A DNA stretch of 64,000 bases from Butyrivibrio sp. CB08 (GTDB lineage: Bacteria; Bacillota; Clostridia; Lachnospirales; Lachnospiraceae). The notes under the pieces are model-generated. The model was not told the DNA's origin. It made no database searches and saw only the letters and a list, made by a program, of their open reading frames with translations. Where the stretch lies: the NCBI RefSeq assembly GCF_003625485.1, contig NZ_RAIR01000001.1, positions 1 through 64,000 on the forward strand. The letters are read 5' to 3'. How positions within the stretch are numbered: position 1 is the first letter of the stretch; the number at the start of each line of letters is the position of its first letter. Positions 1-64,000 of the stretch are shown here, one piece after another. The position numbers and the translations under genes were made by a program.

Positions 1-404
1 TGCAACAGTGTGGAGTGATATATGCTAAGGCGTTTCCTATAGAATATTGGGGGATTGATTGGAACCCTGATAATGCAAAAGAATATTTATTGGATTATTA
101 CGAGCAGAAAAGATTTGTGGGATATGTGTATGAAGAAGATGACGTGGTAATTGGATGTATATTTGCATTAAGTAAGATATCAGGAAGTAAAAAAGAAATA
201 TATATTTACGAAATGGCAGTTTTACCTGAAAGACAGGGCCAAGGTATTGGCAGGCAATTACTGAAGACGCTATTAGATTATAGTAAGGAATCAGGATATG
301 CTGGAGTTGTCCTTTATACCAGTGAATATGCACCGGCTTCCAAATTCTATGAAAATAATGGTTTTAAACTGTCACAAGGAACTATCTGTATGTATTATGC
401 GTAA
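1..404 (+). CDS. GNAT family N-acetyltransferase, 5' end outside window
   Basis: C-terminal 133 or so residues of a small GNAT acetyltransferase, which would move an acetyl group from acetyl-CoA to an unknown amine. The acetyl-CoA loop RQGQGIGR is present, followed by the usual C-terminal FYENNGFK motif. The reading frame is open from position 3, and comparison with the complete copy at 20750-21181 shows that only about ten N-terminal residues are missing. The two copies are about 97% identical in DNA over 400 bases and diverge within a few bases of the stop codon. Substrate unknown. Confidence 0.9.
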   Translation, partial: QQCGVIYAKAFPIEYWGIDWNPDNAKEYLLDYYEQKRFVGYVYEEDDVVIGCIFALSKISGSKKEIYIYEMAVLPERQGQGIGRQLLKTLLDYSKESGYAGVVLYTSEYAPASKFYENNGFKLSQGTICMYYA

Positions 405-420
405 GTACCAGTTTGTCTAG
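405..420 (+). repeat. Cassette-junction element, copy 1 (degenerate)
   Basis: Directly after the GNAT stop codon stands GTACCAGTTTGTCTAG, which keeps the right half (CAGTTTGTC) of the element found at 13 other gene ends in this window. The left ACAAATT arm is lost. Confidence 0.5.
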
Positions 421-450
421 GGGGAGTTTTTGTGATTCAAGTTGCCACCA

Positions 451-489
451 GTTGTGTACAGTAGTCCTGAGCTTTCTACCGTACACAAC
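451..489. repeat. Inverted repeat (9 bp plus 4 bp stem)
   Basis: GTTGTGTAC (451-459) pairs with GTACACAAC (481-489); after one mismatched pair, GTAG (461-464) pairs with CTAC (476-479), leaving an 11-base loop. There is no T-run after it, so it is not a standard terminator. Confidence 0.7.
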
Positions 490-502
490 AGGTAAACAGC
501 AA
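485..502 (+). repeat. 18-base repeat, copy 1
   Basis: ACAACAGGTAAACAGCAA is identical to 6394-6411. Both copies lie after a gene and before an intrinsic terminator, and here it overlaps the right arm of the 451-489 inverted repeat. Confidence 0.6.
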
Positions 503-588
503 CTAGATGAAGAAATGCCTCAAATACGGCATTTTCACTTTATTAATCGTTCTCAAAGAGATGATCAATCTGCTATTGCAGATTTCAG

Positions 589-618
589 AAGACTCGGTAC
601 ATTGTACCGAGTCTTTTT
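589..618 (+). terminator. Intrinsic terminator
   Basis: Perfect 12-bp stem AAGACTCGGTAC / GTACCGAGTCTT with a 3-base loop, running into five T. It would end transcripts from the GNAT gene at the left edge. Confidence 0.85.
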
Positions 619-891
619 GTGTGCTAAAAGTGGACTAGGGACAGGGGTTCTAGCTCATTTTGGAATGTACAAAGGCTTGAATATTGGAGAGTATAGAGGA
701 AATACTTATACTATAAATTATTGATTATAGCGTAAGGCTTATATATGCAAATCGGAGTTTATGGAGATGTGAGTCGGCTTTCAGGCCAAAGGTATCGGTT
801 TTCAGGAACCGGCGCGTTTTTAGGAAAAGAAGGTTCATTCGAGTGTCTTCGTGTGAAGTCGGGTATGAAGCTGATTTTTTGCAAAAAGGTA

Positions 892-920
892 TTGACAGTA
901 AACATTTTACACTATATACT
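892..920 (+). promoter_or_regulatory. Sigma-A promoter of the MarR/SirTM operon with candidate operator
   Basis: TTGACA at 892-897 and TATACT at 915-920 with a 17-bp spacer, a near-consensus housekeeping promoter. The spacer holds the small palindrome GTAAA-CAT-TTTAC (898-910), well placed for a repressor to block RNA polymerase. That MarR itself binds there is an inference. Confidence 0.8.
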
Positions 921-955
921 ATTAGCCATAGCAGCAATGGATAGGAGAAAGGCAA

Positions 956-1417
956 ATGGCAATAATAAAAATACCGATAGACGAATCTCTTCCGGCCTAT
1001 GTCAATGAGTCCATAGTGACGCTTGAGGAACTTGTGCGAAGCGACCATTTCAGTGCGTTTGAGAAACTGGCAAGGCTTTCCAAGGGCGAAATACTGGTGC
1101 TTAAGATCCTCCTCCTTCAAGGGGGCATGGCAACACCGACCGAGATCAGTGAGGCTATGAACAGTACCAAAGGCCGTGTATCCGCCGTCCTGAATGCGTT
1201 GGAAAAAAAAGGTGAGGTTACACGAGAGATCGATAAGGACAATCGCAGAAATATTATCGTGACACTCACAGATTCCGGAAGAGAGCATGTCATGAATGAG
1301 CTTCAGTCAGGTTACAGAACCATGACACATATCTTTGAAGAACTGGGGGAACAGGATTCCGGGGAGTTCATCAGGATGCTGACGAGAGTATTTAAGCTGA
1401 TGAATGAAGCAGACTAA
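956..1417 (+). CDS. MarR family transcriptional regulator
   Basis: 153-residue winged-helix regulator. The helix-turn-helix runs over about residues 50-95 (TPTEISEAMNSTKGRVSAVL), followed by the wing (KKGEVTREIDKDNRRNIIV) and a C-terminal dimerisation helix. Start ATG follows the binding site AGGAGAA. It is the first gene after a near-consensus promoter that contains a palindrome, and it heads the run SDR, nitroreductase, SirTM, macrodomain. MarR proteins usually sense oxidants, phenolics or drugs and repress their own operon, which fits the redox enzymes downstream. Confidence 0.88.
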   Translation: MAIIKIPIDESLPAYVNESIVTLEELVRSDHFSAFEKLARLSKGEILVLKILLLQGGMATPTEISEAMNSTKGRVSAVLNALEKKGEVTREIDKDNRRNIIVTLTDSGREHVMNELQSGYRTMTHIFEELGEQDSGEFIRMLTRVFKLMNEAD

Positions 1418-1421
1418 ACCA

Positions 1422-1445
1422 TTGCAGGCAGTGACTTGCCTGCAA
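1422..1445. promoter_or_regulatory. Inverted repeat between MarR and SDR genes
   Basis: TTGCAGGC (1422-1429) pairs with GCCTGCAA (1438-1445). It is followed by A residues, not T, so it is not a terminator for the plus strand; it may be an operator or an mRNA processing/stability stem. Confidence 0.5.
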
Positions 1446-1502
1446 AAAAATGAAATAAAGTATACACTGTAAAAAATTAACAATGAAAAAGGAGAAAACA
1501 AG

Positions 1503-2438
1503 ATGGAAAAGAGAACAGTGATCGTAACAGGCGGCAACTCAGGACTTGGTTACCAGTGTGCAAAAAATATAGCAATGAAGGACAAGGATTATACGCTGGT
1601 GCTTGCCTGCAGGAACCCGGAGAAAGCGGCTAAGGCGATACAGGATATGAAGACTGAAACAGGAAACGAAAATATCTATTCCGTGGCACTTGACCTTGCG
1701 TCGCTGGATTCGGTACGCACTTTTAAGGAGCTTTACAAAAAGGAAAACTTTCCGCCGCTTTATTCCATCGTGTGCAATGCTGGACTCAATCGCACTCCGC
1801 TGGAATATACAAAAGATGGATTTGAGATGACCTTTGGGGTATGCCATTTAGGACATTTCCTTCTTGTGAATGAGATGCTTGATATGGTGGCTGAAGACGG
1901 CAGGATTGTTTTTGTGGCCAGCGATATGCACAGGCCTCCGATCATGATGTCGCTTACGGCACCAGCATTTACTGATGCATACAAGCTGGCATATCTTGGG
2001 AAAAATGAGAAGCCGTCCGGCAAGGATATGAATCTCAGATATTCCATGGCAAAGCTGTCCAATATCCTTTGTGTCTATGAAATGGCTGACAGACTGAATG
2101 CTGCCGGAAAGAAGATCACGGTCAACGCCTTCAATCCGGGGCTTATGGCGGATACGAATTTCATGCCGACGGGCAGCAAGGTAAAGAAAGCCCTGATTAG
2201 TGCGGGATCAACAATGGTGGCCAAGCTTACGAACCGCTACGGGAGTGGACTGACTTCCGGGAAGGAGCTTGCGAAAATGATAACAGAAGAGAGTTTTGCA
2301 GGTGTAACCGGGAAGTATAATGACCGGGGTACGATCACGAAAACTTCGGAACCAAGTTATGATAAGAAGGCTGCGAAAAAACTGTGGGAACAGAGCGCGG
2401 AGCTACTGAAGATGAATCAGGACGAAATGATCCTGTAG
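1503..2438 (+). CDS. Short-chain dehydrogenase/reductase (protochlorophyllide reductase-like)
   Basis: 311-residue SDR oxidoreductase. The N-terminal nucleotide-binding motif is TGGNSGLG (residues 9-16), the structural motif CNAG is near residue 91, and the catalytic YSMAK is near residue 180. Length and the TGGNSGLG/YSMAK pair match the light-dependent protochlorophyllide reductase-like branch (retinol dehydrogenase-like), here surely not in chlorophyll synthesis. It probably reduces a small carbonyl with NADPH. AAGGAG precedes the ATG. Second gene of the MarR operon. Confidence 0.85.
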   Translation: MEKRTVIVTGGNSGLGYQCAKNIAMKDKDYTLVLACRNPEKAAKAIQDMKTETGNENIYSVALDLASLDSVRTFKELYKKENFPPLYSIVCNAGLNRTPLEYTKDGFEMTFGVCHLGHFLLVNEMLDMVAEDGRIVFVASDMHRPPIMMSLTAPAFTDAYKLAYLGKNEKPSGKDMNLRYSMAKLSNILCVYEMADRLNAAGKKITVNAFNPGLMADTNFMPTGSKVKKALISAGSTMVAKLTNRYGSGLTSGKELAKMITEESFAGVTGKYNDRGTITKTSEPSYDKKAAKKLWEQSAELLKMNQDEMIL

Positions 2439-2454
2439 ACGGGAGGCACTTATT

Positions 2455-3108
2455 ATGGATATGAAAGAGGCAATGAAAGCCAGACATATGGTTCGAAAAT
2501 ATACAGGCAGAACGATTCCTGCAGATATTGTAGATAGGCTGAACAAACGTGTCAGAATCAATAATGAGCAGCATGGCTTGTCCATCAGGCTTATGATAAA
2601 CGATAAAACTGCGGTTCCGGGCGTAATCAGGTTGATCCTTGCAAAAGGAGTGAATAACTTTTTTATCATGGCGGGTCCTGATGGCGCGGATGAACTGTGC
2701 GGTTACTGCGGTGCTGATCTGATGCTTTATGCACAGACGCTTGGTTTGAATACATGGTGGGTAGGCGGTACCTATAACCGGAAAGGAGCACAGGAGAAAT
2801 CCGAAGGTGCAAAGCCCGTAGGAATCATCGCTGTCGGCTACGGTCAGACGCAGGGTGTTCCTCATAAGACAAAGACGGCAGAACAGGTCAGTTCATACGA
2901 TGGAGAAGCACCACAGTGGTTTAAGGACGGCATTGAAGCAGCACTCTTAGCGCCTACCGCACTGGCAAAGCAGGCATTCACCATCAGAGGTAAAGGAAAT
3001 AAGGTTTCAATTTCCTGTGATAACGGCATCTTTACCGGTGTGGATACAGGTCTTGTGAAATATCACTTTGAACTGGGAGCCGGAAAAGATAACTTCGAGT
3101 GGGAGTAG
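2455..3108 (+). CDS. Nitroreductase family protein
   Basis: 217-residue flavin-dependent reductase of the TM1586-like nitroreductase group. The N-terminus EAMKARHMVRKYTGRTIP is the family's substrate/FMN entry motif (usual form RRSVRxF), and GADLMLYAQTLGLNTWWVGG (residues 84-104) is the conserved FMN-contacting helix and turn. It would reduce nitro compounds or quinones with NAD(P)H. It starts 16 bases after the SDR stop behind GGGAGG, and ends 5 bases before the sirtuin, so the genes are co-transcribed. Confidence 0.85.
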   Translation: MDMKEAMKARHMVRKYTGRTIPADIVDRLNKRVRINNEQHGLSIRLMINDKTAVPGVIRLILAKGVNNFFIMAGPDGADELCGYCGADLMLYAQTLGLNTWWVGGTYNRKGAQEKSEGAKPVGIIAVGYGQTQGVPHKTKTAEQVSSYDGEAPQWFKDGIEAALLAPTALAKQAFTIRGKGNKVSISCDNGIFTGVDTGLVKYHFELGAGKDNFEWE

Positions 3109-3113
3109 CAAAT

Positions 3114-3815
3114 ATGGATCAGCAGGTACAAACACTTCAAAGATTGATTGATGAAAGTAATTTCACACTGGTAATTACGGGCGCAGGGATATCTGTTGCC
3201 GCCGGCATTCCGAGCATGCATGGACTCAATCTGGCAGAGACTCTGCAATTTGCTTCCAATACCGTGCTGAAGGCAACGCCGGAGCATTATTACAGAGTCG
3301 CCAGGCATTCTTTTCTCGACGCCATGTTTCAAAATGGTCCGAGTCTCTCGCATAAGAAACTGGCTGAATTGGAACAGAAGGGAAAGATCCAGGGGATCAT
3401 AACGACCAATCTCGATCATCTTCACAGTCTTGCCGGCTCGAAAAATGTGGCTGAGATTCAGGGAAGCTTTGCCGTGAATACCTGTCTTAAATGTGGAAAG
3501 CGAAACTACGATGTGAATATCTGGAATAAAGGGAAAGCACCAAGATGTGAGTGCGGAGGATTATATTCCTGCTGGCCTGTTTATGCGCATGTGGGGCTCT
3601 ATAATGAGGATGTGCTAAAAGCTCAGGAATGGGCGCGAAAGGCTGAACTCGTCATTATTGTAGGCGCTATCGGGAACTATGGAAGCGTATATTGGAATCA
3701 CATAAAACCGTCTGCAAAGATCGTACAGATCAATCCGAAACAGACAGGGTTTGATTCTTCGGCCTTTCTGAATATCCACAGTACCTGCGATGAGGTTTTT
3801 GCCGGGTTGTCATAG
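3114..3815 (+). CDS. SirTM-like (class M) sirtuin, probable protein ADP-ribosyltransferase
   Basis: 233-residue Sir2-fold NAD+ enzyme. GAGISVAAGIP (23-33) is the NAD-binding motif, TTNLD (97-101) matches the family's TQNID, and two Cys pairs (124/127 and 145/147) form the zinc ribbon. The catalytic His of deacylase sirtuins is Gln here (EIQGS, Q116), which is the signature of class M sirtuins that ADP-ribosylate proteins instead of deacylating them. Start ATG chosen for the GGGAG nine bases upstream. It is followed 12 bases later by a macrodomain hydrolase, the usual SirTM partner, but the lipoylated GcvH-like carrier and lipoate ligase of known SirTM operons are absent; SDR and nitroreductase take their place. 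Confidence 0.85.
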   Translation: MDQQVQTLQRLIDESNFTLVITGAGISVAAGIPSMHGLNLAETLQFASNTVLKATPEHYYRVARHSFLDAMFQNGPSLSHKKLAELEQKGKIQGIITTNLDHLHSLAGSKNVAEIQGSFAVNTCLKCGKRNYDVNIWNKGKAPRCECGGLYSCWPVYAHVGLYNEDVLKAQEWARKAELVIIVGAIGNYGSVYWNHIKPSAKIVQINPKQTGFDSSAFLNIHSTCDEVFAGLS

Positions 3816-3827
3816 GAGGATGCATTG

Positions 3828-4331
3828 ATGATACGGTGTATTAAGGGTGATATAACAAAAGTTCATGGTGTGGATGCCATTGTCAATGCCGCGAATCGCA
3901 CCCTGCTCGGAGGAGGCGGAGTGGATGGTGCGATCCACAGTGCTGCAGGACCGGGACTTCGGGCTGAATGCTTTAAATTGCATGGCTGTAAAACGGGAGA
4001 GGCAAAGATCACAAAGGCATATAATCTCCCGTGCAGGTATGTGATTCACACAGTCGGTCCGGTATGGCATGGCGGAAAAAAGAATGAGGATAAGCTGTTG
4101 GAATTGTGTTATCGAAACTCGCTGCAGGTTGCCAAAGAACAGGGGATACGCAGCATAGCATTCCCCTCCATTTCTACAGGTGTGTTTCATTATCCGGTTG
4201 AGCAGGCTGCGAAGATTGCAGTTAAGACCGTTCAGAAATATATGGATGAGAATCCGGATGCATTTGATTTGGTGATGTGGGTGCTGTTTGATGACGACAC
4301 ATATGGAATATATTCTGAAATGATTCAATGA
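3828..4331 (+). CDS. Macrodomain ADP-ribosyl/O-acetyl-ADP-ribose hydrolase (MacroD/YmdB type)
   Basis: 167-residue macrodomain that binds ADP-ribose and removes it from proteins or deacetylates O-acetyl-ADP-ribose. The characteristic motifs are [25 protein letters not shown] (the ADP-ribose loop) and [11 protein letters not shown] (the phosphate loop). Length fits E. coli YmdB (about 177). I see no Cys/His cluster like the zinc site of many SirTM-linked macrodomains. AGGAGG overlaps the sirtuin stop codon, and ATG at 3828 is preferred over TTG at 3825. It probably reverses the modification set by the upstream sirtuin. Confidence 0.92.
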
Positions 4332-4368
4332 GAGATTGCCTGCAGGTTTATTTTTTATCTCTTTTGTT

Positions 4369-4601
4369 GCCCAAAGGGCAGGCGGTAAGAAGCTGTATGT
4401 AAAAGTGGTCACAAGAGAGGAATTTGAAACAGCGTCGCTGAAGATGAGATTTCACTGCTAGGCAGGATGCCGGGCACAAACTATCAGGATTATGCGCTTG
4501 CAGGGAACAACGGAGAAGAGGCTCTGTCTCCGGAAGAGCTGGAAAAGGTTCTTGGACGTGAAATCACGCCGCTGGCGGATGCGTTGAAGGAATTGATATA
4601 G
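4369..4601 (+). pseudogene. Frameshifted gene remnant, family not recognised
   Basis: Coding-like sequence in two frames. Positions 4369-4439 read AQRAGGKKLYVKVVTREEFE and a few more residues; from about 4440 the coding signal moves to another frame (DEISLLGRMPGTNYQDYALA and on to LADALKELI) and ends in TAG at 4599. No start codon or ribosome binding site is left. It lies directly after the macrodomain gene, so the operon may once have had another member. I do not recognise the family. Confidence 0.55.
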
Positions 4602-4688
4602 GAGCATCTGCATTGATGGGGATATAGACGACGAGCTTACGAAAATATAATTAAAGAATGAATGAAGGATATACCGGAAGTTAATCGC

Positions 4689-4704
4689 ACAAATTCAAAT
4701 TTGT
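4689..4704 (+). repeat. Cassette-junction element, copy 2 (perfect palindrome)
   Basis: ACAAAT-TCAA-ATTTGT: 6-bp perfect arms around a 4-base loop, followed by CTGTATGAAGG. One of the clearest copies. It is not next to an intact stop codon but lies downstream of a decayed gene. Confidence 0.75.
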
Positions 4705-4790
4705 CTGTATGAAGGCATAGCCTTTTATCTCGGAATATATATCGGAAGATAGAGGATGCAATGAGACAGTTTCTAAACAATTTATAAACA

Positions 4791-4822
4791 TTGAAAAATT
4801 TAGAAAATCTTTTAACTATAAT
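4791..4822 (+). promoter_or_regulatory. Possible promoter of the beta-helix lipoprotein
   Basis: TTGAAA (4791-4796) and TATAAT (4817-4822) lie in a very AT-rich stretch, but the 20-bp spacer is longer than the usual 17, so the -35 assignment is weak; the -10 box is consensus. Confidence 0.45.
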
Positions 4823-4904
4823 TTAGGTTTCTTATTCATAATCCATTCCAACAACAAACACATTTTCCCTGATAAATGTTCAGGAATTACAAAGGAGTCT
4901 AATT

Positions 4905-6389
4905 ATGAAAAGAAACGAGTTAAAAAAGATCTTATCTTTAGCAATAGTAACAATCATGTGCGTAGCTGTCACAGCATGCGGACAGACAGCCACATCAACC
5001 GAAGGAACTGACACTGTAGTTACACAGGAAAGTACAGTTGAAGAAAGCAGCAACCCTTCTGATGCACCTGAAAAGCCAGACGGCGAGGCGCCTGATGGAG
5101 CGCCTGGTGATAAACCAGATGGAGAAGCACCTGGAAATCCTCCCGAAGGTGGCGGCGGTTTTGGAGGTGGAAGCAGCAGTGCTGATATCGATTATCAGGG
5201 AGCGATAGAAGTAACTGGCTCAGATACTCAGGATGGGAAGACCTATGCCAGCACAACAGCAGATGAGAGCGCACTTCTGATCAGCACAAGCGACGACGTA
5301 ACCATCACCAATGCAACTGTTACCAAGACCGGCGATTCAGATGGTGGAGACAACTGTAACTTCTATGGCCTTAATGCAGCTGTCCTTGTAAAAGACGGAT
5401 CTACAACCACTATTACCGGAGCAAACATCACTTCTGATGCTGACGGAGCCAATGGCGTATTCTCATATGGTGGAAATGGCGGAAAGAATGGCGCTGAGGG
5501 TGATGGTACAACAGTCATAATTTCAGACAGTACTATCACAACAACAGGTGATGGCTCAGGTGGCATCATGACAACCGGTGGCGGTGTGACAAAGGCATCA
5601 AACCTTACAGTTGAGACTAGCGGAAGATCTTCAGCAGCCATCAGAACTGACAGGGGTGGCGGCACAGTTACTGTAGATGGTGGAACATATACAACAAACG
5701 GTCTTGGCTCTCCTGCTATCTATTCAACTGCAGACATCACAGTTTCTAATGCAACTCTTGTTTCCAACCTTTCAGAGGGAGTCTGCATTGAGGGTGTTAA
5801 TTCAATTACCCTTAATGACTGCGATATGACCGCAAATAATACTGATACCAACGGAAATGCAACATTCTATGACACAATCATGATCTACCAGTCCATGTCA
5901 GGAGATGCAGACAGTGGTACATCGGTATTTACAATGAATGGTGGAACACTTACCAGCAAGAATGGCCATGTTTTTCACGTAACAAATACAACTGCTGTTA
6001 TTAACCTGGATAATGTAAAGATTGTTAATAAGGATTCAGAGAATATCCTGCTTTCAGTATGTGCTGATGGCTGGAATGGTGACACAAACACAGCTACACT
6101 TAATGCAACTAACCAGACCCTTGAGGGAACGATCCTTGTTGGAAGTGATTCACAGCTTACACTTAACCTTACTGATGGATCCAGCTTCACAGGCACAATA
6201 GGCGGAAACATCACTAATGCCAAGGGCGAAACAGTTTCAACAGAAGTAGGAACAGTAGCTGTTTCTATAGATAAGAGCAGCACCTGGACACTTACAGCAG
6301 ATACCTATATCTCATCATTTGATGGAGATACTTCCAGTGTAGATACTAATGGATATACACTTTACGTTAATGGAGTTGCCCTGAACTAA
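4905..6389 (+). CDS. Secreted lipoprotein with parallel beta-helix (carbohydrate-binding/adhesin-like)
   Basis: 494 residues. N-terminal lipoprotein signal peptide ending in the lipobox VTAC (Cys about residue 25), then an acidic, Pro/Gly-rich linker with repeated PDGEAP/PGDKPDG units (about residues 50-85) and a Gly run, then a long domain of short Ser/Thr/Asn/Gly-rich strands (for example TITGANITSDADGANGVFSY) typical of right-handed parallel beta-helix surface proteins annotated as carbohydrate-binding (DUF4353-like). It is probably anchored in the outer leaflet of the membrane and reaches through the wall by the linker. The ligand is unknown. A terminator follows. Confidence 0.8.
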   Translation: MKRNELKKILSLAIVTIMCVAVTACGQTATSTEGTDTVVTQESTVEESSNPSDAPEKPDGEAPDGAPGDKPDGEAPGNPPEGGGGFGGGSSSADIDYQGAIEVTGSDTQDGKTYASTTADESALLISTSDDVTITNATVTKTGDSDGGDNCNFYGLNAAVLVKDGSTTTITGANITSDADGANGVFSYGGNGGKNGAEGDGTTVIISDSTITTTGDGSGGIMTTGGGVTKASNLTVETSGRSSAAIRTDRGGGTVTVDGGTYTTNGLGSPAIYSTADITVSNATLVSNLSEGVCIEGVNSITLNDCDMTANNTDTNGNATFYDTIMIYQSMSGDADSGTSVFTMNGGTLTSKNGHVFHVTNTTAVINLDNVKIVNKDSENILLSVCADGWNGDTNTATLNATNQTLEGTILVGSDSQLTLNLTDGSSFTGTIGGNITNAKGETVSTEVGTVAVSIDKSSTWTLTADTYISSFDGDTSSVDTNGYTLYVNGVALN

Positions 6390-6393
6390 TACA

Positions 6394-6411
6394 ACAACAG
6401 GTAAACAGCAA
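6394..6411 (+). repeat. 18-base repeat, copy 2
   Basis: ACAACAGGTAAACAGCAA, identical to 485-502, a few bases after the lipoprotein stop codon and upstream of its terminator. Confidence 0.6.
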
Positions 6412-6434
6412 ATGATATAATTAAGTGAAATTCG

Positions 6435-6466
6435 GGTCGTTATCTGTGTAGATGACGACCTTTTTT
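6435..6466 (+). terminator. Intrinsic terminator of the lipoprotein gene
   Basis: Stem GGTCGTTATC / GATGACGACC (one G-T wobble) with a 6-base loop, then six T. Confidence 0.85.
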
Positions 6467-6488
6467 GTATTGTGTGATAGGCTTGTTT

Positions 6489-6836
6489 ATGCGGATTATA
6501 GATGTGCTTGCGATGATAATGATTATCCTGCCCATATATCCCAATAGGATTGACGGTGCCTATTATGCGGTGAGTCTTCCTGATTATGTTCAGGCGGGAA
6601 GCCTAAAGTGCACACTTTATTGGGCTGTGTTCATTTTGCTGGTGATCATCGGAGCGGTGAAGATTCTTTTGACCAGATTGAAGCAGGAAAAAGCAGGGAA
6701 AATCGTAACGGTCATATCGATGATCGTAGGAATTATTGCAGTGCTTCTTCTTGCAATGGGAAGGGAAACTTACGGAGTATCAATAATGTTTATGATGATT
6801 GTGGCAAAGGGAATTTTGATCTACAAAATGAGATAA
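6489..6836 (+). CDS. Small integral membrane protein of unknown function
   Basis: About 115 residues, mostly hydrophobic, with three or four predicted membrane segments (around residues 4-20, 43-60, 72-90 and 97-113 from this start). No family recognised. ATG at 6489 is chosen because the only earlier start, TTG at 6465, lies in the T-run of the preceding terminator; neither has a clear ribosome binding site, so the start is uncertain. It ends 23 bases before the CPBP protease, which suggests co-transcription and perhaps a membrane partner role. Confidence 0.6.
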   Translation: MRIIDVLAMIMIILPIYPNRIDGAYYAVSLPDYVQAGSLKCTLYWAVFILLVIIGAVKILLTRLKQEKAGKIVTVISMIVGIIAVLLLAMGRETYGVSIMFMMIVAKGILIYKMR

Positions 6837-6859
6837 ATCATGTGTTTCAGGAGGGGATT

Positions 6860-7591
6860 ATGTCAAAGCATTTAGTAAGGAATACGGTTTTTGCAACAGT
6901 TACGGTCCTTTTGTTCTACTTTGCCCAGGGAGCTGCGGTGGTCATGGGACAGCTTGAGGGACTTAAGGCTATTGCAGCACAGGCAACTATTATATGGAGC
7001 TGTGCATTAGTTGCAATTGTATTTTTTCTTATCAAGGATCACAGCCTTAAAGGACTGGGGTTCCGGAAGCCTGTAAGCGGTATGGCTGTAAAATTTCTAT
7101 ATTACATTCCGCTTATAGTTGTAGCTCTGGCTGCTTTTGCCGGTGGGATCATGTTTGATAACAGCGGACTGTTCATTCCGAACCTTATATTTACACTTGG
7201 AATAGGACTGACAGAGGAACTATACTTCAGAGGCATTATTTGCAATATGTGGAAGGATAATGAGACGAAGGCCATTATTATTTCATCAGTTCTTTTTGGT
7301 CTGAGTCATCTATTGAATGTAATGGGTGGAGCTGGACTTGCAGAAACACTTTTGCAGATGGCGTTTGCATTTACCTACGGAGTTGTAATGGCTTTTGTGA
7401 TTCTCAGGACACAGAGTATCTGGCCATGTATTTTGCTACATGCATTTCATGATTTCTGTGGTTTTATCACGATTGAAGGTGATATGAAAATGAGTATAAT
7501 TGTTGGAACCATACAGTTTGTAGTGCTTCTGGGGTACTGCATATATCTGATAGTTAAGTTAAGGAGAGAAAACAATGACAGGTCATTGTGA
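6860..7591 (+). CDS. CPBP family intramembrane metalloprotease (CAAX protease-like)
   Basis: 243-residue polytopic membrane protein of the ABI/CPBP (Rce1-like) family. The catalytic motifs are present: EELYFRG (EExxxR), FGLSHLLN (FxxxH) and HAFHDFCG near the C-terminus. ATG at 6860 follows AGGAGGGG closely; the frame is open further upstream but without a binding site. Such proteases cleave membrane peptides or give immunity to bacteriocins. It overlaps the following kinase-like gene by 17 bases, so the two are translationally coupled. Confidence 0.88.
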   Translation: MSKHLVRNTVFATVTVLLFYFAQGAAVVMGQLEGLKAIAAQATIIWSCALVAIVFFLIKDHSLKGLGFRKPVSGMAVKFLYYIPLIVVALAAFAGGIMFDNSGLFIPNLIFTLGIGLTEELYFRGIICNMWKDNETKAIIISSVLFGLSHLLNVMGGAGLAETLLQMAFAFTYGVVMAFVILRTQSIWPCILLHAFHDFCGFITIEGDMKMSIIVGTIQFVVLLGYCIYLIVKLRRENNDRSL

Positions 7592-8111
7592 AGAATGTAG
7601 CGTTAATGGAGTCAGCTATGAGATTAAGAAACTCCTTGGCAAAGGTAAGGGAGGATATTCATACCTGGCAGTAAAGGATGGCCAGGAGTATGTCTTAAAA
7701 CAGATCCACCACGAGCCATGCGCATATTATCAGTTTGGTGACAAGATCCAGTCTGAAATAAATGATTACAAAAGACTGACTTCGATTGGAATCCGAATGC
7801 CTAAAATGATTGATGTTGATATTGATAAAGAACGCATTGTGAAGGAATACATAGACGGTGAGACCATTTATGAGCTTGTCGCCAGAGATCAGATGGATCC
7901 TGATTATATAAGACAGGTAAAAGCAATGTGTGAACTACTATATCCTGCGAAAACCAATATTGATTATTTCCCGACGAATTTTGTTGTTCATGATGGAGAG
8001 CTTTACTATATTGATTATGAGTGCAATGAATATATGGAAGAGTGGGATTTCGAGAACTGGGGAATAAAATACTGGTCTAAAACCCCAGAGTTCATGGAAT
8101 ACTGTTTATAG
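7575..8111 (+). CDS. Small protein-kinase-fold protein with altered catalytic loop
   Basis: 178 residues. The N-lobe is kinase-like: glycine loop LGKGKGGYSY (about residues 19-28), lysine in EYVLKQIH (about 43), and hinge IVKEYIDGETIY. In the C-lobe the usual HRD is replaced by NIDYFPTNFVV (D followed four residues on by N) and the metal motif DFG by DYE, as in Bud32/RIO- or aminoglycoside-kinase-like small kinases. It may be an atypical kinase or a pseudokinase. AAGGAG site within the end of the CPBP protease gene shows coupling. Confidence 0.7.
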   Translation: MTGHCEECSVNGVSYEIKKLLGKGKGGYSYLAVKDGQEYVLKQIHHEPCAYYQFGDKIQSEINDYKRLTSIGIRMPKMIDVDIDKERIVKEYIDGETIYELVARDQMDPDYIRQVKAMCELLYPAKTNIDYFPTNFVVHDGELYYIDYECNEYMEEWDFENWGIKYWSKTPEFMEYCL

Positions 8112-8123
8112 GGAGCAGAAATA

Positions 8124-8984
8124 ATGTATTTCAAGAAATATACAGATCATGATTATGAGGCAGTATGTAATTTCCTTATTGAACTAAATGATTGGGATAC
8201 GAGCCATATTAATTGGAACTGGGCAAGATTTGAGTGGATGTATGAACATCCGGAATTTAATAAGGATTTAATAGAGTCCATTGGACTTTGGCTGGATGAC
8301 GGTAAAGTGGTTGGTGCAGCAATCTATGATATGTATTTCGGTGAAGGCTTTTGTGGAGTCTTACCGGAGTATAAGAAGTTGTATTCTGAAATACTGGATT
8401 ATGCCTGCACTAATCTTAAGGATGATTCGGGATTTTCCCTTGCTGTCTGCGATGAAAACACAGATGAAATAGACATGGTCCGAAACAAGGGATTTATCAA
8501 GAATGAGCAGACAGAAAATATCATGGAACTGGACCTGGAAAGGGATTTTGTTGTTGCATTGCCGGAAGGGTATAAGTTTGTAAATCCTGATCCGGTGAAG
8601 GACATTTATGAGCTTTCATGGCTCTTCTGGCAAGGGTTTGATCACGGCGAAGATAAGACAGAGTTTGAAAAAGAAGGAATCGATACTCCAAGGGCGCGTA
8701 AGCACTTTAACAGGGATCTCTGTGTGGCTGCATGCAATGATGAGGGCGAACTGGTTTCCATATGTGGACTTTGGTATAACCCCAAAACGGACTATGTGTA
8801 TGTAGAGCCTGTCTGCACCATCCCAAGTCATAGGGGAAGAGGTGTAGCCAAGGCTGTAATTTATGAAGCTTTGGGAAGAGCAAAAAGGTTAGGGGCTAAG
8901 AAAGCGTTTGTAATATCAGACATGGATTTCTATACCGGACTTGGATTCAGAAACAAATACCACTACAGTTTTTACCAAAAATGA
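8124..8984 (+). CDS. GNAT family N-acetyltransferase (two-domain)
   Basis: 286 residues with a degenerate N-terminal GNAT-like half and a canonical C-terminal half; the acetyl-CoA loop is HRGRGVAK at about residue 235, followed by YTGLGFRN. Such tandem GNATs often bind the acceptor with the inactive half. GGGAG precedes the ATG by nine bases, 12 bases after the kinase-like gene, so it probably belongs to the CPBP/kinase transcription unit. Substrate unknown. Confidence 0.88.
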   Translation: MYFKKYTDHDYEAVCNFLIELNDWDTSHINWNWARFEWMYEHPEFNKDLIESIGLWLDDGKVVGAAIYDMYFGEGFCGVLPEYKKLYSEILDYACTNLKDDSGFSLAVCDENTDEIDMVRNKGFIKNEQTENIMELDLERDFVVALPEGYKFVNPDPVKDIYELSWLFWQGFDHGEDKTEFEKEGIDTPRARKHFNRDLCVAACNDEGELVSICGLWYNPKTDYVYVEPVCTIPSHRGRGVAKAVIYEALGRAKRLGAKKAFVISDMDFYTGLGFRNKYHYSFYQK

Positions 8985-9049
8985 GAAATAAAGCTTTTAT
9001 CGATGCCGAAATCTATAGTATGTTAAATTTTAATATAACTGACTAAGAC

Positions 9050-9055
9050 TATAAT
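9050..9055 (+). promoter_or_regulatory. Possible -10 box of the HEAT-repeat gene
   Basis: TATAAT at 9050-9055, 24 bases before the start codon and after an AT-rich stretch; no good -35 box is seen at the right distance. A start site about 9062 would leave a very short leader with GGGAGG. Confidence 0.4.
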
Positions 9056-9078
9056 CGGGATTTGGGAGGAGCATTGGG

Positions 9079-9534
9079 ATGAAAGAAAACATCGTACAGA
9101 AGCTTACATCAAAAGATGATAAATATGCCTGTGCCTTTACTGATAGAATTGTTGCAGAAAGCCATGATACAGATGAATGGTATAAATACTTTGAGGATGT
9201 TGCTTCGTTGCTCGACCATCCAAAGTCATTGGTAAGAAATCGAGCTTTGTATATTCTTGCGGCAAACGCACAGTGGGATGAAGAAAACCGGTTTGATCTC
9301 ATCCTTCCGGATTATCTGAAACACATCACCGATGAAAAGCCCATTACCGCCCGACAATGCGTGAAGGCACTTGCTCAAGTGGGACTGGCAAGGCCGCAGT
9401 ATATCCCGCAAATTCTGTCTGCTCTGCGTAGCGCTGATTTGTCCAAATACAAAGACAGTATGCGTCCGCTGATTGAAAGGGACATGGAAGAAACGGAAAA
9501 GATACTGATGAATTCCGGTTTGACGATTAGATGA
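9079..9534 (+). CDS. HEAT-repeat-like protein (often annotated SufBD-like)
   Basis: 151 residues, all-helical, with two or three HEAT-type helical pairs (for example HPKSLVRNRALYILAANA at about residues 47-64 and KPITARQCVKALAQVGLA at about 93-110). Relatives in Clostridia are often labelled SufBD or DNA-alkylation-repair-like but have no shown activity. The start follows GGGAGGAGC. The last residues, NSGLTIR, are encoded by the junction element that overlaps the stop codon. Confidence 0.65.
   Translation: MKENIVQKLTSKDDKYACAFTDRIVAESHDTDEWYKYFEDVASLLDHPKSLVRNRALYILAANAQWDEENRFDLILPDYLKHITDEKPITARQCVKALAQVGLARPQYIPQILSALRSADLSKYKDSMRPLIERDMEETEKILMNSGLTIR
9508..9525 (+). repeat. Cassette-junction element, copy 3 (inside CDS end)
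   Basis: ATGAATTCCGGTTTGACG: the right half matches the consensus. It codes for MNSGLT at the end of the HEAT-repeat protein. Confidence 0.6.
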
Positions 9535-9546
9535 GAAGAGGGAAAA

Positions 9547-10308
9547 ATGAGTGAACAGAAATATGCAAGTTGGAATCCTTGGCACGGCTGTACGAAATAC
9601 TCGGAAGGATGCCGTTTCTGTTATGTTTATCGGCAGGATGAAGCGTACGGCAGTTCGTTTTCGTCGGAACAATGCCGCAAAACACAAAACTTTAATCTGC
9701 CGATAAAAAAGAAGCGGGACGGAACGTCGAAGATCGAGCCTGGTTCTATCATTATGACTTGCTTTACGTCGGATTTTTTACTGAAAGATGCAGATGAATG
9801 GCGTGCTGAATGCTGGGAAATGATAAAGCGTCGCAACGATTGTATGTTTTACTTTTTCACGAAACGCATTGAACGCTTTTCGGAATGTGTGCCGTTTGAC
9901 TGGGGAGACGGCTATGATAATGTCATAGTAGGTTGCACTTGTGAAAATCAGGATCGGGCGGATTATAGGCTGCCAATATTTGCGGATTTGCCTATCAAGC
10001 ACAAAACGGTTATCCTCGGTCCCATGCTTGGTCCTGTCAATCTTGAAAAGTATCTTGACGGCAGTATCTGCGAGGTGGCCTGCTCAGGCGAGTCGGGCAT
10101 AAACGTGCGGCCGCTCGACTATGAATGGGTGCTGGATGTTCGTCGCCAGTGTATGAATAAAGGCGTCCCATTTCAGTTTCATCAAACGGGAGCCTATTTT
10201 ATCAAAAACGGCAGAATGTACCATATACCCCGTCGTTTTCAAATATCGCAGGCTCGAAAAGCGGGGATTGATTATAAAATTGTGGATGGATTTATACCGG
10301 ATTATTAG
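9547..10308 (+). CDS. DUF5131 (phage Gp37/Gp68) family protein, radical-SAM-like
   Basis: 253 residues. The N-terminal SWNPWHGCTKYSEGCRFCY holds a Cys-x6-Cys-x2-Cys cluster of the kind that binds an iron-sulfur centre, and the middle has the strand motifs PGSIIMTCFTSDFL and VIVGCTCENQDRADYR of this family's TIM-barrel-like fold. The biochemical role is unknown; relatives occur in phages and bacterial accessory regions. It starts 12 bases after the HEAT-repeat gene behind GAGGG and may be co-transcribed with it. Confidence 0.82.
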   Translation: MSEQKYASWNPWHGCTKYSEGCRFCYVYRQDEAYGSSFSSEQCRKTQNFNLPIKKKRDGTSKIEPGSIIMTCFTSDFLLKDADEWRAECWEMIKRRNDCMFYFFTKRIERFSECVPFDWGDGYDNVIVGCTCENQDRADYRLPIFADLPIKHKTVILGPMLGPVNLEKYLDGSICEVACSGESGINVRPLDYEWVLDVRRQCMNKGVPFQFHQTGAYFIKNGRMYHIPRRFQISQARKAGIDYKIVDGFIPDY

Positions 10309-10361
10309 ACTCGAAATGTTCTTTAATAACACTACGAATCGGTATTTGGAGGTAAAGCATT

Positions 10362-10697
10362 ATGACCACAGCAGAATGGATCACAACTTCATTGGTATTT
10401 ATAATTGCGGCTATTCTTGCAGTTGTCAGTATCAGGAGCTTTCAAAATAAAGGATTCTTATTCAATAATGCATATATTTATGCCTCAAAGGAAGAAAGGG
10501 GAAAGATGGATAAGAAGCCTTATTATAGGCAGTCAGCGATTGTCTTCTGTATTTTGTGTGCAGTTTTTCTTGTCATTGGCCTATCTCTTTTGCTTCATAA
10601 AGACAAGTTGTTTCTGCTTGAGATACCCCTGATAGTTGGCGTTATCATTTATGCAATTGTATCGACGGTGCAGGTCAACAAGAAGACAAAGAGATAG
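10362..10697 (+). CDS. DUF3784-like small membrane protein
   Basis: 111 residues with three membrane segments (about residues 6-24, 59-79 and 84-101) and a conserved soluble loop (AYIYASKEERGKMDKKPYYR) between the first two. This layout fits the DUF3784 family of Clostridia, function unknown. A clear GGAGG precedes the ATG. The junction element begins on the base after its stop codon. Confidence 0.7.
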   Translation: MTTAEWITTSLVFIIAAILAVVSIRSFQNKGFLFNNAYIYASKEERGKMDKKPYYRQSAIVFCILCAVFLVIGLSLLLHKDKLFLLEIPLIVGVIIYAIVSTVQVNKKTKR

Positions 10698-10715
10698 ACA
10701 GATTCCAGTTTGACG
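10698..10715 (+). repeat. Cassette-junction element, copy 4
   Basis: ACAGATTCCAGTTTGACG immediately after the TAG stop of the DUF3784-like gene; two mismatches from consensus. Confidence 0.7.
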
Positions 10716-10764
10716 AAAAGATTTAAAACTATATTGTTGATTGATGAATGGGGTAAAAATCGTC

Positions 10765-11679
10765 ATGATTGAAAAATTGTATGAAAAATATCTGATAGAA
10801 TGTTCAAATAACTCAATACTAGAAGCTGTAGCATTTGAATTATTTAAAGAAAAGATATGTGATAAATTATCTTATATGAACAGCATTGCTATTGATAATG
10901 GAGTAGATGAACAAGGTGTTCTATACTATTCTTTATGGAGTAATGATGGAATTCAAACTTGCAATGTGCCCGTGTATGGGTATTATGCTTCATCAGAAAA
11001 GACCCTGTCAAAATTATTCTGTAAACTATCAGACACAGTAATAAGTAATGGTGATACAAAATTTCAAATAAATCTGTATGCTCATGATTATGAAGCATTA
11101 GCATTGTTTTCAATGATGCAATTTGGCTATATTTACGAACAAGGCAGACTTGAAATTACAGATTATCCTTACCAATTTAACGATACATATACAATTAAGA
11201 CTTTGGAGAAAGATGAAATTGAAAAACGCTGGGATGAAATATGGACACTGACAGATGCAATAATAAAACATTTAAAACAGGCACCTGTTTTTTATCCAGG
11301 TCATGAATTTACAGAGCAGGTATACAAAGAATTTTTTATGGATTCAGAGACGAATCTTCATATTGCTCTTTCAAAGGATGATGAAATAATTGGAATGATA
11401 GAAAGTAATAGTGAATCAGATGTGTTTGCTTTTCATAGCACCAAATCGGTAAATGTAGGGGAAATATATGTGATGCCGAAATATAGAGGAAGTTCTCTTT
11501 CTAAAGATTTGCTTCAATTTGTCATTGAACATGAAAAACAAAAGGATGCCAGATATCTATGGGTTGGACACGGAACGGCTAATCCGAATGCACGAGGATT
11601 CTGGAATAAATATTTTAAGACATATCAATATGAACTTGTAAGAACAATCAAAAATATTAAGTTTACAAATTCAGTTTGA
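10765..11679 (+). CDS. GNAT family N-acetyltransferase (long, two-domain)
   Basis: About 304 residues; the C-terminal half is a GNAT domain with the acetyl-CoA loop KYRGSSLSKDLL and a downstream NARGFWNKYF motif. ATG at 10765 is preferred because GGGG lies 11 bases upstream; ATG at 10744 would add seven residues. The gene is more AT-rich than its neighbours. Its last residues TNSV and stop codon lie within a tandem pair of junction elements. Substrate unknown. Confidence 0.85.
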   Translation: MIEKLYEKYLIECSNNSILEAVAFELFKEKICDKLSYMNSIAIDNGVDEQGVLYYSLWSNDGIQTCNVPVYGYYASSEKTLSKLFCKLSDTVISNGDTKFQINLYAHDYEALALFSMMQFGYIYEQGRLEITDYPYQFNDTYTIKTLEKDEIEKRWDEIWTLTDAIIKHLKQAPVFYPGHEFTEQVYKEFFMDSETNLHIALSKDDEIIGMIESNSESDVFAFHSTKSVNVGEIYVMPKYRGSSLSKDLLQFVIEHEKQKDARYLWVGHGTANPNARGFWNKYFKTYQYELVRTIKNIKFTNSV

Positions 11680-11690
11680 CAAATTCCAGT
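11665..11690 (+). repeat. Cassette-junction element, copies 5a and 5b in tandem
   Basis: ACAAATTCAGTTTGAC (11665-11680) overlaps the stop codon of the GNAT gene and runs into a second left arm, ACAAATTCCAGT (11679-11690). The second copy lacks the TTTGT arm but is followed by AACGC...GGGCGTTAG (11692-11711), a small inverted repeat. Confidence 0.7.
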
Positions 11691-11812
11691 AAAACGCTCC
11701 ACCTTCTAGGGCGTTAGAGCAGAAAATTTGAAAATATTTTTCAGGATAAAAGGATAGGTAAACCTGATGAAAGGTATATTTATGGATTGGATGAAGTGGA
11801 GATTAACGGAGT

Positions 11813-12313
11813 ATGAAAGAGCAGGTTATTTTACTTAACGGCCCGTCCAGCAGTGGAAAATCTACTTTGGCAAAAGCACTGCAAAATCTGATAAATACTG
11901 AGGCTCACAAAAGATGTATAGTGGTTTCCATAGACGATTTTATGAAGCTTTCTCAGACAGAAACCATCTATGAGGATGATGTTTTTGAGATATCAGGCGA
12001 TATGTGCGCAAAAGCATTAGAATTGCTTGAGGCAGGCTTCGACATAATCATTGACCACGTGATAACAAGTGAACGGATTTTTAACCAATTGGTCGGGAGC
12101 CTATCTTCTTTTTCCTTGAGGAAGGTGCGGATTACCTGCCCGTTGGATATTTTAAAACGCAGAGAATTGAAGCGCGGGGACAGGTGCGTCGGATCTGCGG
12201 AAGCCTCTGCAGAGTACTTGTTTCCGAAGGAGGGATATGACCTGGTCGTTGATACTGGGGGACAATCTCCGGAAGAGAATGCACGGCTGATTTTTACAAG
12301 CTTTTTTGATTAA
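11813..12313 (+). CDS. Chloramphenicol phosphotransferase-like P-loop kinase
   Basis: 166 residues. The Walker A motif GPSSSGKST (residues 9-17) opens the protein, as in the CPT-like/zeta-toxin branch of small kinases; VSIDDFM (about residue 40) carries the acidic pair that positions substrate and DHVI (about 82) is a second acidic site. R-rich lid segment LKRRELKRGDR. Close to the 178-residue chloramphenicol 3'-O-phosphotransferase, but the drug specificity cannot be read from sequence. GGAG lies about 11 bases upstream of the ATG. Its stop TAA begins the next junction element. Confidence 0.75.
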   Translation: MKEQVILLNGPSSSGKSTLAKALQNLINTEAHKRCIVVSIDDFMKLSQTETIYEDDVFEISGDMCAKALELLEAGFDIIIDHVITSERIFNQLVGSLSSFSLRKVRITCPLDILKRRELKRGDRCVGSAEASAEYLFPKEGYDLVVDTGGQSPEENARLIFTSFFD

Positions 12314-12333
12314 CAAATCGGCAGTTTGTCGAG
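12313..12333 (+). repeat. Cassette-junction element, copy 6 with outer inverted repeat
   Basis: ACAAATCGGCAGTTTGTCGAG overlaps the stop codon of the kinase. It sits inside a second inverted repeat, ATTAACA (12309-12315) and TGTTAAT (12335-12341), so the whole 33-base stretch has nested symmetry with AAC and GTT at its ends. Confidence 0.75.
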
Positions 12334-12380
12334 CTGTTAATGGAATCGTGAGGTGCTTATGGGGCTTCGGGTTGTGAATT

Positions 12381-12692
12381 GTCTGCTCTATATGGATAAA
12401 ATGTTAAAGAGGGCAGACAGAAAATGCCCATAATGTCTGCTGTAAACAAGCAAACTACGGGAATAGGCAGACAGAAATCGCTGGTATAGTCTGCTGCAAT
12501 TGAGAAAAATGCAGTTATAGGCAGACATAAAACGCTGGAATAGTCTGTCGAAATTGAGAAAAGGTGGATTTAGGCAGTCCATAGGTCCCAAAAAGATCTG
12601 CCTAAATTGAAGAAAATGTGGATTTAGGCAGATCGACAACACTAAAACGACCTGCCCAAATTGCTATTATTCGGATTTGGGCAGATTTTTAG
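12381..12692. repeat. Tandem array of GGCAGAC/GTCTGCC hairpins, period about 54 bp
   Basis: GGCAG begins at 12412, 12466, 12520, 12573, 12627 and 12679, a period of 52-54 bases. Between them lie GTCTGC or CTGCC half-sites at 12381, 12435, 12489, 12543, 12597 and 12652, so each unit can fold into a hairpin of about 36 nt (for example ATCTGCCTAAAT with ATTTAGGCAGAT). The loops share an AATTGAGAAAA core. The last unit ends in a T-run. The minus strand has an open frame of 84 codons here, but its repeated peptide follows from the repeat itself and I do not call it a gene. Possible structured RNA or repeat element. Confidence 0.8.
12652..12690 (+). terminator. Terminator-like last hairpin of the array
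   Basis: CTGCCCAAAT (12652-12661) pairs perfectly with ATTTGGGCAG (12675-12684) and is followed by ATTTTT. Confidence 0.75.
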
Positions 12693-12710
12693 TGCAGAAG
12701 ATTATCTCAT

Positions 12711-12725
12711 CAAATTCAAGTTGCC
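12711..12725 (+). repeat. Cassette-junction element, copy 7 (degenerate)
   Basis: CAAATTCAAGTTGCC, right after the tandem hairpin array; with copy 6 it brackets the array as a roughly 400-base unit without a gene. Confidence 0.45.
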
Positions 12726-12752
12726 ATAAGGAATCATAACACAAAGAAGTGA

Positions 12753-12793
12753 AAAACAGACTTATTTCCGTGTAAGGAGAGGTCTGTTTTTTT
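12753..12793 (+). terminator. Intrinsic terminator or attenuator upstream of yjdF-like gene
   Basis: AAAACAGAC (12753-12761) pairs with GTCTGTTTT (12782-12790), and T continues to 12793. The loop contains the Shine-Dalgarno-like TAAGGAGAGG. It lies only 18 bases before the yjdF-like start codon. Confidence 0.75.
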
Positions 12794-12810
12794 ATTGTGG
12801 TATTTTTATT

Positions 12811-13236
12811 ATGATGGGTACTGAACAAATGATTGTTGCTTTAACTGTATATTTTGATGATCCTTTTTGGATAGGAGTTTTTGAACGCATAGAAAATGGA
12901 AAATTGTCTGTGTCAAAAGTAACTTTTGGTGCAGAACCAAAGGATTATGAAATTCAGGACTATATTTTCAGGAACTATTATAAACTGAAATTTAGTCCTG
13001 CGGTAGATGTTGTGGTCAAGGAAGGGAAAATGAATCCAAAGAGATTACAACGTGATGCGAAGAAAACGGTTCTGGAAAAAGGTGTCGGTACAAAGTCTCA
13101 GCAGGCGCTAAAACTGCAGCAGGAGCAGAACAAGCTTGAACACAAGATTAAAAGCCGGGAACAGAAAGAAGCAGAGGCATTAAGACTTTTTGAACTAAAG
13201 CAGCTGAAAAAGAAAGAAAAACACAAGGGACATTAG
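12811..13236 (+). CDS. yjdF: YjdF family protein (DUF2992)
   Basis: 141 residues. The N-terminal half carries the family core LTVYFDDPFWIGVFER; the C-terminal half is a charged helix rich in Lys, Glu and Gln (about residues 85-141, likely coiled coil). Function is unknown, but yjdF genes in Firmicutes are commonly controlled by the yjdF riboswitch that senses azaaromatic compounds. No good ribosome binding site lies before ATG 12811 or ATG 12829, and a terminator-like hairpin lies just upstream, so control by the leader is plausible. Confidence 0.85.
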   Translation: MMGTEQMIVALTVYFDDPFWIGVFERIENGKLSVSKVTFGAEPKDYEIQDYIFRNYYKLKFSPAVDVVVKEGKMNPKRLQRDAKKTVLEKGVGTKSQQALKLQQEQNKLEHKIKSREQKEAEALRLFELKQLKKKEKHKGH

Positions 13237-13253
13237 GACTACAAATAAAAATT

Positions 13254-14177
13254 ATGGAAATCAGTAAAATGAAAAAGTTTTTAACATTAGATAGCAAAGC
13301 GATAGAAGGTCAAAATATATCCTATAGCATATTTGGCGAGGGAGATATTGATTTAGTGATTGAAATGGGACTTGGTGCAGTTGCTGGCGAATGGTGGCAT
13401 ATTGCAGCGCAACTGTCAAAACAATTTACTGTTCTTTTGTATGAGCGCGGAAGAAATATTTCCAAGGCGCGCTCGCCCCGAAATATAGCCGAAGAATTGC
13501 ATGCTTTGTTAATGAAATTACCGTGTAAAAGTAAGGTTACATTTTTGGCTCATTCGCAGGGAGGCCTGTATGCCCAGCAATTTGCTAGAATGTATCCGAA
13601 TATGGTTCGAGGAATTGTGTTTGTAGATCCCTTATCTGCAAATGATAATACATACAAATCAGTGTTTTTGACAGCGCAGGAGCAGAAAAAGAGCGGATTT
13701 AATAAATCAGAAAATCTTGTAATAATGAGAAAATTGGCTTCTTGCCATTTGGGATTTGTAATAAAACTGATTATGAGAAAAGCACCGCCGTTCTATTACT
13801 ATAATCAATTTTCACCAGAAGCAAAGAAATATATTTTAGATGAATTAACAAAGGTAGAGCTTCACGATGCGGCATTAGAGGAATACCGTATTGCACATGA
13901 GGAGAAAGAAATCTGTCAATTAAAAGAAAAAGGGAATTTTCCACAGATTCCTATCGTGCTTATAACACATGGAAGTGAATTTGAAATAAAAGAAATCATG
14001 GAATTTTGCCAAACTACAAAAGAGTTTGCAGAAAAGGTTGAAGAGCTGTGGCAGTCGTTGATGCAGGGATATCTTACATTTTCTGAACAGTCAGTTTTGT
14101 TAAGAGCAAGTAATAGCGGACACTATATCCACTTGACGGATTTTGAAGTAATTAAGCTGGCATTGCTGCGCATATGA
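13254..14177 (+). CDS. Alpha/beta-fold hydrolase
   Basis: 307 residues. The nucleophile elbow is AHSQGG (Ser about residue 102), the acid is probably in FVDPLS or in the later PIVLITHGSEF strand, and the catalytic His is in SNSGHYIHL near the C-terminus. VIEMGLGAVAGEW takes the oxyanion-loop position. Substrate unknown; this group includes esterases and haloalkane dehalogenase-like enzymes. There is no clear ribosome binding site; ATG at 13269 is an alternative start. Confidence 0.85.
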   Translation: MEISKMKKFLTLDSKAIEGQNISYSIFGEGDIDLVIEMGLGAVAGEWWHIAAQLSKQFTVLLYERGRNISKARSPRNIAEELHALLMKLPCKSKVTFLAHSQGGLYAQQFARMYPNMVRGIVFVDPLSANDNTYKSVFLTAQEQKKSGFNKSENLVIMRKLASCHLGFVIKLIMRKAPPFYYYNQFSPEAKKYILDELTKVELHDAALEEYRIAHEEKEICQLKEKGNFPQIPIVLITHGSEFEIKEIMEFCQTTKEFAEKVEELWQSLMQGYLTFSEQSVLLRASNSGHYIHLTDFEVIKLALLRI

Positions 14178-14186
14178 GTATAGATT

Positions 14187-14299
14187 ATTGAATTTCCTCA
14201 GAAATTCAATGATTGTATTGGACTAGGCCCTCGCAGAGCGAGGGGCGTATCCTGCGGAATGCGGATTCTTGAACGCATTTTTCTTTTTGCGTTCAAGAA
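14187..14299. repeat. Three consecutive perfect hairpins
   Basis: ATTGAATTTC/GAAATTCAAT (14187-14210, 4-base loop), CCCTCGC/GCGAGGG (14228-14244, 3-base loop) and TTCTTGAACGC/GCGTTCAAGAA (14266-14299, T-rich loop). None is followed by a clean T-run on the plus strand. They fill the 150-base gap between the hydrolase and the next fragment. Confidence 0.7.
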
Positions 14300-14328
14300 G
14301 TCATAATGAGTTAGATTGTGATTGAAAA

Positions 14329-14526
14329 ATGAAAGAGATAAATACACAGCGTCTTATTCTAAGGGCATTCAGAGAAACTGACTATGATGATCTGTTTGAA
14401 AATCTGTCACAGCTTGAAGATGATGAATTTGAATTCAGGAAAATAGATCTTTGGACAAAAGAAATAGAGAAGAACTTCAGGGTTATAAGAGCGGAGAAAT
14501 ATGAGGATGTTATCAAACGGATTTAG
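14329..14526 (+). pseudogene. Truncated GNAT N-terminus
   Basis: 65 codons. The first 30 residues (INTQRLILRAFRETDYDDLF) are the typical start of a RimJ/RimL-type GNAT, but the sequence then leaves the family and stops without an acetyl-CoA loop. It overlaps the next gene by 26 bases. Probably the remains of an acetyltransferase joined to unrelated DNA. Confidence 0.6.
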
Positions 14527-14911
14527 AGCTGATGATGATATTCGGGCGGCATTAAATAAAAAATCATTCGAACTGAATTATAATGGCGGGACTATATGGT
14601 GTGAGCATCTCGATGGAATGGGAAACCATGAGCAGGAAGTGATTGAAAAGCTTAAAGGAGATTTGCCCAAGTTGATGAGACCTTCGGTTTCATCCTGTAT
14701 GATTATTAACTTGGATGAAACGAAGATAACAGAAGATATAGCGAATGCGATTGTGGATGGTTTGGTTGGTGGTAACAAGAAGCTTAGAAAGATTGCCTTT
14801 GTAGGTGTGGGTAAAAGATACTATGCAGTATTCAATGAAATTCATAATCGAAGTGGAACAATTGTAAGATTCATAGCTGATTATGAAAAAGCAAAAGAGT
14901 GGGTATTGTAA
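14501..14911 (+). CDS. Hypothetical protein, 136 residues, possibly STAS-like fold
   Basis: Not recognised with confidence. An alternation of strands and helices (SCMIINLDETKITEDIANAI, LRKIAFVGVGKRYYAV, IVRFIADYEKAKEWV) resembles the STAS/SpoIIAA-like fold of lipid- or nucleotide-binding proteins. GCGGAG lies a few bases before ATG 14501, within the end of the GNAT fragment; ATG 14507 is an alternative. After the stop TAACAA there is a small inverted repeat AGAACT/AGTTCT. Confidence 0.6.
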   Translation: MRMLSNGFRADDDIRAALNKKSFELNYNGGTIWCEHLDGMGNHEQEVIEKLKGDLPKLMRPSVSSCMIINLDETKITEDIANAIVDGLVGGNKKLRKIAFVGVGKRYYAVFNEIHNRSGTIVRFIADYEKAKEWVL

Positions 14912-14993
14912 CAAAGAACTATATGACAACTGAGTTCTATTTTATAGGAAAACGGATGAAGAAATATATATAGTGTGCACAACAGAGGGATTT

Positions 14994-15015
14994 ACAAATT
15001 CCAATTTGTGGAGGG
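14994..15015 (+). repeat. Cassette-junction element, copy 8
   Basis: ACAAAT-TCCA-ATTTGT with perfect 6-bp arms, running straight into GGAGGG, the ribosome binding site of the next gene. The element thus forms the leader of the GyrI-like gene. Confidence 0.8.
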
Positions 15016-15018
15016 ATT

Positions 15019-15675
15019 ATGGCTTTTGATTTTAAGAAAGAATACAAAGAGTTTTATATGCCAAAAAATAAACCTGAGATTGTAAATGTTCCAAAAGCAA
15101 ATTACATCGCAGTCAGGGGGAAAGGTAATCCAAATGAAGAAGACGGGGCATATCAGCAGGCAATAAGCGTGCTATATGCTGTTGCCTACACTTTGAAGAT
15201 GAGTTATAAGACGGATTACAAAATAAAAGGTTTTTTCGAATACGTTGTTCCGCCACTTGAAGGATTCTGGTGGCAGGAAAATGTAGAGGGTGTTGATTAT
15301 ACAAATAAATCCGAGTTCAACTGGATTGCAGTTATTCGCTTACCTGACTTCATTACACAAAAAGATTTTGATTGGGCGGTGGAAACAGCGACAATGAAGA
15401 AGAAGTTGGATTGTTCAACAGCAGAGTTCTTAACGATTGATGAGGGACTGTGTGTTCAAATCATGCATCTCGGTTCTTTTGATGATGAACCGGCCACAGT
15501 TGCTTTAATGGACGATTATCTGGAGCAAAACGGATATGTAAATGATCTGACGGAGATGCGATTGCATCATGAAATCTATATGTCCGATGCAAGGAAGGTT
15601 CCTCCTGAAAAGTGGAAGACGGTTATCAGGCATCCAATAAAAAAGAAATACGCAAATTCCGGTTTGTTGAGATAA
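15019..15675 (+). CDS. GyrI-like small-molecule-binding protein
   Basis: 218 residues of the stand-alone GyrI-like family (SHS2 fold pair). Hallmarks are NVPKANYIAVRGKGNPNE at about residues 22-39, and a C-terminal half with LCVQIMHLGSFDDEPATV and RLHHEIYMSD. Related proteins bind or hydrolyse toxic cyclopropane-type or other hydrophobic small molecules. The ribosome binding site GGAGGG is part of the preceding junction element, and the last residues NSGLLR are encoded by the next one, so the gene is framed by two copies. Confidence 0.85.
   Translation: MAFDFKKEYKEFYMPKNKPEIVNVPKANYIAVRGKGNPNEEDGAYQQAISVLYAVAYTLKMSYKTDYKIKGFFEYVVPPLEGFWWQENVEGVDYTNKSEFNWIAVIRLPDFITQKDFDWAVETATMKKKLDCSTAEFLTIDEGLCVQIMHLGSFDDEPATVALMDDYLEQNGYVNDLTEMRLHHEIYMSDARKVPPEKWKTVIRHPIKKKYANSGLLR
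15652..15671 (+). repeat. Cassette-junction element, copy 9 (inside CDS end)
   Basis: GCAAATTCCGGTTTGTTGAG, near consensus, codes for ANSGLLR with the stop codon following. Confidence 0.75.
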
Positions 15676-15700
15676 TTAGGTGTAAAGGACTATAAGAGAG

Positions 15701-16321
15701 ATGGTAAAAGAAATAAAACCTGAGGAAACCAGCAGAGAGTCGGCATTTTATCTGTGGATGAAAGCGCCGAATCCAATGGTGACGCTGTTTAAGAAAATCA
15801 ATGTTACGAATCTTGTGAAAGTCAGTAAAAAAAGACGTCTGAAGTTTAATATGCTGATGGATTATTGCATTGGTAAAGCTGCTTCAGAAATTAAAGAATT
15901 TTACATACTTCCGGTTGGCGATAAGTTGATTCAATATGATGACATTGCTGTGAACACTATCGTAAAGAACAAGAATGGTGAAGTTAATTCTTGTGATCTA
16001 TTGTTTTCAGAAGATATCGAAGAGTTCAATAAAGAATACCTGAAAAATACTACGGAAACAGCAGGAAAATGCATGGATAGGGATTTATCAGCAGATCATA
16101 TGATAATAGGAACTTCAACAATTGTAGAGACTGAAATCGAAGGGGCTGTGAATATCTACAGTGGATTCAACAATCCGTTCATTGTATGGGGACGTTATTC
16201 CAAAACGCTATTTAGCTATCATATGATGTTGTCCTTCCAATTTCATCATACGCAGATGGATGGAGCACATGCAGGAAGATTCCTGCAGAATCTGCAGAAT
16301 GAGATTGATTCTTTGAAGTGA
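15701..16321 (+). CDS. Chloramphenicol acetyltransferase-like protein (CatA family)
   Basis: 206 residues, close to the 213-219 of CatA trimers. The catalytic HHTQMDGAHAGRF near the C-terminus matches the HHxxxDG signature with the general-base His and structural Asp. It would acetylate a hydroxyl group with acetyl-CoA; whether chloramphenicol is a substrate cannot be told. An AAGAGAG ribosome binding site precedes ATG 15701. It is followed by a self-regulated TetR gene. Confidence 0.82.
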   Translation: MVKEIKPEETSRESAFYLWMKAPNPMVTLFKKINVTNLVKVSKKRRLKFNMLMDYCIGKAASEIKEFYILPVGDKLIQYDDIAVNTIVKNKNGEVNSCDLLFSEDIEEFNKEYLKNTTETAGKCMDRDLSADHMIIGTSTIVETEIEGAVNIYSGFNNPFIVWGRYSKTLFSYHMMLSFQFHHTQMDGAHAGRFLQNLQNEIDSLK

Positions 16322-16348
16322 AAAGATAATTTATATTGCACTTTATAC

Positions 16349-16395
16349 TTGAAATAACTAACATTGTTAGTATAATATTAACTAACAATGTTAGT
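16349..16395 (+). promoter_or_regulatory. TetR-gene promoter with two palindromic operators
   Basis: TTGAAA (16349-16354) and TATAAT (16371-16376) with a 16-bp spacer. One palindrome, ACTAACA-T-TGTTAGT (16357-16371), fills the spacer, and a second with the same arms, ACTAACA-A-TGTTAGT (16381-16395), follows the -10 box; their centres are 24 bp apart. This is the layout of autorepression by a TetR-family protein. Confidence 0.85.
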
Positions 16396-16416
16396 TATTT
16401 TTGATTGGGAGATGTT

Positions 16417-17001
16417 ATGCCAAGAACAGGATTATCAAAAGAAGAAATAGTAGAAAAAGCTGCAGAACTGGCCAACGAAAAGGGGCTGTCTTACTTGTCG
16501 GTTACTACACTGTCAGAATATTTAGGAATCAGGAAGCCTTCATTGTACAACCATATGAAGACCATAGAAGATATGCACAGAAGTCTTATGATATATGGTT
16601 GGCAAACTGTATCGGAAGACGTTGTCAGAGGAATTGATTCTTCAGATGAAAAAGCAAATCTATTTGATTACGGAAAAAAATTCTATAAGTTTGCAATAGA
16701 GAATCCTGGCGTATTTGAAGCTATGCTCTGGTATAACAAATACTCAGATGATGCGCTGCTTTCTGCCACAGAAGGATTATATTCTTTTTTCTTCAAGCAG
16801 ACAGATGGCTTAGGGATAGATCGTGAGATCGCTAATCACTTGCTTCGAACATACAGATCTTTCCTGGAAGGTTTTATTATGCTTCAGATTCATAATTCCT
16901 TTGGAAATCCAATATCATTGGAAGAGAGCTTTGAGATATCACTTAATGTGATGATATCCGGGATGGATGGGTATAGAAATAAGAGGGGTAATAAAAAATG
17001 A
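16417..17001 (+). CDS. TetR/AcrR family transcriptional regulator
   Basis: 194 residues. The N-terminal helix-turn-helix is clear (IVEKAAELANEKGLSYLSVT and YLGIRKPSLYNHMKT, residues 10-52); the C-terminal ligand domain is of the WHG type (FLEGFIMLQIHNSFG). ATG 16417 follows GGGAG by five bases. Upstream palindromes over its promoter indicate autoregulation. Its stop overlaps the start of the next GNAT gene (ATGA), so it leads an operon of acetyltransferase genes. Confidence 0.9.
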   Translation: MPRTGLSKEEIVEKAAELANEKGLSYLSVTTLSEYLGIRKPSLYNHMKTIEDMHRSLMIYGWQTVSEDVVRGIDSSDEKANLFDYGKKFYKFAIENPGVFEAMLWYNKYSDDALLSATEGLYSFFFKQTDGLGIDREIANHLLRTYRSFLEGFIMLQIHNSFGNPISLEESFEISLNVMISGMDGYRNKRGNKK

Positions 17002-17453
17002 TTGAGTTCAGGAATGCTGAGGTGGCTGATGCAGAGTTGGTTGTAGATATATATAACGCTGCGTTTTTTGATGATTATGTAAAGTATGGTGAATGTCCGG
17101 CGTATGGTAGAACAAAAAAAGAGATGGAGCAGTCAATAATTGATTATCCTAAATTCATAATTCTTAATGAAAGTAAACCGGTTGGCGTCATTTCATGCAG
17201 GGAGCTGGAAGCTGGTAATTATGAAGTCGGATGTTTATGTGTAATTCCTGAGTTTCAGGGAAGAGGAATAGGAACGACTGCAATGCGATTTGCAAAAACA
17301 CATTATTCTGATTGGAATACATTTACATTGGTAACACCTGTGGACAAAAGTCAAAATGTAAAATTCTATACAGAAAGATGCGGCTTTGATATCCAGTCTG
17401 AAGAAATGGATGGAAGTGTTAAAGTATACAGATTTATATTGAGGCGGATATGA
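16998..17453 (+). CDS. GNAT family N-acetyltransferase
   Basis: 151 residues. Acetyl-CoA loop FQGRGIGTTAM (about residue 90) and C-terminal KFYTERCGF are intact; YEVGCLCVIPEFQG is the usual beta-4 strand. It overlaps both neighbours by four bases (ATGA), so TetR, this GNAT and the following fusion protein are translationally coupled. Substrate unknown. Confidence 0.9.
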   Translation: MIEFRNAEVADAELVVDIYNAAFFDDYVKYGECPAYGRTKKEMEQSIIDYPKFIILNESKPVGVISCRELEAGNYEVGCLCVIPEFQGRGIGTTAMRFAKTHYSDWNTFTLVTPVDKSQNVKFYTERCGFDIQSEEMDGSVKVYRFILRRI

Positions 17454-18463
17454 TGATAAAAGAAATATTTGGAAAAGTAAAAATATATAGGCTCCATTCG
17501 CGTGTTGATAACCGTGGATCTCTGGAATATGTTTTTGATGAAAATACTGCCTGTTTCAATGCTCGGGAGACAAGAATCTATAGCATGCCCAAAGAAGGAA
17601 CTTTTTTTGGAATTCACTACAGAGAAGAGAGTAGCCCAATGACGAAGTTTGTGACAGTCATAAAAGGCAGAGGTATGGATTACGTTATTGATTTGAGAAA
17701 AGACTCCTCAACCTATCTTCAATGGGAGTCATTTGAACTGTCAGAAGAAAATGCACTGGCAGTACTGATTCCTGCAGGTTTTGGGCATGCTTTTATTTCA
17801 TTGAAAAATGATACGATACAGCTTTATGCTGTGGACAGAAGTGGCAACAATGCTTATTCAAAACATATTAATTACATGGATTCCAAAATCGGTCTTAAAC
17901 TGCCCGTACCCATTTCCGAAATCTCGGATTATGATTTAAGCGCTCCTTTTGTTTCAGAAAACAGCGAAGAAATTAGTGAAGAGGGTAAGAGGAAAAAGGA
18001 TATACATATTCAACTTGCAGATATGAAATATCTTGATAGCTGCATAGACATTTTGCAAAATTCTGATTTAGGAAGAGCGTATTTCAGCGATCATGAAAAG
18101 GCAACTAATATGCTTACATATGCAGTGGGACAAAAAAACGTATATGTAGCACTGGATGAAAATGAGAAATGTTTAGGATTTATTTACTACATGACAAATG
18201 GTGTTTTTGGAAGCTATCCATATCTTCATATTGTTGCAGTAAAGGAGGGATACAGGAGTTATGGTATCGGTAAACAGCTGATGAAGTATTTTGAAGATAA
18301 TGCTTCTGATGCTCCTACAGCAAAATATTTTTTAACTGTAGATGATTTTAACCCGAGAGCGAAGAAATTATATGAAAATCTGGGATATAAGTGTGTTGGA
18401 GAACTAACTGATTTTTATAAAAATGGGATTAACTGCTATCTGATGATGAAAAGAAGAGGGTAA
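17450..18463 (+). CDS. RmlC-like cupin (sugar-nucleotide epimerase/isomerase) fused to GNAT
   Basis: 337 residues with two domains. Residues 1-155 resemble dTDP-4-dehydrorhamnose 3,5-epimerase: DNRGSLEYVFDE, GTFFGIHYRE (the GxHxQ-type catalytic strand) and LIPAGFGHAFISL. A charged linker (about 170-185, SEEISEEGKRKKDIH) leads to a GNAT domain with the loop YRSYGIGKQLM (about 270) and KLYENLGYKC. The cupin alone would act on a sugar or sugar nucleotide; the fusion suggests isomerisation and N-acetylation of one substrate. Coupled to the upstream GNAT gene. Confidence 0.8.
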   Translation: MMIKEIFGKVKIYRLHSRVDNRGSLEYVFDENTACFNARETRIYSMPKEGTFFGIHYREESSPMTKFVTVIKGRGMDYVIDLRKDSSTYLQWESFELSEENALAVLIPAGFGHAFISLKNDTIQLYAVDRSGNNAYSKHINYMDSKIGLKLPVPISEISDYDLSAPFVSENSEEISEEGKRKKDIHIQLADMKYLDSCIDILQNSDLGRAYFSDHEKATNMLTYAVGQKNVYVALDENEKCLGFIYYMTNGVFGSYPYLHIVAVKEGYRSYGIGKQLMKYFEDNASDAPTAKYFLTVDDFNPRAKKLYENLGYKCVGELTDFYKNGINCYLMMKRRG

Positions 18464-18467
18464 AGAT

Positions 18468-18917
18468 ATGAGCCTACAATTTGTAAAAGCAAGCACTTCT
18501 GATGCTTTGACACTTAATGGAATATCTAAAAGAGCCTTTGATAGCGATGTTCAGGTTGGAGCACCTTCAGCTGGTGGGCCACCTGGATATATGTCTGTTT
18601 CTTATCACACAAAGATGGCCAGAACAAATCACTTGTATAAGCTCACGGACAATGGACTAATTGTTGGCGGTGCGATTCTATTTTTGGAAAAAGACAAGTT
18701 GAACATCGGAAGGATCTTTGTAAGCCCAGAGCATTATCGCAAAGGCTATGGAGTCTACATGATGCAGGAAATTGAGACAATGTTTTCAGATGTAAAGGAA
18801 TTTGTTTTAGATACGCCCATTTGGAATGTCAGAACAAACGCCTTTTATACCAAGCTGGGATATGTGGAAGTGAGTCGGGATAATGAATTCATTTATTATA
18901 TTAAGAAATGTGAGTGA
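18468..18917 (+). CDS. GNAT family N-acetyltransferase
   Basis: 149 residues with acetyl-CoA loop HYRKGYGVYMM and C-terminal AFYTKLGYVEV. It starts four bases after the RmlC-GNAT fusion behind GAGGGTAA and is the fourth gene of the TetR-led run. Substrate unknown. Confidence 0.88.
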   Translation: MSLQFVKASTSDALTLNGISKRAFDSDVQVGAPSAGGPPGYMSVSYHTKMARTNHLYKLTDNGLIVGGAILFLEKDKLNIGRIFVSPEHYRKGYGVYMMQEIETMFSDVKEFVLDTPIWNVRTNAFYTKLGYVEVSRDNEFIYYIKKCE

Positions 18918-18933
18918 TGAAGGAGGAATTATC

Positions 18934-19353
18934 ATGACAGCTGAAAAGATGTGGCGGATGTCGGGACTTGAGGGCGAATATAAAGCATGGGCATTTGGAG
19001 GCGATGCAGACGAGCTTGCTCAATTAGTTAAAGATGGCAAAAAAACAGCGACTTGTTCTGCTCTTGTTTTTTATAAGCTTGAAAACGAAGAATTGCCGCA
19101 AGTGGGTGAATTTAATATCATATTGGATTCCGAGGAAAACGCTGTCTGTATTACCAGAACTACTAAAGTATATGTGACAACATTTGATGCTGTCTCGGAG
19201 GAGCATGCTTTTAAGGAGGGTGAAGGCGACCGTTCCTTGGAATATTGGAGAAAGGTACACGAAAAATTCTTTGTTGATGAATTAAAGACAATAAACCAGC
19301 ATTTTAATGAAAGAATAGAGCTGGTATGCGAGGAATTCGAGGTTGTCGGCTAA
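18934..19353 (+). CDS. ASCH domain protein
   Basis: 139 residues of the ASCH (PUA-like) fold: an N-terminal helix MWRMSGLEGEYKAWAFG, the core KDGKKTATCSALVFY with the conserved K-x-T pair, and the C-terminal GDRSLEYWRKVHEKFF. ASCH proteins bind RNA or nucleosides; some hydrolyse N4-acetylcytidine. ATG 18934 follows AAGGAGG. A junction element begins on the last base of its stop codon context. Confidence 0.85.
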   Translation: MTAEKMWRMSGLEGEYKAWAFGGDADELAQLVKDGKKTATCSALVFYKLENEELPQVGEFNIILDSEENAVCITRTTKVYVTTFDAVSEEHAFKEGEGDRSLEYWRKVHEKFFVDELKTINQHFNERIELVCEEFEVVG

Positions 19354-19372
19354 ACAAATTCATGATTGGATC
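19354..19372 (+). repeat. Cassette-junction element, copy 10 (left half only)
   Basis: TAAACAAATTCATGATTGG: the ACAAATTC arm follows the ASCH stop codon; the right arm is degenerate. Confidence 0.5.
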
Positions 19373-19407
19373 AGGAATGCTGATGATGAAAACGGAGGTA
19401 AATAACG

Positions 19408-19758
19408 ATGATGTTTAAGGGAATCGGCAGGACTTTTTCCACGGAAAACGATCAACAGTACGAAACGATCGGAGCTTTCTGGGACGAGTTGGCAGCAAAG
19501 TATGGACGAGCGAATCTACAGGGGCTCGGTTATGGCTGGACGAATCGATCCATTGAGTATGTCATTGGATTGATCGACGGAGAGATCGACGGAGCGGACC
19601 GGACTGTGGAATTGCCAGATACGGGTTGGGTTACGGTTCGGGGAAAAACAGCGGACCTTGGGAAAATCTATGAAAAGATTTATCAGGAAGGCAGATTGAG
19701 CAATGAGATCGAGCGTTTCACCGACAGTGGTGACTGCGAGATCATGTATCGCCGATAA
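19408..19758 (+). CDS. GyrI-like effector-binding domain protein
   Basis: 116 residues, a stand-alone effector-binding domain like those attached to AraC and MerR regulators: FKGIGRTFSTENDQQYETIG at the start, the middle IEYVIGLIDGE strand and TGWVTVRGKTADLGKIYEKI at the end. Likely binds a small hydrophobic or cationic ligand. GGAGG precedes ATG 19408; the next codon is also ATG. Confidence 0.7.
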   Translation: MMFKGIGRTFSTENDQQYETIGAFWDELAAKYGRANLQGLGYGWTNRSIEYVIGLIDGEIDGADRTVELPDTGWVTVRGKTADLGKIYEKIYQEGRLSNEIERFTDSGDCEIMYRR

Positions 19759-19906
19759 ACCATCCTGGGCAAGTCTCCAATGATTCCAGAAGAGCAGTAT
19801 GCAAGGATTGTCAATCAATGAGTTCAGATGGAAAGCTTTTGCAATTCTGTATGCAGTTGGCATACTTAACGAAATAAGGTAGGCATAATGGAAGGAATAA
19901 TATTAT

Positions 19907-20419
19907 ATGGAAATTTTGCTTGTTGACAAACATAACTTCACGCGCGATTCACTGAAAGACTTTCAGCGATATCAGGAAGTGAAGAATGTGTATCGTCTGC
20001 ATGATGGGAAAATGATATTGGTTTACAACCCTTTCACCGAGGATTGGGATGCTACACGCCGCCTGCAAAAAGCTGAGGATATTCTCAGTGGGAAATATGT
20101 GACATACTGTGCGTTTGAGGGAAACTGTGTGGTTGGCGAGATTATGCTGATCCCCCAGCTAAATAAAGGGCGACTCATCATAGATAGCTTTCATGTGTCC
20201 ACGGATTACCGCCGTCGTGGAATTGGCAGATTCCTGCTTGAAGCTGCCAGACAGGAAGCCCTGAAGAGAGGAGCGCATGCCTTGTATGCATCCTGTTGTT
20301 CATCTGAGGAAACGATAAACTTCTACTCCGCTATGGGTTTCCGTCTCAGTTCTGACCCAATTTCATCTTATGTGGAAGATGAGCCATATGATCTTCAGAT
20401 GGAATGTATTATTAAGTAA
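19907..20419 (+). CDS. GNAT family N-acetyltransferase
   Basis: 170 residues. Acetyl-CoA loop YRRRGIGRFLL (about residue 102), then NFYSAMGFRLSS and a C-terminal DEPYDLQMECII that resembles streptothricin acetyltransferase-type GNATs (Sat-like). GGAAGG lies upstream but the spacing is long. Whether it inactivates streptothricin is not shown by sequence. Confidence 0.85.
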   Translation: MEILLVDKHNFTRDSLKDFQRYQEVKNVYRLHDGKMILVYNPFTEDWDATRRLQKAEDILSGKYVTYCAFEGNCVVGEIMLIPQLNKGRLIIDSFHVSTDYRRRGIGRFLLEAARQEALKRGAHALYASCCSSEETINFYSAMGFRLSSDPISSYVEDEPYDLQMECIIK

Positions 20420-20453
20420 GAGCATAAAGTCATGAGAATAGTGGGTGATTTAA

Positions 20454-20675
20454 TTGAAATATATGTATATCATAATACCTTTAATACTGATCACTATCAT
20501 ATGTGTCTTAATTCCTCCAAGTACCGGGCAACTGCCTAAGGGCCATGCGATAAGTGAGAAGACAAAATCAGACATAAATGGCACCAATATAGGGACGATC
20601 ATCTTATCTGATAATGTTGACAACCCTGCTGTAGTAAATGAAACAATAAAGATTTTTATTGAGAACCTGAAATAA
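20454..20675 (+). CDS. Small membrane-anchored protein of unknown function
   Basis: 73 residues: an N-terminal hydrophobic segment (about 4-22, IIIPLILITIICVLIPP) followed by a polar outside part. No family recognised. TTG at 20454 with GGTGA upstream is the likely start; ATG at 20463 is an alternative. The junction element follows the stop codon directly. Confidence 0.5.
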   Translation: MKYMYIIIPLILITIICVLIPPSTGQLPKGHAISEKTKSDINGTNIGTIILSDNVDNPAVVNETIKIFIENLK

Positions 20676-20700
20676 ACAAATTCCCATTTTTCGGGATGAG
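20676..20700 (+). repeat. Cassette-junction element, copy 11
   Basis: ACAAATTCCCATTTTTCGGGATGAG right after the stop codon of the small membrane protein; the CCC and GGG add a small stem around the T-run. Confidence 0.65.
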
Positions 20701-20749
20701 GCGATAGTGAGTTAACTCGCAATTTTGTGAAGCACACGAGGTGATTTTT

Positions 20750-21181
20750 ATGATAAGAAAAATGAAAGAAGAAGATATGCAACAGTGTGGAGTGATATAT
20801 GCTAAGGCGTTTCCTATAGAATATTGGGGGATTGATTGGAACCCTGATAATGCAAAAGAATATTTATTGGATTATTACGAGCAGAAAAAATTTGTAGGAT
20901 ATGTGTATGAAGAAGATGACGTGGTAATTGGATGTATATTTGCATTAAGTAAGATATCAGGAAGTAAAAAAGAAATATATATTAACGAAATGGCAGTTTT
21001 ACCTGAAAGACAGGGCCAAGGTATTGGCAGGCTATTATTGAAGACACTATTAGATTATAGTAAGGAATCAGGATCTGCCGGGGTTGTCCTTTATACCAGT
21101 GAATATGCACCTGCTTCCAAATTCTATGAAAATAATGGTTTTAAACTGTCACAAGGAACCATTTGTATGTATTGCGAGTAA
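20750..21181 (+). CDS. GNAT family N-acetyltransferase (complete copy of the 1-404 gene)
   Basis: 143 residues. Acetyl-CoA loop RQGQGIGRLLL and FYENNGFK as in the copy at the window's left edge; about 12 base changes in 400 separate them, several silent. ATG 20750 follows GAGGTGA. The similarity ends within the last codons, just where the junction element starts here (stop TAA is part of TAAATTCCAATTT), while the other copy runs into a different version of the element. Confidence 0.9.
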   Translation: MIRKMKEEDMQQCGVIYAKAFPIEYWGIDWNPDNAKEYLLDYYEQKKFVGYVYEEDDVVIGCIFALSKISGSKKEIYINEMAVLPERQGQGIGRLLLKTLLDYSKESGSAGVVLYTSEYAPASKFYENNGFKLSQGTICMYCE

Positions 21182-21195
21182 ATTCCAATTTCGGG
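21180..21195 (+). repeat. Cassette-junction element, copy 12
   Basis: AAATTCCAATTTCGGG, sharing its first bases with the TAA stop codon of the GNAT gene. Confidence 0.6.
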
Positions 21196-21213
21196 ATTTG
21201 CAGAAAGGGAAAA

Positions 21214-22161
21214 ATGATCATTCGAGACTTTGAACCGAGACATATGGAGGAAGCAGCGGAAATTGCCCTTGGCGCATATAATTATGAGAGAGCATATACA
21301 CAGGAACTTCCGGAAATATCAAGCATTCCAATACTGAAACATTTATCCGGAAATGGCTTCGGTGTTGCAGCATTTGAAGGCGGAAAAATGGTCGGATTTC
21401 TTTGCAGTGTGGAACCATTTGAGAATGCTTTTCGTTCCACTGATGTGAGAGGCGTTTTTTCGCCCATGGGTGCGAATGGCGCGGTTATGGAGAATCACGG
21501 CTGGATTTATGCGGCATTGTATCAGGCGGCTGCAAAAAAGTGGGTAAAAGCCGGAGCGGTGTCACATGCAATTTGTTTATATGAACATGATGAGGAAGCA
21601 AAACGGCAGCTCTTTCGGTATGGATTTGGCATGAGGTGCGTAGATGCCATTCGTCAGATGGAAACAATCGATTGCGTTGTATGCAGCGGATATGAGTTTT
21701 TGGAATTGCCCAAGGAAGATTATGCAGATGTTTATCCGCTTCATTTGGCACTGAATGAGCATTACTGCTCCAGCCCTTTTTTTATGAACAGAAAACCAGA
21801 TACACTAGAAGAGTTTTTGGATTTTTCGGAAAGGAATAAGGAACGTTACTTTGCAGCGAAGATAGGCGGAGAATTATGCGCTTATTTGGAAGTGTCAGAG
21901 CAGGGTGAAACCTTCATTGCATCAGGGAATCTTTATCGCCATATCATGGGGGCATATTGTATGCCGGAACACAGGGGCAGGGGAGTATATCAGAACCTGT
22001 TGAATTTTGTGGTAAATACTTTGAAAACGGAAGGATATACCAGACTTGGCGTAGATTTTGAAAGCATCAATCCGTCAGGCAGCGGGTTTTGGCTTAAGTT
22101 TTTTCATGCCTATACCAACGGCGTTGTGCGCAGGATAGATGAGCGGATCATGCAGGTTTAA
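21214..22161 (+). CDS. GNAT family N-acetyltransferase (Eis-like length)
   Basis: 315 residues; the C-terminal half holds the acetyl-CoA loop HRGRGVYQNLL (about residue 255) and SGFWLKFF. The N-terminal half is a degenerate second GNAT domain. ATG 21214 follows AAAGGG. Its last codons (MQV) and stop lie in the direct repeat that recurs after the MerR gene at 26907. Confidence 0.85.
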   Translation: MIIRDFEPRHMEEAAEIALGAYNYERAYTQELPEISSIPILKHLSGNGFGVAAFEGGKMVGFLCSVEPFENAFRSTDVRGVFSPMGANGAVMENHGWIYAALYQAAAKKWVKAGAVSHAICLYEHDEEAKRQLFRYGFGMRCVDAIRQMETIDCVVCSGYEFLELPKEDYADVYPLHLALNEHYCSSPFFMNRKPDTLEEFLDFSERNKERYFAAKIGGELCAYLEVSEQGETFIASGNLYRHIMGAYCMPEHRGRGVYQNLLNFVVNTLKTEGYTRLGVDFESINPSGSGFWLKFFHAYTNGVVRRIDERIMQV

Positions 22162-22211
22162 TCTGTGCAAAACCGTTTGAAATCAGTGTAATTTATACGG
22201 CCTTTTTTATG
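22147..22211 (+). terminator. Direct repeat A: CDS end plus terminator hairpin
   Basis: About 50 bases closely match 26907-26961: GCAGGTTTAATCTGTGCA and AAATCAGTGT are identical in both. The sequence encodes the last two residues and stop, then folds as a hairpin (CCGT...AAAT/ATTT...ACGG) followed by CCTTTTTT. Confidence 0.75.
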
Positions 22212-22266
22212 TGTGATACTGTAGGGATGAAAAAAAGAACAGAGCGTAAAGAAGGAGAGTAAAGCG

Positions 22267-24516
22267 ATGGAACCTATAAGGATACGAGGACTGAAACAGA
22301 ATAATCTTAAGAACATTTCGCTTGATATACCAAAGAATAAGATCGTGGTTTTTACGGGTGTATCAGGTTCAGGTAAGTCAAGCATTGTCTTTGATACCGT
22401 AGCCGCTGAGAGCCAGCGGCAGATGAATGAAACATATACAGCATGGGTAAGGGGAAGGCTTCCCAAGTATGAAAAGCCCCACGTAGAATCAATAGATAAT
22501 CTTAACCCTTCGGTTGTTGTCGATCAGAGCAGGCTGGGAGGTAACGCGAGATCGACAGTCGGAACCATAAGTGATATGTATTCGGTGCTAAGACTTCTCT
22601 TTTCAAGGATAGGAACTCCGTCTATAGGTCCCGCTTCTTATTTTTCATTTAATAATCCAAACGGAATGTGCAGGACCTGCGCCGGTATCGGTAAGATCAT
22701 GGATCTGGATATGTATAACCTCATAGATGAGGATAAGAGCTATGACGAGGGATGCTTTAAGCTTCCGGCCTTCGGGGCAGGGAAGTATTATTGGAAGGTT
22801 TACAGGCATCCGGAATATTTCAGGACTGATGTGCCATGGAAGGATCTGAGTGAAAAAGAGCATAATATCCTGCTGTACGGATCATACACCAAAGGCGGCA
22901 AAAGGATCGATAAGAAGATCGAGGGTGTATACAATCAATTCAAGAGACTGGTACTGATGAAGGGTGTAGAAGAGCAGACGGATTACACTCTTAAGAAGAT
23001 CAGTCAGTTCATATATGAGTGTGAGTGCCCTGACTGTAAGGGAAAGAGGCTTAACGAGCAGACCCTCTCGTGCAGGATCGGCAGATATAACATAGCGGAT
23101 ATGTGCGATATGGAATTCAGCACTTTGCGGGGTGAACTAAAAAAGATCGATGATGAGAGGGCAGTAACCCTTGTTAAGCAGCTTACGGATTCTCTTGACA
23201 GAATGATAGATATAGGTCTTCCATATCTTTCGATGAACAGGGAAAGTTCCAGCCTTTCGGGAGGAGAGGCCCAGAGGCTTAAGCTGGTAAGATATATGGG
23301 AAGCTCTCTGTGCGGAATGATATATATTTTTGATGAGCCAAGTACCGGCATGCATCCGAGGGATGTCCACAGAATGACCAGGCTTCTTAAAAGCTTACGG
23401 GATAAAGGTAATACGGTATTGGTGGTCGAACATGATAAAGATATAATCAGCATAGCGGATGAAGTTATAGATATAGGGCCGCTTGCAGGTAAGAACGGCG
23501 GACAGGTGCTTTTCCAGGGAACATATGAAGATCTGCTTATAAGTAATACCAGGACGGGCAATGCCTTAAAATCGGAGGTTAAGGTTAAGGAAAAAGTCAG
23601 ACAGCCGAAAGGATTTCTGCAGGTAAGGGGAGCTAACATCCACAACTTAAAGAATGTGGATATTGATATCCCTACAGGTATACTTACCGTGGTAACGGGA
23701 GTTGCGGGAAGCGGAAAATCATCTCTTATAAGGGATGTCTTTGCAAAACAGTATTCCGATATGGCCGTGCTTATCGATCAGAGTGCAATAACGGCTACCG
23801 GTAGATCTACGGTATGCACTTTTCTTGGCTTCTTTGATGAGATCAGGAAGGTGTTTGCCAAAGAGAATGAAGTAGACGCCGGATTGTTCACATTCAATGG
23901 CAAGGGTGCATGTCCGCACTGCAAGGGCCGTGGATTTATAACCACGGAACTTGTGTTTATGGATCCTGTCACAACTGTATGTGAGTATTGTAACGGTTCA
24001 AGATACAGTGAAGAAGCGCTCGGTTACAAATATAAGGGTTTGACGATAGAAGAAGTTCTTTCGTTGAGCGTAGAAGATGCTCTTGACTTTTTCAAAGACA
24101 ACAGGAAGATAACAAAGAATCTGAAGGCTCTTATGGAGGTGGGACTTCCTTACATCTCATTGGGTCAACCCTTATCAAGCTTTTCGGGAGGAGAACGCCA
24201 GAGGGTCAAGCTTGCGCAGAACATCGGCAGGAGGGGAAACATATATATACTTGATGAGCCCACAACAGGACTTCATGCAGCAGATATAGAAAAAATAGTC
24301 GGTATACTTGAAACAATAGTCGATAAGGGTAATACTGTAATAGTAATAGAGCATAATACAGATGTCATGAAACTTGCAGACTATATAATTGATGTCGGAC
24401 CTGACGGAGGCACAAACGGAGGCAGGATAGTGTTTACCGGGACACCCGAAGAAATGATCAGGAACGGGGAAACGATAACTGCAAAATATCTTCGGAAAAG
24501 AAAGGAGCAAGATTAA
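22267..24516 (+). CDS. UvrA2-type excinuclease ABC subunit A-like ATPase
   Basis: 749 residues, a double ABC ATPase of the UvrA class. Walker A motifs GVSGSGKSS (about residue 36) and GVAGSGKSS (about 480), two signatures SSLSGGEAQRLK and SSFSGGERQRVK, and zinc-module Cys pairs CRTCAGIGK, CECPDCKGKR, CPHCKGRGF and CEYCNGSRY. It is shorter than housekeeping UvrA (about 940), as in the UvrA2/DrrC group linked to resistance to DNA-binding drugs. AAGGAGAG precedes the ATG. It lies upstream of a drug-type ABC exporter inside the same pair of direct repeats. Confidence 0.9.
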   Translation: MEPIRIRGLKQNNLKNISLDIPKNKIVVFTGVSGSGKSSIVFDTVAAESQRQMNETYTAWVRGRLPKYEKPHVESIDNLNPSVVVDQSRLGGNARSTVGTISDMYSVLRLLFSRIGTPSIGPASYFSFNNPNGMCRTCAGIGKIMDLDMYNLIDEDKSYDEGCFKLPAFGAGKYYWKVYRHPEYFRTDVPWKDLSEKEHNILLYGSYTKGGKRIDKKIEGVYNQFKRLVLMKGVEEQTDYTLKKISQFIYECECPDCKGKRLNEQTLSCRIGRYNIADMCDMEFSTLRGELKKIDDERAVTLVKQLTDSLDRMIDIGLPYLSMNRESSSLSGGEAQRLKLVRYMGSSLCGMIYIFDEPSTGMHPRDVHRMTRLLKSLRDKGNTVLVVEHDKDIISIADEVIDIGPLAGKNGGQVLFQGTYEDLLISNTRTGNALKSEVKVKEKVRQPKGFLQVRGANIHNLKNVDIDIPTGILTVVTGVAGSGKSSLIRDVFAKQYSDMAVLIDQSAITATGRSTVCTFLGFFDEIRKVFAKENEVDAGLFTFNGKGACPHCKGRGFITTELVFMDPVTTVCEYCNGSRYSEEALGYKYKGLTIEEVLSLSVEDALDFFKDNRKITKNLKALMEVGLPYISLGQPLSSFSGGERQRVKLAQNIGRRGNIYILDEPTTGLHAADIEKIVGILETIVDKGNTVIVIEHNTDVMKLADYIIDVGPDGGTNGGRIVFTGTPEEMIRNGETITAKYLRKRKEQD

Positions 24517-24549
24517 GGACATATATAGATGAAAAAGTAAAACTTACTA

Positions 24550-24581
24550 TTGACTCTCCCCTATAGGGGAGGGGTTAGAAT
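24550..24581 (+). promoter_or_regulatory. MerR-type promoter with palindromic operator
   Basis: TTGACT (24550-24555) and TAGAAT (24576-24581) are 20 bp apart, an over-long spacer typical of MerR-activated promoters. The spacer carries the perfect 16-bp palindrome CTCCCCTATAGGGGAG (24556-24571). It is probably bound by the MerR protein encoded two genes downstream, which would twist the DNA to start transcription of the exporter operon. Confidence 0.88.
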
Positions 24582-24610
24582 CCTCCTTGGAAAACAGAAA
24601 GGAGGATTTT
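24579..24610 (+). terminator. Terminator overlapping the MerR promoter
   Basis: AATCCTCCTT (24579-24588) pairs with AAGGAGGATT (24598-24607), then T continues to 24613. The right arm is the exporter's ribosome binding site. Transcripts reading through from the UvrA2 gene can form it; transcripts started about 24588 lack the left arm. Confidence 0.75.
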
Positions 24611-24613
24611 TTT

Positions 24614-25333
24614 ATGTATGAAAACGCTATAGTTGTAGAGAATCTGGAAAAAGCTTTCGGAAAAAGGAAGGTGGTTGATAACCTGTCTTTCAAAGTCAGG
24701 AAAGGCGAAGTATTTGGTCTGCTCGGCCATAATGGCGCCGGAAAAAGTACCACTATCGATCTGATTCTGGGACTTAAGAAAGCGGATGAGGGAAGATCGG
24801 TCATTCTGGGGATGAATGCGGCTGTAAACAGAAAGGCTGTATTTGAAAGAGTCGGGGTACAGCTTCAGCAGACTAAATATCAGAGCAGCATCACTGTGGA
24901 AGAGGCTTGTATCGAATACGGGTCTTTATACGAGAAAGCTGCGGATCATGAAGAACTTCTTCGTCAGTTTGGACTGACAGAATTGCAAAAGAGCATGGTC
25001 TCAAAACTGTCGGGTGGGGAGAGACAGAAGCTTTCCATAGTCCTGGCGCTTATCGGTAATCCTGAGATAGTATTTTTAGACGAGCTGACAACCGGTCTTG
25101 ATGTTGAGGCCAGAAGAGAGGTGTGGCGAACACTTAAACAACTTAAGGACAAAGGACTGACTATTTTCCTGACCACGCATTACATGGAAGAGGCAGAAGC
25201 TTTATGCGACCATGTCTGCATAATAAAGTCCGGCAAAAAAGTTGTTGAGGGAACAGTCGCTGATATTGTAAATAATTCGAAGCAAAAAAATCTGGAAGAT
25301 GCATATCTGTTTTATATGGAGGAGGAACTGTAA
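24614..25333 (+). CDS. ABC exporter ATP-binding protein (drug type)
   Basis: 239 residues. Walker A GHNGAGKST, signature KLSGGERQKLS, Walker B IVFLDELTTGLD and switch TTHYMEEAE are complete, so it is an active ATPase of the DrrA/CcmA-like class. ATG 24614 follows AAGGAGG. Its stop overlaps the permease start (TAATG), so the two are coupled. It energises export by the 25333 permease. Confidence 0.92.
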   Translation: MYENAIVVENLEKAFGKRKVVDNLSFKVRKGEVFGLLGHNGAGKSTTIDLILGLKKADEGRSVILGMNAAVNRKAVFERVGVQLQQTKYQSSITVEEACIEYGSLYEKAADHEELLRQFGLTELQKSMVSKLSGGERQKLSIVLALIGNPEIVFLDELTTGLDVEARREVWRTLKQLKDKGLTIFLTTHYMEEAEALCDHVCIIKSGKKVVEGTVADIVNNSKQKNLEDAYLFYMEEEL

Positions 25334-26067
25334 TGAGATTCTTTAAGATGTATAAAGTTGAACAGAAACTTTTTATGAGATCACCTGATGTGATTCTCTT
25401 TAATCTGGGAATGCCGCTTATTGTTCTGATCCTGATCTCGCTAATAGCAGGGAATAAGGAAGCCGGAAACTCAGGGCTTACATTTCTTTCAGGATCATAC
25501 GTTGCCCTTTCAACAGTCGGTATATGCTGTAGTGCATTTATGAGCATACCAATCTCTCTGGTCGAATACCGTTCACAGGGAGTACTCAGAAGGATGTATT
25601 GCAGCCCGTGCTCTCCTGTAAGGCTGCTTGCCTGTGATACAATAGCCAGTGGAGTGATGGCGGTTATTTCTACAATGATTCTCTCAGTAACGGCAGTATT
25701 CTTTTTTGGATACAGAATGGAAGGAAATGTGCTGCTCTATATCTTTGCCTGGTTACTTACCATGATCTCCATGTTTTCGATAGGACTGATGATCGCAAGC
25801 CTTTGCAGAACGGTAAAATCAATGAATGTAGTTACGAGCCTTGTGTATTTTCCGATGCTTTTCTTCTCGGGGGCTACGGTTCCCGCAGAGATCTTTCCTG
25901 AAAAGCTTCGGGTCTTCTCAGACATTCTTCCTCTGGGGGTAGGCATAAACCTGTTAAAGGATATATCATTGGGTATATATGACCGGATGCTCATACCGGT
26001 TGTTATCCTGATGATAATAACCGTGATATGTTCTTTTGTTTCAGTTAAAACTTTTAGATGGGAGTAG
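25333..26067 (+). CDS. ABC-2 type exporter permease
   Basis: 244 residues with six membrane segments (about 23-43, 52-75, 100-125, 133-155, 163-183 and 215-235) and the ABC-2 motif FLSGSYVALSTVG and FFSGATVPAEIFPE before the last segments. Pairs with the preceding ATPase to expel a hydrophobic compound. The last codons overlap the ribosome binding site of the MerR gene. Confidence 0.9.
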   Translation: MRFFKMYKVEQKLFMRSPDVILFNLGMPLIVLILISLIAGNKEAGNSGLTFLSGSYVALSTVGICCSAFMSIPISLVEYRSQGVLRRMYCSPCSPVRLLACDTIASGVMAVISTMILSVTAVFFFGYRMEGNVLLYIFAWLLTMISMFSIGLMIASLCRTVKSMNVVTSLVYFPMLFFSGATVPAEIFPEKLRVFSDILPLGVGINLLKDISLGIYDRMLIPVVILMIITVICSFVSVKTFRWE

Positions 26068-26072
26068 AGTAT

Positions 26073-26921
26073 ATGGAATTAAAAGAAAAGCATGAAGCCT
26101 GTGTGCCGGCAGAAGATGAAATATTATATAAAATTGGAATGTTTGCCGCGATGAACCATGTTACCGTAAAGACTCTGAGGTTTTATGAGGAGCAGGGATT
26201 ATTGATCCCTGCCCGAATAAATGATGAGAACGGATACAGATATTATACAATGAACCAGATGGCGGTCATTCATCAGATCACCGCCCTTAAGGAAGCGGGA
26301 TTTACCCTGGATGATATAAGAAGAATCAATGCGGGCTCCGATGAGGAAGCTGTGATACATAAGAAAAAATCAGAATTGTTGTCGAAGATTGCGGAACTGA
26401 CAAGACAGGTTAGTATCCTTGACGGGTATCTTGCAAGGAACAAGGGAATGCTTTCGGCACCTGTGCTGGTGAAAACAATACCGGAATCAACAGTGGCTTA
26501 TTTAACAGAGAGAATAGAATCGTATGACTGTCTTTTTGAGATGATGCCGAGACTGGGTGAATTGATGGAAGAAGCCGGGTGTGAATGTGCCTTACCGGAA
26601 TACTGCTTTACCTCATATCCGGAGCCGGGATATAAGGAAGATGAGATAGCGGTGGAAATATGTCAGACAGTCACCCGGAAAAAGGAAGATACGAAAGAAT
26701 TACATTTTAAATGTCTTCCCGAGATTAATGCAGCATGCATATTTCACAAAGGCTCATATGCTGATTTTCCGGAAAGTTATGAGATCATTCTTAAGTTTAT
26801 TGAAGAGAACGGATTTAAGATCGCAGGACCGATACGTGAAAAATATATCGATGGTGTATGGAATAGGGAGGACGAAAGCGAATGGCTTTCTGAAATTCAG
26901 ATCCCGATCAGGCAGGTTTAA
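26073..26921 (+). CDS. MerR family regulator with GyrI-like effector domain
   Basis: 282 residues. Residues 13-80 are the MerR winged helix (KIGMFAAMNHVTVKTLRFYE, then DENGYRYYTMNQM), a dimerisation helix follows, and from about 125 a GyrI-like drug-binding domain (PESTVAYLTERIESYDCLFE, HKGSYADFPESYEIILKFIE), the BmrR/BltR layout. GGAG lies eight bases before ATG 26073; ATG 26058 is an alternative. It probably activates the promoter at 24550 when it binds a cationic or hydrophobic drug. Confidence 0.92.
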   Translation: MELKEKHEACVPAEDEILYKIGMFAAMNHVTVKTLRFYEEQGLLIPARINDENGYRYYTMNQMAVIHQITALKEAGFTLDDIRRINAGSDEEAVIHKKKSELLSKIAELTRQVSILDGYLARNKGMLSAPVLVKTIPESTVAYLTERIESYDCLFEMMPRLGELMEEAGCECALPEYCFTSYPEPGYKEDEIAVEICQTVTRKKEDTKELHFKCLPEINAACIFHKGSYADFPESYEIILKFIEENGFKIAGPIREKYIDGVWNREDESEWLSEIQIPIRQV

Positions 26922-26975
26922 TCTGTGCAGAACCGGTTAAAATCAGTGTGATTTTGGCCGGCTCTGTATTTTTTA
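26907..26975 (+). terminator. Direct repeat B: CDS end plus terminator hairpin
   Basis: Counterpart of 22147-22211. It encodes the last residues QV and stop of MerR, then CCGG-TT-AAAATCA pairs with TGATTTT-GG-CCGG (26933-26961), followed by CTCTGTATTTTTT. Confidence 0.8.
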
Positions 26976-27007
26976 CTATATATTAAAGTCAGAAAAAAAG
27001 AGCTGCA

Positions 27008-27568
27008 ATGGAGAAAAGGAACATGAAAAATCAGACGAATCTCAAAAAAAATTTTGTAAAAGCATCTGCCTCGGATTTTGAAAAAATAAAGTCGGCATAC
27101 ATCGACATAATCAACCGCACGCCGAGTATGAAGGAATACGCCCGCTGGGAATACGGAAAGCATCCAACCGACGAAATGATTCAAATGTACATCGACGGTG
27201 GAAACATGTACCAGTTTATGGAGGATGGGAATCTTGCGGGAGTGATCGCAATCACGTTCTCTCAGGGAGAAGATTATCATCCTGTAAAATGGCAGGTTGA
27301 GGCAAATGATGACGAGGTGATGGTACTTCATATTCTTGGAATCATGCCGGATTTTCAGGGAAAAGGAATCGGAAAGAAAATGATTCAGTCTGCGCTGGAA
27401 CTTGGACGGACTAAAAAAATGAAAGCCTGCCGCTTTGACGCACTTTCTTCAAATCTTCCTGCTCAGAAACTGTACGAAAGTCTTGGTTTTGTATTTTGCG
27501 GGAAGCAGCATTGGTTTGCCAACAACACCGGCTGGACTGATTTCTATCTTTATGAGAGGAAAATGTAA
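27008..27568 (+). CDS. GNAT family N-acetyltransferase
   Basis: 186 residues with acetyl-CoA loop FQGKGIGKKMI (about residue 119) and KLYESLGFVFCG. ATG 27008 or ATG 27023 may be the start; AAAAGGAA precedes the second more closely. It follows the terminator of the MerR operon and so needs its own promoter, which I could not identify. Substrate unknown. Confidence 0.87.
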   Translation: MEKRNMKNQTNLKKNFVKASASDFEKIKSAYIDIINRTPSMKEYARWEYGKHPTDEMIQMYIDGGNMYQFMEDGNLAGVIAITFSQGEDYHPVKWQVEANDDEVMVLHILGIMPDFQGKGIGKKMIQSALELGRTKKMKACRFDALSSNLPAQKLYESLGFVFCGKQHWFANNTGWTDFYLYERKM

Positions 27569-27656
27569 AATAAGGAAAAGATAGAGAAAATATCGTAGGC
27601 AATATCCTGATCCCGCAATTTGCTTATTTCGATTTTAATCATTTTTTATATTTTCA

Positions 27657-28559
27657 TTATTTGCTATCACAATGCTCACTCCTAAATGTTGATGGAGTGC
27701 AGCCGTATTTCTTCAGAAAGCATCGGTTAAAATAACTGATATCATTAAACCCGCATGAATAAGCTATTTCAGATATTGATGAGTCAGGGTATAACAATAG
27801 TTCTTCCCGAATCTGTTCCAGACGATACTGAAGAACATACTGAATCGGCGTGGTATGAAGAATGTCGTGATATAGCCTTAACAAAGTACTTACACTTATG
27901 CCTGCAGATGCAGCAATAATATCAATCGTGATCTGCTCTCGATAATGTGTTTCAATATAATAAAGAGTTTTCTTAATCCGAAGTTCATCCCTTTGCGTTT
28001 TAGACGTGAAGGGATGTTCTGTTTCTGTATCGATATTATGGATGATAAGAGAAGAAATCTGACTTAATGCGAAACGGACTGTAAGAGCATAATCCGTTTT
28101 CTCGTTGGCCCCGGCAAGCCAGGCTTTCTCCGACAGGAAAAGGACCTCCTTTTGCCAGGGGATTTCCGGTGACAATTTGATAAAGGGAAGATTATCTTTG
28201 GAAAGGATCGGTAACACATAGTTATTCCATATGATATCATCCGGTGTTGCTATCACGCGGGGATTAAAGACCATGCAATGCTGCCATCCGGTTTTTGAAT
28301 GAAGCTCAGATGAATGAAGAATCCCGCTGTTAGCAAAGTAGCCTTCTCCGGCTTTAAGATTAAACTCACATCCGGCGATAAATACACTCACTTCACCTGA
28401 AAGGATCACTAATAGCTCCAGTTCATTATGCCAGTGCCAGGGGACCTTGACTTTAGTGAGATCATCGTCAAAAAAAGCAATTGGGAAATCAGGTGTTCCA
28501 TACGTGAGCAATTCTTTTCCGGTTTCATCGGTTTTGTCAGTAGAGTATGAAAGTCCCAT
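27657..28559 (-). CDS. AraC family transcriptional regulator
   Basis: 300 residues. The N-terminal cupin domain has WHWHNELELLVILSGEVSV (sugar-binding type); the C-terminal pair of helix-turn-helices is at about 195-295 (ITIDIIAASAGISVSTLLRL and ISEIAYSCGFNDISYFNRCF). On the minus strand its start follows AAAGGAG. Divergent from the MFS transporter at 28681, which it probably regulates. One of few minus-strand genes in the first 43 kb. Confidence 0.92.
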   Translation of the reverse strand: MGLSYSTDKTDETGKELLTYGTPDFPIAFFDDDLTKVKVPWHWHNELELLVILSGEVSVFIAGCEFNLKAGEGYFANSGILHSSELHSKTGWQHCMVFNPRVIATPDDIIWNNYVLPILSKDNLPFIKLSPEIPWQKEVLFLSEKAWLAGANEKTDYALTVRFALSQISSLIIHNIDTETEHPFTSKTQRDELRIKKTLYYIETHYREQITIDIIAASAGISVSTLLRLYHDILHTTPIQYVLQYRLEQIREELLLYPDSSISEIAYSCGFNDISYFNRCFLKKYGCTPSTFRSEHCDSK

Positions 28560-28680
28560 GAAAACTCCTTTGAAGATTTTGTCCTATAATTTGCCTTATT
28601 ATATGCGATTTTATTCTATATGTAAACATAGATTGAGTGATATACTCTCATAAAAGACGTGATCAGCGGAGGTTAACGCT

Positions 28681-29844
28681 ATGTATTCTCTATTACTGGC
28701 TGTAATATATCTGATATTTATGAGTCTGGGATTGCCGGACTCACTTCTCGGCTCCGGGTGGCCAACGATGCAAGTGGCTTTCGGAGTACCTTCTTCATAT
28801 GCAGGGTATGTTTCGATGGCAATATCGTTTATGACGATAATATCGGCGCTGATAAGTCCGCGAATGATAAGGAGGTTTCATACAAAGTGGATCGTGATCG
28901 TTTCCATCCTGCTGACTGTGTTTGGCCTTTTTGGTTTTTCGTTCTCGACATCTTATGCGATGCTGTTTCTGTTCGTGATACCTTATGGCCTCGGTGCCGG
29001 TGCAATTGATGCATCCGTAAACCACTACGTGGCTAACAATTACTCAGGTTCTGTTATGAATTTCCTTCATTGCTTTTATGGAGTAGGTGCTGTTATCAGC
29101 CCGAACATCATGGCTTTGGCATTAAGTAAAGCAAGGTGGAATGAGGGATACAGATGGACGGCGTATCTTCAAATGGGGATACTGCTTATATGCATCCTGT
29201 CTCTACCGCTTTGGAAAAGGAATGAGAGTAATGCGGAGGCTGAGGATGAAGCGGGAGCCGGCATCAGAGAAGCACTGAAGGTTCCCGGAGTGATACTGAC
29301 ACTGATCGCATTCTATGCATACTGTGCGGGAGAATGTACCTGTTTCCTATGGACATCGAGTTATTTTGCAGGAACTAAGGAAGGACTTTCCGACGGACTG
29401 ATAGCTTCGTTCGGATCACTGATATTCGGCGGACTGATGCTTGGCAGGCTAATCTCGGGATTTATATCAAATAAGCTTGGGGACAGGCTGCTCATCAGGA
29501 TAGGAATCACTGTGGAGCTGATCGGTATTATTATGGTTATGCTTCCAATCAGTCATTATCTGCCTGCGGCGATCGGTTTTGTGATCATAGGAACCGGTAT
29601 GGGCCCCGTATATCCTGCCATACAGCATATGGCTCCGACCAACTTCGGAAAAAAGTACAGTGCGGCTGTAATCGGACTGCAGATGGCTTCTGCCTATGTT
29701 GGAAGTACCTTTATGCCGATGTTTTTTGGGATTCTGCAGCAGAATATCGGGATCGGAATCATGCCGTTGTATCTTTTGATCTTTGCGGTTCTCAATATCG
29801 GATTGTTGGAGAGAACTTATGTTGTTCTGAGGAAAGAGTTATAG
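28681..29844 (+). CDS. MFS transporter (sugar/FucP-like)
   Basis: 387 residues with about twelve membrane segments; loop 2-3 carries SPRMIRRFHTKWI and loop 8-9 GRLISGFISNKLGDRL, the repeated MFS motif A positions. It resembles the short FucP/YfkF-like MFS proteins of Clostridia. GGAGG precedes ATG 28681. The divergent AraC gene suggests regulated uptake or efflux of a sugar-like compound. The next GNAT gene starts on the base after its stop codon. Confidence 0.87.
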   Translation: MYSLLLAVIYLIFMSLGLPDSLLGSGWPTMQVAFGVPSSYAGYVSMAISFMTIISALISPRMIRRFHTKWIVIVSILLTVFGLFGFSFSTSYAMLFLFVIPYGLGAGAIDASVNHYVANNYSGSVMNFLHCFYGVGAVISPNIMALALSKARWNEGYRWTAYLQMGILLICILSLPLWKRNESNAEAEDEAGAGIREALKVPGVILTLIAFYAYCAGECTCFLWTSSYFAGTKEGLSDGLIASFGSLIFGGLMLGRLISGFISNKLGDRLLIRIGITVELIGIIMVMLPISHYLPAAIGFVIIGTGMGPVYPAIQHMAPTNFGKKYSAAVIGLQMASAYVGSTFMPMFFGILQQNIGIGIMPLYLLIFAVLNIGLLERTYVVLRKEL

Positions 29845-30384
29845 GTGAGCGACGTGGTAATAGAGACTGATAGATTGATAATTAGAGATGTAACAATGCC
29901 GGACGGAGAGGCGTTCATTCATATGGCTTCCGATGGGAGCTTGAATGATGTAGGCTTTGACAAAGATTGTAGCTCGTGGATGCATGACTGGATTATAGAA
30001 GCACAAAATCTGGTGCGAGAGGACAATCCTCGAAAAAATTATCTTGCTTATGTGATTGAAGATAAGAGAACAGGTTCGCCTGTCGGCGCTGTCGGATGTT
30101 CATATTATGAGGATTTTGGGAAAGTGGGTATTACTTATTTTATCGGAGCAGATTTTCGAAATAATGGATACGCTTCAGAAGCAGTAAAGGCGTATGTTTG
30201 TTATTTCTTTGAGCATTATGATGAAAACGAGATGATTGCCACTATCCGTGAGGATAATCTCCCATCATGGAAAGTGATAGAAAGAGTAGGTTTTTTATTT
30301 AAAGAGAAAAAAATGTACAGAGATGTCAATGATGCAAACGAAGAACTATATCGATTTTATTTGGCGCAAAGATGCGATGGTTGA
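29845..30384 (+). CDS. GNAT family N-acetyltransferase (RimJ/RimL type)
   Basis: 179 residues starting with GTG on the base after the MFS stop codon, so translation is coupled. Typical RimJ-like start IETDRLIIRDVTMPDGEAF, acetyl-CoA region FRNNGYASEAVKAY and ENLPSWKVIERVGF (read REDNLPSWKVIERVGF). Substrate unknown. Confidence 0.87.
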   Translation: MSDVVIETDRLIIRDVTMPDGEAFIHMASDGSLNDVGFDKDCSSWMHDWIIEAQNLVREDNPRKNYLAYVIEDKRTGSPVGAVGCSYYEDFGKVGITYFIGADFRNNGYASEAVKAYVCYFFEHYDENEMIATIREDNLPSWKVIERVGFLFKEKKMYRDVNDANEELYRFYLAQRCDG

Positions 30385-30424
30385 GATCCCTGAAAAAAGA
30401 AAGCGTAAGATTCAAAACCTGGCG

Positions 30425-30466
30425 AATAAGGGCTGTGAGGTCAAAGAACTTAAGGATTATACAGGA
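30425..30466 (+). pseudogene. Fragment of isochorismatase-like gene 3' end
   Basis: The bases encode NKGCEVKELKDYTG, which matches the last residues of the complete isochorismatase-family protein at 41093-41587 (AKGCEVKELNDYINA), with DNA similarity as well. The rest of the gene is missing. It lies directly in front of the small gene at 30476. Confidence 0.55.
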
Positions 30467-30475
30467 GGGAAAAAG

Positions 30476-30649
30476 ATGAAGAATTTTTTTGATAAAACGA
30501 ATAGGAAGAGAATAATTAACTGTTACAGCAAGGCAGAAATGGAAAGGCTTCACGATAGTTATATTGAAAGGGGCGTTATGGCTGAGGAACTAATATGTGT
30601 TATACCTTGCAGCACGGTAAATTTATATAAGCTTATTGTTGAAGAATGA
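30476..30649 (+). CDS. Small protein of unknown function
   Basis: 57 residues (MKNFFDKTNRKRIINCYSKA and onward to KLIVEE), basic at the N-terminus. ACAGGAGGG before ATG 30476 is a strong ribosome binding site, which argues for real translation. No family recognised. Confidence 0.5.
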   Translation: MKNFFDKTNRKRIINCYSKAEMERLHDSYIERGVMAEELICVIPCSTVNLYKLIVEE

Positions 30650-30672
30650 TAAATAGAGGGAGAGAGTTTGCC

Positions 30673-30756
30673 ATGATTGAAAATGAGCGTATCAGAATAT
30701 ATCCTGCAGAGAAGGATTATATTCCAGTATTATGCACAATTGTAAATTGGGATTGA
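30673..30756 (+). pseudogene. GNAT N-terminal stub
   Basis: 28 codons starting MIENERIRIYPAEKDYIPVL, the typical first strand of a GNAT, with GGGAGAG upstream, then a stop. Only the N-terminus remains. Confidence 0.5.
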
Positions 30757-30769
30757 ATGGGGGATGATT

Positions 30770-31654
30770 ATGAAAATACTTGTTGTTGGTGGAACGAGAT
30801 ATTTTGGGATACCTATGGTTAATACCTTGCTCAAAAAAGGGCATGAAATCACAATCGCAACAAGAGGCAAATCAAAGCCGGTATTTGATGGCACTGTAGA
30901 ATATGTTGTCATGGATAGGATGGATTCTGCAAGTGTTAAAGAGGCTTTGAGCGGAAAGCATTTTGACTTGATAATTGATAAGATTGCCTACAGTTCCAAT
31001 GATGTTAAGGCACTTTTGGAAAACGTAAGCTGTGACAGATATATACAGATGTCTACATGTTCTGTTTATCCTAAAGAACATGCTGATATTACGGAAGATG
31101 AATTTAAACCTGAAGAATATGAGCTTCACTGGATAGACAGAATCAAGAACTACGAAGAAACTAAGAGGCAGGCGGAAAGAGCAGTATTTGAGTTCATGGA
31201 TCCTGCCAATATTTCTTTTGTCAGATATCCAATAGTCATGGGTGAAAATGATTATACAGGCAGACTGGATTTCTATATTGAGCATATAAGAGATCAGAAA
31301 CCTATGAATATCGATGATATGGATACGAAGATGGCATTCATATACGAGAAAGATGCTGGTGATTTTATTGCATATCTTGCTGAACACTTTGTTCCGGGAC
31401 CGATAAATGGATGTTCAAAAGAAGCGGTTAAGATATCAGATATAATTGAGCACATAGAAAAACGTCTTGGGAAGAAAGCTGTGATTAGTCAGACGGGTGA
31501 TAATGCCCCATATAATGGAATTGAAGATACACTCAGTTTTAGCACTGAAAAGGCTGAATCAATTGGTTACAGATTCCGTGAACTTAAAGAATGGCTGTAC
31601 CCGTTGATTGACTTCAAGACGGCAACATCAAATTTGTTTTATATTGCAGTTTAA
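30770..31654 (+). CDS. NAD-dependent epimerase/dehydratase family protein
   Basis: About 294 residues, atypical SDR. VVGGTRYFGIPMV near the start is the nucleotide-binding GGTxxxG motif; DLIIDKIAYSS and QMSTCSVYP are strands 4 and 5; ENYEETKRQAE-type sequence (YEETKRQAERA, about residue 128) takes the YxxxK catalytic place. Close to the CSP41/isoflavone-reductase-like epimerases of Clostridia; the substrate is unknown. GGGGG lies six bases before ATG 30770. Confidence 0.82.
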   Translation: MKILVVGGTRYFGIPMVNTLLKKGHEITIATRGKSKPVFDGTVEYVVMDRMDSASVKEALSGKHFDLIIDKIAYSSNDVKALLENVSCDRYIQMSTCSVYPKEHADITEDEFKPEEYELHWIDRIKNYEETKRQAERAVFEFMDPANISFVRYPIVMGENDYTGRLDFYIEHIRDQKPMNIDDMDTKMAFIYEKDAGDFIAYLAEHFVPGPINGCSKEAVKISDIIEHIEKRLGKKAVISQTGDNAPYNGIEDTLSFSTEKAESIGYRFRELKEWLYPLIDFKTATSNLFYIAV

Positions 31655-31682
31655 TGGAGCCTTCGTAAATGACCAGGTATAG

Positions 31683-31895
31683 TATATTGAAGAAACGGAA
31701 CTTTATGGTGATTCCATAGTACTATACTATAAAGACGATATAAATCTTGCAAAACCGCGTGTAGGTGTGGGAACCTGGATCAGGTCTTATGTATTATTTG
31801 GCATTGCTTTTGTACTTATATCTACAAGATTGATATTCATCTATAGGTCTTATCACAGCGTTCATTACGTTGAACGTGTTGCTGTAGGCGAGTAG
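31683..31895 (+). pseudogene. C-terminal remnant of a membrane protein (DUF3592-like)
   Basis: 70 codons without start: YYKDDINLAKPRVGVGTWIR followed by a membrane segment (SYVLFGIAFVLISTRLIFIY) and a short tail. The pattern fits the last segment of DUF3592-type membrane proteins; the N-terminal part is gone. Confidence 0.5.
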
Positions 31896-31905
31896 GTTCA
31901 AAATC

Positions 31906-31934
31906 TTGACGTCATACAATACAGGTGCTAGTAT
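31906..31934 (+). promoter_or_regulatory. Promoter of candidate structured RNA
   Basis: TTGACG (31906-31911) and TAGTAT (31929-31934) with a 17-bp spacer and an extended TG motif before the -10 box. It reads into 400 bases without a protein gene. Confidence 0.7.
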
Positions 31935-31940
31935 CAAGAC

Positions 31941-32271
31941 AGACAAACAATTAACAACAGAGGATAATTTATGTTAAGCGTGGTGGGTAAATAACCCATA
32001 TCATTAGTTGAATAAGATGATATGTAAAGCTGCAAGTTCGTGCAGTGCAGCTTTAGTGGTACGAATTCAGTTAACTAGAGTGATCGTGTTAGCTTTATTT
32101 CATTACGCTTAATACATAGATTGGTTGAGACCTCGTTGAATATCCAGAGAATATGGTACTTTGGACGGTATGTTCAATAACATATAACCTAGAACTACAG
32201 CGTGGGTTTGAAATAGTTCTTTTTGCATATAACCATGATATCTTAAGCGTAAGGTATCATGGTTTTTTTGA
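31941..32271 (+). ncRNA. Candidate structured non-coding RNA or long leader, class not recognised
   Basis: From a good promoter to a strong terminator, no protein gene. The stretch has stacked perfect stems: GGGT/ACCC (31985-31997), CATATCAT/ATGATATG (31997-32024), TAAAGCTGCA/TGCAGCTTTA (32025-32055), AGAACTA/TAGTTCT with T-run (32191-32224) and the 15-bp terminator stem at 32231-32264. Neighbouring stems abut without spacer. I could not match it to 6S, tmRNA, RNase P, T-box or a known riboswitch from memory. The MutS-family gene starts 85 bases after the terminator. Confidence 0.55.
32231..32271 (+). terminator. Strong intrinsic terminator
   Basis: AACCATGATATCTTA pairs with TAAGGTATCATGGTT (one wobble pair, 4-base loop AGCG), then seven T. 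Confidence 0.9.
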
Positions 32272-32355
32272 TGCACTTTTGATGAACAATGTTTTATGGA
32301 ACCTTGAAGGATAGGTTCAAGAATGTAAATGTAGTCGAAAGGGCGCTTAACAGAG

Positions 32356-34284
32356 ATGATAGAGAATCAAATTGAATTTAATAGAGTAAAAGAAATATGG
32401 TCAGGCCTTGCAATAACTAGTAAGGCGAAACAGCAGATAGAACTGAAGTGGATTATTCTGGATGAGACCACGCTTAGAAGAGAGATAAAAGATACTACGG
32501 ATGCAAAAGAGCTGATTAAAAAGCTGGGGAATCCGCCGCTGCAGGATGTGTCGGAGATATTGGAAATACTGGAAATAGCCCAGAAGGGAGATTGCCTTTC
32601 ACCTTATCAGTTAGAGCGAGTAGAAGGAATTCTTACTGTTTTAGACAGATTGTCATCTTATCTTAAGAGAGGACATCAATATCAGAATGACCTTAGCTTT
32701 TATGATGAATCTCTTTATACACAGGAGGAACTTAGGGAAGAGATTGCAACACAGATCAGAGGGGAAAGAGTTGACGACCACGCTTCAAAACTGCTTTTGG
32801 AGATCAGAATCAAGATTCAGCAGCTTGAAGATGAGATGAAGAAAAAAGCAGAATCAGTTATTTATAACAATCGCGACTACATGGCGGATAATTTCTATAC
32901 CACCAGAAATGGCAGGATTTGTGTGCCTGTAAAGAAGGAATACAAATACAGAATTCCAGGGAGTCTTGTGGACAAATCCAGTACAGGAAGCACGCTATTT
33001 GTGGAGCCTGAGGGCGTAATAAAGATTGGCGAAGAAGTGCAGAGCCTTCGCATAGATGAGGAAAATGAGGTCTATCGCATTCTGTATACTTTGACAGCAA
33101 TGGTGGCAGACTGCGCAGAAGCCCTGACAGAGAGCATACGCATTATCGAGAAGCTGGATTACGTTTTCTCAAAAGGAAAGCTCAGTATAGAACTTGACGC
33201 TAATGAGCCTCAGATAAACCTTGATAGAAGGATCGTTCTGGATGAGGCAAGACATCCTTTAATGGATCCACAGATCTGTGTTCCCCTGAACTTTGAGCTT
33301 GGTACAAATAACAGAGGTGTCGTGATAACTGGCCCCAACACAGGCGGCAAGACAGTTTCAATCAAGACCGTAATGCTCAATGCCGTCATGGCTCAGTGCG
33401 GCCTTCATGTTTGCTGCAAGAGTGCAGATCTCTGCATGAATTCAGGATATTTTTGCGATATAGGAGATGGTCAGGACCTTACTGATAACCTTTCCACCTT
33501 CTCCTCCCACATAAAAAATGTCTTGAATATCCTCGCGGAAATCGACAAAGACGGCTTTGTTATCATGGATGAGCTGGGCTCCGGAACAGATCCACAGGAG
33601 GGCATGGGAATTGCAATCGCCATACTGGAAAAGCTTCGTGAAACCGGAGCTAACTTCCTGGTTACCACTCATTATCCTGAGGTAAAAGAGTATGCGGCTA
33701 AGAGCGATGGTATTGTAAATGCCAGAATGGCCTTTGACAGGCAGACACTAAAGCCTACCTACCAAATGATCATAGGCGAAGCTGGGGAAAGCTGCGCATT
33801 TTATATTGCCGACAGGCTTGGTATGTCGAAAGAGATGCTGAAAATCGCGGTGGCAGCAGCTTATGGAGAGGACGCCGTTAGCTCTTTTGACTTCCAAAAT
33901 GAGGAGCGGAAAAAAGCTACTTCAGGCCCCAAGATAAGCAGAAAAAAGGCTAAACCTAAGACCACTAATGTGACTGACAAGTTCCAGATTGGGGACAGTG
34001 TTATGGTGCTTCCGGATAAAAAGATTGGCATTGTTTGCGAGGAAGTAAATGAAAAAGGCGTTCTCAGAGTTCAAGTGGCAAAGCGCAAAATTTGGATCAA
34101 CCACAAGCGGGTTAAATTGCATGTAAAGGCCCAGGAACTGTATCCAGAGGATTATGATATGTCCATAGTCTTTGATACCGTGGAAAACCGCAAGAAACGC
34201 CACGATATGGGACGAAAGTACACCACAGAAGTAATTGAGTACAAGGAGAATGATCTGTCGGGTACGGAGGATTATTTGGGATGA
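32356..34284 (+). CDS. MutS2-like DNA mismatch repair-family ATPase without Smr domain
   Basis: 642 residues. The clamp/lever region fills the first 280 residues, with a coiled coil at about 145-175 (LLEIRIKIQQLEDEMKKKAE). Walker A is GPNTGGKT (about residue 325), the MutS Walker B is VIMDELGSGTDPQEG and the trans-acting TTHYPE follows. The C-terminal region has a KOW-like strand set (KFQIGDSVMVLPDKKIGIVC) but no Smr nuclease domain, unlike full MutS2 (about 780). MutS2 proteins act on recombination intermediates and stalled ribosomes. The binding site before ATG 32356 is weak. Confidence 0.87.
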   Translation: MIENQIEFNRVKEIWSGLAITSKAKQQIELKWIILDETTLRREIKDTTDAKELIKKLGNPPLQDVSEILEILEIAQKGDCLSPYQLERVEGILTVLDRLSSYLKRGHQYQNDLSFYDESLYTQEELREEIATQIRGERVDDHASKLLLEIRIKIQQLEDEMKKKAESVIYNNRDYMADNFYTTRNGRICVPVKKEYKYRIPGSLVDKSSTGSTLFVEPEGVIKIGEEVQSLRIDEENEVYRILYTLTAMVADCAEALTESIRIIEKLDYVFSKGKLSIELDANEPQINLDRRIVLDEARHPLMDPQICVPLNFELGTNNRGVVITGPNTGGKTVSIKTVMLNAVMAQCGLHVCCKSADLCMNSGYFCDIGDGQDLTDNLSTFSSHIKNVLNILAEIDKDGFVIMDELGSGTDPQEGMGIAIAILEKLRETGANFLVTTHYPEVKEYAAKSDGIVNARMAFDRQTLKPTYQMIIGEAGESCAFYIADRLGMSKEMLKIAVAAAYGEDAVSSFDFQNEERKKATSGPKISRKKAKPKTTNVTDKFQIGDSVMVLPDKKIGIVCEEVNEKGVLRVQVAKRKIWINHKRVKLHVKAQELYPEDYDMSIVFDTVENRKKRHDMGRKYTTEVIEYKENDLSGTEDYLG

Positions 34285-34340
34285 GTAACCTTGAGGATAA
34301 GATACTTTCCTATGTGAAACGGAATGGATATATAATGTAA
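34281..34340 (+). pseudogene. Truncated gene start after MutS2-like gene
   Basis: 20 codons (MSNLEDKILSYVKRNGYIM) whose ATG overlaps the MutS stop (ATGA), as in a coupled operon gene; the rest is lost. Confidence 0.4.
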
Positions 34341-34389
34341 GCGGTTGATACCTGTCGATTTTGACTTACGAGGAGAATAAGGGGGATTT

Positions 34390-34437
34390 ATGCCTGAATA
34401 TAACAGTAGTAAGTTATCTTGGAATATAAATGGTTAA
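34390..34437 (+). pseudogene. Truncated gene stub ending at junction element
   Basis: 16 codons (MPEYNSSKLSWNING) behind a good GGGGGA ribosome binding site; the stop TAA runs straight into the junction element at 34438. It looks like a gene start cut at the element. Confidence 0.45.
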
Positions 34438-34457
34438 GCAAATCGAGATTTGTGAGG
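34438..34457 (+). repeat. Cassette-junction element, copy 13
   Basis: GCAAAT-CGAG-ATTTGT followed by GAGGA, the ribosome binding site of the kinase gene. Confidence 0.75.
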
Positions 34458-34464
34458 AACAGAT

Positions 34465-34959
34465 ATGAAGACAATATATCTGATCGGCGGTACAATGGGC
34501 GTCGGTAAAACGACGGTAAGTCAGCAGCTGAAAAAGGAGTTGCCGAACAGTGTTTTTCTTGACGGCGATTGGTGTTGGGATGCCGATCCGTTTCAGGTAA
34601 CAGAAGAAACAAAAGCCATGGTCATGCGCAACATCTGCTTCTTGCTGAATAGTTTTCTCCACTGTACGGCCTATAAAAATATTATTTTCTGCTGGGTAAT
34701 GCATGAACAATCCATTATTGACGAAATAATCAATAGTCTGAACACAGGAGATGCGAGAGTCATAAAGATTTCGCTTATGATCGATGAAACCAATTTGCGT
34801 AAAAGACTCTCTGCTGACATCGCCAGGGGGATCCGCAGTAACGATGTAATCGACAGAAGTGTTGCAAGAATCAACATGTATCAAATACTTGACACCATAA
34901 AAGTGGATACAGTCAATAAGAACATTTGTGAAATCGTGAGTGAAATACTGACGCTTTGA
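34465..34959 (+). CDS. Small P-loop nucleotide kinase-like protein
   Basis: 164 residues. Walker A GGTMGVGKTT (residues 8-17), then VFLDGDWCWDADPF with the DGD pair typical of adenylylsulfate/shikimate-type kinases of unknown acceptor, and a basic lid TNLRKRLSADIARGIR. No close family name recognised; Lachnospiraceae carry many such AAA-labelled kinases. Its ribosome binding site comes from the junction element in front, and another copy follows five bases after the stop. Confidence 0.75.
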   Translation: MKTIYLIGGTMGVGKTTVSQQLKKELPNSVFLDGDWCWDADPFQVTEETKAMVMRNICFLLNSFLHCTAYKNIIFCWVMHEQSIIDEIINSLNTGDARVIKISLMIDETNLRKRLSADIARGIRSNDVIDRSVARINMYQILDTIKVDTVNKNICEIVSEILTL

Positions 34960-34963
34960 TATC

Positions 34964-34985
34964 AACAAATTCCGGTTTATAGAGG
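34964..34985 (+). repeat. Cassette-junction element, copy 14
   Basis: AACAAATTCCGGTTTATAGAGG, five bases after the kinase stop codon; its end AGAGG serves as ribosome binding site of the next GNAT gene. Confidence 0.75.
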
Positions 34986-34993
34986 TGAAAAAG

Positions 34994-35584
34994 ATGGTAA
35001 CACATATAGGAACACAGAAAATTGAAACTGAACGTTTGATTCTTCGCCGGTTTGATTACGCAGATATTGATTCTATGCTTCGAAATTGGATTGCGGATGA
35101 GAAGACCCAATGGGATTATGGTGAACCATATTATTCAACTCCTGAAGCTGTAAGAGAATTATTTGATACCAAGTATATCGCTTCTTATTCAAGGGATGAT
35201 TATTATCGATGGGCGGTGATTGAAAAGGAATCACAAGAATGTATCGGGCAGATCGCGTATTTTAAAGTGGATACCGATAACCAGCATGGTGAGATTGAGT
35301 ATGTTATCGGACCGTCATTCCAAGGCAAGGGATATGCCACAGAGATGACAAGAGCTGTCATTGCATATGGATTTGAAAAAATAAATTTCAATAGAGTAGA
35401 GATTGACTGTCGTACTGAAAATGAAGCATCACGAAGAGTCATTGAGAAGTGCGGGCTTACTTGTGAAGGGGTATTTCGTGATTTTTTCTGGCGAAAAGAC
35501 CACTTTGAGGGGAGAAGAGTATTCTCTATTTTAAAACAGGAGTTCATGTATAACAAAAGTAGCAAAATAGCAACCAATGACTGA
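34994..35584 (+). CDS. GNAT family N-acetyltransferase (RimJ/RimL type)
   Basis: 196 residues. IETERLILRRFDYADIDSML is the RimJ-like start, FQGKGYATEMTRAVI the acetyl-CoA loop and NEASRRVIEKCGLTCEG the end motif. ATG 34994 follows AGAGG supplied by the junction element; GTG 34985 is less likely. Related proteins acetylate ribosomal-protein or toxin amines. Confidence 0.9.
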   Translation: MVTHIGTQKIETERLILRRFDYADIDSMLRNWIADEKTQWDYGEPYYSTPEAVRELFDTKYIASYSRDDYYRWAVIEKESQECIGQIAYFKVDTDNQHGEIEYVIGPSFQGKGYATEMTRAVIAYGFEKINFNRVEIDCRTENEASRRVIEKCGLTCEGVFRDFFWRKDHFEGRRVFSILKQEFMYNKSSKIATND

Positions 35585-35632
35585 TGTATCTTTGCGGCGA
35601 TGAATCGTACACTAGTCTTGGAGGTGATGAAT

Positions 35633-36304
35633 ATGATCTTTTCAGAAAAACTACAGTTAATCCGCAAAAATAAAGGATTAACCCAGGAGGAACTTGCTGA
35701 GAAGCTTGATGTATCAAGACAGGCAGTTGCGAAATGGGAATCAGGCCAGGCTTATCCGGATATCAGCAATCTTATACAGATCAGTAATCTATTCAATGTT
35801 ACAGTTGATTATTTGGTTCGCGATCAGGAATGTATGGTCAATTGTGCAGTGGATGTAGAAAATGATATTAGCAAGCTGATTGACTTTAGATTAGAAGCAA
35901 ATGTAAATACATATGCTGCATATATGAATGAAACCACTGCAACAAGGCTGGATTCCCATGATTTCACATACAGCAGCGGACCGTATACCTATCATGACAC
36001 ATATGTGGGCGGCGAGAAGTTTGCCGGAGAAGAGGCAATATGGCTTGATGGTAAGATTCAGTACGCCATGAATTATCTGGGACGAGTACTGGATCAGCAG
36101 TTCAGCGGAGATTTCTTAAAAGAAGCTCTTAGAAAAGCTGATAAGAATATGCCTTACAGAGGACCTGAGTATTTTCAGTCCGGTGAATATACTTATAAGT
36201 GCAGTGTTACTGGGGATTTCACCTGGTTTCAGGGATGCGAGGAGATTTATTGCAATAATACCAGAGTTTATGAATGCTATTTCCATGGGGGAATAATGAA
36301 GTAG
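35633..36304 (+). CDS. XRE family regulator with DUF5680 domain
   Basis: 223 residues. Residues 5-60 are the Cro/CI helix-turn-helix (LQLIRKNKGLTQEELAEKL, VSRQAVAKWESGQAYPD); the rest is a DUF5680 domain (SSGPYTYHDTYVGGEKFAGE, FTWFQGCEEIY), a common pair in Clostridia, ligand unknown. ATG 35633 is eight bases after GGAGG. Confidence 0.88.
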   Translation: MIFSEKLQLIRKNKGLTQEELAEKLDVSRQAVAKWESGQAYPDISNLIQISNLFNVTVDYLVRDQECMVNCAVDVENDISKLIDFRLEANVNTYAAYMNETTATRLDSHDFTYSSGPYTYHDTYVGGEKFAGEEAIWLDGKIQYAMNYLGRVLDQQFSGDFLKEALRKADKNMPYRGPEYFQSGEYTYKCSVTGDFTWFQGCEEIYCNNTRVYECYFHGGIMK

Positions 36305-36466
36305 TCAGAAGGAAAAAAAGACTTACACGAAAACAAAATATCTGCTATAATCTGCAATTGCTGATAAAAAATGAAGATTTCGAGGTATTATTGGAAACGC
36401 ACATCCTGGCCGGGTGATAACGAACAACACGGAGGTCTTCCCTATTTAAGAAAGAGAGGAACCCCT

Positions 36467-36940
36467 ATGTTACCACAGAGCAAATTACAGGATGTGTTTT
36501 TTACTGCCTTTATGGCATTTGTCATGGTTTATGCCATGATATGCTACAACATTTCACTGAATGTTGGCGGAATGCAGAACTTTATCTTCCTTGCAGCATT
36601 CAAGGAAATGCTTATCATGTGGCCGATAGCCATGGCGCTTGAACTTTTATTTGTAGGAAAACTGGCTCAGAAGCTGGCTTTCAGATTCGTCACTCCGGGA
36701 AAAGACCCTATGATAATGATCATACTTGCCATCTCATCAATGTCTGTGTGCCTCATGTGCCCGCTTATGAGCATGGCAGCGACAATCCTTTTTAAGGATG
36801 CAGGCAGTGAATTCGTGGCTGTATGGATTCAGACGACAGCGTTGAACTTTCCTATGGCTCTTTTCTGGCAGATCTTCTTCGCAGGACCGCTGGTAAGAAA
36901 TGTCTTCGGATTTGCTATGAAAAGAATAAAGCAGAAATAA
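36467..36940 (+). CDS. DUF2798 family membrane protein
   Basis: 157 residues with four membrane segments in two similar halves (about 10-30, 43-62, 80-103 and 125-145), as in DUF2798 proteins, function unknown. ATG 36467 follows AGAGAGG; the frame is open further upstream but without binding site. A strong terminator follows. Confidence 0.75.
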   Translation: MLPQSKLQDVFFTAFMAFVMVYAMICYNISLNVGGMQNFIFLAAFKEMLIMWPIAMALELLFVGKLAQKLAFRFVTPGKDPMIMIILAISSMSVCLMCPLMSMAATILFKDAGSEFVAVWIQTTALNFPMALFWQIFFAGPLVRNVFGFAMKRIKQK

Positions 36941-36950
36941 GAATTGGCGA

Positions 36951-36993
36951 AAAACAGACCAAAATCCGTATACGGAGCTGGTCTGTTTTTTAT
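36951..36993 (+). terminator. Intrinsic terminator
   Basis: AAAACAGACCA pairs with TGGTCTGTTTT; a palindrome CCGTATACGG lies within the loop; then T-rich sequence. Confidence 0.85.
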
Positions 36994-37028
36994 TTTACGT
37001 TAATATATAATTACAGGAGAGGATGACC

Positions 37029-37790
37029 ATGAAAAAACTTACAGACTACAAGAAGATCAGGCATTTGACCGATCAGTTCAGCGTTGAAAAAGTATACCCG
37101 CTCTCAATATTAGAGGGGATTCAAAGTGGCGAGATATATGTTGATGATACTGATTTTCCGAATGCCGCACTAATCTGGCACTACTGCGGATTTGCCAATA
37201 TCCTGGGGAATTATAATGAGAAATTCATTGAAGAAACCATGACAATGATGCTAAATCCGCCGGAGGGTCACTCTGGACGCATGGCGCTGCAAGCAGAAAA
37301 CGATCCCCGGTTGCAGGAAATGATACTGAAGACTCCGGGAGTTTCTAAATATGATAGGTATATCTTCGATTTCGCTGGGAAAAGAGATATCATCTCACCC
37401 ACCATGGAATCAAAGCTGGAAGAAATAATCCCCGATAACTACGATCTGATGAGCGGAAAGATAATACCTACATTTTCCTGGGAGGATAAGTGCACTTTTT
37501 TAGAAAAGGGATTCGGATACTGCCTGATCGAAGACGGACATATGGCAGCCTGCGCGTTTTCCTCGGGAGTCTCCAAGGATTATGTGGATATCGGAGTAGA
37601 AACAGCAGAAGAGTGCCGCGGAAAAGGATATGGCAAGATCGTTGCTTACGCAATGGTAAAAGAAATTCTTCGAAGGGGAAAACTCCCCGTGTGGGACTGT
37701 GATACAAGAAATGAAGCATCCATGCGACTTGCCTGTTCCGTTGGATTTGAAATAACCGGAACGCATCCGTGGTACAAATATGAAGGGTAG
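37029..37790 (+). CDS. GNAT family N-acetyltransferase (Zwittermicin-resistance-like length)
   Basis: 253 residues. The C-terminal GNAT domain has VDIGVETAEECRGKGYGKIV (acetyl-CoA loop, about residue 200) and ASMRLACSVGFEITG; the N-terminal half is a degenerate partner. GGAGAGG before ATG 37029. The layout fits the GNAT acetyltransferase (Acetyltransf_27-like) group. Substrate unknown. Confidence 0.85.
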   Translation: MKKLTDYKKIRHLTDQFSVEKVYPLSILEGIQSGEIYVDDTDFPNAALIWHYCGFANILGNYNEKFIEETMTMMLNPPEGHSGRMALQAENDPRLQEMILKTPGVSKYDRYIFDFAGKRDIISPTMESKLEEIIPDNYDLMSGKIIPTFSWEDKCTFLEKGFGYCLIEDGHMAACAFSSGVSKDYVDIGVETAEECRGKGYGKIVAYAMVKEILRRGKLPVWDCDTRNEASMRLACSVGFEITGTHPWYKYEG

Positions 37791-37801
37791 ATAGTGAGCT
37801 T

Positions 37802-37879
37802 ATGAGCAAGAAATATATACCACAGCAAATGATATCGCAAAGCCGGTTCATAGACCTGTATAACGATTGGAGATCTTAA
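37802..37879 (+). pseudogene. Truncated gene start
   Basis: 26 codons (MSKKYIPQQMISQSRFIDLY then NDWRS) with no further continuation; ends four bases before the minus-strand DinB gene. Possibly the start of a lost gene. Confidence 0.3.
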
Positions 37880-37882
37880 ATA

Positions 37883-38404
37883 TCATACAATATGCTTTTT
37901 CCTGTATCTTCCAAATAGTATTCCGTCGTCGACCACCTGACTTTCTTCGGAAACCCATACTGGGAACTTACCTGTGGCAAGGGCTGTCTGGGCGTTTAGC
38001 ATTCCGGTGTGGAAGGATAGATGTCTGTACTGACGAAGAACAAGTTCCATCCTTGTATATGGGCAATCCTTAGGCTTTTCATAGAGCATTTCGTCAGTAA
38101 GGCTGTCCAGATAGTCCAGTGTCTTCTTTTCTACTTTATCCAGATATTCCAGCAGCATCTTGTCGCACAGTACCACATTTGTTGGATTATCAGGATTATC
38201 CATACCATCTTCATGGAAATCCGGTTCATCATAATCGTAAGGGTTGATAAACCACTTGTCGGCTGAGTGCAGTGCGTGATATGCCCATCGCCAGCAGGGA
38301 GCTCCGCAGCAGATGGCGTTTCTGTCATAGGTCAGAAGTGAAGTTCTGATGTTGATGAAGTTAGGTTTTACTGTTTCTTTGATGATCTTAACTAATTCGT
38401 TCAT
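37883..38404 (-). CDS. DinB-like metal-binding protein
   Basis: 173 residues, four-helix bundle of the DinB/YfiT type. His residues in AYHALHSADKWF and RHLSFHTGML are the likely metal ligands. Such proteins often carry out thiol (bacillithiol) transfer, though that is not shown here. Minus strand; start preceded by AGGAGGA. Divergent from the LysR gene at 38522 across 117 bases, so LysR may control it. Confidence 0.78.
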   Translation of the reverse strand: MNELVKIIKETVKPNFINIRTSLLTYDRNAICCGAPCWRWAYHALHSADKWFINPYDYDEPDFHEDGMDNPDNPTNVVLCDKMLLEYLDKVEKKTLDYLDSLTDEMLYEKPKDCPYTRMELVLRQYRHLSFHTGMLNAQTALATGKFPVWVSEESQVVDDGILFGRYRKKHIV

Positions 38405-38521
38405 TTTTCATATCCTCCTGTTTTCCGGGTTGTTTTTGCTTTTCTTATCTCGTATAATATCAGCAAAAGAGCTATCGGAAAAATTGAAATAAATAATGTT
38501 AATGATAGAGGAAATTGATAA

Positions 38522-39394
38522 ATGACAATTACGCAGCTTGAAACATTCCAAAAGATAGCAGAGACCAGGAATTTTACAATGGCCGCCAATTCCCTTGGTT
38601 ATGCCCAGTCTACAGTAACTACCCAGATCAAGCAGCTTGAGGAGGAACTGGGGTGTTTGCTCTTTGAGCGCCTTGGCAAGACAATAGTGATGACTCCGGA
38701 GGGGAATCGTCTTCTTCTTTATTCCGGCAAAATGCTCCAGCTGGAGAGGGAAGTGTTCATGGAAGTTCCGGGGAATTCAGACCCATCAGGTGTTATTAAG
38801 CTTGGTGTTTCCGAGTCGCTTTGCTATGACAGGCTGCCGGCTCTTTTGATAAAATACAAAGAGAAATATCCCAAGGTGGACTTAAGGATCCAGTTCGTGA
38901 TGCACGATACATTTCCCGACCAGCTAAGGAAGGGAGAACTGGACTTTGTCTACACGTTAAATCCCCTGATAGAGGATGACAGCCTGAATCTATTGTATAA
39001 AAAAGAAGAGACATTGGGATTCTATGTATCGCCTTCACATCCACTAGTCAAAAAGAAAAAGGTGGATGAACAGGCGCTGCAGGATGAAGTTCTTTTGCTG
39101 ACGGGGCATAATTGCAGCTTCAAGCATATGCTCCTTAAGGATCTTGAGCAGAAGGGGGTTACATCCAAGATTGCCATTGAGACCAGCGCCAAGGAGGTTT
39201 TAAAACAGTTTGCGGCAAACGGTTTGGGAGTGGCATTCATGCCAGATATGGCAGCGAAAAGAGAGATTGAGGAAAAGAGTCTTGTGAAGCTCAACTGGAC
39301 TGGCGAGAAATTTCCAATCTATTCACAGCTCTTTATACACAAAGATAAAAGAGTAAACAGTGCGATCAAGGGCTTTATGGACCTGATCATGTAA
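38522..39394 (+). CDS. LysR family transcriptional regulator
   Basis: 290 residues. Helix-turn-helix at residues 1-60 (ITQLETFQKIAETRNFTMAA, NSLGYAQSTVTTQIKQLEEE) and a periplasmic-binding-like effector domain from about 90 (KLGVSESLCYDRLPALLIKY). GAGG lies upstream of ATG 38522. It is divergent from a DinB-like gene and only 17 bases before the YjbR-Ogt gene, with which it is probably co-transcribed. Confidence 0.92.
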   Translation: MTITQLETFQKIAETRNFTMAANSLGYAQSTVTTQIKQLEEELGCLLFERLGKTIVMTPEGNRLLLYSGKMLQLEREVFMEVPGNSDPSGVIKLGVSESLCYDRLPALLIKYKEKYPKVDLRIQFVMHDTFPDQLRKGELDFVYTLNPLIEDDSLNLLYKKEETLGFYVSPSHPLVKKKKVDEQALQDEVLLLTGHNCSFKHMLLKDLEQKGVTSKIAIETSAKEVLKQFAANGLGVAFMPDMAAKREIEEKSLVKLNWTGEKFPIYSQLFIHKDKRVNSAIKGFMDLIM

Positions 39395-39411
39395 AAAAGG
39401 ATTGTCAAAAT

Positions 39412-40038
39412 ATGAAAACACGGCAAGAAGCCCTAAGCTACGGGCTGTCATTTCCAGACACATACCAGGAGGCGCCATTTCATGACCCCAACTGGCAGCT
39501 TGTCAGGGTAAAAAAGTCTAAGAAGGCTTTTTTGTGGACCTATGAAAAAGATGGCTATATCAACCTTAATGTAAAGGTTGATACAGAGTGGCGTGACCTT
39601 TGGAGAAAGACATATGACGCAGTACTTCCTGCATATCATCAGAACAAGGAGCACTGGAATACCATAGTGCTGGACGGTTCAATTCCTGATGATGTGGTAA
39701 AGAGGATGATCGCTGAGAGCTATGACCTTGTTACTGACTCTCCAACAAGAAGGATCTATGAGGCAGTTAAAAAGATCCCCAAAGGTCAGGTTGCTACATA
39801 CGCAGATGTTGCAGAAATGGCTGGCGACAGGAAGATGGCAAGGGCTGTTGGCAATGCACTTCACAAGAACCCTGACCCAACTACGATTCCCTGCCACCGG
39901 GTTGTGAATTCCAAGGGAGAGCTTGCCGGCGAATATGCCTTTGGCGGAGCCTGGAAGCAGGCAGAAATACTGAAGAGCGAAGGCGTTGAGATCGTTGAAG
40001 GCAAGGTGAAGCTGGAGAAATACAGAATAAAATTCTAG
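39412..40038 (+). CDS. MmcQ/YjbR domain fused to Ogt/ATL-type DNA methyltransferase domain
   Basis: 208 residues. Residues 1-105 are MmcQ/YjbR-like (SFPDTYQEAPFHDPNWQLVR, DGYINLNVKVD). Residues 115-208 are the C-terminal domain of O6-methylguanine-DNA methyltransferase: helix-turn-helix KGQVATYADVAEMAG, the active-site PCHRV with the alkyl-acceptor Cys, and the following GYAFGG-type loop. The Cys suggests real alkyl transfer and not an ATL protein. YjbR domains are DNA-binding-like, which could replace the missing N-terminal domain of MGMT. Follows LysR by 17 bases. Confidence 0.88.
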   Translation: MKTRQEALSYGLSFPDTYQEAPFHDPNWQLVRVKKSKKAFLWTYEKDGYINLNVKVDTEWRDLWRKTYDAVLPAYHQNKEHWNTIVLDGSIPDDVVKRMIAESYDLVTDSPTRRIYEAVKKIPKGQVATYADVAEMAGDRKMARAVGNALHKNPDPTTIPCHRVVNSKGELAGEYAFGGAWKQAEILKSEGVEIVEGKVKLEKYRIKF

Positions 40039-40052
40039 AGGCAAGACTTAAT

Positions 40053-40082
40053 TCCAGGGGCGGGAATTTCCCGCCTCTTTTT
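40053..40082 (+). terminator. Intrinsic terminator after YjbR-Ogt gene
   Basis: AGGGGCGGGAA pairs with TTCCCGCCTCT (one G-T wobble), followed by TTTTT. Confidence 0.85.
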
Positions 40083-40107
40083 AAATGCCTTTCAACAAAA
40101 AATAATG

Positions 40108-40141
40108 TATAATCTAAACATGACATACTGATGACATGTTT
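40108..40141 (+). promoter_or_regulatory. Promoter -10 and inverted repeat upstream of WYL regulator
   Basis: TATAAT at 40108-40113; just after it AAACATG (40116-40122) and CATGTTT (40135-40141) form a 7-bp inverted repeat, a possible operator for autoregulation. The -35 box is not clear. Confidence 0.5.
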
Positions 40142-40173
40142 ACCGTCGTAAGATACATACAGAAGGTGATCAA

Positions 40174-41133
40174 ATGAAGATTGACAGACTGATCGGAATA
40201 CTTTCAATTCTTTTGCAAAAAGAGATAACCACAGCTCCAGAGCTGGCTGAGCACTTTGAGGTGTCAAGGCGAACCATCAACAGGGATATCGAAACTCTGT
40301 GCCAGGCGGGAATACCTATCCAGACAACCCAGGGTGTTGGAGGCGGTATCAGCATCATGGATGGCTACCGGATGGATAAGACTCTTTTGACCTCCAGAGA
40401 CATGCAGATGATACTGGCAGGCCTTCGAAGCCTTGATAGTGTCAGCGGAAGCGGATACTACGGACAGCTCATGGAAAAGATCCAGGCAGGGTCCTCGGAG
40501 TTCATTAGCGGAAGAGATTCGATCCTCATCGATTTATCCTCCTGGTATCGGGACACGCTGGCACCAAAGATTGCCCTTATCCAGGATGCCATTGAGCTCC
40601 AGAAGCGGATCAGATTCGACTACTATTCTCCAGGCGGAGACAGCAAAAGAGAGATCGAGCCCTACTACCTTATCTTTAAGTGGTCCAGCTGGTACATCTA
40701 CGGATACTGCCTGCTGCGTAAGGATTTTAGGCTCTTTAAGCTAAACAGGATGGATGGAATAAGGCATGGAAAGGGCTTTGAGAGAAAGAGCGAGATCCCT
40801 ATGCCAGACCTTTCCAATGACAAGGTTTTTCCACCAAGTGGAAGAGTCAAGGCGGTCTTTGACCCCTCCATGAAGTGGCAGCTTGTTGAGGAGTACGGCG
40901 TTAGCTCTTTTACCGAGCAGAAGGATGGAACCCTGCTCTTCGAAATTGATTATCCGGATGACGAGGGACTGATAGCGTGGATCCTGTCCTGCAGGGATAA
41001 AGTGACGGTTCTTGAGCCGGAGTCTGTCAGGGAAAAGATACTTAAGATCACCAGTGACATTGAGGCTAAATATAGAAAGACGGAGAAAAAACATGGAAAA
41101 CAAAGCACTGGTAGTAATCGACATTCAAAATGA
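40174..41133 (+). CDS. YafY-type regulator with WYL domain
   Basis: 319 residues. N-terminal helix-turn-helix (ITTAPELAEHFEVSRRTINR), a WYL ligand domain at about 135-215 (RFDYYSPGGDSKREIEPYYL, WYIYGYCLLRKDFRLFKLNR), and a C-terminal WCX region. WYL proteins sense nucleic acids or small ligands. GAAGGTGA precedes ATG 40174. Its end overlaps the isochorismatase start by 41 bases, so it leads an operon of four further genes. Confidence 0.9.
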   Translation: MKIDRLIGILSILLQKEITTAPELAEHFEVSRRTINRDIETLCQAGIPIQTTQGVGGGISIMDGYRMDKTLLTSRDMQMILAGLRSLDSVSGSGYYGQLMEKIQAGSSEFISGRDSILIDLSSWYRDTLAPKIALIQDAIELQKRIRFDYYSPGGDSKREIEPYYLIFKWSSWYIYGYCLLRKDFRLFKLNRMDGIRHGKGFERKSEIPMPDLSNDKVFPPSGRVKAVFDPSMKWQLVEEYGVSSFTEQKDGTLLFEIDYPDDEGLIAWILSCRDKVTVLEPESVREKILKITSDIEAKYRKTEKKHGKQSTGSNRHSK

Positions 41134-41587
41134 CATAACAAAAAACTACAGAACGATCATTGATAAGCTCAATCAGGCAGTGGACTGGGCAGTGAGTAAG
41201 GACATGCACGTGGTCTACATCAGGCACTACAACCTGTCCCCAGGAACCAGAACCTTTAAGCCCGGGACAAAGGGGGCAGAACTTGCCCCTGAGCTTAAGA
41301 AGGTTTCAGATAATGTCTTTGAAAAATCCAAGTCCAATTCCCTCACAAGCGAGGGCTTTGCGAAATTCATAGAAGACAACGGCATCAGAGAGTTCTACAT
41401 CACAGGGGCGGATGCCACTGGCTGTGTAAAATCTACCTGCTTTAACATGACCAAGGCAGGCTACACAGTCCACGTAATATCTGACTGTGTAACAAGCTAT
41501 GATCTTAAAAAGCTTGATGAGATGTACGCCTACTACGCAGCTAAGGGCTGTGAAGTAAAAGAGCTTAATGATTATATAAATGCATAA
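41093..41587 (+). CDS. Isochorismatase-family cysteine hydrolase
   Basis: 164 residues. ALVVIDIQNDI (Asp nucleophile-activating), the Lys of EKSKSNSLTSEG and TGADATGCVKSTCFNMTKAG with the catalytic Cys make up the usual triad of nicotinamidase-type hydrolases. It probably hydrolyses an amide. ATG 41093 follows GGAGAAAAA and lies within the end of the WYL gene. A 14-residue fragment of a related gene is found at 30425. Confidence 0.88.
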   Translation: MENKALVVIDIQNDITKNYRTIIDKLNQAVDWAVSKDMHVVYIRHYNLSPGTRTFKPGTKGAELAPELKKVSDNVFEKSKSNSLTSEGFAKFIEDNGIREFYITGADATGCVKSTCFNMTKAGYTVHVISDCVTSYDLKKLDEMYAYYAAKGCEVKELNDYINA

Positions 41588-41605
41588 CATATGGAGGACA
41601 GGATT

Positions 41606-42025
41606 ATGAGATTAGATGGTTTTGGATTACTTGTTGAAGACATGGGGAAGATGGTCCGCTTTTACAGGGACGTGCTTGGCTTTGAGATCAAGGAAGCAGA
41701 AGATACTACAAACGTGTACCTGGTGAAGGATGGGACTCTTTTCCTTCTGTATGGAAGACAAGATTTTGAGAAGATGACAAGCCGCAAGTACGAGTATTTA
41801 AAAGGCCTTAATGGACACTTTGAGATCGCTCTTTATGTGGATACCTTCGATGAAGTTGACGCGGCATTTAAGAAGGCCGTAGCCGGCGGCGCGACACCAG
41901 TTCTTGAGCCTGAGCTTGAGCCCTGGGGCCAGAGGACCTGCTATATCGCAGATCCTGAAGGCAACCTTGTCGAGATCGGTTCCTGGAACAAGCCCTACGA
42001 GGCAAAAGACATCTCAGAGGAATGA
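41606..42025 (+). CDS. VOC family (glyoxalase/bleomycin resistance-like) protein
   Basis: 139 residues, two beta-alpha-beta-beta-beta units: LDGFGLLVEDMGKMVRFYRD at the start and IALYVDTFDEVDAAFKKAVA in the middle, ending with CYIADPEGNLVEIGSW carrying the metal Glu. Enzyme or drug-binding protein of unknown substrate. ATG 41606 follows GGAGG by eight bases; the fourth gene of the WYL operon is next. Confidence 0.85.
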   Translation: MRLDGFGLLVEDMGKMVRFYRDVLGFEIKEAEDTTNVYLVKDGTLFLLYGRQDFEKMTSRKYEYLKGLNGHFEIALYVDTFDEVDAAFKKAVAGGATPVLEPELEPWGQRTCYIADPEGNLVEIGSWNKPYEAKDISEE

Positions 42026-42129
42026 AGATCTCTGAACTCTACTTTCCGTAGGTGGAAGCTCTTTTCCCGAAGGCATACAATTTGGATTCAGGGAAAAGAA
42101 ATATCGAATACGGAAGGAGATTTGACACC

Positions 42130-42813
42130 ATGAAAATATTAGTGCTTAACGGAAGCCCCAAGGAAAAGAGCGATACGATCCGCATGACAAAAGCGTTTCT
42201 CGAAGGACTTAATAGGAGCGGTAACCATGAAGTAAACATTGTAAATGTCATCGACAAGAAGATTGTTCCCTGTAGAGGCTGTTTTGGTTGCTGGCAAAAG
42301 GGTGATGGACACTGCATTATAGAGGATGACCAGAATGAAATTCTTGATATGTACGTAGGCGCAGACATAGTCATTTGGAGCTTTCCGTTATATTGCTATT
42401 CAATGCCTTCGCACCTTAAGGCGGTCCTGGACAGGACTATTCCGCTGGTGCAGATGAGAATGGTGGAGGAAGCAGATGGCAGTGTTCACCACATGCCACT
42501 GGTGGACTTTTCAAAGATACACACCATTGTCATCAGTGGATGCGGGTTCCCAAACTGGGAGGGTAACTTCGACGCATTGAGAATCATGTGCGATCAGTGC
42601 TTTCATGGACCGGATATGGTGTGCGTTCCGGAGGCACCTCTTTTGAACATCCCTGAAGCGGCCCCTGTTGCCGATACCCTTCTTGATGAATTTAGAAAGG
42701 CCGGAGAGGAGTATGGAAAAGAGCTAAAGCTTTCCCCCGAGACAATCGCAAGACTAGAAACACCAATGATCCCCAAGGAGGACTACATCAAAGGGGTAAA
42801 TGGTGAAGCATAA
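42130..42813 (+). CDS. Flavodoxin-fold NAD(P)H-dependent oxidoreductase
   Basis: 227 residues. ILVLNGSPKEKSDTIRM (FMN phosphate loop), CRGCFGCWQKGDGHCIIEDD (the iron-sulfur-flavoprotein-like Cys cluster) and SFPLYCYSMPSHLKAVLDR are family hallmarks. It reduces quinones or nitro compounds, or acts as an iron-sulfur flavoprotein. ATG 42130 follows GAAGGAGA; earlier in-frame starts lack a binding site. Confidence 0.87.
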   Translation: MKILVLNGSPKEKSDTIRMTKAFLEGLNRSGNHEVNIVNVIDKKIVPCRGCFGCWQKGDGHCIIEDDQNEILDMYVGADIVIWSFPLYCYSMPSHLKAVLDRTIPLVQMRMVEEADGSVHHMPLVDFSKIHTIVISGCGFPNWEGNFDALRIMCDQCFHGPDMVCVPEAPLLNIPEAAPVADTLLDEFRKAGEEYGKELKLSPETIARLETPMIPKEDYIKGVNGEA

Positions 42814-42830
42814 AAAAGAAAGGACTTATC

Positions 42831-43580
42831 ATGGAATATATAAAGCTAACAAAAGACAACCTGGAAAAGGAGCACATCTGCTGCGCCATATCAAACAACA
42901 AGGATGTGCAGGTGGCGTCCAAGAAGGCGTGGCTATCTGACAGACTGGAGGAAGGGCTGGTGTTCTTAAAGAGTGCAGAGAGAGGTAAGTGCTTCATCGA
43001 GTACATTCCTGCGGAGTATGCATGGAATCCCATAGACGCGGAAGGGTACATGTACATCGACTGCCTGTGGGTGTCAGGATCCATGAAGGGTCATGGATAC
43101 TCCAGCGAGCTCCTCTCCGAATGCATTAGAGACAGCAAGGAGAAGGGGAAGAAGGGACTGTGCGTTCTGGCAGCTGCTAAGAAGAAGCCATTCCTGTCGG
43201 ACCCTAAGTTCCTTGCCTTCAAGGGATTTGAAGTTGCTGATGAAGCTGACAACGGAATCCAGTTGTGGTACCTGCCTTTTGACAAAAACGCTAAGGCGCC
43301 GGCGTTTAAGGAGTGTGCGAAGCACCCGCATATAGATGAAATGGGATTTGTTTTGTACTACACCAACCAGTGCCCTTTCAACGCCAAGTATGTTCCTGTC
43401 CTTGAAGAGACTGCCAAAGCCAACAAAATACCATTTAAGGCAGTTAAGATCGACACCAGGGAGGCGGCTCAGAGCGCTCCCACACCAATAACAACCTATG
43501 CATTATTCCATGACGGAGAGTACATAACCAATGAGCAGATGAACGACAAGAAGTTCCTTAAGCTCAGCGAATCCATATAA
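42831..43580 (+). CDS. GNAT acetyltransferase with YoaP-like C-terminal domain
   Basis: 249 residues: an N-terminal GNAT domain (WVSGSMKGHGYSSELLSECI holds the acetyl-CoA loop) and from about 150 a YoaP-like domain with MGFVLYYTNQCPFNAKYVPV, a thioredoxin-like fold whose active site has one Cys (CPFN). The combination is known as the YoaP family. AAAGGA lies before the ATG, 17 bases after the flavodoxin gene. Substrate unknown. Confidence 0.85.
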   Translation: MEYIKLTKDNLEKEHICCAISNNKDVQVASKKAWLSDRLEEGLVFLKSAERGKCFIEYIPAEYAWNPIDAEGYMYIDCLWVSGSMKGHGYSSELLSECIRDSKEKGKKGLCVLAAAKKKPFLSDPKFLAFKGFEVADEADNGIQLWYLPFDKNAKAPAFKECAKHPHIDEMGFVLYYTNQCPFNAKYVPVLEETAKANKIPFKAVKIDTREAAQSAPTPITTYALFHDGEYITNEQMNDKKFLKLSESI

Positions 43581-43594
43581 TACGAAAATCAGTG

Positions 43595-43640
43595 CAAAGC
43601 GGTCTCAAATGAGTGTATCTGGAGCCGCTTTGTTTTGTTT
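43595..43640 (+). terminator. Intrinsic terminator of the WYL operon
   Basis: CAAAGCGG pairs with CCGCTTTG, with an inner TCTC/GGAG pairing, followed by TTTTG. Confidence 0.8.
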
Positions 43641-43727
43641 TGTGGTAAATAATATAGTGGGCAGTAATAGATTTTACGCTGAAAACTAAGAGCTCGTTAA
43701 ATTCGAAATTACAAGGGGAAAAGAGCT

Positions 43728-44210
43728 ATGGACAACAATTACCTTCAGAAATTAACCGACCAGTATCAGATAAACCAGATCCTAAAGACCAACGACGACA
43801 GCAGGGAGCATGGCCTTACTCTCACAGAAGCGGACGCTGCAGCTCTTGCCGTAGCCCGCAGGGATACATTGCAGAGCGAGCGCCGTGTGGAGTTTGGTGA
43901 GGGCATAATGCCAAAGCTTATCCGCACTTTCTGCGACTCCACATTTATCGATCAGGATGATTATCAGGAGACACTTTCAAGGCTCCAGGATATCTTTTAC
44001 CTGTACAAGAACGAGTCAATGGATATGGTCACGGACGACGAGCTTCTTGCCATGATGAAAAGAGCTTTCGAAGAGGAGTCAGGGGGAGACCTTGAATACC
44101 TTGAAGGAACGGCCCTTGAGGATTTTGCAAGAAGGGTAAGAGCTGGAGAAAACTGGGCTGACAGATATAAAAGAGATAAACTTAACCTGGAGGATAGCGA
44201 TGAATTTTGA
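43728..44210 (+). CDS. DUF6323 family protein
   Basis: 160 residues, mainly helical and acidic. RRDTLQSERRVEFGEGIMPK with the following FCDSTFIDQDDY is typical of the DUF6323 family, which occurs next to DUF6179 in Clostridia; function unknown. AAGGGGAAAAG precedes ATG 43728. It overlaps the next gene by 11 bases. Confidence 0.72.
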   Translation: MDNNYLQKLTDQYQINQILKTNDDSREHGLTLTEADAAALAVARRDTLQSERRVEFGEGIMPKLIRTFCDSTFIDQDDYQETLSRLQDIFYLYKNESMDMVTDDELLAMMKRAFEEESGGDLEYLEGTALEDFARRVRAGENWADRYKRDKLNLEDSDEF

Positions 44211-44763
44211 GCCGGAAGAGCTGATACCAATAGTTGCAGAACTTACAGATATGTATACAAAGGGCGAGAGCACCTCAGTTACCTACGAGGCGGCCCAGCA
44301 CCTGATGGAGGCGGTACTTTACTGCGTTCATGAGGCCGAGACCCTTGGAGGACTGGTCACAGAAAAACCAGATGCCAGAACCCTCTACGAAGCTGGCTAT
44401 CAGGAAGTGCTAAGCAAGCTTGAGCGCACAAAAGAGAAATACAAAGCCCTGATATCTAACTTTTCTTCCTACGGAAATCGCAACTTAAATGACACAGTTC
44501 TTAAGGCTATTCCGGGGTTTTTTAAGCTCTACAATCCCCGGTTTTCGCCTCAGGACACAATAATAACCATGGATTATCCCACAGTGGTGCCGATCCAGGA
44601 TAAAACAGGAATCGACGCCATCGAAGAATACGTTGATAAGATTGCTGCCGAGCAGCATTTTCTATCTTCCTTTGCGCCGGGATATGTGGAAGAAGTGCTT
44701 AAATCCTACACTCCCGACTATAAGGATCAGTTTTTTAACCTGTCAGATATTATACTTTCTTAA
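44200..44763 (+). CDS. DUF6179-like protein
   Basis: 187 residues, helical (EAAQHLMEAVLYCVHEAETL and YEAGYQEVLSKLERTKEKYK). The pairing with DUF6323 and the 11-base overlap suggest the DUF6179 partner; it seems shorter than that family's usual members, as I recall them. Role unknown. Confidence 0.62.
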   Translation: MNFEPEELIPIVAELTDMYTKGESTSVTYEAAQHLMEAVLYCVHEAETLGGLVTEKPDARTLYEAGYQEVLSKLERTKEKYKALISNFSSYGNRNLNDTVLKAIPGFFKLYNPRFSPQDTIITMDYPTVVPIQDKTGIDAIEEYVDKIAAEQHFLSSFAPGYVEEVLKSYTPDYKDQFFNLSDIILS

Positions 44764-44839
44764 GAATTTGCCGGTCTAAGTTATGATAAAATTTGAATAT
44801 ATAAACGTTAATTCGATTATAAGTATTTGGGTTTTGTGA

Positions 44840-46195
44840 ATGAAGAAACTTGACCAGGCAACTAAATATACCGTAATCATCTGCATAGGAATCGCATTAT
44901 TTAACCTGATCTTTGGCTACAGCCTGACCCGGATCTCAGCTAATGCCATGAGAACGCTGATCGATGGGCGTATGCTTGATGTTTCCAACACTGCTGCGGC
45001 AATGTTAAATGGAGATGACCTTGAAGCGCTCAACAAGGATGATTATGATTCCCCTGAGTATAAGAGAGTTATGCAGACTCTGACGTACTTTCAGGACAAC
45101 ATCGAACTGGAATACATATACTGTATTAAGCAGGTTGGAGAAAGAGAGTTTGTATTCAGTGTGGATCCAACGGTTGAGGATCCCGGTGAATTTGGCACTC
45201 CTATCGTATATACAGATGCGCTGTATAACGCCAGTAAGGGACAGGCTGATGTTGACGACGACCCGTATCATGACAGTTGGGGCTCTTTTTACAGTTCCTA
45301 TTCCCCTGTGTTTGACTCAAAGGGCGAAGTGGCTGGAATTGTGGCTGCGGATTTCAGTGTGGACTGGTACCAGAATAAGATAAGACTTATGTCACTTATT
45401 GTTGGTGCATTTGTGGCAACTGCCTTTGCTTTTAGTATTCTGATCGCCATCCTCATCGCGACCCAGTATAAAAAATACTTCCTGAAGCTTACAGATAAGA
45501 TGAATGAGCTGTCAAATGGTATAGACACTCTGATCAATGAGGCGCTTCCGGGAGTTGATACCAGAGAAGACTCCCAGATAACAAAAACGGATAAAAACGT
45601 CAACATGAGTGATGCCATGGAGGTCCTTGGAGAAAAGATCGGTGTCATGCAGATGCGTCTTTCAAGGCAGATAGAGAACATCCGATCCAACGCTTATGTT
45701 GATGCTCTTACAGGGCTAAACAACAGAAATTCCTATATAGAATATCTGCAGATTCTGGAAAAGAAGATCGCTGAGGATGCTAACTACATCTTTTCAGTTG
45801 TAGTATTTGATATCAATCAGCTAAAGGTCATTAACGATGACTATGGCCATGATACTGGAGACAGACTGATAGAATCCATAGCGGGAGATATCAAGGTGGC
45901 TTTTGCTGGAGGCAGGATATACCGCGTTGGCGGTGATGAGTTTGTGGCCATCTTAGAAGAAGCGGATCTTTCAGACAGGATAGCAACTCTTCGGGAAATA
46001 GTAGCAAGAAAGAACAAAGAAGCCCCGATAACGCACAACCCTGACCTGGATATAGGCGTATCCCTTGGCTGTGCAACCTATGACCCCAAGATGGACAGAA
46101 CCTATTCAGAGGTATTTAACAGGGCTGACGATGCCATGTATGCTGATAAGCGGGAATTCTACAAGACCCATGAGGACAGAAGAAAAAAGAGATAA
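44840..46195 (+). CDS. Membrane diguanylate cyclase with extracytoplasmic sensor
   Basis: 451 residues. Membrane segments at about 12-30 and 188-212 flank a sensor region (about 33-185) of Cache-like type; the C-terminal GGDEF domain (about 285-445) has DALTGLNNRNS and the active-site RVGGDEFVAI. It would make cyclic di-GMP from two GTP; no RxxD inhibitory site precedes GGDEF. The gene stands alone between DUF6179 and the bidirectional terminator. Confidence 0.92.
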   Translation: MKKLDQATKYTVIICIGIALFNLIFGYSLTRISANAMRTLIDGRMLDVSNTAAAMLNGDDLEALNKDDYDSPEYKRVMQTLTYFQDNIELEYIYCIKQVGEREFVFSVDPTVEDPGEFGTPIVYTDALYNASKGQADVDDDPYHDSWGSFYSSYSPVFDSKGEVAGIVAADFSVDWYQNKIRLMSLIVGAFVATAFAFSILIAILIATQYKKYFLKLTDKMNELSNGIDTLINEALPGVDTREDSQITKTDKNVNMSDAMEVLGEKIGVMQMRLSRQIENIRSNAYVDALTGLNNRNSYIEYLQILEKKIAEDANYIFSVVVFDINQLKVINDDYGHDTGDRLIESIAGDIKVAFAGGRIYRVGGDEFVAILEEADLSDRIATLREIVARKNKEAPITHNPDLDIGVSLGCATYDPKMDRTYSEVFNRADDAMYADKREFYKTHEDRRKKR

Positions 46196-46229
46196 AAAAA
46201 CCAGGTGCCTAAAAGCTCCTGGTTTTTTT
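46194..46229. terminator. Bidirectional intrinsic terminator
   Basis: AAAAAAACCAGG and CCTGGTTTTTTT form a symmetrical stem that serves both the plus-strand diguanylate cyclase and the minus-strand QueT gene. Confidence 0.9.
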
Positions 46230-46231
46230 GA

Positions 46232-46738
46232 TTACATTTTAAACAGAGAACTGCTGATGGGTTCAAGGGCGATCAAAAGAAGGATTCCAAGGATATAGCA
46301 GGAAATGATCTCTCCAAGTCCCACGGTTGCAGTAAAGAACAGTAGTGATCCAGGTATCTGATAAACCCTCATAAGAAGCTGAGGTACGATGATCATGTTT
46401 GCCACGATGGGTGGAATCGGGCACAGCCACTTAGCAAGAGGCTTTTTAACCTTTCCGCCGATGATGTAGGTGCCAACTGCTCCGATAAGAGTGGCCAAAG
46501 ACCCAAAGATAACATCAAGGGTCATACATCCTGTCAGAAGATTACTTAAGATACATCCCACAAAGAGTCCGGGGATGGCAGCAGGTGTGAAGTATGGAAG
46601 TATTGTCAGCGCCTCGGAAAATCTTACCTGTACTGCGTAGTTTGCAAGGCCCATGGCATTTGCCACAAGGGTCAGGACTACGTAAAGAGCTGCTATGGCA
46701 GCAGCGTGTGTTATAAATACTACGTTTTTGTTTCTCAT
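46232..46738 (-). CDS. queT: QueT family queuosine precursor transporter
   Basis: 168 residues with six membrane segments, the S-component of an ECF importer for preQ1 or another 7-deazaguanine. VQVRFSEALTILPYFTPAAI and GCILSNLLTGC are family motifs. The start at 46738 follows GGAG on the minus strand. QueT genes often have a preQ1 riboswitch; the 100 bases upstream show no clear preQ1-I or -II pattern. Confidence 0.88.
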   Translation of the reverse strand: MRNKNVVFITHAAAIAALYVVLTLVANAMGLANYAVQVRFSEALTILPYFTPAAIPGLFVGCILSNLLTGCMTLDVIFGSLATLIGAVGTYIIGGKVKKPLAKWLCPIPPIVANMIIVPQLLMRVYQIPGSLLFFTATVGLGEIISCYILGILLLIALEPISSSLFKM

Positions 46739-46855
46739 AAAAATCTCCAGTCTAATTTGTGCTACTGAATTGAGCAAAAATATGCTATTACCATTCTGTC
46801 CCATTATGATATCATTTTTCCGAAGGTAAGAGTATATCTGATTGGGGAATTGGGT

Positions 46856-48679
46856 ATGAATAAAGGAAAGTGGACTATGCGCCAGGCCGTTCTCGGGCTG
46901 GTTATCGGTTGTACGCTATTTGCCATCGTCACGCAGACGGTGGTTTTTGAAGTGATCTCAAGGCAGCAGATAAGGCGGGAGTCGCTGCTAAATAACGACG
47001 AGACCCTGGAGAGGATTGAGTCTGAGATCAATTCCTATATTCACAGCAACATTGTCAAAATGCAGGCCATCTACAACGAAGAGGACCTGGTTTATGCCAT
47101 GCGTCATTCTGACAAGAATAGAGAAAGACTCCTTGATTACTACTTTACAGCATGGCACATGTCGGAGCGCCGCTTTGATTCATCGGATCAGCTCCTTGCC
47201 ATGTACATCTACGACAAGAATGATCATCTTGTAAGTTCTCACAGAAAACAACCCTATAATTATCCCCATGACCTGTACGAAACAGACCAGTACGTGAATG
47301 CATCTCACCTTCAGAGTTACCTCGAATCAGATGACTACGCAGTACTTCTGTCTGGCTACCATAATGAGGTGGCAGACCAGGATGTAATGAGACTTGTCCT
47401 TAAGCTCCACACCTACGGAGATGACAGGTCCCAGTTTGGCTACATGGTCTGTGATTTCTCTACCTTCAATATTTCAGAGATCATGAGTAAGTACATCTCA
47501 TCAAGAGACGTGTATGTATGGCTTCAGCCCCAGGGGGATGCCCCAATCGCCCAGGTTGGCAATACAACCAAGGAGGAGAGTAAGCTCTTTTCCCAGCTTA
47601 CAAAGCTCGTTGCCACATCTTCAGAGGAGTTCCCACAGCTGCGGGACGAATCAGGCTCTTTTTACTTAAACAGCAGACCCTTTTCAGATTACAACCTTCA
47701 CATCATCATGCTCACTCCCCAATCGCTGATGATGCACACTCAGAGCGCCCTGGCCAGAACTCTTGCCGTTATCGCAGTATTTATCATCCTGGTGACGCTC
47801 CTTGTGGGAATAATCTTTTCAGGATTCATCTACAGGCCTGTGGAAGAGCTCAGCAACACCATCATCAAGATCAAGAACGGAGACACGGAGCTTCGTGCCA
47901 AGACCGATGGCTGGAGTCAGGAGCTGAAGGTCATGGGCGATGAGTTCAACGAGATGCTGGATCAGATCGGGCAGATGGTTCAGGAGGAGTACGAGGCCAA
48001 GGTACTGATGGAGAGGACTCAGTACAAGGTTCTGCAGGCCCAGATCAATCCGCATTTCCTGTTCAACACACTGGACACCATGAGCGGAATCGCAGCATCC
48101 CAGAACTGCAACCTGGTAAGCGGCCTTTGCCAGTCCCTGTCTGCAATCTTCAGGTACAGCCTGGATATTTCAGACACCCAGTCAACGCTCCAGCAGGAGA
48201 TGGCCCACGTCCGCAACTTCCTCTATGTTATGGACGTTCGAAATGGCAACACAGTTAAGTACAACTATCAGATCGATTCAGACACTTTGGATGACAACAT
48301 TCCACGTATCACCCTCCAACCAATCGTTGAGAATGCGCTGCAGCATGGCCTTCGCAACACCAGGAGGAAGGATAAAGAGCTGACAATAACCGCAAAACAT
48401 GAAGGCGGGGAGCTTGTCATCACCATAGAAGACAACGGCGCAGGAATGGACGCCGCAGCAATGAACGAGCAGCTTGAAAAAGCTGACATTGGAAGAATAG
48501 AGATGGGCCGCAGCATCGGGGTTATGAACGTAAACGCCAGAGTAAAGAGCGTTTACGGAAGCGGCTATGGAATACATTACGAAAGTAGTATTGACGAGGG
48601 GACCAAGGCAGTCATAAGGCTGCCCATAGTAAAACAGGAGGTAAAAGATGGGGGCGAAGTACAAGGTTTTGTCAGCTGA
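46856..48679 (+). CDS. LytS/YesM-type sensor histidine kinase
   Basis: 608 residues. Membrane segments at about 10-30 and 300-325 enclose an extracytoplasmic sensor, followed by HAMP (326-380), the His-kinase motif QINPHFLFNTLDTMSG (about 395) and a HATPase domain with N-box ENALQHGLRN and DNGAGMD. It phosphorylates the response regulator encoded next, overlapping by 32 bases. The pair sits upstream of a sugar ABC importer, as in YesMN systems of Firmicutes. Confidence 0.93.
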   Translation: MNKGKWTMRQAVLGLVIGCTLFAIVTQTVVFEVISRQQIRRESLLNNDETLERIESEINSYIHSNIVKMQAIYNEEDLVYAMRHSDKNRERLLDYYFTAWHMSERRFDSSDQLLAMYIYDKNDHLVSSHRKQPYNYPHDLYETDQYVNASHLQSYLESDDYAVLLSGYHNEVADQDVMRLVLKLHTYGDDRSQFGYMVCDFSTFNISEIMSKYISSRDVYVWLQPQGDAPIAQVGNTTKEESKLFSQLTKLVATSSEEFPQLRDESGSFYLNSRPFSDYNLHIIMLTPQSLMMHTQSALARTLAVIAVFIILVTLLVGIIFSGFIYRPVEELSNTIIKIKNGDTELRAKTDGWSQELKVMGDEFNEMLDQIGQMVQEEYEAKVLMERTQYKVLQAQINPHFLFNTLDTMSGIAASQNCNLVSGLCQSLSAIFRYSLDISDTQSTLQQEMAHVRNFLYVMDVRNGNTVKYNYQIDSDTLDDNIPRITLQPIVENALQHGLRNTRRKDKELTITAKHEGGELVITIEDNGAGMDAAAMNEQLEKADIGRIEMGRSIGVMNVNARVKSVYGSGYGIHYESSIDEGTKAVIRLPIVKQEVKDGGEVQGFVS

Positions 48680-50237
48680 CGACGAGTTGTGGAGCCGTGA
48701 AAACATAAAGAGAATGCTGTCCTGGGAAGACTATTCCATTGATTTTCTTGAGCCTGCCTGTGACGGAGAAGAGGTCCTTGAGAGGATCCCCAAGGAACAG
48801 CCAGACATCGTCATAACAGATATCAACATGCCGTTTTTAAGCGGCCTTGAGCTCATAGACAAGATCCATGAGGACTACCCTGACATCATCACCATGGCAG
48901 TCAGCGGCTACGATGATTTCCAAAAGGTAAAGGGCGTGTTCATGGCAGGAGGTATCGACTATCTGCTTAAGCCCGTTGGCCGCGAGCAGCTGGTGGATTC
49001 ACTTAGTAAGGCCTTAAAGACCTTAGAGGAGAGGGAAAAAGAAAAGGCTGCCATGCTGGACAGTAAGCTCAGGGAGAACTATGTCTCCTCCTTTTTAGAG
49101 GACGATGAATTCTCATCGCTCTTAAATGGCAAGCTCTTCAGACCCGGGCAGGAATCCCATGTCCCAAGCACGAAGGTCTTTTCCGAGATGTCCACAATCC
49201 TTGTTAAGTTCCACGATGTGGAGGTCTTAAAGCAGAGCTACAACAAGGATGTCCTTCGAATGTCCTACAGCATGAAGGAGCGCCTAAGGGAACTTATCGA
49301 CGTTGAGAAGTCCATTGTCTTTAACTATACGGACAAGGTCAACGAATTCATCATAGAGCTTAACGCCACACCAGGAAGGCTGCGTCTTATCGCAGACAGG
49401 ATCCTCACCGCATTTCCTCTGGAAAAGCAGGGCCCGGTAACAATCGTTATCCACGATCAGGCAAGCTCTCTTGACGACATCGCAACAGTTTACAGGGAGA
49501 TGATCGCAGACCTTGTGACAAGACCTTTTGACTGCAAACACAGCGTCATCACCTGCTCCAATGATAAGGGATACTCTAAGGTTACTGTGCGCTTTAATGA
49601 CAGGATCGAGACCCAGGTCATTGACAGCTTTACTGCTGGGGACATCAAGCGTGCCCGCAGTATCATCATGGATAAGGCAGGACTTTCAAAGTGCGACACT
49701 GCAGGCTGGAGCCTCTTTGAAGTGACCCAGTTTACTTCAAAGGTCATCAACAACCTGGCAGCCATAGGTGATGGGAACGATGCAAGGACCTACGAGGAAG
49801 TCCAGGATGCCCTAAACTACGGCCTCCGCTCCCTCGATAAGCAGACCATAATAGACAACATCGACCTTGCCCTTGAGATCGCAACAGGCGGGGACACCAA
49901 GGAGAACGCCTCCATTAACAGTCAGGTTGAGAACATCCAGCAGTACATCGGCGAGCACTACATGGAGCACCTATCCCTTGCTGGCCTTGCGGAGCAGTTC
50001 TTCGTTGAGCCAAGTTATCTTTCAAGAAAGTTCTCCCAGAAGTTTGGTGAGACCATTACTTCCTACATAACAAGGTGCAGGATGGACAAGGCAAAAGAGC
50101 TGATGGCTGATGAAGAGAATAAGCTTGAGGTCATCTCTTTTGAAGTGGGCTACGATGACTATAACTATTTTAGCCGCGTATTCAGGCGCTTTGAGGGCAC
50201 GAGCCCCAGCGAGTACCGAAAAAATATCCTTGCATGA
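48648..50237 (+). CDS. YesN-type response regulator (REC-AraC)
   Basis: 529 residues. REC domain at 1-125 with the phosphoacceptor Asp in DIVITDINMPFLSGLE and conserved Lys in YLLKPVG; a long linker region; and two AraC helix-turn-helices at the C-terminus (LSLAGLAEQFFVEPSYLSRK and LEVISFEVGYDDYNYFSRVF). AGGAGG precedes ATG. It probably activates the ABC importer operon that follows. Confidence 0.93.
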   Translation: MGAKYKVLSADDELWSRENIKRMLSWEDYSIDFLEPACDGEEVLERIPKEQPDIVITDINMPFLSGLELIDKIHEDYPDIITMAVSGYDDFQKVKGVFMAGGIDYLLKPVGREQLVDSLSKALKTLEEREKEKAAMLDSKLRENYVSSFLEDDEFSSLLNGKLFRPGQESHVPSTKVFSEMSTILVKFHDVEVLKQSYNKDVLRMSYSMKERLRELIDVEKSIVFNYTDKVNEFIIELNATPGRLRLIADRILTAFPLEKQGPVTIVIHDQASSLDDIATVYREMIADLVTRPFDCKHSVITCSNDKGYSKVTVRFNDRIETQVIDSFTAGDIKRARSIIMDKAGLSKCDTAGWSLFEVTQFTSKVINNLAAIGDGNDARTYEEVQDALNYGLRSLDKQTIIDNIDLALEIATGGDTKENASINSQVENIQQYIGEHYMEHLSLAGLAEQFFVEPSYLSRKFSQKFGETITSYITRCRMDKAKELMADEENKLEVISFEVGYDDYNYFSRVFRRFEGTSPSEYRKNILA

Positions 50238-50313
50238 TTTTTACAAACTAGTCAAAAAAGTGATAATCAGTTTTTAAAATTCGTGCTAATAGTTCCATAA
50301 ACCAAATTGATAG

Positions 50314-50371
50314 AATAAGCTTCGAAGACAGGAAAAGATTTAGGGGGCCTGCTTCGGAGCTTATTTCTTTT
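50314..50371 (+). terminator. Long-stem terminator between response regulator and importer genes
   Basis: AATAAGCTTCGAAG (50314-50327) pairs with CTTCGGAGCTTATT (50352-50365, one wobble), then TTCTTTTT. The loop has 24 bases. It separates the regulator genes from the importer operon or acts as attenuator. Confidence 0.7.
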
Positions 50372-50387
50372 TGCGGAGGAGTGATCG

Positions 50388-50855
50388 GTGTTGATTCCAC
50401 ATAGAAACATTTATGCATCATTTTTTACTGCCCTGGCTTTTGTGGCGGTGATCGCCCTGATACTTTTTACCACAGGGTGCGGAGCTACTAAGCAGCAACA
50501 GATAGACACAGAGGATGGCATAACCAATATCCTCGATTATGTAACCGTCGATTTTAGCGGCAATGACGGAGAGGGTACAGCTTATGTTAATGTCGACTAC
50601 AACGGTCTTGAGACTGAGATGGTTGGCGGCAAGGAAAAGATCAAGGAGCTTGACGAGATAAGTGATCTCTCAGTCCTTTCCAAATACATTAACGTGGTGT
50701 CCTCAATCTCTTTTGACATCGACAAGAATGCAGGACTTAAAAACGGGGACCAGGTCATCGTGTCAGTGTCCTATGACAGCAGCGCAGCGGGGGCTGCAGG
50801 CGTCAACTTTGGAGAGCAGAAGAGCAGGACCTACGTGGTAAAGGGACTTAAGTAA
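50388..50855 (+). CDS. Small lipoprotein of unknown function
   Basis: 155 residues beginning with GTG behind GCGGAGGA. A signal peptide ends in the lipobox TTGC (Cys about residue 31); the mature part is a beta-rich domain with FDIDKNAGLKNGDQVIVSVS, a pattern shared with small extracytoplasmic domains of Firmicutes. It is first in the importer region and may modulate the binding protein. Family not recognised. Confidence 0.7.
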   Translation: MLIPHRNIYASFFTALAFVAVIALILFTTGCGATKQQQIDTEDGITNILDYVTVDFSGNDGEGTAYVNVDYNGLETEMVGGKEKIKELDEISDLSVLSKYINVVSSISFDIDKNAGLKNGDQVIVSVSYDSSAAGAAGVNFGEQKSRTYVVKGLK

Positions 50856-50938
50856 GTGAGGTTACAAATTCGCGTCGGGGATGGCCCTGCGCGATCATCA
50901 TAATTTTTCTTTTAACTAAGAAGGAGGGTTACAAATCT

Positions 50939-52105
50939 ATGAAAAAGAGTATTAAGAGAATTGGTGCGCTGCTACTAGCTGGGGTTATGTCAGCAGCACT
51001 GATCACAGGCTGCGGACAGGCAGCAGGATCAGCTTCATCAGGTTCAAAGGGGACACCTGATAAGATCAAGATTGGCGTATCAATCTGGAGTTCCACAGAC
51101 GTTCTTGGAAGCCAGTGTAAGAAGATCGTTGACAAGGCAGCTAAGGCCAACGGCGTAGAAGTTCAGTACGTTGACCAGGCTCACGTTTCAGAGCAGGTTA
51201 CAGCATCAGTTGAGCAGCTTTGCGCAGCTGGATGCCAGGGTATCATCATCTGTAATTCAGCTGATTCCGAGATGACATCAGCGATCAATACATGTACAGA
51301 GCACGGCGTTTATATCGCTCAGTTCTTCCGTATCATTTCACAGGAGAACAGTCCTGAGGTTTACAAGACAGCTTGCAACTCCAAGTACTATATTGGTGCG
51401 GTTCACGAAGATGAGGTAACAAACGGATATACACTTGTTAATCTTCTTCTTGAGAACGGCGACAGAACAATCGGCCTTGAGGCTTGGACAGTTGGTGATG
51501 CTACATTCCAGCTCAGATGGAAGGGCTACCTTCAGGCAATCGACGAGTGGAACGCTGCACATCCAGACGATCCAGCAACTATCACAGAGCCTGTTTATGC
51601 TAACACATCTTCAGAAGAAGGCGCTGCAGCAGCTATGTCACTGTACAACTCAAATCCTGGAATGGACGCTCTCATTGTAGCAGGCGGCGGTGGAGATCCA
51701 CTTGTTGGTTCAATCGGTGCTTATGCAAATGAAGGCCTCACAGGCAAGATCGACGTTGTATCTACAGACTTCCTTGATGACCTTGCGGATCAGCTTAAGT
51801 CAGGCGGAATGTTTGCTGAGTCAGGCGGACACTTCTGTGATCCTCTCTTTGCTTTCTACCTTGTTCTCAACGCAGTTAAGGGCAACTATGCAAAAGAGGA
51901 AGGTTCCTTCGGTTACGAGATTCTCTTCCCATATCTGTACGTATCATCTCCTGATGACTACGCTAACTACGAGAAGTATTTCGTAAACGACGATCCTTAC
52001 ACAGACGAAGAGCTTGCAACAATGGCTGGCTACAGCTTCGACGAGCTCAACAAGGCAGCATCAAATCTTTCAATCGACGACGTTATCTCTCGTCACAGCA
52101 AGTGA
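50939..52105 (+). CDS. Sugar-type ABC importer substrate-binding lipoprotein
   Basis: 388 residues. Signal peptide with lipobox ITGC (Cys about residue 25), then a Ser/Gly linker and a type I periplasmic binding protein fold: IKIGVSIWSSTDVLGSQCKK at the start, a hinge region near QAHVSEQVTASVEQLCAAG and ALIVAGGGGDPLVGSIGAYA. It captures a pentose/hexose or similar solute and delivers it to the two permeases downstream. AAGGAGG precedes the ATG. Codon use is strongly biased to highly-expressed codons. Confidence 0.9.
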   Translation: MKKSIKRIGALLLAGVMSAALITGCGQAAGSASSGSKGTPDKIKIGVSIWSSTDVLGSQCKKIVDKAAKANGVEVQYVDQAHVSEQVTASVEQLCAAGCQGIIICNSADSEMTSAINTCTEHGVYIAQFFRIISQENSPEVYKTACNSKYYIGAVHEDEVTNGYTLVNLLLENGDRTIGLEAWTVGDATFQLRWKGYLQAIDEWNAAHPDDPATITEPVYANTSSEEGAAAAMSLYNSNPGMDALIVAGGGGDPLVGSIGAYANEGLTGKIDVVSTDFLDDLADQLKSGGMFAESGGHFCDPLFAFYLVLNAVKGNYAKEEGSFGYEILFPYLYVSSPDDYANYEKYFVNDDPYTDEELATMAGYSFDELNKAASNLSIDDVISRHSK

Positions 52106-52195
52106 TAACAAACAGCTTATAAGGGAAAAGAGTTTTTGCCGTATTCCCTGCCATCCAGGGAGTACGGCATATAATCTTGTTTTTGGGAGGAGTTT

Positions 52196-53143
52196 ATGAG
52201 TAAACTTCAAAAATTCAGGCAGAGCCACTGGTACGGATTAGTGCTCCTTGCGCTGATAGCTTTTTTATTCTGGGCCATATTCAAAGCACTGGCTCCACAG
52301 ACCTTCGGGGATTTCGACAAATTACAGACTTATCTTAAGACAGCTCTCTATTATGCAGTGGGCGGCTGCGGCCTCTACTTCATCTGCGTAATGGGACCAT
52401 TTGATATGAGTGTAGGCGCAAACATCGTGCTCTCATCGGTGCTTGCTGTAAATATGAGCGAACGTTTCGGATATGCAGGGCTCCTCATAGCGCCCATGAT
52501 CAGTGGCGTTTTGGTGGGACTGCTTAACGGACTTGTATATATTAAACTTAGGATCTCATCCCTCATCGTAACCGCGGGACTTTCCCTGGTTTATGAGGCT
52601 CTTTCAATCTTTGCCACCAATGGAAAAGAGGCTATCCTGGCTCCAGAGTACCGCGCCTTTGGCGACTATCCCGGAAACCTGGTGCTGGCTCTTTTGGCAT
52701 TCTTACTGTGTGCATTCATCCTTAAATACACCAAGATCGGAACATACACCTATGCCATTGGCTCAAACGAAGTGGTGGCCAAGAACATGGGCGTTAATGT
52801 AGATAAATACAAGGTTGTAGCATTTGTGCTGTGCGGCTTCTTTGTAGGTGTTGAGGCAATCCTTACAATTTCCTACGGAACATCCATGACAAGTGCATCA
52901 AACCTTGCTTCCATGGCAAGAAACTTCCCGCCTCTTATGGGAACTTTCTTTGGCCTTGCGTTTAAGAAGTACGGACATCCGGTCATCGCCATAGTTGTTG
53001 GAGAGTTCATCATCCAGCTCCTGTTCCAGGGATTCGTTGCCCTTGGCGCACCAACTACAGTGCAGAACATCGTAACCGGTATCGTTCTTCTTGCAATCGT
53101 CACACTTACCATCAAGCCAGTTAAGGGCGCAGTTGTTAAATAA
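52196..53143 (+). CDS. ABC importer permease (RbsC/MglC type), first
   Basis: 315 residues with eight to ten membrane segments. GPFDMSVGANIVLSSVLAVN is the BPD_transp_2 family motif and YAIGSNEVVAKNMGVNVDKY the coupling-loop region contacting the ATPase. GGGAGGAG before ATG 52196. Paired with the non-identical permease at 54669. Confidence 0.9.
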   Translation: MSKLQKFRQSHWYGLVLLALIAFLFWAIFKALAPQTFGDFDKLQTYLKTALYYAVGGCGLYFICVMGPFDMSVGANIVLSSVLAVNMSERFGYAGLLIAPMISGVLVGLLNGLVYIKLRISSLIVTAGLSLVYEALSIFATNGKEAILAPEYRAFGDYPGNLVLALLAFLLCAFILKYTKIGTYTYAIGSNEVVAKNMGVNVDKYKVVAFVLCGFFVGVEAILTISYGTSMTSASNLASMARNFPPLMGTFFGLAFKKYGHPVIAIVVGEFIIQLLFQGFVALGAPTTVQNIVTGIVLLAIVTLTIKPVKGAVVK

Positions 53144-53155
53144 GGAGGAGAAGAC

Positions 53156-54652
53156 ATGAGCGAAGTATTACTTCATGCCGAAGAGATCGACAAGAACTTC
53201 GGTGTCACACATGCCATAGATCGTGTCACTCTCGACTTCTTTAAGGGCGAAGTGCATGCGCTTATTGGCGAAAACGGATCAGGCAAATCCACATTTACAT
53301 CATGCCTTACAGGAATCTACCACAAGGACTCCGGAACCTTTACGCTTTTGGGAAAAGAGATAAATGCCCACGATCAGGTTGATGGCAACTATCAGGGCGT
53401 AGCCATCATCGTTCAGGAGATTGGAACTCTGTCAGGCCTTACAGTCGCTGAGAATATCTTTCTTGGAAAAGAGGATGAGTTCACCAAGTTCCATGTTAAG
53501 AACACCAAGGCAATGAACAAAAAAGCCCAGGAGCTTCTTGATTCCTACGGCTTTAACTACATCAAGGCAACAGACATCATTGATAAATATAACTTCGAGG
53601 ACAGAAAGCTCATTGAGATCGTAAAGGCAACACACTTTAAGCCCCAGGTCCTGGTGGTTGACGAGACCACCACAGCCCTTGGTGAGAAGGGCAGAAAAGA
53701 GCTGTTCAAGGTAATGAAGGATACCAAAGAGGATGGAAGATGTGTCATTTTCATATCCCATGACCTTGATGAAGTTCTTGAGCAGTCAGACAACATCAGC
53801 GTCCTTCGAGACGGCGTTTTGGTTGACACAGTAAAGAGCAGCGAGGTTACAACAGACGATCTTAAAAAGCTTATGGTTGGCCGAGAGATCACAAGAAGCT
53901 ACTACAGATCAGACTACGGCGAGCAGGTGTCAGATGAGGTTGTTCTTAGGGGCGAGAACTTAACTGTCCCGGGAGAGATCGAGGACTTTTCAATTGAGCT
54001 TCACAAGGGAGAGATCATCGGTATCGGCGGACTTTCGGAGTGCGGTATGCACGAGGTGGGAAAAGCTCTTTTCGGCGCTTCCTATGACAGAAAGGGCAGC
54101 GTAACCCTTGCGGATGGCACAAAGATAAACGACATCAAGACAGCCATTGACCACAGCATTGCTTATGCATCCAAGGACAGAGACAATGAGTCCCTTGTCA
54201 TCAACGATACAATTCAGGACAACATCTGCCTTCCGTCTCTGGAAGATATAAAGAGAAATCATGTCCTCCATGCCAGGGACGAGAAGGCCTTCGCCGAAAA
54301 GTACGCTATGCAGATGTCCACCAAGATGCAGGGAGTGCACCAGTTTATGTCGGCGCTGTCTGGTGGTAACAAGCAAAAGGTTGTACTGGCAAGGTGGGTC
54401 GGCAAGAATTCAGACATCATCATCCTTGATTCACCTACCCGTGGTATCGACGTCAAGGTTAAGGCTGACATCTATCATATGATGGACGAGATGAGAAAAA
54501 GCGGTAAGTCCATAATAATGATCTCAGAAGAGATCTCTGAGCTTCTTGGTATGGCTGACAGGATCCTCATCATGAAGGATGGTAAGCTAAGCGGCGAGTT
54601 TGCAAGATCAGAAGGTCTGAAGGACACAGACCTCATTGCGAAGATGGTATAA
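53156..54652 (+). CDS. ABC importer double ATP-binding protein (MglA/RbsA type)
   Basis: 498 residues, two ATPase halves. First half: Walker A GENGSGKST, Walker B VLVVDETTTAL, but the signature region reads YNFEDRKLIEIVKA in place of LSxAxxQ. Second half: no Walker A lysine (GGLSECGMHEVGKALFG), intact LSGGNKQKV signature and Walker B IIILDSPTRGID. Thus one competent site can form from Walker A of half one and the signature of half two, as usual for the MglA class. AAGGAGG before ATG. Confidence 0.92.
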   Translation: MSEVLLHAEEIDKNFGVTHAIDRVTLDFFKGEVHALIGENGSGKSTFTSCLTGIYHKDSGTFTLLGKEINAHDQVDGNYQGVAIIVQEIGTLSGLTVAENIFLGKEDEFTKFHVKNTKAMNKKAQELLDSYGFNYIKATDIIDKYNFEDRKLIEIVKATHFKPQVLVVDETTTALGEKGRKELFKVMKDTKEDGRCVIFISHDLDEVLEQSDNISVLRDGVLVDTVKSSEVTTDDLKKLMVGREITRSYYRSDYGEQVSDEVVLRGENLTVPGEIEDFSIELHKGEIIGIGGLSECGMHEVGKALFGASYDRKGSVTLADGTKINDIKTAIDHSIAYASKDRDNESLVINDTIQDNICLPSLEDIKRNHVLHARDEKAFAEKYAMQMSTKMQGVHQFMSALSGGNKQKVVLARWVGKNSDIIILDSPTRGIDVKVKADIYHMMDEMRKSGKSIIMISEEISELLGMADRILIMKDGKLSGEFARSEGLKDTDLIAKMV

Positions 54653-54668
54653 GGGGGCTTAGGGAGAA

Positions 54669-55592
54669 ATGAAAAAAACGATAATAGCTAGAAACATTAT
54701 GCCCTTCGCGGGATTCATCTTTATTGTAGTTTTGTTTGCAGTGCTGACCGGGGGACAGCTCTTTACCGCAGGAAACTTAAAGCTTCTGTTGTCACAGTCC
54801 TACGTTTTGCTGATAGCCTGTGTTGGCGTGTTCATGGTAATGACCATGGGAGGCCTGGACTTTTCACAGGGATCCATGCTTGGTGTGTGCTCTGTAGTTA
54901 TCTGCTTTTTATCTAACTACAACATGCTTCTTGCCATCATCTGCGGAGTGCTGACAGGCGGTCTTATTGGAATAGTAAACGGATTCTTTAATGTTAAGCG
55001 CAAGATCACATCCTTTATCGTTACTATCTGTAACATGTATCTGCTTCGTGGAATGGTTGCCTACGCTACCACAAAAAGCCCTGTTTACGGCGTTTCCAAT
55101 ATCACCAACTACAACACCATGGGCTTTAACCTGACATTCACACTGATAATCCTGGTGGTTGCCTTTGTGGTATTTCAGTACACCGGCCTTGGAAACAGAC
55201 TTAAAGCGATAGGCGCCGGCGAGACTGCAGCAAGGTTTGCGGGAGTAAGAGTTGAGAAGACCAAGATGCTGGTCTATATGGCAGCAGGCATGATAACTGG
55301 TCTTGCAGCCTTCATCAACAGTATCAAGGTTGGATCAGTTACTTCAACAGCTGGCAATCAGCTCGAGACACAGATCATGATCGCACTGGTTCTTGGCGGA
55401 ATGCCTGTAAATGGCGGAGCCAAGGTTAAGTTCTTTAATATCGTACTTGGAGCACTTACTTATAAGATCCTCACAGCAGGACTTGTAATGCTGGGAATAG
55501 AGCCAAAGACCCAGCAGCTCATCATGGGTATCGTATTCCTTGTGATGGTTGCTGTGTTTGCGGACAGGGAGACAGGTATGATCGTAAAATAA
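54669..55592 (+). CDS. ABC importer permease (RbsC type), second
   Basis: 307 residues with eight to nine membrane segments; GLDFSQGSMLGVCSVVIC is the family motif and AIGAGETAARFAGVRVEKTK the coupling loop. Only distantly similar to the first permease, so the transporter is a heterodimer. GGGG before ATG. Ends the importer operon before two terminator stems. Confidence 0.9.
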   Translation: MKKTIIARNIMPFAGFIFIVVLFAVLTGGQLFTAGNLKLLLSQSYVLLIACVGVFMVMTMGGLDFSQGSMLGVCSVVICFLSNYNMLLAIICGVLTGGLIGIVNGFFNVKRKITSFIVTICNMYLLRGMVAYATTKSPVYGVSNITNYNTMGFNLTFTLIILVVAFVVFQYTGLGNRLKAIGAGETAARFAGVRVEKTKMLVYMAAGMITGLAAFINSIKVGSVTSTAGNQLETQIMIALVLGGMPVNGGAKVKFFNIVLGALTYKILTAGLVMLGIEPKTQQLIMGIVFLVMVAVFADRETGMIVK

Positions 55593-55603
55593 ACCCGCTT
55601 TGG

Positions 55604-55663
55604 GGCCCTCTGGGTGGAAGCAGAGGGCCAGGTGAAAAAGAGGTCCTCCCGGCCTCTTTTTTT
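55604..55663 (+). terminator. Two consecutive stems, the second an intrinsic terminator
   Basis: GGCCCTCTG/CAGAGGGCC (55604-55629), then AAAAAGAGG/CCTCTTTTT (55635-55661) running into T. They close the importer operon. Confidence 0.88.
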
Positions 55664-55708
55664 CTTGATTTTATTGCTTTACTGTGATAACGTATTAAAA
55701 ACACACAT

Positions 55709-55714
55709 TATAAT
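55709..55714 (+). promoter_or_regulatory. -10 box of putP
   Basis: TATAAT 22 bases before the putP start codon; the corresponding -35 region (about 55686) is not a good match. Confidence 0.5.
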
Positions 55715-55736
55715 ATATAAATGAGCGGAGGAAAGT

Positions 55737-57227
55737 ATGGGAACACAGATTATTTTGGGCATAGTTATTGTTTTGTACCTTGCCATGATGATCCTCATCG
55801 GAGTTATCTTTTCCAAAGGCAACGACGATGCAGGTGATTTCTATCTTGGCGGAAGAAAGCTGGGACCACTTGTTGCAGCCATGAGTGCTGAGGCATCTGA
55901 TATGAGTAGCTGGCTGCTCCTTGGTATTCCAGGTGTCGCTTACCTTTCAGGTCTTGCTGATGCTACATGGACTATCATTGGTCTTGCCATCGGAACATAT
56001 CTCAACTGGCTGTTTGTTGCAGCCAAGCTTCGTAAGAGCACAGAGAAGCTTGGAGCTATCACAATTCCAGAGTATTTCGCAAAAAGATATGGGGATGATA
56101 AAAAGGTAATTACCCTTATTTCTGCGATCATCATAGTTATCTTCTTTATTCCATATGTTGCATCAGGTTTTGCTGCCTGCGGTAAACTCTTTAACACACT
56201 GTTTGGTGTTGATTACCTCTTTGCAATGATCGTAAGTGCCATCATCATAGCTTTATACTGCTCCCTTGGCGGATTTAAGGCTGTGTGTATGACAGACCTT
56301 GTTCAGAGTATTGCAATGACTATATCTCTTGTTGTAGTTATCTTCTTTGGAATCTCTCAGGCAGGCGGATGGGACGCTGTAGTAGCAAATGCCAAGTCAC
56401 TTCCAGGATACTTCAGTATCACACAGATCCATGACCCTGTAGCTAAGGCAGCTAATCCTTACGGACTTCTTACAATCTGTTCTACTATGGCATGGGGACT
56501 TGGCTATTTTGGAATGCCTCACATCCTGGTTCGTTTCATGGCCATCGAGGATGAGAATAAGATCAAGATATCAAGAAGAGTAGCAAGCGTATGGGTTGTT
56601 ATCGCCATGTTTGTAGCTCTTGCCATCGGTGTTATCGGACTTGCAATGACAGCAGTTGGCAAGGTTCCTGTTCTTGAGGGATCAGGTAATGCAGAGAGAG
56701 TTATCATCTACATCACAAACCTTATGAGCACCTACGGAATCATTCCTGCCATCATCGCCGGCGTTATCCTGTCTGGTATCCTTGCAGCAACAATGTCCAC
56801 AGCAGATTCACAGCTTCTTGCATCAGCATCAGCTATTTCATCAGACCTGATCCAGGCTGTAGGTAAAAAGAAACTTGACGATGAGACACAGGTTAAGGTA
56901 GCCAAGATCACTGTTATTCTCATTTCAATACTTGCTATCTTTATCGCAAGAGATCCTGATTCATCTGTATTCCAGATCGTATCCTTTGCATGGGCTGGAT
57001 TTGGTGCAGCTTTCGGACCTGTAGTTCTTCTTTCACTGTTCTGGAAGAAGTCAAACCTCTACGGCGCACTTACAGGAATGATCTTTGGCGGAGCATTCGT
57101 ATTCATCTGGAAGTATGGAATTGCCAAGCTTGGTGGCGCATTTGCAATTTACGAGCTTCTTCCTGCATTCCTTATCGCACTGGTAGTGAATGTAGTAGTA
57201 AGCCTTGTAACAGCTAAAAAGAACTAA
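55737..57227 (+). CDS. putP: Sodium/proline symporter (SSS family)
   Basis: 496 residues with thirteen predicted membrane segments. GRKLGPLVAAMSAEASDMSS, the sodium-site region of segment 2 in PutP (MSAGASDMSGW), is clear, and GYFGMPHILVRFMAIEDENK is the segment 7-8 motif. It imports L-proline with Na+. GGAGG lies before ATG 55737. Monocistronic between two terminators. Confidence 0.92.
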   Translation: MGTQIILGIVIVLYLAMMILIGVIFSKGNDDAGDFYLGGRKLGPLVAAMSAEASDMSSWLLLGIPGVAYLSGLADATWTIIGLAIGTYLNWLFVAAKLRKSTEKLGAITIPEYFAKRYGDDKKVITLISAIIIVIFFIPYVASGFAACGKLFNTLFGVDYLFAMIVSAIIIALYCSLGGFKAVCMTDLVQSIAMTISLVVVIFFGISQAGGWDAVVANAKSLPGYFSITQIHDPVAKAANPYGLLTICSTMAWGLGYFGMPHILVRFMAIEDENKIKISRRVASVWVVIAMFVALAIGVIGLAMTAVGKVPVLEGSGNAERVIIYITNLMSTYGIIPAIIAGVILSGILAATMSTADSQLLASASAISSDLIQAVGKKKLDDETQVKVAKITVILISILAIFIARDPDSSVFQIVSFAWAGFGAAFGPVVLLSLFWKKSNLYGALTGMIFGGAFVFIWKYGIAKLGGAFAIYELLPAFLIALVVNVVVSLVTAKKN

Positions 57228-57254
57228 AAACTACACAAATCTCTTCATAAAAAG

Positions 57255-57290
57255 AAAGCCCACAGCCTTTATCAGGTTGTGGGTTTTTCT
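57255..57290. terminator. Bidirectional intrinsic terminator
   Basis: AAGCCCACAGCC pairs with GGTTGTGGGTTT; runs of A before and T after it allow use by putP and by the minus-strand diguanylate cyclase, whose stop codon region it overlaps. Confidence 0.85.
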
Positions 57291-58903
57291 TTGAGCTTTT
57301 TCTTGTTATCGTACATCTCTTTATCCGCCCGCTTAAATACGGAGCAGGCAGGTTCATTTCCGTCATATTTTGCCATTCCGCAGGCTATTACGATTCCGTG
57401 CTCTTTCTGGGCCTGGCTGTTATGTTCATGCATCTTTTCCATGAGCTCATCCAGTGCGAAATAATCTTCACCCTGAACTATTACTGCAAACTCATCGCCG
57501 CCTATGCGGAAAACAGGACTTCGTTTAAAGGTGTCGCAGATGATCTTGCAGGCATCGCAGATGTATTTATCACCAGCCTGATGACCTTTAGTGTCGTTGA
57601 TGATCTTAAGGTCATTGACATCCAGGATCACAATTCCGTAGGAGTTGATATGTCCCGCCTCTATCATCTCATCTATTCGCTGCTCGTGATCAAGATAGGA
57701 GTACTTGTTCTTTACGCCGGTAAGGCCGTCTACACTGGCCATGGTCTGGGCCTTTGCAAGGAGCTTAGCGTAAGCCTCCTCCTGCTTTACAAAGGAGTGA
57801 ATGTCGTGGACGCCCACAATGAGTTTGTCTCCATCTTCCTCCTCTACCATTGCGGCTTTGATCTGAACAAAGTGCGGTTCGTCATCTATTATGAGGCGGT
57901 AGGTCATGGCAAAGAGACCTTCGTTTCTGATCTCTTCCAGGATATTATCTTTGGTGAATACTGCTAGGAAGCGGTCCAGGTCATCTCTGCTGATTATGTT
58001 CCTTATAAGCTCCCTTGAAACCTCAAAGAATTCCATTCCCTCAGGGGGAATATTAAACCTTTTAAAGACTTCAGTGGAACTGATCTCACGGTACATTCCG
58101 GTTTCAGGAACAACAACGTATACACAAAAGAAATTTCCCACCAGGGAGTTTATTCGCTTATAGGCTATGTGTTCCTGCTCTACACGCTGAGAGGCCTGCT
58201 GTTTTTCGTATTCGATGACTCTTTTGCGGTATTCTTCCTTTTCATTACCGATTACCAGGGAATGTAAAAGACATGTTCCCAGCATATATGCGATTGAGTA
58301 AAGTGGAAGATATGGGAGCCAGAGCTGTGATATGAGGAAAATCGCCATTATGAGACCAAACAGGGCTACTGCCAGGTATTTGCCGTTTGTTTCCTTCTCT
58401 TTTCCAATGTGACGTATGGCTCTGAAGGCATAGACAGAGATAATAAGAAGGACCAGGATCTGGATTACCAGAACAACATATCTGACTGGAAGAGCCTGAT
58501 ATATGCCATTTGCGTCAATTACGAAAAGGACAGGAAGAAAGATATTGATGATTGAGATCAGGATGATGGTTGTGGCGATGGTGTGTCCTATGGAGATGAG
58601 AACCTGACCAAAGGAGTTCCTGTCGTCCATGTATACGATTACATAGTGGGACCAGAAAATGATTCCCACAGCCATGGCAATGAAATAGATAGTGGTTACG
58701 GCAAACAGAAGGGGCGGATTATCAAGCTGATTGACGATTCCCCAGAGGGCGTCGATACAGTAATACCCCATTACAGACAATAGGAATTGCCTGTAGATCA
58801 TCCAGGGACGGGTCTTGAAGGCGCCAGCCTTGTCGTATAGAATATCCTGATTTTCAATTAAAAGTACTAACAGTGCAAGTATACCGATTACAGAGTAGAA
58901 CAT
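57272..58903 (-). CDS. Diguanylate cyclase with multi-pass membrane and PAS-like sensor
   Basis: 543 residues. About seven membrane segments in the first 220 residues, a PAS-like domain (about 245-370, NIPPEGMEFFEVSRELIRNI), then GGDEF (about 385-535) with VDGLTGVKNKYSYLDHEQRI and the active-site RIGGDEFAVIVQG. It makes cyclic di-GMP. No RxxD inhibitory site is seen. Minus strand, single gene. Confidence 0.92.
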   Translation of the reverse strand: MFYSVIGILALLVLLIENQDILYDKAGAFKTRPWMIYRQFLLSVMGYYCIDALWGIVNQLDNPPLLFAVTTIYFIAMAVGIIFWSHYVIVYMDDRNSFGQVLISIGHTIATTIILISIINIFLPVLFVIDANGIYQALPVRYVVLVIQILVLLIISVYAFRAIRHIGKEKETNGKYLAVALFGLIMAIFLISQLWLPYLPLYSIAYMLGTCLLHSLVIGNEKEEYRKRVIEYEKQQASQRVEQEHIAYKRINSLVGNFFCVYVVVPETGMYREISSTEVFKRFNIPPEGMEFFEVSRELIRNIISRDDLDRFLAVFTKDNILEEIRNEGLFAMTYRLIIDDEPHFVQIKAAMVEEEDGDKLIVGVHDIHSFVKQEEAYAKLLAKAQTMASVDGLTGVKNKYSYLDHEQRIDEMIEAGHINSYGIVILDVNDLKIINDTKGHQAGDKYICDACKIICDTFKRSPVFRIGGDEFAVIVQGEDYFALDELMEKMHEHNSQAQKEHGIVIACGMAKYDGNEPACSVFKRADKEMYDNKKKLKEKPTT

Positions 58904-59019
58904 ATATTATTCTCCAATTAATAGAGATTTTTAGTCGTGATTACAATAATTATAACATGGGTTCGCTGGTGTGTTATTATTAAAAAAAGATGAATTAACG
59001 TCTTTTTTAGGAGAATTAC

Positions 59020-59898
59020 ATGATCACATATAAAGCTGAAGTGTTTGATAACGCAAAATACGCCCTGGGAGAGGGACCATACTACGATCCGCGCTATGGG
59101 AGATTGTCCTGGGTAGATATACTGGACAACTGTCTCTGGACCTTGTCTGCAGACGGGGAGAAAAGAAATTTCGACCTGGGCCAGCCTATTGGCGCAGCGA
59201 TCCCAAGAAAGCACAGCGAAGGATTTTTGCTGGCTGCTGCTGATGGCCTGTATTCCTATGAAAACGGAAAGGCAAGACTTGCCAAGGACCTTCGAAAAGT
59301 CTACAAGCCTTACTGGAGATCAAACGATGCCAAGGCAGACCCCAGGGGCAGGATCTTTTTTGGAGCCTCAGTAAGGGATGACAAATATGAGGCAGAGGGT
59401 GCTTTATACAGCTACGACGCATCTCTTCGTATCGGAGATGTGGACAGCCTTGTGACCTGCATGCAGCCTGATACCAAGATAGCCAACGGAATGGCCTGGA
59501 GCGCAGATCAGAAGAAGTTCTATTTTTCAGATTCTTTGGAGCACGCAGTATTTGTCTACGACTACGACGTGGAGACTGGTAATATCTCTGACAGGAAGGT
59601 GCTTTTTACTGTGGAGAATGGTGTTCCTGACGGAATGTGCATAGACAGTGAGGATAATCTTTATCTGGCAGTATGGGGCGGAAGCCGTGTGGAAAAGAGA
59701 AGTGGACAGACGGGAGAGCTTCTGGCTGTGATCGAGACTATGGCTGAGCACACAACCTCCTGCTGTTTTGGCGGAGAGCAGATGAAGACTCTTTTCATAA
59801 CATCCTCAGGAGATGGCCTAAATGGAGAGTTTGATGGCTGCATATTTAAATGTGAGCTGGACGTAAAAGGAGTTGCACCAGACTACGCAAAAATATAG
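59020..59898 (+). CDS. SMP-30/gluconolactonase/LRE family protein
   Basis: 292 residues, six-bladed propeller. LGEGPYYDPRYGRLSWVDI (metal Glu), IANGMAWSADQKKFYFSDS (metal Asn) and VPDGMCIDSEDNLYLAVWGG (metal Asp) are the conserved sites of the lactonase. It would open a sugar lactone. AGGAG precedes ATG 59020. The two following genes may be on the same transcript. Confidence 0.9.
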   Translation: MITYKAEVFDNAKYALGEGPYYDPRYGRLSWVDILDNCLWTLSADGEKRNFDLGQPIGAAIPRKHSEGFLLAAADGLYSYENGKARLAKDLRKVYKPYWRSNDAKADPRGRIFFGASVRDDKYEAEGALYSYDASLRIGDVDSLVTCMQPDTKIANGMAWSADQKKFYFSDSLEHAVFVYDYDVETGNISDRKVLFTVENGVPDGMCIDSEDNLYLAVWGGSRVEKRSGQTGELLAVIETMAEHTTSCCFGGEQMKTLFITSSGDGLNGEFDGCIFKCELDVKGVAPDYAKI

Positions 59899-59946
59899 TA
59901 AAATATAATGGTAAAGCGATAACTTTTTCGGAGAGGAGACTAGCCT

Positions 59947-60312
59947 ATGGAAGCTGCTTATCAGAGCGCCGAGTATATTTTGAGATATTTTGTTGAGTTT
60001 TCAACACTGGTACTTGAGATGTTTGGCATTTGCATCCTGGTTTTTACTGCCGTTAAGAGCTTTATCTTTTGGATCAAGAAGGACGATTCCATCAGGCTTG
60101 AGCTTGCGCAGGGAATTGCTCTGGCTCTGGAATTTAAGCTGGGCGGAGAGGTTCTTAGGACCGTTGTGGTAAGAGACTGGGCTGAGCTAGGAATTCTTGG
60201 AGCTATCATAGCCCTCAGGGCAACTCTTACATTCCTTATCCACTGGGAGATCAAGAACGAGCAGAAGGCTCTCGAACCAAAACTCAAGGAATCCGAGGAG
60301 AATAAGTTATGA
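59947..60312 (+). CDS. DUF1622 family membrane protein
   Basis: 121 residues with three membrane segments; RLELAQGIALALEFKLGGEV and LGILGAIIALRATLTFLIHW are the DUF1622 signature. Function unknown. GGAGAGGAG precedes ATG. Its stop overlaps the start of the hydrolase gene by four bases (ATGA). Confidence 0.85.
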   Translation: MEAAYQSAEYILRYFVEFSTLVLEMFGICILVFTAVKSFIFWIKKDDSIRLELAQGIALALEFKLGGEVLRTVVVRDWAELGILGAIIALRATLTFLIHWEIKNEQKALEPKLKESEENKL

Positions 60313-61109
60313 GCATAAATATTGAGACCATTAAGACCGGAAACGTGGAGATGGACTACTTCAGATTTGGAAAAGAGGGCGGAGCGCCTCTGTGTATCAT
60401 TCCAGGTCTTAGCGTAAAGAGTGTTATGGAGTCTGCGGCAGCAGTGGCAGGGCTCTATAAGTCTTTTGTCGATGTGTTTGACATATATGTCTTTGATAAG
60501 AGAAAGAATCTTCCTGACGAGTATCCACTGGAAGAACTGGCTGATGATACAGCAGAAGTGATGAAGGCTCTTGGGCTTTCAAAGGTCAATCTCTTTGGAA
60601 CATCCCAGGGAGGTATTGCAGTTCAGCTTATTGCCATAAGGCATCCTGAGCTTGTTAACAGCATTGTTCTTGCATCTACAACTCCAAGGGCTACAAAGGA
60701 GTCTGAAGCTGTTGTAAGGAAGTGGATAGACCTTGCAAAGATGGATACATGCAAGGAGCTGATGCTTGAGTTTGCAGACAGGGTGTACACCGCTGAATTT
60801 GTGAATAAGTACAGAGATGCATTTATCACATTGGCGGGTCTTGTGACAGAAGAGGAACTTAGAAGATTTAAGATACTGGCATCAAACCTCTTTGGATTTG
60901 ACAATACAGATAAGATAGGTCAGATCAAGTGTCCCGCACTTGTCATCGGCGCAAGAGAGGACCAGGTGTTTAACTATACCCTCTCAGAAGAGCTTGCCAG
61001 GGGCATAGGGTGCGATGTATTTATCTACGATGGATACAACCACGCAGTATACGACGAAGCCCCGGATTACGTTGATAAGCTCCACGATTTCTATTTCGCA
61101 CAGATTTGA
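60309..61109 (+). CDS. Alpha/beta-fold hydrolase
   Basis: 266 residues. Nucleophile elbow GTSQGG (Ser about 99), acid in CPALVIGAREDQVF and catalytic His in DGYNHAVYDEAP. Similar to 3-oxoadipate enol-lactonase/peroxidase-type hydrolases. Coupled to the DUF1622 gene; substrate unknown. Confidence 0.88.
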   Translation: MSINIETIKTGNVEMDYFRFGKEGGAPLCIIPGLSVKSVMESAAAVAGLYKSFVDVFDIYVFDKRKNLPDEYPLEELADDTAEVMKALGLSKVNLFGTSQGGIAVQLIAIRHPELVNSIVLASTTPRATKESEAVVRKWIDLAKMDTCKELMLEFADRVYTAEFVNKYRDAFITLAGLVTEEELRRFKILASNLFGFDNTDKIGQIKCPALVIGAREDQVFNYTLSEELARGIGCDVFIYDGYNHAVYDEAPDYVDKLHDFYFAQI

Positions 61110-61124
61110 ATATGAAAAAAATAA

Positions 61125-61150
61125 ACCCTCTGGATTATGTTCCAGAGGGT
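61125..61150. terminator. Bidirectional terminator
   Basis: ACCCTCTGGA and TCCAGAGGGT form a perfect 10-bp stem with A-rich left and T-rich right flanks, between convergent genes. Confidence 0.85.
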
Positions 61151-61160
61151 ATTTTCATCT

Positions 61161-62048
61161 TTATAGGGTTCCGTCGTAGCCCTTTTCTTTGAACAACGTC
61201 ATCATCTCGTTGGTGAGGCTGTAATTTATTGGCTGCAAAGCGATATCTTCGGGAGCCACCCACTCTGCGTACTTGAGCTCAGATTCGTCCATCTGTATCT
61301 CTTTTTCCCCATCAACATCACAAAAGAATCCTGCAAGGATGTCGCTTGCAATGCCCCAGGGCTGAGACTTGTAGTAGCGGACGTTCTTGACCTTAAGGCC
61401 AACTTCCTCCATAACTTCACGCTCGACGGTCTCTTCCAGGGTTTCACCTATCTCGGTAAAGCCTGCAACCAGAGCGTTGTGACCAAAACCTGTGCGGTAC
61501 TTGGTCAGGATCAGGCGATTAGTATCCTTATCTGTAACGCCGATAATAACAGCCGGGTTGATCCTTGGGTATATGATGTTCCCGCACTTTGGGCAGATAC
61601 GGGCCCGCTCTGTTTTATGGTATTCGTTTTTGCTTCCGCACTTTCCGCAGAAGTATGTGGCTGCGTACCATTCAGACAGCTGATATGCAGTGTAGGCAGC
61701 AAAGGCGTATCTCTTTGGCTCGTAGTAGTCGCTCCTGAATTCGAAGATGCCGTGGAAGGTGAAGTTCTCTGGAAGGCCCTGTTCTGCAGTGGGTTCGGGC
61801 TCTTCGCTGTCTGCTTTTGCCGGCAGTAAAAAGAACTTGTCGTCGCCGATACTGAACAGGTAGATGAGATCTGTTTTGGCGATGCCTTTAAAATCTGAAA
61901 GCTTTGGAAGTGTCAGAGTTTTGGCATCACGGTCGAGATTTATCAGAAGCTCTTTTCCCTTAAACACAAATAGCAGGCTCTCCGAGGTGGCTGTGGCCTC
62001 TGGTTCATAGTGATTGTTTAGTTTATATGGTGCGATATCCTGGATCAT
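61161..62048 (-). CDS. nudC: NudC-type NAD+ pyrophosphatase
   Basis: 295 residues. Zinc ribbon CGKCGSKN and CPKCGNIIYPR (about residues 134-165), then the Nudix box GFTEIGETLEETVEREVMEE (about 195-217) and the SQPWG motif (KSQPWGIAS) that marks NADH pyrophosphatases/de-NADding enzymes. It hydrolyses NAD(H) to NMN(H) and AMP or removes NAD caps from RNA. Overlaps the AraC gene by four bases on the minus strand. Confidence 0.92.
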   Translation of the reverse strand: MIQDIAPYKLNNHYEPEATATSESLLFVFKGKELLINLDRDAKTLTLPKLSDFKGIAKTDLIYLFSIGDDKFFLLPAKADSEEPEPTAEQGLPENFTFHGIFEFRSDYYEPKRYAFAAYTAYQLSEWYAATYFCGKCGSKNEYHKTERARICPKCGNIIYPRINPAVIIGVTDKDTNRLILTKYRTGFGHNALVAGFTEIGETLEETVEREVMEEVGLKVKNVRYYKSQPWGIASDILAGFFCDVDGEKEIQMDESELKYAEWVAPEDIALQPINYSLTNEMMTLFKEKGYDGTL

Positions 62049-62917
62049 TTCTTTTTCCTTCCGGCGTTCTGTTTTCTAAACTGAAGTGGCGTCATGGCGA
62101 ACTCTTTTTTGAAGCAGGCTGTCATGTTACCAGGGTATGAAAAGCCGCATTCCAGGGAGATGTCTGTAACTGACATATCCGTGGTAAGTAGCAGGTTCTG
62201 CACGTGCTTGAGCCTTGTGATGCACAGATATTCTGAGAACGGGCGGCCAAGCTGGGAAGTGAAGAGCCTTGAAAAATAGGACACGGAGTAACCGGATACT
62301 GATGCCACGTCCTCGATCTTGATGGGCTTTCTGTAGTTCTTTTCCATGTAGTAGACAGCTTCCATGATGGGCTCAGAAAGGGCCGCGGTGTGGACCACGG
62401 ACTTCTCGGTATCGTCTATTCCCCTGTCGGAGATGAAGCTCAAAATGGTGTACAGAAGGTTCTTGTATTTGAAAAGAACTGCCGGATCCTCCGGAAGGCC
62501 TGTTGCTTCATGGGCGTCGTACATCTCAAGAAGGATCGCAGCAAGGTCAAATATCTTTTTCTCGTCCTCTTCTGAAAAGTGCTTGGGCGGGTGCTTGAAG
62601 ATAGCTTCAAGGACCTTGGAGCCATAGGCATTTGTAAAGTCAGCAGCCATTTCCGGAGAGAACTTGATGAGGTAGCTCTCGTAGTAGTCGGTTGATGCAG
62701 GAATCGTCCTGTGGTAGAGAAATGGTGCCACAGTGTTGACGTAGCCCTTGTGGAGCACGTAGCTTATGGTGGGAGTTATGACCTTTCTGTCCCCGTGGAT
62801 GATAAAGCCGATGGAGTAGTGGTCAGAGGCCACTTCCATGGAAGGCATCTCAAAATCTCCGGACAGCTTCCTGTGGGTGATTATGAAGTTTTTTCCCTGG
62901 GGCAGTGGAAGCGCCAT
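62045..62917 (-). CDS. AraC family transcriptional regulator
   Basis: 290 residues. N-terminal cupin-like effector region, C-terminal double helix-turn-helix (IKIEDVASVSGYSVSYFSRL, VTDISLECGFSYPGNMTACF). Translationally coupled to nudC downstream. On the minus strand its start is preceded by AAAGGAG. Divergent from the MATE gene, which it may regulate. Confidence 0.9.
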   Translation of the reverse strand: MALPLPQGKNFIITHRKLSGDFEMPSMEVASDHYSIGFIIHGDRKVITPTISYVLHKGYVNTVAPFLYHRTIPASTDYYESYLIKFSPEMAADFTNAYGSKVLEAIFKHPPKHFSEEDEKKIFDLAAILLEMYDAHEATGLPEDPAVLFKYKNLLYTILSFISDRGIDDTEKSVVHTAALSEPIMEAVYYMEKNYRKPIKIEDVASVSGYSVSYFSRLFTSQLGRPFSEYLCITRLKHVQNLLLTTDMSVTDISLECGFSYPGNMTACFKKEFAMTPLQFRKQNAGRKKK

Positions 62918-63074
62918 GGGGTGCTCCTTTCAGATGATATGACAAAATAAAACTCTTCGATTAGTTTCCTATAATGACATCATATCATAATTTTGAAACA
63001 AAAATGTCTATATTAACATGAGATAATTATGAAATTTGGTACGAAAATAGTAATGGATTACGAAGGGAACATGA

Positions 63075-64000
63075 ATGGCACAGGTTAAAGAAAAACGCAA
63101 AAAGATAGATATGACCAAGGGCAGCATCATCAGAAACGTGCTGCTGTTTGCGATACCCATCGTAATAGGTAATATCCTGCAGCAGATGTACACCACAGTT
63201 GATACGCTGGTGGTGAGCTACTACTGCGGAGATAAGGCTCTTGCAGCTGTTGGAACCAGTTCACAGCCTGTAGAGGTGCTTCTTTGTGTGTTTCTTGGAA
63301 TAGGTACCGGAGTATCCATTCTGGTGTCCCAGAAGATCGGGGCCGGAGATGAGAAAAAGGTCGCAGAGCTGTCCGCTACTGCAACCTCATTTGTTTATCT
63401 TAGCGGCATACCAATTGCCATCATTGGTTTTATTGCTACGCCTTACATTTTGAAATTCATGGGCGTTCCAGCAGACGTCTGGAACAATGCCCTTATCTAT
63501 ACAAGAGTAGTCTTTATAGGAGCTCTTGGAAACATCGGCTATAATATGAACGCCGGAATTCTAAGGGGACTTGGCGACAGTGTTGCCTCCCTTTGGTTTT
63601 TAGTGGTCTCTTGCGTGACCAATATAATTCTGGACCTTTTGTTTGTTGCGGGACTTGGTATGGATGTGAGAGGGGCTGCAATAGCTACCAGCACATCCAT
63701 GTTCCTGTCCTGGATCGTAAGTATCTTTTACATTCAAAAGAAATTTCCAGAGCTTAAGTTTACGATATTACCCAAAACACTTGATATGGGAGACATGAAG
63801 AGCATCCTTGCGCTGGGTCTTCCCATTGGTCTAAATAACTCACTGTTCTCATTTGGGCACATGGCAATGCAGACTCTTGTCAACGCCCAGGGTTATCAGT
63901 TCATGGCTGGAGCTTCAGTGGCAGGCAGGATCACAGGAATAACAAATGTTGCGATAACAGCTGTTTCTGCTGCAGCGTCCACATTCTCCGGTCAAAACTA
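63075..64000 (+). CDS. MATE family efflux transporter, 3' end outside window
   Basis: About 308 residues before the window ends. IRNVLLFAIPIVIGNILQQM and YTTVDTLVVSYYCGDKALAA at the start, then GIGTGVSILVSQKIGAGDEK, are MATE motifs; seven to eight membrane segments are covered. A full protein would be about 450 residues. AAGGGA lies six bases before ATG 63075. It exports drugs or metabolites in exchange for Na+ or H+. Confidence 0.92.
   Translation, partial: MAQVKEKRKKIDMTKGSIIRNVLLFAIPIVIGNILQQMYTTVDTLVVSYYCGDKALAAVGTSSQPVEVLLCVFLGIGTGVSILVSQKIGAGDEKKVAELSATATSFVYLSGIPIAIIGFIATPYILKFMGVPADVWNNALIYTRVVFIGALGNIGYNMNAGILRGLGDSVASLWFLVVSCVTNIILDLLFVAGLGMDVRGAAIATSTSMFLSWIVSIFYIQKKFPELKFTILPKTLDMGDMKSILALGLPIGLNNSLFSFGHMAMQTLVNAQGYQFMAGASVAGRITGITNVAITAVSAAASTFSGQN

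Follow-up and report, generated by a model that had tools for sequence, protein, structure and literature searches.

The sirtuin gene studied here lies in a window of 64,000 nucleotides of Butyrivibrio sp. CB08 DNA. On the best reading of its sequence, the encoded protein belongs to a rare Gln-type sirtuin family that is built on a class U (CobB-like) scaffold and stands outside class M, the class of the SirTM proteins. The gene is the fourth of an operon that it shares with a MarR regulator and oxidoreductases. With slightly better than even confidence, we propose that the sirtuin is an ADP-ribosyltransferase of a flavoenzyme stress operon, paired with erasers that are interchangeable, and that its target is probably not lipoylated GcvH-L, the nitroreductase of the operon being the best-placed candidate. 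The whole resembles a sirtuin system for protein tagging, placed on a branch apart from the known ones. A sequence-only reading had described five genes (MarR, SDR, nitroreductase, sirtuin and macrodomain) at 892–4331; all five were confirmed, and they form one operon at 956–4331. The features of the region are as follows.

748–4712, forward strand: 4-kb cassette that recurs elsewhere between unrelated flanks (blastn; the flanks differ outside)
892–920, forward strand: promoter TTGACA-17-TATACT, 11 of 12 consensus matches, at the same place in six related loci with small changes
898–910, forward strand: palindrome GTAAACATTTTAC (GTAAA-CAT-TTTAC) in the promoter spacer, putative MarR operator O1
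956–1417, forward strand: MarR-family regulator, 153 aa (PF01047, 38 bits)
1422–1445, forward strand: hairpin TTGCAGGC/GCCTGCAA between the MarR and SDR genes, present in all 7 loci that were compared
1460–1473, forward strand: O2, a putative second operator-like site (GTATACACTGTAAA) ahead of the structural genes
1503–2438, forward strand: short-chain dehydrogenase/reductase (SDR), 311 aa (PF00106, 71.6 bits)
2455–3108, forward strand: TM1586-type nitroreductase, 217 aa (PF14512, 203 bits)
3114–3815, forward strand: Gln-type sirtuin, 233 aa, with T98, N99, D101 and Q116 (PF02146, 80.5 bits)
3828–4331, forward strand: macrodomain, classical MacroD-type, 167 aa (PF01661, 165 bits; NF001664, 221 bits)

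The near-consensus promoter with a palindrome that had been described ahead of the operon is indeed present. Because the promoter scan as a whole returned 8 sites against 8.4 expected, the case for this promoter rests on its recurrence in the six related loci. The O1 palindrome, which reads GTAAACGGTTTAC in L065, is likely the MarR operator; O2 is weaker in L066. The hairpin at 1422–1445 is followed by no T run, and Rfam gave no match within 400–4900.

The catalytic His of the sirtuin is replaced by Gln at residue 116, counted from the ATG at 3114, as first noticed from the sequence. This Gln is no chance slip, because the alignment has it in all 12 family rows and all eight class M rows, and His in all 23 others. 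All 12 family rows have QG (Q116–G117) instead of HG, as in class M; three family members inspected later (two at L120, one at L122) also carry Gln, and an earlier set of 57 sirtuin ORFs comprised 51 His and six Gln types, all six from this same family. The Asn of the TTNLD motif, which had been taken as a mark of class M, is shared by 43 of 43 aligned sirtuins and loses that meaning. The unusual residue of the motif is Thr98, at which nine of 12 family rows and all eight class M rows have Thr and all 23 His-type rows have Gln. The family retains GAGxS, N99 and D101 and has lost the DFR motif and the acyl-peptide loop that His-type sirtuins have at columns 153–160, where it is unlike the 16 class U rows. 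The sirtuin gene has a dN/dS of 0.14 against L063 and of 0.07 against L119, the latter at a dS of 2.3, near saturation. An AlphaFold2 model built from seven rows has a mean pLDDT of 59.8 and is low around the active site. In SpySirTM and SauSirTM, Gln is reported to go with transferase activity and no detected deacylase activity (PMC4518038). With His changed to Gln and the acyl-peptide loop gone, the window sirtuin is unlikely to be a deacylase.

Membership in class M, as the sequence-only reading proposed, is not supported, since the hallmarks Arg192, GVGx[NT]TP and a Zn-Macro partner are missing; the tree leans to class U but does not reject a common origin with class M. In class M, Arg192 contacts the Gln and is needed for transfer (PMC4518038). 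All eight class M rows have this Arg, which lies 55 residues past the Gln in L073 and likewise in SpySirTM (Q137/R192); the 12 family rows have S, C, L, M, A or G at the corresponding column. A basic residue at this column is not specific to class M, as Lys or Arg occupies it in the 23 His-type rows. The pyrophosphate motif GVGx[NT]TP of class M is absent, the window sirtuin having GAIGNYG and all 12 family rows having G, Y or S in the Pro column. In hhalign comparisons, the family profile scores 347 with the class U rows, 310 with the remaining His-type rows and 83 with class M, and its mean identity is 32% with class U and 20% with class M. The best PDB match is 1yc5, T. maritima Sir2; TmSir2 and the clostridial CobB-like sirtuins belong to class U. 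The best tree, which included 8 of 24 class M rows and 16 of 51 His-type rows (another tree had 16 of 24 and 30 of 51), sets the family beside class U with support of 95/79, just under the tool's star. An alternative is a true class M SirTM whose lipoyl carrier genes have been lost and whose Zn-Macro has been replaced by a MacroD. The family does share QG and TTN with class M, and forcing the two groups together costs only 2.87 log units, which the AU test does not reject (p 0.349); the family profile also scores slightly higher with class M than the class U profile does (83 versus 62). Against the missing hallmarks, the profile and identity differences and the position in the best tree, such an origin appears improbable.

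The operon contains neither GcvH-L nor LplA2, in agreement with the sequence-only reading. That reading also suggested looking for GcvH-L elsewhere in the genome, and a PF01597 search there gave no match over the cut-off; a weak GCV_H match at G000:C2:52175 was rejected as a biotin carrier (ESMKMEIP) below the cut-off. The LplA C-terminal domain (PF10437) was not found in the genome by a search that was positive in 7 of 14 controls and covers only ligases with that domain.

Homologous clusters were compared for the genes that accompany the sirtuin. Within 1.5 kb, a nitroreductase occurs in 12 of 19 family loci, an ADP-ribosyl hydrolase likewise in 12 of 19, and one or the other in 16 of 19; neither occurs at any of 51 sampled His-type loci. 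These 51 are the 55 loci L003–L057 minus four of the family itself (L032–L035). The partner queries were drawn from the family's own loci, which biases towards finding partners there, and the 19 loci include many near-copies (the window, L059, L063 and L064; L065–L069). L070, on the same contig as L059, was excluded from the locus counts, flanks that a contig end cut to less than 1.5 kb entered the counts unadjusted, and six of 30 Zn-Macro loci in which the motif filter saw no SirTM were dropped beforehand. Conversely, a sirtuin was found at none of the 30 sampled PF14512 loci, which are the ones given as loci from among the listed matches. One exception lies outside the sampled controls, a His-type sirtuin (G238:C32) with a PF14512 nitroreductase 1.1 kb downstream.

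The macrodomain has the NAAN and GGGxDGxIH catalytic loop of the MacroD type. Its 221 bits exceed the cut-off of 200 of the O-acetyl-ADP-ribose deacetylase model NF001664. Its identity as a Zn-Macro was rejected, since it has no Cx(4)HxC loop and no N-terminal extension and reaches 176 bits with NF003163, under the cut-off of 272; no Zn-Macro was found in its own genome at E 1e-60. The genome also has a second MacroD. The kind of hydrolase differs among family loci, being MacroD or microbial PARG. A PF10021 search for the latter was positive in four of seven family-bearing genomes, each with at least one copy adjacent to the Gln sirtuin. The eraser is not obligatory, because G372 (98% complete) and G637 (97%) have the sirtuin and no macrodomain or microbial PARG found genome-wide. 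The exchange between two hydrolase families is a hint that ADP-ribose really is attached to something. The sirtuin might instead be an ordinary NAD-dependent deacylase, with MacroD clearing its product O-acetyl-ADP-ribose; the macrodomain model and the class U scaffold would fit. We regard this as very improbable, because every member inspected has Gln for His, the acyl-peptide loop and DFR are lost, the genome encodes a separate His-type sirtuin elsewhere, and a macrodomain or PARG neighbor is absent from all 51 sampled His-type loci.

Under the transferase proposal, the MarR regulator would govern a flavin/NAD(P)H redox stress operon that holds a reversible mono-ADP-ribosylation switch. The Gln sirtuin would be the writer, transferring ADP-ribose from NAD+ onto a target rather than removing acyl groups, and the MacroD macrodomain would take the ADP-ribose off; this eraser would be interchangeable, with MacroD here and microbial PARG elsewhere, while some genomes have none. 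Apart from the eraser, the nitroreductase is the most constant neighbor without a regulatory role, and it is favored over the SDR as candidate target because related loci have an aldo/keto reductase or a flavodoxin in place of the SDR. Some other target must also exist, since no nitroreductase is near the sirtuin at L061, L062, L068 or L121. Weighing against the proposal are the genomes that have the sirtuin and no eraser, the nitroreductase beside a His-type sirtuin at G238:C32, the missing counterpart of the Arg192 that class M needs for transfer, and the failure of MacroD1 and YmdB to reverse the SirTM mark on GcvH-L (PMC4518038).

The cassette has spread between genomes. By blastn, it matches G413:C6, from another family, at 98.4% over 748–3133 and 96.9% over 3464–4712, the gap between the matches being a deletion in the sirtuin of that genome; it matches L063 at 95.2% over 1740–4696 and L064 at 97.1% over 2886–4679. 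No repeats or inverted ends of at least 14 bases framing it were found in 600–5000. A MarR–nitroreductase–sirtuin set also lies among the tail genes of a phage contig, the same single contig in both scans of the viral contigs. The plasmid and named-phage collections gave 77 and 40 matching records, all below 60% identity. The family is rare: profile searches found it in 1 of 398 genomes drawn from the phylum, the window's own, and in 6 of 397 drawn from the taxonomic family, its own included, and a single-sequence search of 391 genomes of the class found its own and four others (G372, G413, G334 and G310). Named carriers comprise MAGs recovered from the gut of goat, sheep and deer, and the phage contig.

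Such mobility could suit a mobile conflict module in which the sirtuin is an NAD+ hydrolase or a toxin and the macrodomain or PARG acts as its antidote or cleans up after it. A sirtuin–Macro toxin–antitoxin pair has been proposed for actinobacterial phages (PMC9503650). The crossing of families and the phage-borne set speak for this reading. It is nevertheless a poor prospect, as no hydrolase stands beside the sirtuin in G372, G637 or the phage locus, none was found anywhere in G372 and G637, and the sirtuin is fourth in an operon with MarR and oxidoreductases. In addition, PADLOC found no defense-system SIR2 model covering most of the sirtuin, its SIR2 matches being partial (best E 1.8e-08 over residues 2–47).

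A xenobiotic response typically has MarR, a nitroreductase, an SDR or AKR and a flavodoxin, and Arr ADP-ribosylates rifampicin. The operon might thus detoxify a compound that the sirtuin itself ADP-ribosylates, which the gene content and the mobility of the cassette would fit. We regard this as very improbable, since a linked eraser would reverse the inactivation and no small-molecule transferase is known among sirtuins.

A bolder form of the protein-transferase reading, which we consider doubtful, holds that the family is a second, independent lineage of transferase sirtuins, the change from His to Gln having occurred again, this time on a class U scaffold. Its writer would act on the flavin nitroreductase or its partner and tie NAD+ to flavoenzyme activity, with the eraser exchanged between MacroD and microbial PARG and the system spreading both in cassette form and as phage cargo. 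Such a second Gln lineage, with its different scaffold, would help in asking what residues turn a sirtuin into a transferase and if a lipoyl carrier is required. With carriers among gut MAGs and on one phage contig, sirtuin ADP-ribosylation would have a role that extends past the pathogens in which it has been studied.

Among known systems, class M SirTM resembles the window sirtuin in the Gln for the catalytic His, TTN, an adjoining ADP-ribosyl hydrolase and flavin oxidoreductases nearby, OYE and LLM in class M neighborhoods and a nitroreductase here (Rack 2015, PMC4518038; Ariza 2024, PMC11490716). It differs in having a Zn-Macro partner, in contrast to classical MacroD or PARG, and extended operons with GcvH-L/LplA2, whereas here a MarR gene stands in front and no lipoyl carrier or ligase was found. 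The scaffold also differs, and the window sirtuin has 233 aa versus about 280–320 in the class M rows. Class U sirtuins (TmSir2, clostridial CobB-like) are nearest in sequence, but the window sirtuin has Gln for His, lacks DFR and the acyl-peptide loop, and has operon partners of its own. The actinobacterial phage pairs are similar in that a sirtuin adjoins a Macro and is phage-borne; they are described as two-gene toxin–antitoxin systems (PMC9503650). The MacroD1/2-like proteins and YmdB share NAAN and the GGGGVDGxIH loop with its Asp and His; the window macrodomain, unlike these relatives, is linked to a Gln sirtuin.

The window sirtuin is encoded by the fourth of five genes that run in the same direction:

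956-1417, + strand, MarR regulator
1503-2438, + strand, SDR
2455-3108, + strand, TM1586-type nitroreductase
3114-3815, + strand, Gln sirtuin
3828-4331, + strand, macrodomain

The SDR, nitroreductase, sirtuin and macrodomain genes are separated by intergenic gaps of only 5-16 bases. The sequence-only reading had described this operon behind a near-consensus promoter with a palindrome, and all of these elements were found: the promoter at 892-920 is an 11/12 consensus match and carries the palindrome within its spacer. The promoter recurs in six related loci (L065-L070), where the palindrome is more or less kept and a second GTTTAC/GTAAA-like site again lies upstream of the second gene. These recurring elements are compatible with, although not proof of, control of the operon by the MarR protein. 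A search of Rfam yielded no match in the operon control region. A hairpin at 1422-1445 (TTGCAGGC/GCCTGCAA), located between the MarR gene and the second gene, is kept in 7/7 loci compared with a varying loop, and it is no ordinary terminator because it is followed by A rather than T. After the macrodomain gene, the loci on the Solobacterium MAG, Butyrivibrio MAG and G413 contigs (L063, L064 and L059) contain an intact 91-aa ORF without a Pfam match; none is listed at window 4331-4620. The window also encodes a DUF5131 protein (PF07505, 130 bits) at 9547-10308, 5 kb past the operon, and on a Monoglobus plasmid (L101 3001-4460) a DUF5131 gene directly follows an HG sirtuin.

As the sequence-only reading held, Gln116 replaces the catalytic His. 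Gln occupies this position in 12/12 aligned close relatives of the window sirtuin (the Gln family) and in 8/8 rows of class M, whereas His is found in 23/23 rows of ordinary, His-type sirtuins; three further family members outside the alignment likewise have Gln. In the alignment, the Gln family retains N99, D101 and GAGxS and has lost both the DFR that follows GAGxS and the loop of columns 153-160. This loop holds the acyl-lysine peptide in ordinary sirtuins, the motif meanings being those of the sirtuin literature. Judged from these residues, the window sirtuin is unlikely to be a deacylase. A separate His-type sirtuin is encoded on contig C1 of the source genome. Whole-genome searches with the window sirtuin returned the close-relative family along with many other sirtuins, most of them at 29-39%. 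The Gln family is rare: of 391 genomes drawn from the class, the source genome and four more showed it. An 11-row profile detected it in 6 of 397 genomes drawn from the taxonomic family, the source genome included, and in 1 of 398 genomes of the phylum, again the source genome. Four loci (L060, L062, L120 and L121) contain tandem Gln sirtuins, and in each pair one copy has TQN or AQN with FQG and the other has TTN with IQG.

The sequence-only reading labeled the enzyme a SirTM, that is, a class M sirtuin, and this label did not hold. Class M sequences were drawn from loci found via the Zn-Macro family NF003163 (recognisable SirTM in 24/30 loci), which at E 1e-60 is present in 70 of the 391 genomes drawn from the class and absent from the source genome. 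Among solved structures, the best sequence match is T. maritima Sir2 (1yc5, E 8e-25), a member of the CobB-like class U. The profile-profile score of the Gln family is 347 with class U, 310 with other His-type sirtuins and 83 with class M (class U versus class M, 62), and the corresponding mean identities are 32%, 26% and 20%. A passage of PMC4518038 places Arg192 of SpySirTM 55 residues past Gln137; this column is Arg in 8/8 class M rows and 0/12 Gln-family rows, and Lys or Arg in the 23 His-type rows. The GVGx[NT]TP motif is likewise absent from the aligned Gln family. An initial 56-row tree put class M, the Gln family and class U each on one side of a branch, which alone cannot settle which group is kin to which. 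With seven more distant His-type sirtuins added, the Gln family was placed beside class U with support of 95/79, yet constraining class M and the Gln family together cost just 2.87 log units (AU p 0.349), so a single origin of Gln in both is possible. By its sequence, the window sirtuin is nonetheless unlikely to be class M. Searches of the open-access PMC literature listed nothing on Gln sirtuins that are not class M, nothing on a sirtuin paired with a microbial PARG and no paper with both 'SirTM' and 'nitroreductase'.

The sequence-only reading proposed a comparison of homologous clusters, which was performed on 19 Gln-family loci, counting partners within 1.5 kb. A nitroreductase was found in 12/19, an ADP-ribosyl hydrolase in 12/19 and either in 16/19. 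Near-copies make up many of these loci; the distinct groups are the window type (with L065-L069), L119, L058, L123, L124, L061, L122 and the tandem group. Some of the blastp queries had been taken from Gln-family loci themselves. The loci without either partner are L060, whose sirtuin pair lies right at a contig end, L069, with a truncated sirtuin and a nitroreductase slightly farther away, and L123. In L069 (6548-9046), an alpha/beta hydrolase gene lies between the nitroreductase and the truncated sirtuin. The same test gave 0 for every partner at 51 His-type loci, and at 24 class M loci it gave a nitroreductase in 2 and a macrodomain in 24, the latter by construction. The nitroreductase family PF14512 is common (62/196 genomes), and in the reverse test 30 sampled PF14512 loci had a sirtuin in 0 and a macrodomain in 1. 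One counter-example lies beyond these samples: in L160 (G238:C32:32000-38000), a PF14512 nitroreductase is located 1.1 kb downstream of a His-type sirtuin, with other ORFs between. The SDR is replaced by an aldo/keto reductase in L065-L069, and L124 contains a flavodoxin. Elsewhere in the source genome (G000:C20:42.0-44.4 kb; L158 4000-6389), a TM1586-type nitroreductase precedes another MacroD macrodomain by ~1.2 kb without a sirtuin. A similar ABC transporter gene (PF00005 and PF00664) is found near the Gln sirtuin of three genomes, in L062 (7317-9053), L122 (3972-5759) and L123 (4243-6084), each with a second one recognized by eye.

The eraser of the putative ADP-ribose tag varies by locus. 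In L062, L120 and L121, two side-by-side Gln sirtuins adjoin a microbial PARG (PF10021), and L061 contains one full-length Gln sirtuin, one PARG and one sirtuin fragment. PF10021 was found in 4 of 7 Gln-family genomes searched, with at least one copy adjoining a Gln sirtuin in each of the four. Genome searches of G372 and G637 found neither a PARG nor a macrodomain, and MarR, nitroreductase and sirtuin are still together there; thus, the eraser is exchangeable and not obligatory.

The cluster also shows signs of movement between genomes. Window 748-4712 matches, in two pieces, a G413 contig from another family (L059 and L070) at 98.4% and 96.9% identity, where the sirtuin has lost ~330 internal bases. 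Within this stretch, identity is 95.2% to the Solobacterium MAG contig and 97.1% to the Butyrivibrio MAG contig, as far as each reaches; these 3-13 kb MAG contigs may reflect binning errors in single cases. The flanks of the shared stretch differ between contigs. An IMG/VR phage contig (L119) carries MarR, nitroreductase (63% to the window's) and sirtuin (78%) together, flanked on one side by a tape-measure gene and its small neighbour and on the other by a tail protein, after which come holin and endolysin; the window MarR gave no blastp match to the L119 MarR. In L058, an integrase gene lies 6 kb off.

What might the sirtuin modify? The sequence-only reading suggested a search for GcvH-L and LplA elsewhere in the genome. 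Its single GcvH match fell below the cut-off and is a biotin carrier, and the LplA C-terminal domain was absent, in a search that covered ligases with that domain and was positive in 7/14 control genomes; the usual SirTM target is therefore probably missing. Apart from the eraser, no structural neighbour is as constant as the nitroreductase. However, it is not near L061, L062, L068 or L121, which leaves room for a different or further target. The analysis shows the gene content, the residues, the partner counts and the spread of the cluster; the chemistry of the operon is inferred, as follows. MarR would most likely release the operon upon electrophile, quinone or similar stress, which the operon reductases would handle; the sirtuin, supplied with NAD+, would ADP-ribosylate a flavoenzyme or a partner, and the macrodomain would reset the tag.

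The macrodomain is a classical MacroD protein without the N-terminal extension or the Cx(4)HxC zinc loop, features by which a passage of PMC11490716 defines Zn-Macros; the loop is present in 12/12 Zn-Macros aligned. Its identity is 44-50% to these Zn-Macros and 58.5% to the other MacroD protein of the genome. Zn-Macros are nevertheless also of the MacroD type, like the window macrodomain.
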